DNA from: Haloarcula nitratireducens
GTDB taxonomy: Archaea; Halobacteriota; Halobacteria; Halobacteriales; Haloarculaceae
Direction of reading: 5' to 3'
Assembly: GCF_019599505.1 (NCBI RefSeq)
Contig: NZ_RKLT01000049.1
Location: forward strand, 1 to 11,325
Length of the DNA stretch: 11,325 nt
Shown: positions 1 through 11,325 of the stretch, piece after piece
Position numbering within the stretch: the stretch's first letter is position 1
Layout: each line of letters begins with the position of its first letter
Notes under the pieces: generated by a model
Seen by the model: only the letters and a program-made list of their open reading frames with translations
The model's database searches: none
What the model was told of the DNA's origin: nothing
Position numbers and translations under genes: made by a program

Positions 1-1645
1 TGTCGTTGGGTCGGTCGATGCCGAGTTTCTCGATCAGGTTGGGACCACCCAGATGAACCGTCTCGCCGTCGACAGTGGCTCTGACGCCGAGACCGCGGAG
101 GTTCTCGAAGTTCGAGACCTGCGCTCGTTGGATGTCACGTTCGGCGGCGGCGTTCCGGATGGCGCGAGCGATCATGTGCTCGGAGTCGCCCTCGACGCCC
201 GCAGCAACCTCGAACGCGCGCTGTTCGTCCCAGTCGCCCGCCGTCGCGACGCCGACGACGCCCTGCTCACCCTTCGTGAGCGTCCCGGTCTTGTCGAACA
301 TCACCGTATCGAGGTTCCGAGCCTCTTCCATGGCGATGCGGTCGCGGATGAGCATCCCGTTCTGGGCGGCCGTGGAGGTGTTGATCGCCACTACAAGTGG
401 GACGGCCAGACCGAGTGCGTGCGGACACGCGATAACGAGAACGGTGACGACGCGTTCGAGGACGCCGATGTTGAACCCCTGTACGATGATCCACGCGATG
501 GCCGTAATCGCTGCGACGCCGAGTGCCACGTAAAACAGCCAGCCGGCTGCTCGGTCGGCCAGGAGTTGCGTGCGGGATTTGGACTGCTGGGCCTCGTCGA
601 CGAGGCGCATGATGCCTGCCAGCGTCGTTTCGTCGCCAGTCTTCGTCACCCGAACACGGAGGCTGCCGTCCTGGTTGACTGTGCCAGCGACGACTTCCGA
701 CTCGGGTTCCTTGTCCACGGACCGGGACTCGCCGGTGATCATCGACTCGTCGACCGAGGACTCACCGTCGACGACTTCGCCGTCCGCAGGTACACTCGCA
801 CCCGGACGAACGAGAACAACGTCGCCCTCGTCGAGTTCGGAAACGGGAACCTCCTCCGTATCTCCGCTCTCGGTGATGCGCTCGGCGGTGTCGGGCATGA
901 GTTTCGCCAGTTCGTCGAGCGCACCGGAAGCCTGCCGAACCGAGCGCATCTCCATCCAGTGGCCCAGCAGCATGATGTCGATCAGCGTGACGAGCTCCCA
1001 GAAAAAGGGGGTCGTCCCCTCGAGAAACAAACTTGCAACCGAGTAGACGAATGCAACGGTAATCGCCAGCGAGATGAGCATCATCATCCCTGGCTCGCGA
1101 TTTTCCAGTTCGGAGCGGGCCATCGAGAGGAACGGCACGCCACCGTACGCGAAGATAATCACCGAGAGGACAGGTGTGATCCAGCCGCTCCCGGGGAACG
1201 TCGGCGCCGTGTAGCCGAAGACGTCCTGAATGAATTCACTAAAGAAGAGAACTGGCACTGAAAGGATGAGCGACACCCAGAATCGCCGCCGGAACATCTG
1301 TTCGTGGCCCGTGTGATCCGTATGTGCGCCGTGATCTTCGTGCTCTCCCTCATGGCCGTGGGTGCCCTGGTCGTGAGCCCCGTGGCCGTGCTCATCGGCT
1401 ACGTCGTGAGTGTGCTCTGTTTCAGAGTGAGAGTGCCCGCGCTCGACCGTCTCGGCGTCACGGCGCTTCTCGTAATCTGACGGATGACTGTGCTGAGGGG
1501 ACGGCGGAGGGACAGTATCTTCCGTCCCAGAACTGGCTTCTAGCTGGCAGATACGGCAACATCGGACTGTGGCATTGGGCTGTCGGGAGGAGCGAGGGTC
1601 TGGTGACGACTCGTCCGTGTGCTCGTGGTGGGGATGATTGCTCAT
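1..1645 (-). CDS. copB: CopB-type copper-translocating P1B-ATPase, 3' end outside window
   Basis: Heavy-metal P-type ATPase of the plasma membrane that exports copper using ATP. 548 codons are visible, open to the window edge. The first ~114 residues hold about 20 His in HGH/HSH-like clusters and one Cys cluster, CCRIC (29-33). Likely TM helices lie near 121-140, 155-175, 187-207, 217-232, 366-388 and 395-420. Seen motifs: TGES actuator loop (304-307), CPH transport motif in the membrane (407-409), DKTGT phosphorylation site (Asp451), and SEHMIARAI (488-496) where P1B enzymes usually have SEHP. CPH plus a His-rich tail is the signature of CopB/P1B-3 pumps, as opposed to CPC in CopA. The ATP-binding remainder and the GDGxND region lie beyond position 1. 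Start ATG 1645 gives the His-rich N-terminus; AAGGAGGAA lies 18 nt upstream, too far for a normal ribosome site. Family call is firm; the Cu(I)/Cu(II)/Ag preference is not decidable from sequence. Confidence 0.93.
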
Positions 1646-1663
1646 GGGTGTATATCGGCGTCG

Positions 1664-1672
1664 TTCCTCCTT
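1664..1672 (-). promoter_or_regulatory. Strong Shine-Dalgarno-like motif in the copB leader
   Basis: The minus strand reads AAGGAGGAA here, ending 18 nt before the ATG at 1645. The spacing is about twice the usual one and no in-frame ATG or GTG lies closer, only a TTG at 1675 on the wrong side. It may be chance, a regulatory element, or serve an unrecognised start. Confidence 0.3.
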
Positions 1673-1704
1673 CAATTGTATCTGGTTCCTGAGACTACGA
1701 ATAG

Positions 1705-1727
1705 GGGGCTCCGGCAGAACGAGCCCC
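1705..1727. promoter_or_regulatory. 7-bp perfect inverted repeat upstream of copB
   Basis: GGGGCTC (1705-1711) and GAGCCCC (1721-1727) are separated by 9 nt and lie 60-82 nt upstream of the copB start. The position suits an operator for a metal-responsive regulator, or a hairpin in a long leader. Repeats of this length also occur by chance, so confidence is low. Confidence 0.3.
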
Positions 1728-1781
1728 TGAGAGCGAACGGCAGGGTCATTTGTAGATACCGCGCCGCTGTCTCTTAGGTAT

Positions 1782-1919
1782 ATGTGGCGTATCCAGTGTC
1801 CTCGACAGCCTGGACAAGTGCTTACAGCACATTCCCTCTACTGTGATAGGTGTCACACAGGCATCACTACGACTGCCTCTCTTTTGCGGATTGTCCCTTT
1901 GATTCGGTGCGGGTCGTGA
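1782..1919 (+). CDS. Possible small Cys-containing (zinc-finger-like) protein, doubtful
   Basis: A 45-codon ORF from ATG 1782 to TGA 1917-1919. It has Cys6, a CDRC pair (Cys21, Cys24) followed by His25, and Cys43 near the C-terminus. Haloarchaea encode many small zinc-finger proteins with two Cys pairs; here only one CxxC is intact and the others are single cysteines, so the pattern is incomplete. Third-position GC is only about half, well below the confident genes of the window, and no ribosome site is seen. It could be a real micro-protein, a decayed zinc-ribbon remnant or chance. It lies divergently from copB, where a small metal-binding protein would make sense, but that is speculation. 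Confidence 0.2.
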
Positions 1920-2306
1920 TGTCTCTTTTCGAAAATAAAGCTAGTTCTGACACAGTACACTCGCTAATAGCTACCATCGTAGCCACACCTGATAGGGAGT
2001 CGAACCCACGGATACCACCCCACCTGTAACCGGGTGAATGGCTTCGAAGGATGGTTGGAAGGACCGGTCAAAATCGAAGTCGCTCGGGGTAGTATCAGCG
2101 TTCGATTCGAATATCGTGCTGCGTTGTGATGAGCGTCCCATCCGGTTTCGATTGCAGGAACAGCCGGTATCTTCCTGGGGTAGGGAACCGCGCGCCGAAT
2201 TCAACTCTGGGGGTCTCGGAGGTAGTGGCTTTGCTAGGGCGTCACCGTTCGTGGGGCGACCTTGAACAGAGTCTTACTCCGAATAATCAAAACGGGTACG
2301 GCGCTG

Positions 2307-2320
2307 TCTCGCCAACGAGA
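2307..2320. promoter_or_regulatory. Short inverted repeat before the regulator
   Basis: TCTCG (2307-2311) and CGAGA (2316-2320) form a 5-bp inverted repeat with a 4-nt spacer, 37-50 nt upstream of ATG 2357 and downstream of an AT-rich TATA-like stretch (about 2279-2291). It could be an autoregulatory operator or leader hairpin. The short length makes chance likely. Confidence 0.25.
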
Positions 2321-2324
2321 GAGT

Positions 2325-2360
2325 ATGACTAAGCAACCCAGAGTGAGGTGGAGTGAATGA
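2325..2360 (+). CDS. Possible 11-residue leader ORF overlapping the regulator start (ATGA)
   Basis: ATG 2325 opens an 11-codon ORF (MTKQPRVRWSE) whose TGA stop (2358-2360) overlaps the ATG (2357-2359) of the next gene in the classic ATGA arrangement used for translational coupling. The AGGTGGA sequence just before the overlap could serve reinitiation. No homology can be claimed for so short a peptide, and chance is possible. Confidence 0.25.
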   Translation: MTKQPRVRWSE

Positions 2361-2944
2361 ATCAACGCCGGGCCGACACGGTGGTCGGCCTTCTCGTCGC
2401 CGCCGTCCTCCTCGTCGGCGGTGCGCTCATCTGGCAGGCGTACCAGCAACAGCGAGCCTTCGACCAGATGGGATCGATGATGGGGACATCGATGGGGGCC
2501 GTCCACGGGACGAATCCGCTCTGGTACGTTCTTGGGACGTTACTTGTCGCCGTCGTCATCGGCGGCCTCTATCTTACCGTCCGTGACGATCTCTCCGTAG
2601 CTGCAAGTGCTCAACCGTTGAACGAGTCATCGAGCACGGCCAGCGAGGAAGTCGACAACTCACCGCAGAGTGACGTCCAACCGGACGACGCGATCAATCC
2701 AGAAGAGCAGCCACAGACTCGTGTTCTCGACCTCCTGCCGGACGACGAACGCCGGATTCTCGAACCGGTGCTCTCCTCGCCTGGCATCACACAGATCGAA
2801 CTGCGGGATCGCTCGGACTTTTCGAAGAGCAAGGTGAGCCAGACAGTGAGTGCCCTCGAAAAGCGCGGCCTGTTGTATCGCGAACGGCAGGGGCGGACGT
2901 ACCGCATCTATCCGAGTGACGAGTTGCAGCAGAACCAGGTCTAG
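2357..2944 (+). CDS. Membrane-anchored winged-helix regulator with Met-rich outer loop
   Basis: A 195-residue protein. Two hydrophobic helices lie at about 8-28 and 55-75; the loop between them holds QMGSMMGTSMGAVHG (Met38, 41, 42, 46; His50). An acidic, Ser-rich linker (76-120) leads to a C-terminal winged helix (about 123-187) with the MarR/ArsR-like layout: a helix ending at the DRSDFSKSKVSQTVSALEKRG recognition region followed by a wing (RERQGRTYRIYP). Tail and wing should face the cytoplasm, placing the Met cluster outside. Haloarchaea have many such membrane-bound HTH proteins of unknown ligand. Next to copB, the Met/His cluster suggests Cu(I) or Ag(I) sensing outside the cell and transcription control inside; this is inference. 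ATG 2357 is preceded by AGGTGGA. A TATA-like AT-rich stretch lies near 2279-2291. Confidence 0.8.
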   Translation: MNQRRADTVVGLLVAAVLLVGGALIWQAYQQQRAFDQMGSMMGTSMGAVHGTNPLWYVLGTLLVAVVIGGLYLTVRDDLSVAASAQPLNESSSTASEEVDNSPQSDVQPDDAINPEEQPQTRVLDLLPDDERRILEPVLSSPGITQIELRDRSDFSKSKVSQTVSALEKRGLLYRERQGRTYRIYPSDELQQNQV

Positions 2945-2950
2945 TAGGGT

Positions 2951-2978
2951 TGACAGTCGGGAAAAACCGAGATTGTCA
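2951..2978. terminator. Hairpin between convergent genes
   Basis: TGACA-G-TCGG (2951-2960) can pair with CCGA-GAT-TGTCA (2967-2978): 9 pairs interrupted by an internal bulge, with an A-rich 6-nt loop. It sits between the end of the plus-strand regulator (2944) and the end of the minus-strand permease remnant (2976), a natural site for a bidirectional terminator. There is no long U tract. Confidence 0.4.
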
Positions 2979-3465
2979 GTCGGCGGCGTGAGCGTGCTCG
3001 CCGTGTCCCTCCTCGCCAACCGAATCCGAGCTGTGAAGCCAGTAGAGGAACAGGAAGAAGATCGTCGCGAGCACGTTCAGGACCATCTTGTAGTTCATCT
3101 CGGCCGATAGTCGCGGCGGCGGAGCCCCCCTTCTTGAAGAGGTTCTTCGCCGTGGCGATTGCTGAGTACGAACACGACGAGGAGACGAACCCGAACAGTG
3201 ACCCGTAGCCGAGTTCCCGGAGGCCGTGGCCGTCTAGCAGGTCAGAAACCTTTTCGTCGGATGTCCAGGCCTCGACGCCGCCGGCGATGGCGAACCCAAT
3301 GACCAGCGCCCACCACGTGATCCACGCCATCGCTGCTGTTGTCGAGAGGAACTGGCGCGTACTCTCGACGAAGAACGGCACCAAGGGCTTCGATGTCGTG
3401 AATACACCGAGCGCCACCGTCGCCAGCGCGATGACCGCGAGGATCGCGTATTCCTTTTTCTCCAT
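2976..3465 (-). pseudogene. ArsP/DUF318-type permease broken by internal deletion and frameshift
   Basis: Reading from ATG 3465, the first ~120 residues look like the start of a DUF318/ArsP permease (PF03773): two membrane helices near 7-25 and 47-65, then the family hallmark SSSCSYSAIATAKNLFKKG. Right after this the frame runs into Arg-rich, non-membrane sequence. A different frame takes over at about 3104-3110 (AEMNYKMVLNVLATIFFLFLYWLH) and ends in a Gly/His tail (EEGHGEHAHAAD) at TGA 2978-2976. The second piece looks like the last membrane helix and metal-binding-like tail of the same permease. Intact family members are usually over 300 residues, so most of the middle has been lost at a junction near 3105-3125. 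ArsP homologues export organoarsenicals; other members are of unknown substrate. The product is very unlikely to work. Confidence 0.8.
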
Positions 3466-3796
3466 AGCTACACTTGGGGCTCGATTTTTTAGGGAGATTT
3501 GGCTAACACACCACGGGTGAGATGGTCTCGTATTTTTCTGTTCGAAATGTACTGGCGACCGGGAGACCCGATTTTGAACTCCGCTAGCAAAGCTTGACCA
3601 CGGGCACTGCTCTCACTTGGCGCTTCGCATGCTCCTGAAGGGCCGCTCGATGGCGGAAGCCACACAACTAGTCGGCACTCCGACATCAATTTTCGTCGTC
3701 GCTCTTGGACAATCACACGGTCAGTTGCTGAGACGGCAGCCCAACCAATAGCTCGCTACCGAACAACCTAACGTCGTGGTGTTCCTCTCCATACGT
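3466..3796. other. Intergenic region without recognisable gene
   Basis: Besides the TATA-like element near 3483-3494 nothing firm is seen. A plus-strand stretch near 3628-3670 reads like a worn helix-turn-helix (LLKGRSMAEATQLVGTP), followed by unrelated sequence; no start, frame continuity or domain supports a gene. Confidence 0.45.
3483..3494 (-). promoter_or_regulatory. TATA-like element of the broken permease
   Basis: On the minus strand an A-rich CTAAAAAAT-type stretch lies about 19-29 nt before ATG 3465. This is the placement expected for a leaderless archaeal transcript, suggesting that the promoter of the dead gene is still intact. Confidence 0.4.
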
Positions 3797-4069
3797 ATGA
3801 GAGACGAGACGGACGACGTTCGCATGTAACTCGTTGACTGCAGGTACAACAACCGCGACCTCATCGTCCTCAAGGGCGCAACCCCCGACGGCATGCGGCT
3901 CTTCCGGCGAGAGCTTGCTGCACAGGCTGTCGATTTGGACTCAGTGACTGCTGCGAAGGACGTCTCAGCGTCTGGTCTCGAAAACGTTGACAACCTGGAA
4001 CTCCGGGAACGATACGAATCGGAAGTCGAGCGGATGATCGCCCAACACGACCCCAATGATACGATTTAA
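3797..4069 (+). pseudogene. Broken hypothetical gene with in-frame TAA
   Basis: ATG 3797 opens a frame that meets TAA at 3827-3829 after ten codons, then continues open to TAA 4067-4069. The downstream part (LVDCRYNNRDLIVLKG..., then ATPDGMRLFRRELAAQAVDL... and ending SEVERMIAQHDPNDTI) has the acidic, GC-ending codon style of haloarchaeal genes. The opposite strand gives only Ser/Arg-rich shadow sequence. If the stop is real the gene is either dead or restarts at ATG 3893, leaving 58 residues. I do not recognise the family. A sequencing or base error at 3827 is the alternative explanation. Confidence 0.45.
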
Positions 4070-4149
4070 AGCGAGCAACTAGCGCTTTCGGAGGGATTCT
4101 GTTTTACGACAGTACCATCAAACGTACTCATTGTGTCATAAACTCGGCG

Positions 4150-4164
4150 CGAGGGGATTCCTCG
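4150..4164 (+). terminator. Weak hairpin downstream of the broken gene
   Basis: CGAGG (4150-4154) and CCTCG (4160-4164) form a 5-bp stem with a 5-nt loop, followed by a pyrimidine-rich TTCTTCT. The rest of 4070-4286 shows no gene; it separates two convergent units. Confidence 0.3.
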
Positions 4165-4286
4165 TTCTTCTGTCCCTGGGCATCCCTGGTGGGTCATCTG
4201 GAGCGCAACCAGCCCCTCGATTCAATAATAAAGAACAGCCCTAGGGGAAATGATGGAACCAAAACAGTGGAGACAGCTGAACAGAT

Positions 4287-5081
4287 TCAGAGTTCCGGGA
4301 CAGCTGTGAACAGCAGGACGAACGCGTTCACGGTCAACAGCGCCAGCACAACCCACTGGAAGATACGCTCGGGTATGTGGTCGAAGATGTAGACGCCGAC
4401 CCACGCACCAAGGAACACCATCGGAACGGCTATTGCGGCCTCGATCATCAGCGTCGTCGTCACGGTCCCCGTGTACGTGAGGCTCCCGAGACGATACAGC
4501 ATGAGCGTGCCGAAAAAGGCGGTGAACGTCGCTTTCATTTCTTCACCGCTCCAGAATCCGCTGGCGGACATGAACGCGCCGTAAACGATCATCGGCGGGC
4601 CGGGGACGGCGACGGCACCGCCGAAAATCCCCGCAAGGAGACCGGCCGTCGCGCCGACGATCTTCCCCGGTCTGTAATCCTTGTCCTCGATCCAGCCAGT
4701 GACGACGTCGAGTTGCTGGGTCGCGCCGACGATGATGACCGCAAGCACGAGAACCGCCCCGATAGCGACGCGCATCTGTGCCTTGTTAAACTGGCTGAAC
4801 ACGTAGATGCCAAGCGGCATCCCAACGACGAGTCCACCGACTGGAACGATCCACTTGCGCCAGTCGAACGCGTCCCGGACGCTCCACCAGACGCGGGCGT
4901 TGCTCACGACCGCCGTCGCGGTGAAGATGATTGAGGCACTTGAAGGCGACCGGAACAGCGGCATCAGACCCATCGACACCTGCGCGAATCCGAACCCGGC
5001 GATCCCGTGAATAACGGACGCAGCGAGGATGACAACCGCAGACAGCCCCGTCGTTACCCAGTTAGCTGTCAGCGTGACCAC
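4287..5081 (-). CDS. TauE/SafE family sulfite (sulfonate) exporter-type permease
   Basis: 264 residues, nearly all hydrophobic, with about eight membrane helices arranged as two similar halves. The first half carries HGIAGFGFAQVSMGLMPL near 25-42, and the second carries GLLAGIFGGAVAVPGPPMIVY (about 148-168), both typical of TauE/SafE (PF01925). The length fits the family. These permeases sit in the plasma membrane and are proposed to export sulfite, sulfoacetate or related anions. It is transcribed away from the SoxB-like/persulfide dioxygenase operon across a 280-nt shared upstream region, so export of sulfite produced by that operon is the natural guess. The start is GTG 5081; no upstream in-frame ATG is present. 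Substrate is not deducible from sequence. Confidence 0.88.
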   Translation of the reverse strand: MVTLTANWVTTGLSAVVILAASVIHGIAGFGFAQVSMGLMPLFRSPSSASIIFTATAVVSNARVWWSVRDAFDWRKWIVPVGGLVVGMPLGIYVFSQFNKAQMRVAIGAVLVLAVIIVGATQQLDVVTGWIEDKDYRPGKIVGATAGLLAGIFGGAVAVPGPPMIVYGAFMSASGFWSGEEMKATFTAFFGTLMLYRLGSLTYTGTVTTTLMIEAAIAVPMVFLGAWVGVYIFDHIPERIFQWVVLALLTVNAFVLLFTAVPEL

Positions 5082-5127
5082 CTCGCCGTTCGAACAAGCG
5101 CGTACATCTCTGCTCGGCCAATACTAC

Positions 5128-5170
5128 GGCCTTCTCTCTTAGGCAATTTCTCCCTAAGAAGCGTAAGGCC
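5128..5170. promoter_or_regulatory. Nested inverted repeat in the divergent upstream region
   Basis: TCTTAGG (5137-5143) pairs with CCTAAGA (5153-5159), and outside it GGCCTT (5128-5133) pairs with AAGGCC (5165-5170): 13 pairs in two perfect blocks, joined by 3- and 5-nt gaps. The element is 47-89 nt upstream of the exporter's GTG, where a promoter or operator is expected. It may be an operator for the exporter, or a hairpin in its leader. Confidence 0.4.
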
Positions 5171-5258
5171 AGTGACTCACTCATCCTTCGAACCTGCCAC
5201 TAGATCGTACTACGAGACTGTTTTGCAAATCGAACTCGACCGGTCTCGGGTTTCAGTC

Positions 5259-5292
5259 GACTATGTAGCCGATAGCGAACCCATACGTAGTC
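5259..5292. promoter_or_regulatory. Inverted repeat just upstream of the SoxB-like operon promoter
   Basis: GACTATGTA (5259-5267) and TACGTAGTC (5284-5292) are complementary at 8 of 9 positions with a 16-nt spacer. They end 16 nt before the TATA-like sequence, a usual place for an activator or repressor site in archaea. Confidence 0.35.
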
Positions 5293-5303
5293 TTGTGCAG
5301 TCT

Positions 5304-5315
5304 TTCGAATTTTAA
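5304..5315 (+). promoter_or_regulatory. TATA-like promoter of the SoxB-like operon
   Basis: TTCGAATTTTAA (5304-5314) resembles a haloarchaeal BRE/TATA site. Transcription would start about 25 nt downstream, near 5338, giving a leader of some 20-25 nt before ATG 5362. No Shine-Dalgarno sequence is seen. Confidence 0.4.
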
Positions 5316-5361
5316 CCACAACTTATGAACAGCCAACGGTCGTATCTACAGTCACGTCACG

Positions 5362-7149
5362 ATGAACCAGGACGAGACATCTATCGGCGAGTGGCAATCT
5401 CTAGATGGTGACCCTGCGCATGACAGGACAGGCGACCCAGACGTCGTCTTCGCGCACGTCAGCGACCTCCACGGACAGCTCACGCCACGCTACCAGGTCT
5501 ATTACGACAACCCCACGTCGAAACCGAACTTCGAGTTCGGAGACGACGACCGCGTCATCAAGCGCGGTGGCGGGATTCCCCTGCTCGCGGCCAAACTGGA
5601 CGAACTCCGCGAGGACGACGAGGTCTGCACCCTGATGAGCGGTGATACGTTCCACGGCTCCGCCGTGACCACCTACACCGACGGGCAGGGAATGCTCGAG
5701 CCCATCAACGAGCACGTCGCGCCCGACGTCTATGTCCCCGGGAACTGGGATTACTCGAACGAGGCCGTCGAGGACGGCAACTTCGTGGAACTCATGGATG
5801 ATCTCGACGCCATGGTCCTCGCGAACAACCTCTACGACTGGGAGACTGACGAGCGGCTGTACGACGCGTACAGCATCCTCGAGGTCGGCGGACTCTCCGT
5901 AGGCGTCGTCGGCATGACGAACGTCTACGTCGACCGGATGGCTCCTTCGTTCTGGGAAGGGAAGTACCGGTTCGGCAAGCACCCCGCACTCCTCGAAGAG
6001 TCAGCACAGGCCGCCCGCGAGGACGGCGCGGACATCGTGGTAGCGGTCACCGAAATCGGCCTGCCGTGGATGGTCCAGGCTGCGAAGGACTGTCCGAGCG
6101 TGGACGTGATGTTCAGCGCCCACACTCACGAGTACACCTACGACCCCATCGTCGTTGAGGAGACTGACACCGTGATCGTCGAGTCCGGCATGGGCGAAGC
6201 GCTCGGCCGCGTGGACCTCCGCGTTCACGATGGCGAGGTGCAGTTCCGACACCACCTCTACTGTCTCACTGAGGACGGCGAGCACACCCCCGATCCCGAC
6301 GAGGAGGCCAGAGAGACGGTCGAGTCCGTTCGCGCGCCGTTCTTCGAGGACGACCCCGAGTTCGAGCGGGGAGCCGGAACGCTCGACCGACCCCTCGATA
6401 CGATCGTCGGAGAGACCGAAACACCGCTCTACCGACAGTCGTTCCTCGAGAGCGCGTGGAACACGCTGTTCAATGACGCACTCAAAGCCTACTTCGACAC
6501 TGATCTGGCCGTCTCACATGGGTTTCGATATGGGACCGCTATCCCGCCCGGTGACATCACGCTCAGCGAACTCTACACGTTCTTCCCGATGGCGGCGCCC
6601 GTCGCCCGCGGCGTCGCGTACGGCCAGCAACTCACGAGCCACATGGAGGAGTTCCTTGAGGACAACTTCACGCCCTACCCGTACGACCAGGAGGACGGCC
6701 GCGTCCGGAACTTCTCCTCGAACGTCGAGGTGACCGTCGACCCGACCGCAAAGCGCGGCCGTCGCCTCGTCGAGATGCGTATCGACGGCGAACCGGTCGA
6801 CCCCGAAGAGACGTACTCGGTGGCGACTTTCCGCAGGCCCGGCGATCCCGAACGCGACCTCGGTAACTGCGGGTTCCCGTTCCAGGACGTCAAGGTCGAC
6901 GACGGGACGATACCGGTCGACGTCCTCGTCGAGTTCCTCGAAGAACACTCACCAGTCGACTACGAGGTGATGGGACTGGTTGAGACTGCGGACGATGGTG
7001 GCGGCGCCCAGAACACGCCTGCCGACGGGCCGTATCCGTTCATCCAGCCAGGCGTCGACTATCAGGGCGGAGAGGCCTACTGCGAGACGTCCATGATTCC
7101 CCGTGGGAACGATTTCCCCGAAGAAGGGCGTAATCGAAGCGCTAGATAG
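5362..7149 (+). CDS. SoxB-like metallophosphoesterase / 5'-nucleotidase family protein
   Basis: 595 residues. The N-terminal calcineurin-type domain (about 27-300) shows HVSDLHGQL (Asp35, His37), SGDTFHGS (Asp95), PGNWDYS (Asn128, Trp129, Asp130) and FSAHTHE (His254, His256). The C-terminal 5'-nucleotidase domain (about 345-560) has GFRYGTAIPPGDITLSELY and FPMAAPVARGV. Trp129, where nucleotidases have the catalytic His of GNHE, and the order of motifs resemble SoxB, the thiosulfohydrolase that frees sulfate from the SoxYZ carrier. Odd points: the metal-ligand His of the usual SH-x-G motif is Glu231 (VTEIG), and no Tat or Sec signal is present, whereas bacterial SoxB is periplasmic. No SoxYZ is visible. 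It is the first gene of a likely operon with the rhodanese-dioxygenase fusion. A nucleotidase or other phosphoesterase role remains possible, but the neighbours favour sulfur chemistry. Confidence 0.82.
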   Translation: MNQDETSIGEWQSLDGDPAHDRTGDPDVVFAHVSDLHGQLTPRYQVYYDNPTSKPNFEFGDDDRVIKRGGGIPLLAAKLDELREDDEVCTLMSGDTFHGSAVTTYTDGQGMLEPINEHVAPDVYVPGNWDYSNEAVEDGNFVELMDDLDAMVLANNLYDWETDERLYDAYSILEVGGLSVGVVGMTNVYVDRMAPSFWEGKYRFGKHPALLEESAQAAREDGADIVVAVTEIGLPWMVQAAKDCPSVDVMFSAHTHEYTYDPIVVEETDTVIVESGMGEALGRVDLRVHDGEVQFRHHLYCLTEDGEHTPDPDEEARETVESVRAPFFEDDPEFERGAGTLDRPLDTIVGETETPLYRQSFLESAWNTLFNDALKAYFDTDLAVSHGFRYGTAIPPGDITLSELYTFFPMAAPVARGVAYGQQLTSHMEEFLEDNFTPYPYDQEDGRVRNFSSNVEVTVDPTAKRGRRLVEMRIDGEPVDPEETYSVATFRRPGDPERDLGNCGFPFQDVKVDDGTIPVDVLVEFLEEHSPVDYEVMGLVETADDGGGAQNTPADGPYPFIQPGVDYQGGEAYCETSMIPRGNDFPEEGRNRSAR

Positions 7150-7196
7150 CGACGGGACACGCGACAGAGCCAACGAACGGCAATCAAACACTACAC

Positions 7197-7202
7197 AGGT
7201 GA
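7197..7202 (+). promoter_or_regulatory. Ribosome binding site of the rhodanese-dioxygenase gene
   Basis: AGGTGA lies about 6 nt before ATG 7209, good spacing for a Shine-Dalgarno site. It supports this start and translation inside an operon, 59 nt after the SoxB-like gene. Confidence 0.5.
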
Positions 7203-7208
7203 ATTACG

Positions 7209-8357
7209 ATGGTCACAAACATCACTGCGGAACAACTCGCAGACAAGATCGACGCCGACGAACAGTTCACGCTCATCGACACGCGCCCTGAAGATAGCTT
7301 CGAGGCCTGGCATGTCCGCGACGCGGAGAACGTTCCGTACGACCCTGACGAAGGGCTGAGCGAGGGGAAACTCAACGAGGTGAACGCACTGCTCGACGGG
7401 CGGCCGGTCGTCGCCATCTGCGGGAAGGGTCTGACGTCGACACCGTTCGCGTTCGACCTTGACGAGCACGGCTATGACAACGTCGAGGTCGTCACCGGCG
7501 GGATGGAAGAGTGGAGTAAGCTCTACGAGGTCGTCCCCATCGAGACGTCCAACGACGACCTCGTCGTTCGGCAGGTCCAGCGCCGGGCGAAGGGCTGTCT
7601 CGGCTACGTCGTCGGCTCGAAAGAGGCGGGAGAAGCCGTCGTGGTCGACGCAACCAGACAGACCGACCGGTTCAAAGTCGCTGCCCAGGACGCTGGGCTC
7701 TCCATAACACGCGTACTCGATACGCACGTCCACGCCGACCACATCTCGGGCAGTCCGACACTCGCTGACGAGAGCGGCGTGCCCTACCACCTCGGTGAAG
7801 CAGCCAGCGAGCGCGATGTCGAGTACGAGTACGAACCGCTATCAGATGGAGAAGTCATCGAAGTTGGCGACGTCGAGATTGAGGCGCTCCACACGCCTGG
7901 TCACACCTCTGAGATGATGAACTACCTGGTCGACGGCGAACTCCTGTTGACGGGCGATACGCTGTTCGTTGACTCTGTCGGGCGGACGGAACTCCAGTTC
8001 GGCGAAGAGGATGCGTCCCATGGCGCCGAACTACTGTACGATTCACTCCACGAGACCATCCTCGATCTGCCGGATGACACCACGATTCTGTCGGGCCACC
8101 TCACCATCACGAGCGATGGGCGCTACGAGAACGGCTCGCCGGGCGCCCCGCTCGAGGCCCGGCTCGGAAATCTACGTGAGGAACTCGATCTGCTCGGGCT
8201 CGACCGCGAAGCGTTCATCGAGCGGTTGACCGAGAACGCTCCGGAGAAACCCCCGAACTACGAGCAGGTCATCGCCATCAACACCGGCAAAACGACCGTC
8301 GAGGACGAGAGTGAAGCAACAGAACTCGAATTGGGACCTAACAACTGTGCCGCCTAA
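7209..8357 (+). CDS. Rhodanese - persulfide dioxygenase-like (MBL fold) fusion
   Basis: 382 residues. Residues 1-110 are a rhodanese domain with active-site Cys71 in CGKGLTS. Residues about 118-350 are a metallo-beta-lactamase fold of the ETHE1/persulfide dioxygenase type: THVHADH (His173, His175, Asp177, His178), HTPGHTS (His232) and TGDTLFVDSVGRTEL (Asp250). In ETHE1 the His/His/Asp corresponding to His173, His232 and Asp250 bind iron. Such enzymes oxidise a thiol persulfide with O2 to sulfite; the rhodanese part can deliver sulfane sulfur. In haloarchaea the thiol would be gamma-glutamylcysteine instead of glutathione (known biochemistry of the group; the pairing is inference). The protein is cytoplasmic. 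It ends in ELGPNNCAA, with a Cys three residues from the end. Its last 47 nt overlap the longest reading of the next gene. A generic glyoxalase-II-like hydrolase is the alternative, less likely given the fusion. Confidence 0.88.
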   Translation: MVTNITAEQLADKIDADEQFTLIDTRPEDSFEAWHVRDAENVPYDPDEGLSEGKLNEVNALLDGRPVVAICGKGLTSTPFAFDLDEHGYDNVEVVTGGMEEWSKLYEVVPIETSNDDLVVRQVQRRAKGCLGYVVGSKEAGEAVVVDATRQTDRFKVAAQDAGLSITRVLDTHVHADHISGSPTLADESGVPYHLGEAASERDVEYEYEPLSDGEVIEVGDVEIEALHTPGHTSEMMNYLVDGELLLTGDTLFVDSVGRTELQFGEEDASHGAELLYDSLHETILDLPDDTTILSGHLTITSDGRYENGSPGAPLEARLGNLREELDLLGLDREAFIERLTENAPEKPPNYEQVIAINTGKTTVEDESEATELELGPNNCAA

Positions 8358-9789
8358 CAGACAGCGACCACTCACCCGTCGCAGGCTCCTCCAGCTGACG
8401 GGAGCATCTACTCTCGGAGCGCTCGCGGGCTGTGGCAGTCAACTACCTGGAAGTGACGATGACGAAGGTCGTGAGGTGACGCCGCGCTCGACAGTCACGT
8501 CCGAGCCAGATAGCTCCGTCAGTCTCACTGCGGGGGCCGGAACAATTCAACCGGGTCCCGATGTATCGACATCTAACTGGCTGTACGACGAGCAGTTCCC
8601 GGGGCCGGAACTCCGTGTACAGGAGGGGGACGTGCTCAGCGTTGAGTTGACCAACGACCTCGAAGCAGAGACCACGATTCACTGGCACGGGGTCCCGGTT
8701 CCGAACCCCGTCGACGGTGTTCCGGGAGTGACACAGGAACCAATCGCGCCCGGCGAAACGTTCGAGTACAGGTTTCGTGCCGAACCCGCCGGGACGTATT
8801 TCTATCACAGTCACGTCGGACTCCAACTCGACCGTGGGCTGCTTGGGCCACTAATCGTCGAAGAGCGTGACCCACACGTCGAGTACGACCGCGAGTACGT
8901 CGTTGTCCTCGACGATTACCTCCCAGACGAGCCTCAGCTGCCGTCAGACGGAGGGAGAGGGGGCGGTGGGATGGGCGGAGGAATGGGTGGCGGCGGTATG
9001 ATGGGCGACGTTCGGCCACCCTACGACGGACTCCTCATCAACGGTCGACTCCCCGAGGATCCCCAGACATTCGGCGTCACGGAAGGCGAGCGGATTCGCT
9101 TTCGGTTCGTGAACGCCGGCAGCGCGACGGTCTTCGGCGTCCGAATCGCCGGCCACGAGATGACAGTGACCCACGCCGATGGCCGCCCCGTCGACCCCGT
9201 CGACGTGGACTCGTTCGCCTTCGGTGCCGGCGAGCGCTACGATGTCGTGGTCGAAGCGACGAACCCAGGACGATGGTTCGTTCAGGCGGACGCACTCGAC
9301 GGGAACGAACCACCAGCCAGAGCGGTCGTCGAATATGAGGGCACCGACGGCACTAACACACCACAGGTTCCGTCGTCGCCCGGCGACCAGCTACAGTACA
9401 GCGACCTGCAGGCGATTTCTTCGCTCGACGGCGTGAGCGGGAGCCCTGACCGGACGTTCGATCTGACCCTCTCTCGCGGCGGCGGCCAATCGTATACGTG
9501 GACGATCGACGGGCAGACCTATCCGGACGCCGATCCGCTCCGAATTCGACCTGGAGAGCACGTCCGGATTCGGATGACCAACCAGAGTCCAGTCGTCCAT
9601 CCGATGCACCTCCACGGCCACTTCTTTCAGGTTGGCAACGCTGTCAAGGATACCGTTATGGTGCCGGGGCATCGGGGGCAGGTGACGCTGGACTTCCACG
9701 CAGACAATCCCGGCCGGTGGCTGTTCCACTGTCACAATCTATATCACCTCGACGCAGGCATGGCTCGCATCGTGAAATACGTCGAGTGA
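8311..9789 (+). CDS. Tat-exported lipoprotein multicopper oxidase (laccase/CueO-like)
   Basis: 492 residues from GTG 8311. Signal: TRRRLLQLTG (22-31), a hydrophobic stretch and lipobox LAGC (Cys41), so a Tat lipoprotein anchored outside the membrane. Three cupredoxin domains follow with the full copper set: HWH (124-126), HSH (166-168), HPMHLHGH (430-437) and HCHNLYHLDAGM (473-484; Cys474 with His430, His479 and Met484 as type 1 ligands). Such enzymes couple substrate or Cu(I) oxidation to reduction of O2 to water. A Gly/Met insert (214-232; five Met in or next to it) recalls the Met-rich segment of the cuprous oxidase CueO. GTG 8311 has GAGG upstream; GTG 8347 (residue 13) would give a more usual short n-region and only an 11-nt overlap, so either start is possible. 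Overlap with the dioxygenase fusion implies co-transcription. Substrate unknown. Confidence 0.9.
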   Translation: MKQQNSNWDLTTVPPNRQRPLTRRRLLQLTGASTLGALAGCGSQLPGSDDDEGREVTPRSTVTSEPDSSVSLTAGAGTIQPGPDVSTSNWLYDEQFPGPELRVQEGDVLSVELTNDLEAETTIHWHGVPVPNPVDGVPGVTQEPIAPGETFEYRFRAEPAGTYFYHSHVGLQLDRGLLGPLIVEERDPHVEYDREYVVVLDDYLPDEPQLPSDGGRGGGGMGGGMGGGGMMGDVRPPYDGLLINGRLPEDPQTFGVTEGERIRFRFVNAGSATVFGVRIAGHEMTVTHADGRPVDPVDVDSFAFGAGERYDVVVEATNPGRWFVQADALDGNEPPARAVVEYEGTDGTNTPQVPSSPGDQLQYSDLQAISSLDGVSGSPDRTFDLTLSRGGGQSYTWTIDGQTYPDADPLRIRPGEHVRIRMTNQSPVVHPMHLHGHFFQVGNAVKDTVMVPGHRGQVTLDFHADNPGRWLFHCHNLYHLDAGMARIVKYVE

Positions 9790-9790
9790 C

Positions 9791-9806
9791 CGAGCGGAGC
9801 GGCTCG
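9791..9806 (+). terminator. Weak hairpin after the multicopper oxidase
   Basis: CGAGC (9791-9795) pairs with GCTCG (9802-9806) across a 6-nt loop, followed by ATTT. It begins two nt after the stop codon of the oxidase and would end the operon. Confidence 0.35.
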
Positions 9807-9841
9807 ATTTGGGGCCATAGATACTCGAACTACCCTCTCGT

Positions 9842-9855
9842 CCGCGAGATCGCGG
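9842..9855 (-). terminator. GC-rich palindrome after the channel gene
   Basis: CCGCGAGATCGCGG is a perfect palindrome apart from its two central bases (9842-9855), two nt past the stop of the minus-strand channel gene. It can fold with a 5-bp GC stem and 4-nt loop. No T tract follows, so the terminator role is uncertain. Confidence 0.3.
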
Positions 9856-9857
9856 GA

Positions 9858-10856
9858 CTACTCCTCTTCCGCACTCGGCCACTGACGCGCGTCTGCTCGG
9901 ATTATTCCACGCATAGTCCGACGTCGCTCTTTGAGTTCTTCGAGCGCGTCCGCGAACTCCTCGTCAGAAACTGTCGGGATATCGTGCTCGCGGAGGACGG
10001 TGAGGTCGGGTGGCGGTGGCTGCTCGTCGGACGGCGGCGCGAACGTGCTGACCGTATCGAGGTAGCTCTGGACGCTCGACCGAGCGTCCACCATGATCGA
10101 GTCGGCGGGCCTGTTCTCTTCGGGCGTCGCTCGTTGCCAGATAGTCAGGGCGTCGTCGAGACTGGCGACGCTCAGCACGGCGGCGGCCTCGCGCTCGTCG
10201 GTGTAGAAGTAGTGGAGAATGGGGTACGCCTTGTGATTCGCGGTCAGTTTGTTCAGCGCCGTGGTGATGCTATTGAGCGGGAGTGCGACGTCCTCGAACC
10301 CGTCGCCGTTCCAAGTGGCGGCGACGATCGATCCGCCGTCCGGTCCGAGTCCGCTCACATTCCGTGCAAACGAGCGTTTCTGCGTGACGGCCTCGAGAAC
10401 GGAGAGGACGTAGGTAATGCTCAGGGTCACCAGTAGCATTCCACTGGCAGTCATCAGCGCCGTCAGGACCTGCCAGAGTTCGCCTCGTGGCGCGAAGTCG
10501 CCGTTGCCCATCGTGAACAGCGAATATCCCACGAAGTAGAATCGTTCGGCCAAGGAGATAGGGCCCGAGGCGATAGTGTCTTTTAAGGCGGTGTCAGCGC
10601 TCGCGAAGACGAACGTCCATCCGCTCCAGAGAAGGGTGATCCACATCGCAAGTCCGAGGGTTAGGACTATTGGTCCGGTCAGCGTTCGAACGCGAGGGCT
10701 ATACGCCCCGAAGCGACGCAGCGGTTTCCACGTCCACGACATCAGGCGTCCAGTAAGGGGCCCCGAACCGCCCTCAACCCAGAGCGTCGTCCACAGGAGA
10801 TCGGTTACGGCTACGACGAGCAAACCAACGCCTAATCCGAAGTAGAGATAGTTCAC
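9858..10856 (-). CDS. Two-TM-type ion channel (Ion_trans_2) with cytoplasmic domain
   Basis: 332 residues from GTG 10856. Hydrophobic helices lie at about 3-26, 60-84 and 126-153. Between the last two is a pore loop (104-121) with the filter TMGNGD (115-120), the place where K+ channels carry TVGYGD. Residues 155-332 form a soluble cytoplasmic part with a Pro-rich patch (279-283) and an acidic, charged C-terminal helix (295-315). I see no RCK/TrkA-N nucleotide-binding motif, so the tail's function is unknown. The pore-helix context YFVGYSLFTMGNGDFAP fits PF07885. Val-Gly-Tyr replaced by Met-Gly-Asn predicts loss or change of strict K+ selectivity, though this has not been shown. It is convergent with the oxidase operon. 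Regulation may act through a palindrome overlapping its TATA-like region (10900-10921). Confidence 0.82.
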   Translation of the reverse strand: MNYLYFGLGVGLLVVAVTDLLWTTLWVEGGSGPLTGRLMSWTWKPLRRFGAYSPRVRTLTGPIVLTLGLAMWITLLWSGWTFVFASADTALKDTIASGPISLAERFYFVGYSLFTMGNGDFAPRGELWQVLTALMTASGMLLVTLSITYVLSVLEAVTQKRSFARNVSGLGPDGGSIVAATWNGDGFEDVALPLNSITTALNKLTANHKAYPILHYFYTDEREAAAVLSVASLDDALTIWQRATPEENRPADSIMVDARSSVQSYLDTVSTFAPPSDEQPPPPDLTVLREHDIPTVSDEEFADALEELKERRRTMRGIIRADARQWPSAEEE

Positions 10857-10899
10857 GTGTCGATTATTCTCCCTGAAACGGGGTTACACTGGAAAATCA

Positions 10900-10921
10900 C
10901 ACGTAATATATCCATTACGTG
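10900..10921. promoter_or_regulatory. Perfect palindromic operator overlapping a TATA-like element
   Basis: CACGTAAT (10900-10907) and ATTACGTG (10914-10921) form a perfect 8-bp inverted repeat with a 6-nt AT-rich spacer. On the minus strand the site reads ATATATTA within it and lies 44-65 nt upstream of GTG 10856, so a bound dimer would block the TATA box of the channel gene. The same AT-rich centre could also serve a plus-strand promoter toward 10935. Confidence 0.5.
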
Positions 10922-10996
10922 GCGAGCCGGCGTAAGCCCGTATTCGAGCTGTGTGAGGAGACCTTTGCATGTCATAGTTGACAAGTACATCGATAG

Positions 10997-11040
10997 CGGC
11001 GACATCCGATCACTACTCACGGTCGCCGATCTGTGAGTAG
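10997..11040 (+). ncRNA. Candidate H-type pseudoknot (part of a leader or small RNA)
   Basis: Two perfect stems interleave: CGGCGAC (10997-11003) with GTCGCCG (11022-11028), and CTACTCAC (11013-11020) with GTGAGTAG (11033-11040). The second stem's 5' half lies in the loop of the first and its 3' half beyond, giving loops of 9, 1 and 4 nt. This is the geometry of an H-type pseudoknot. The two stems could also be mutually exclusive hairpins. No known RNA family is recognised. Confidence 0.3.
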
Positions 11041-11179
11041 ATACAGAATGCAATTGGAACGCCATCTTTTACACGATTGTGGCTAGAAATCCGAAGTTCC
11101 AGAGCGGTTTAGCCGGATTTTACGGACTTGACGAGAGTGAAAGCAGTATCAGCAAGCCAGCGACTCTGCAGATAAACGG

Positions 11180-11201
11180 ACCTCCTGTGTAGGAGGTTTT
11201 T
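11180..11201 (+). terminator. Terminator-like hairpin with U tract, followed by repeat of its 3' arm
   Basis: ACCTCCT (11180-11186) pairs perfectly with AGGAGGT (11191-11197) across a 4-nt loop, and the strand continues as TTTTT (11197-11201). This has the form of an intrinsic terminator. AGGAGGT recurs at 11202-11208 right after the T run, so the 5' arm has two possible partners. Both 3' arms match the ideal Shine-Dalgarno sequence, and the 5' arm matches the 16S anti-Shine-Dalgarno sequence. Confidence 0.45.
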
Positions 11202-11247
11202 AGGAGGTGAATAGTATTCCTTTCGACGCGTGTACCACAAACCGTAT

Positions 11248-11325
11248 ATGCTATTTCGTAGACTCGGTGCGAAGCTTCCGATAGTTCTCGCGGCGATAGC
11301 GGTACTGCTCGTTCTAACGAGTGGT
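11248..11325 (+). CDS. Start of a membrane or secreted protein, cut by the window edge
   Basis: ATG 11248 opens a frame that continues through 26 codons to the window end. It begins MLFRRLGAKLP and continues with a hydrophobic stretch (IVLAAIAVLLVLTSG, 12-26), a typical Sec signal or first membrane helix with positively charged residues in front. A perfect AGGAGGT lies at 11202-11208, but 39 nt away, too far for normal initiation. Function cannot be judged from this length. Confidence 0.6.
   Translation, partial: MLFRRLGAKLPIVLAAIAVLLVLTSG

Follow-up and report, generated by a model that had tools for sequence, protein, structure and literature searches.

The window, that is, the whole 11,325-nucleotide stretch of Haloarcula nitratireducens DNA analysed here, contains all four open reading frames attributed to it by an earlier sequence-only reading (Table 1). 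The TauE/SafE assignment is borne out by a PF01925 score of 78.3 bits (cut-off 32.6), the SoxB-like assignment by matches to PF00149 and PF02872, and those of the rhodanese-persulfide dioxygenase (PDO) fusion and the multicopper oxidase (MCO) by the domains listed. The SoxB-like and PDO genes are indeed separated by the 59 nt described (7150-7208). The divergent TauE and SoxB-like genes lie 280 nt apart; across the 31 such gaps compared, conservation is only patchy and we claim no operator there. The MCO gene had been read as overlapping PDO at its start: the overlap is real, but the listed start at 8311 is, from the sequence, less likely than the GTG at 8347, which leaves an overlap of 11 nt identical to that in three annotated orthologues. 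For all four genes dN/dS was 0.07-0.13 (12 comparisons, 3 relatives), indicative of purifying selection; as the gene order also recurs in other haloarchaea, the arrangement is not due to chance. Copper-type genes, absent from the earlier description, surround the unit.

Table 1. Genes of the locus and their positions in the window
Gene product	Position	Strand	Features
TauE/SafE-family permease	4287..5081	-	264 aa; divergent from SoxB-like gene; ORF and PF01925
SoxB-like metallohydrolase	5362..7149	+	595 aa; export signal absent; signature Trp129, Glu231, Cys503
Rhodanese-persulfide dioxygenase (PDO) fusion	7209..8357	+	382 aa; N-terminal rhodanese domain; C-terminal GPNNCAA tail; PF00581 and PF00753
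Tat-lipoprotein multicopper oxidase (MCO)	8347..9789	+	480 aa from GTG 8347 (probable start); three Cu-oxidase domains

The SoxB-like protein groups with SoxB rather than with nucleotidases

The best NCBIfam match of the SoxB-like protein is SoxB (TIGR04486), at 207.6 bits against a curated cut-off of 550. Its best match by both sequence and fold is the SoxB thiosulfohydrolase of the Sox system (Thermus thermophilus 2wdc/4uwq; Paracoccus), 2wdc being the best solved relative, and in the tree it branches with SoxB and not with nucleotidases. The two proteins share the SoxB fold with its two-domain build and the Trp that replaces the nucleotidase catalytic His (Trp129, present in 126 of the 126 haloarchaeal rows of our residue table), at 26-28% identity. 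They differ at positions 128 and 231, where the three SoxB sequences have His and all 126 haloarchaeal rows have Asn and Glu, respectively. Both positions belong to the metal site of SoxB, and with Glu231 in place of His the metal chemistry may differ. With 5'-nucleotidases (UshA, NadN, CD73, 3ivd) the SoxB-like protein shares the fold and most metal ligands, whereas the His of GNHE, presumably the nucleotidase catalytic residue, is lost, and GGDGY, presumably the nucleobase loop, is replaced. The replacing loop carries a near-invariant additional cysteine, Cys503; the haloarchaeal group shares it with two SoxB-like groups from bacteria, and the SoxB branch lacks it. In a simple hydropathy test, a hydrophobic N-terminal stretch was found in 1/126 haloarchaeal rows versus 2/3 SoxB, which is in line with the cytoplasmic placement that had been predicted.

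SoxB normally works with carrier proteins. A search of 32 relatives' genomes for SoxY, SoxZ, SoxA and true SoxB (TIGR04486) returned none over cut-off, with positive controls recovered (2/2) for each. The locus had been described as devoid of Sox carriers, and SoxYZ/SoxAX with a separate true SoxB elsewhere in the genome had been named as the finding that would speak against this picture; for the four proteins searched, the description holds among these 32 relatives.

The PDO keeps its catalytic residues and is widespread

The solved relatives of the PDO are 3tp9, 4ysb and 3r2u. The residues that mark the ETHE1/CstB class, HxHxDH, His232, Asp250 and Arg259 of GRT(D/E), and rhodanese Cys71 are invariant in 35/35 orthologues, so that the protein is predicted to be an active dioxygenase. 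TauE is likewise encoded in cst operons. Like CstB (3r2u), PRF (5ve3) and 3tp9, the haloarchaeal PDO combines metallo-beta-lactamase and rhodanese domains with PDO-type residues; unlike 3tp9 and 3r2u it has the rhodanese domain first, and it differs from known PDO-rhodanese proteins in its SoxB-like neighbour and its conserved C-terminal GPNxCA tail. Of the best 120 matches, 117 (counting the window's PDO) are near-full-length, and 116 of these have the tail. It is also present in every close PDO from 20 regions where PDO is not linked to SoxB-like or is linked to a remnant of it (GANNCAA in L084 and L085, GPNRCAA in L086 and L087). The idea that its cysteine is a carrier arm peculiar to this operon was considered and rejected; the tail, found in PDOs without a SoxB-like neighbour and on a Sporosarcina plasmid, is a family trait.

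A conserved pair within a variable neighbourhood

Conserved adjacency of the four genes, expected from the sequence-only reading, was found for the SoxB-like/PDO pair and not for a fixed four-gene unit. At least 31 of 49 genomes have PDO as the next gene downstream of SoxB-like; the gap between the two measures 65-152 nt among the genomes sampled, and the pair is kept in 8/20 more distant loci. The full set, counted as SoxB-like together with near-full-length PDO, TauE and MCO, occurs in 11/36 closer and 0/20 more distant loci. A near-full-length divergent TauE relative adjoins SoxB-like in 26/36 closer loci and 2/20 more distant ones. In haloarchaea the SoxB-like/PDO gene group is often plasmid-borne. 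For the frames beside the PDO of L068, L070 and L072, we considered whether the C-terminal tail of SoxB-like is encoded there as a gene of its own and rejected this, as these frames look, by eye, like remnants of decay.

The MCO best matches the CopA-type copper-resistance oxidases (TIGR01480, 293.6 bits, under the cut-off of 478.95), and its Tat Arg pair, lipobox Cys and copper-binding His motifs are kept in 16-17 of 17 orthologues. The part in the sulfur pathway formerly assigned to it is not supported, a near-full-length MCO being found downstream in 17/56 loci.

Discussion

What is supported of the earlier interpretation is the SoxB-like/PDO core, the absence of carriers from the relatives searched, the leaderless SoxB-like protein and the intact PDO residues; the four-gene unit and the role for MCO are not supported. 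We tentatively favour a module that works in the cytoplasm independently of SoxYZ and removes thiol-bound sulfur in two steps, with MCO as an occasional copper-handling neighbour in one clade, outside the sulfur chemistry and not part of the core; taken jointly, these propositions are possible rather than probable. The SoxB-like enzyme would cleave the sulfonate (R-S-S-SO3- + H2O -> R-SSH + sulfate, R standing for either a small thiol or a cysteine within a protein), the rhodanese-PDO, with its conserved residues, would then catalyse R-SSH + O2 -> R-SH + sulfite, and the sulfite would be exported by TauE where TauE is present. As the product of the first step is the substrate of the second, this would explain why the SoxB-like/PDO pair is the conserved core. 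It suggests that sulfur could be converted intracellularly to sulfate and sulfite with no such carrier involved; the most likely role is to get rid of sulfur originating from thiosulfate, tetrathionate or polysulfide. Candidates to replace SoxYZ are a small thiol, the rhodanese or, as we add here, the conserved cysteine of the SoxB-like protein itself.

Several observations count against the two-step module. The SoxB-like score is under the curated cut-off, and the Glu231 substitution may alter the metal site. PDO was not found directly downstream of SoxB-like in up to 18/49 genomes, two 16-kb loci have SoxB-like without PDO or TauE (one encodes a protein named Halodesulfurarchaeum formicicum), and in three genomes PDO lies beside an apparent decayed SoxB-like remnant. 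PDO relatives occur in 375/391 Halobacteria, and PDO therefore does not depend on SoxB-like. TauE scarcity in the more distant loci also weighs against the module. Finally, T. thermophilus SoxB is described in PMC5336275 as incapable of substrate turnover when isolated.

The near-universal PDO, together with SoxB-like and PDO each occurring without the other, would fit separately useful stress and metal genes travelling together on copper-rich plasmid islands, with SoxB-like and PDO in no common pathway. Leaving MCO and zinc-type ATPase aside, 22/36 closer loci have a further family of copper type. We nevertheless consider this explanation unlikely, because such families occur in only 4/20 more distant loci, of which 8 keep the pair, and because of the 65-152 nt SoxB-like/PDO gaps. 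A phosphoesterase or nucleotidase with an unspecified substrate outside sulfur metabolism is very improbable given the lost catalytic His and GGDGY loop, the grouping with SoxB and the adjoining PDO. It is quite improbable, too, that the carrier is built in, Cys503 bearing the thiosulfonate hydrolysed at the metal site, which is the job of the SoxY cysteine, and the conserved, weakly ordered GPNNCAA tail of PDO acting as a second cysteine arm that takes the persulfide. On that reading, and given the distribution of Cys503, the Sox lineage may have lost this cysteine on recruiting SoxYZ.

Tetrathionate is usually produced outside the cell, and the lack of an export signal in the haloarchaeal SoxB-like protein makes it rather unlikely that this protein hydrolyses free tetrathionate or trithionate, with PDO oxidising the resulting zero-valent sulfur. 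The model for such a polythionate hydrolase is the action proposed for SoxB in Erythrobacter flavus 21-3, a bacterium without a Sox complex (PMC7608252). Its soxB mutant in liquid medium forms no zero-valent sulfur, accumulates tetrathionate and makes less sulfate, and SdoA/SdoB further oxidise zero-valent sulfur (PMC7608252, PMC9426585). PMC7608252 also reports that the mutant on agar still forms some zero-valent sulfur and that removal of two additional genes for SoxB-like members of the 5'-nucleotidase family changed nothing. This TsdA-SoxB-SdoA/SdoB pathway resembles the predicted two-step module in using SoxB without a Sox complex followed by sulfite-making sulfur dioxygenases; it differs in being bacterial, in beginning with periplasmic TsdA and in resting on tested genes and mutants (PMC7608252).

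We recognised no description of a haloarchaeal SoxB-like/PDO pair in the open-access PMC literature. The 'SoxB' of PMC3512248 is a cytochrome oxidase subunit, and in PMC9240420, on copper genes of Haloferax mediterranei, a term search found no mention of sulfite, nucleotidase, rhodanese, TauE or persulfide. If the two-step module is correct, SoxB-type chemistry can run in the archaeal cytoplasm without a dedicated carrier protein, and Halobacteria have a defined route producing sulfate and sulfite. The near-invariant cysteine would then offer a one-residue test of the origin of the Sox carrier system. Archaeal and bacterial genes now named '5'-nucleotidase' would also need renaming; one bacterial SoxB-like member has 718 matches at E<=0.001.

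Conservation of the SoxB-like/PDO pair

The order and strands of the four genes proposed in the sequence-only reading were borne out by the ORF list of the window. Pfam and NCBIfam assign the first gene to TauE/SafE, the second (SoxB-like) to a two-domain metallophosphatase/5'-nucleotidase-type protein, the third (PDO) to a rhodanese and metallo-beta-lactamase fusion, and the fourth (MCO) to a multicopper oxidase with three domains, for which the GTG start at 8347 is more likely than 8311. The top NCBIfam model for SoxB-like is SoxB, at 207.6 bits, below the cut-off of 550. In three comparisons per gene, dN/dS was 0.07-0.12 for TauE, 0.10-0.13 for SoxB-like, 0.10-0.12 for PDO and 0.11-0.13 for MCO.

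In an even sample of 391 genomes from the class Halobacteria, SoxB-like is present in 49 and PDO relatives in 375 (both at E<=1e-60). At least 31 of the 49 carry a PDO immediately downstream of SoxB-like on the same strand, separated from it by 65-152 nt, as counted among the 55 strongest PDO matches, the remaining 18 genomes being scored as "not found". Among the fetched loci of relatives, 56 with a SoxB-like match coverage of at least 90% were counted, excluding the window, two truncated loci (L034 and L036) and L005, a copy of L040; they are not independent, as several genomes contribute two. Near-full-length PDO genes directly follow SoxB-like in 26 of the 36 closer loci (SoxB-like identity about 79% or more) and 8 of the 20 more distant ones; TauE is divergent in 26 and 2, MCO lies downstream in 16 and 1, and a copper-type family other than MCO and zinc-type ATPase is present in 22 and 4. 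Without the length filter, PDO, TauE, MCO and all three are found in 30, 29, 20 and 19 of the 36 closer loci. These counts indicate that the SoxB-like/PDO pair is the core, which in one clade is often joined by TauE and occasionally by MCO. Of the proposed four-family adjacency, the pair is supported; a fixed full set, which occurs in 11 of 36 closer and 0 of 20 more distant loci, is not.

In the count without the length filter, PDO genes are broken or fragmentary in L003, L007, L012 and L021. In Halogranum amylolyticum (L034, 8001-9684) and Natrinema gelatinilyticum (L036, 8001-9541), SoxB-like runs into MCO and the intervening PDO is gone, an apparent deletion in each.

Absence of Sox carriers from the genomes of relatives

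Statements on genome content rest on the relatives' genomes, here 32 genomes of unstated completeness reached via SoxB-like loci (L024 is not in the set; L021, L030, L034, L036, L038 and L039 were omitted as their organisms were already represented). The expected lack of Sox carriers was found in this set: SoxZ and SoxY were detected in 0/32, and SoxA and the SoxB model exceeded their cut-offs in 0/32, each search recovering 2/2 positive controls. SoxA gave seven weak matches below cut-off. Below its cut-off, the SoxB model matched all 32 genomes, with the SoxB-like genes scoring highest, and also 10/14 ordinary control genomes. In the 391-genome sample, SoxY exceeded the cut-off in none, with three weak matches (E 5e-4 to 7e-4).

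Conserved features of PDO and MCO

All 35 PDO orthologues compared (the one in the window among them; identity at least 50%, without stops) keep rhodanese Cys71, HxHxDH, His228, His232, Asp250, Arg259 and His297. The rhodanese domain comes first, whereas 3tp9 and 3r2u show the reverse order. The PDO model (pLDDT 88.8, pTM 0.88) is weak near residues 251-270 (blocks at 50 and 67) and at the C-terminal tail (65 and 37), which ends in GPNNCAA (window 8337-8357) and is kept in 116/117 relatives despite its weak modelled order. This GPNxCA tail is reminiscent of the C-terminal cysteine arm of SoxY; near-invariant in haloarchaeal rhodanese-PDO proteins, it is also seen in a Sporosarcina plasmid homologue. 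For MCO, the Tat arginines and lipobox Cys are kept in 17/17 orthologues and the copper-binding His motifs in 16 or 17 of 17.

Proposed mechanism and relation to known systems

Gene order, residue conservation and the absence of carriers in relatives are direct observations. From SoxB chemistry, we infer all chemical steps of the pathway: SoxB-like would release sulfate and leave a persulfide for the adjoining PDO, whose substrates are of this class; PDO would then yield sulfite, which could leave through TauE. According to PMC5336275, SoxB requires a thiosulfonate (-S-S-SO3-) at the end of its substrate and also cleaves trithionate, -S-SO3- fails to reach its metals, and isolated T. thermophilus SoxB does not turn over its substrates. 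Sporosarcina and Runella plasmids, where bacterial SoxB-like genes lie near TusA, DsrE, PDO-type, TauE or YeeE genes, point the same way as the proposed mechanism.

Against it counts Glu231, which is the mark of an altered metal site in SoxB-like. So do the up to 18 of 49 SoxB-like genomes with no PDO found directly downstream (loci of the L022/L023/L025/L067 type have a more distant PDO, of 36-40% identity, slightly farther along), and L056 and L057, where SoxB-like is accompanied by neither PDO nor TauE in 16 kb. The L056 gene (7679-9460) encodes P0074, a protein named for Halodesulfurarchaeum formicicum, whose lineage is an anaerobic sulfur respirer. Three further loci, also counted against the mechanism, retain PDO next to an apparent decayed SoxB-like C-terminal remnant (L068, 1877-2089; L070, 3217-3435; L072, 1957-2193).

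This kind of system is already known, since PMC7608252 gives genetic support, in Erythrobacter flavus 21-3, for SoxB acting without SoxYZ and followed by sulfur dioxygenases, in a genome described as lacking the Sox complex, and PMC12345210 reports SoxB-only scaffolds (379/976) from Bohai Sea sediment. Two things are new as far as our literature searches go: a version of the system that is archaeal, cytoplasmic, often carried on plasmids and linked to rhodanese-PDO, and the Glu231/Cys503 signature common to SoxB-like and a little-named exported bacterial family. That family (proteins P0119-P0235) has the same Trp/Glu/Cys signature; the few names given in it are Deltaproteobacteria, Myxococcota and Halieaceae.

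Surroundings in the window and on related plasmids

Features of the window, with positions and strands
Feature	Position	Strand	Remark
P-type ATPase, 5' (N-terminal) part	2-1675	-	His-rich start; runs off contig
MarR-like regulator	2357-2944		two hydrophobic stretches, judged by eye
ArsP_1-type permease	2941-3465; other-frame fragment 2979-3113	-	frame change, incomplete
Unlisted stretch	3797-4066	+	
TauE	4287-5081	-	
SoxB-like	5362-7149	+	
PDO	7209-8357	+	
MCO	8347-9789	+	
Ion-channel-domain gene	9858-10856	-	right of the four-gene unit

The window appears to span an entire contig of 11,325 bases, and its named close relatives are haloarchaeal. Plasmid DNA resembling the P-type ATPase is annotated as copper-translocating, and the relative of the ArsP_1-type permease in L040 (8035-9363) as a whole gene. 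A comparable block on plasmids of Halorarius and Halorussus extends into genes of the SHOCT, DUF302, thioredoxin and plastocyanin families and one for a four-helix copper-binding protein. The unlisted stretch, absent from an ORF list with a minimum of 80 aa, shows 83% identity across the full 90-aa Halorarius litoreus hypothetical protein (L040, 10942-11214). One plasmid record matches part of the window at an identity of at least 99%.
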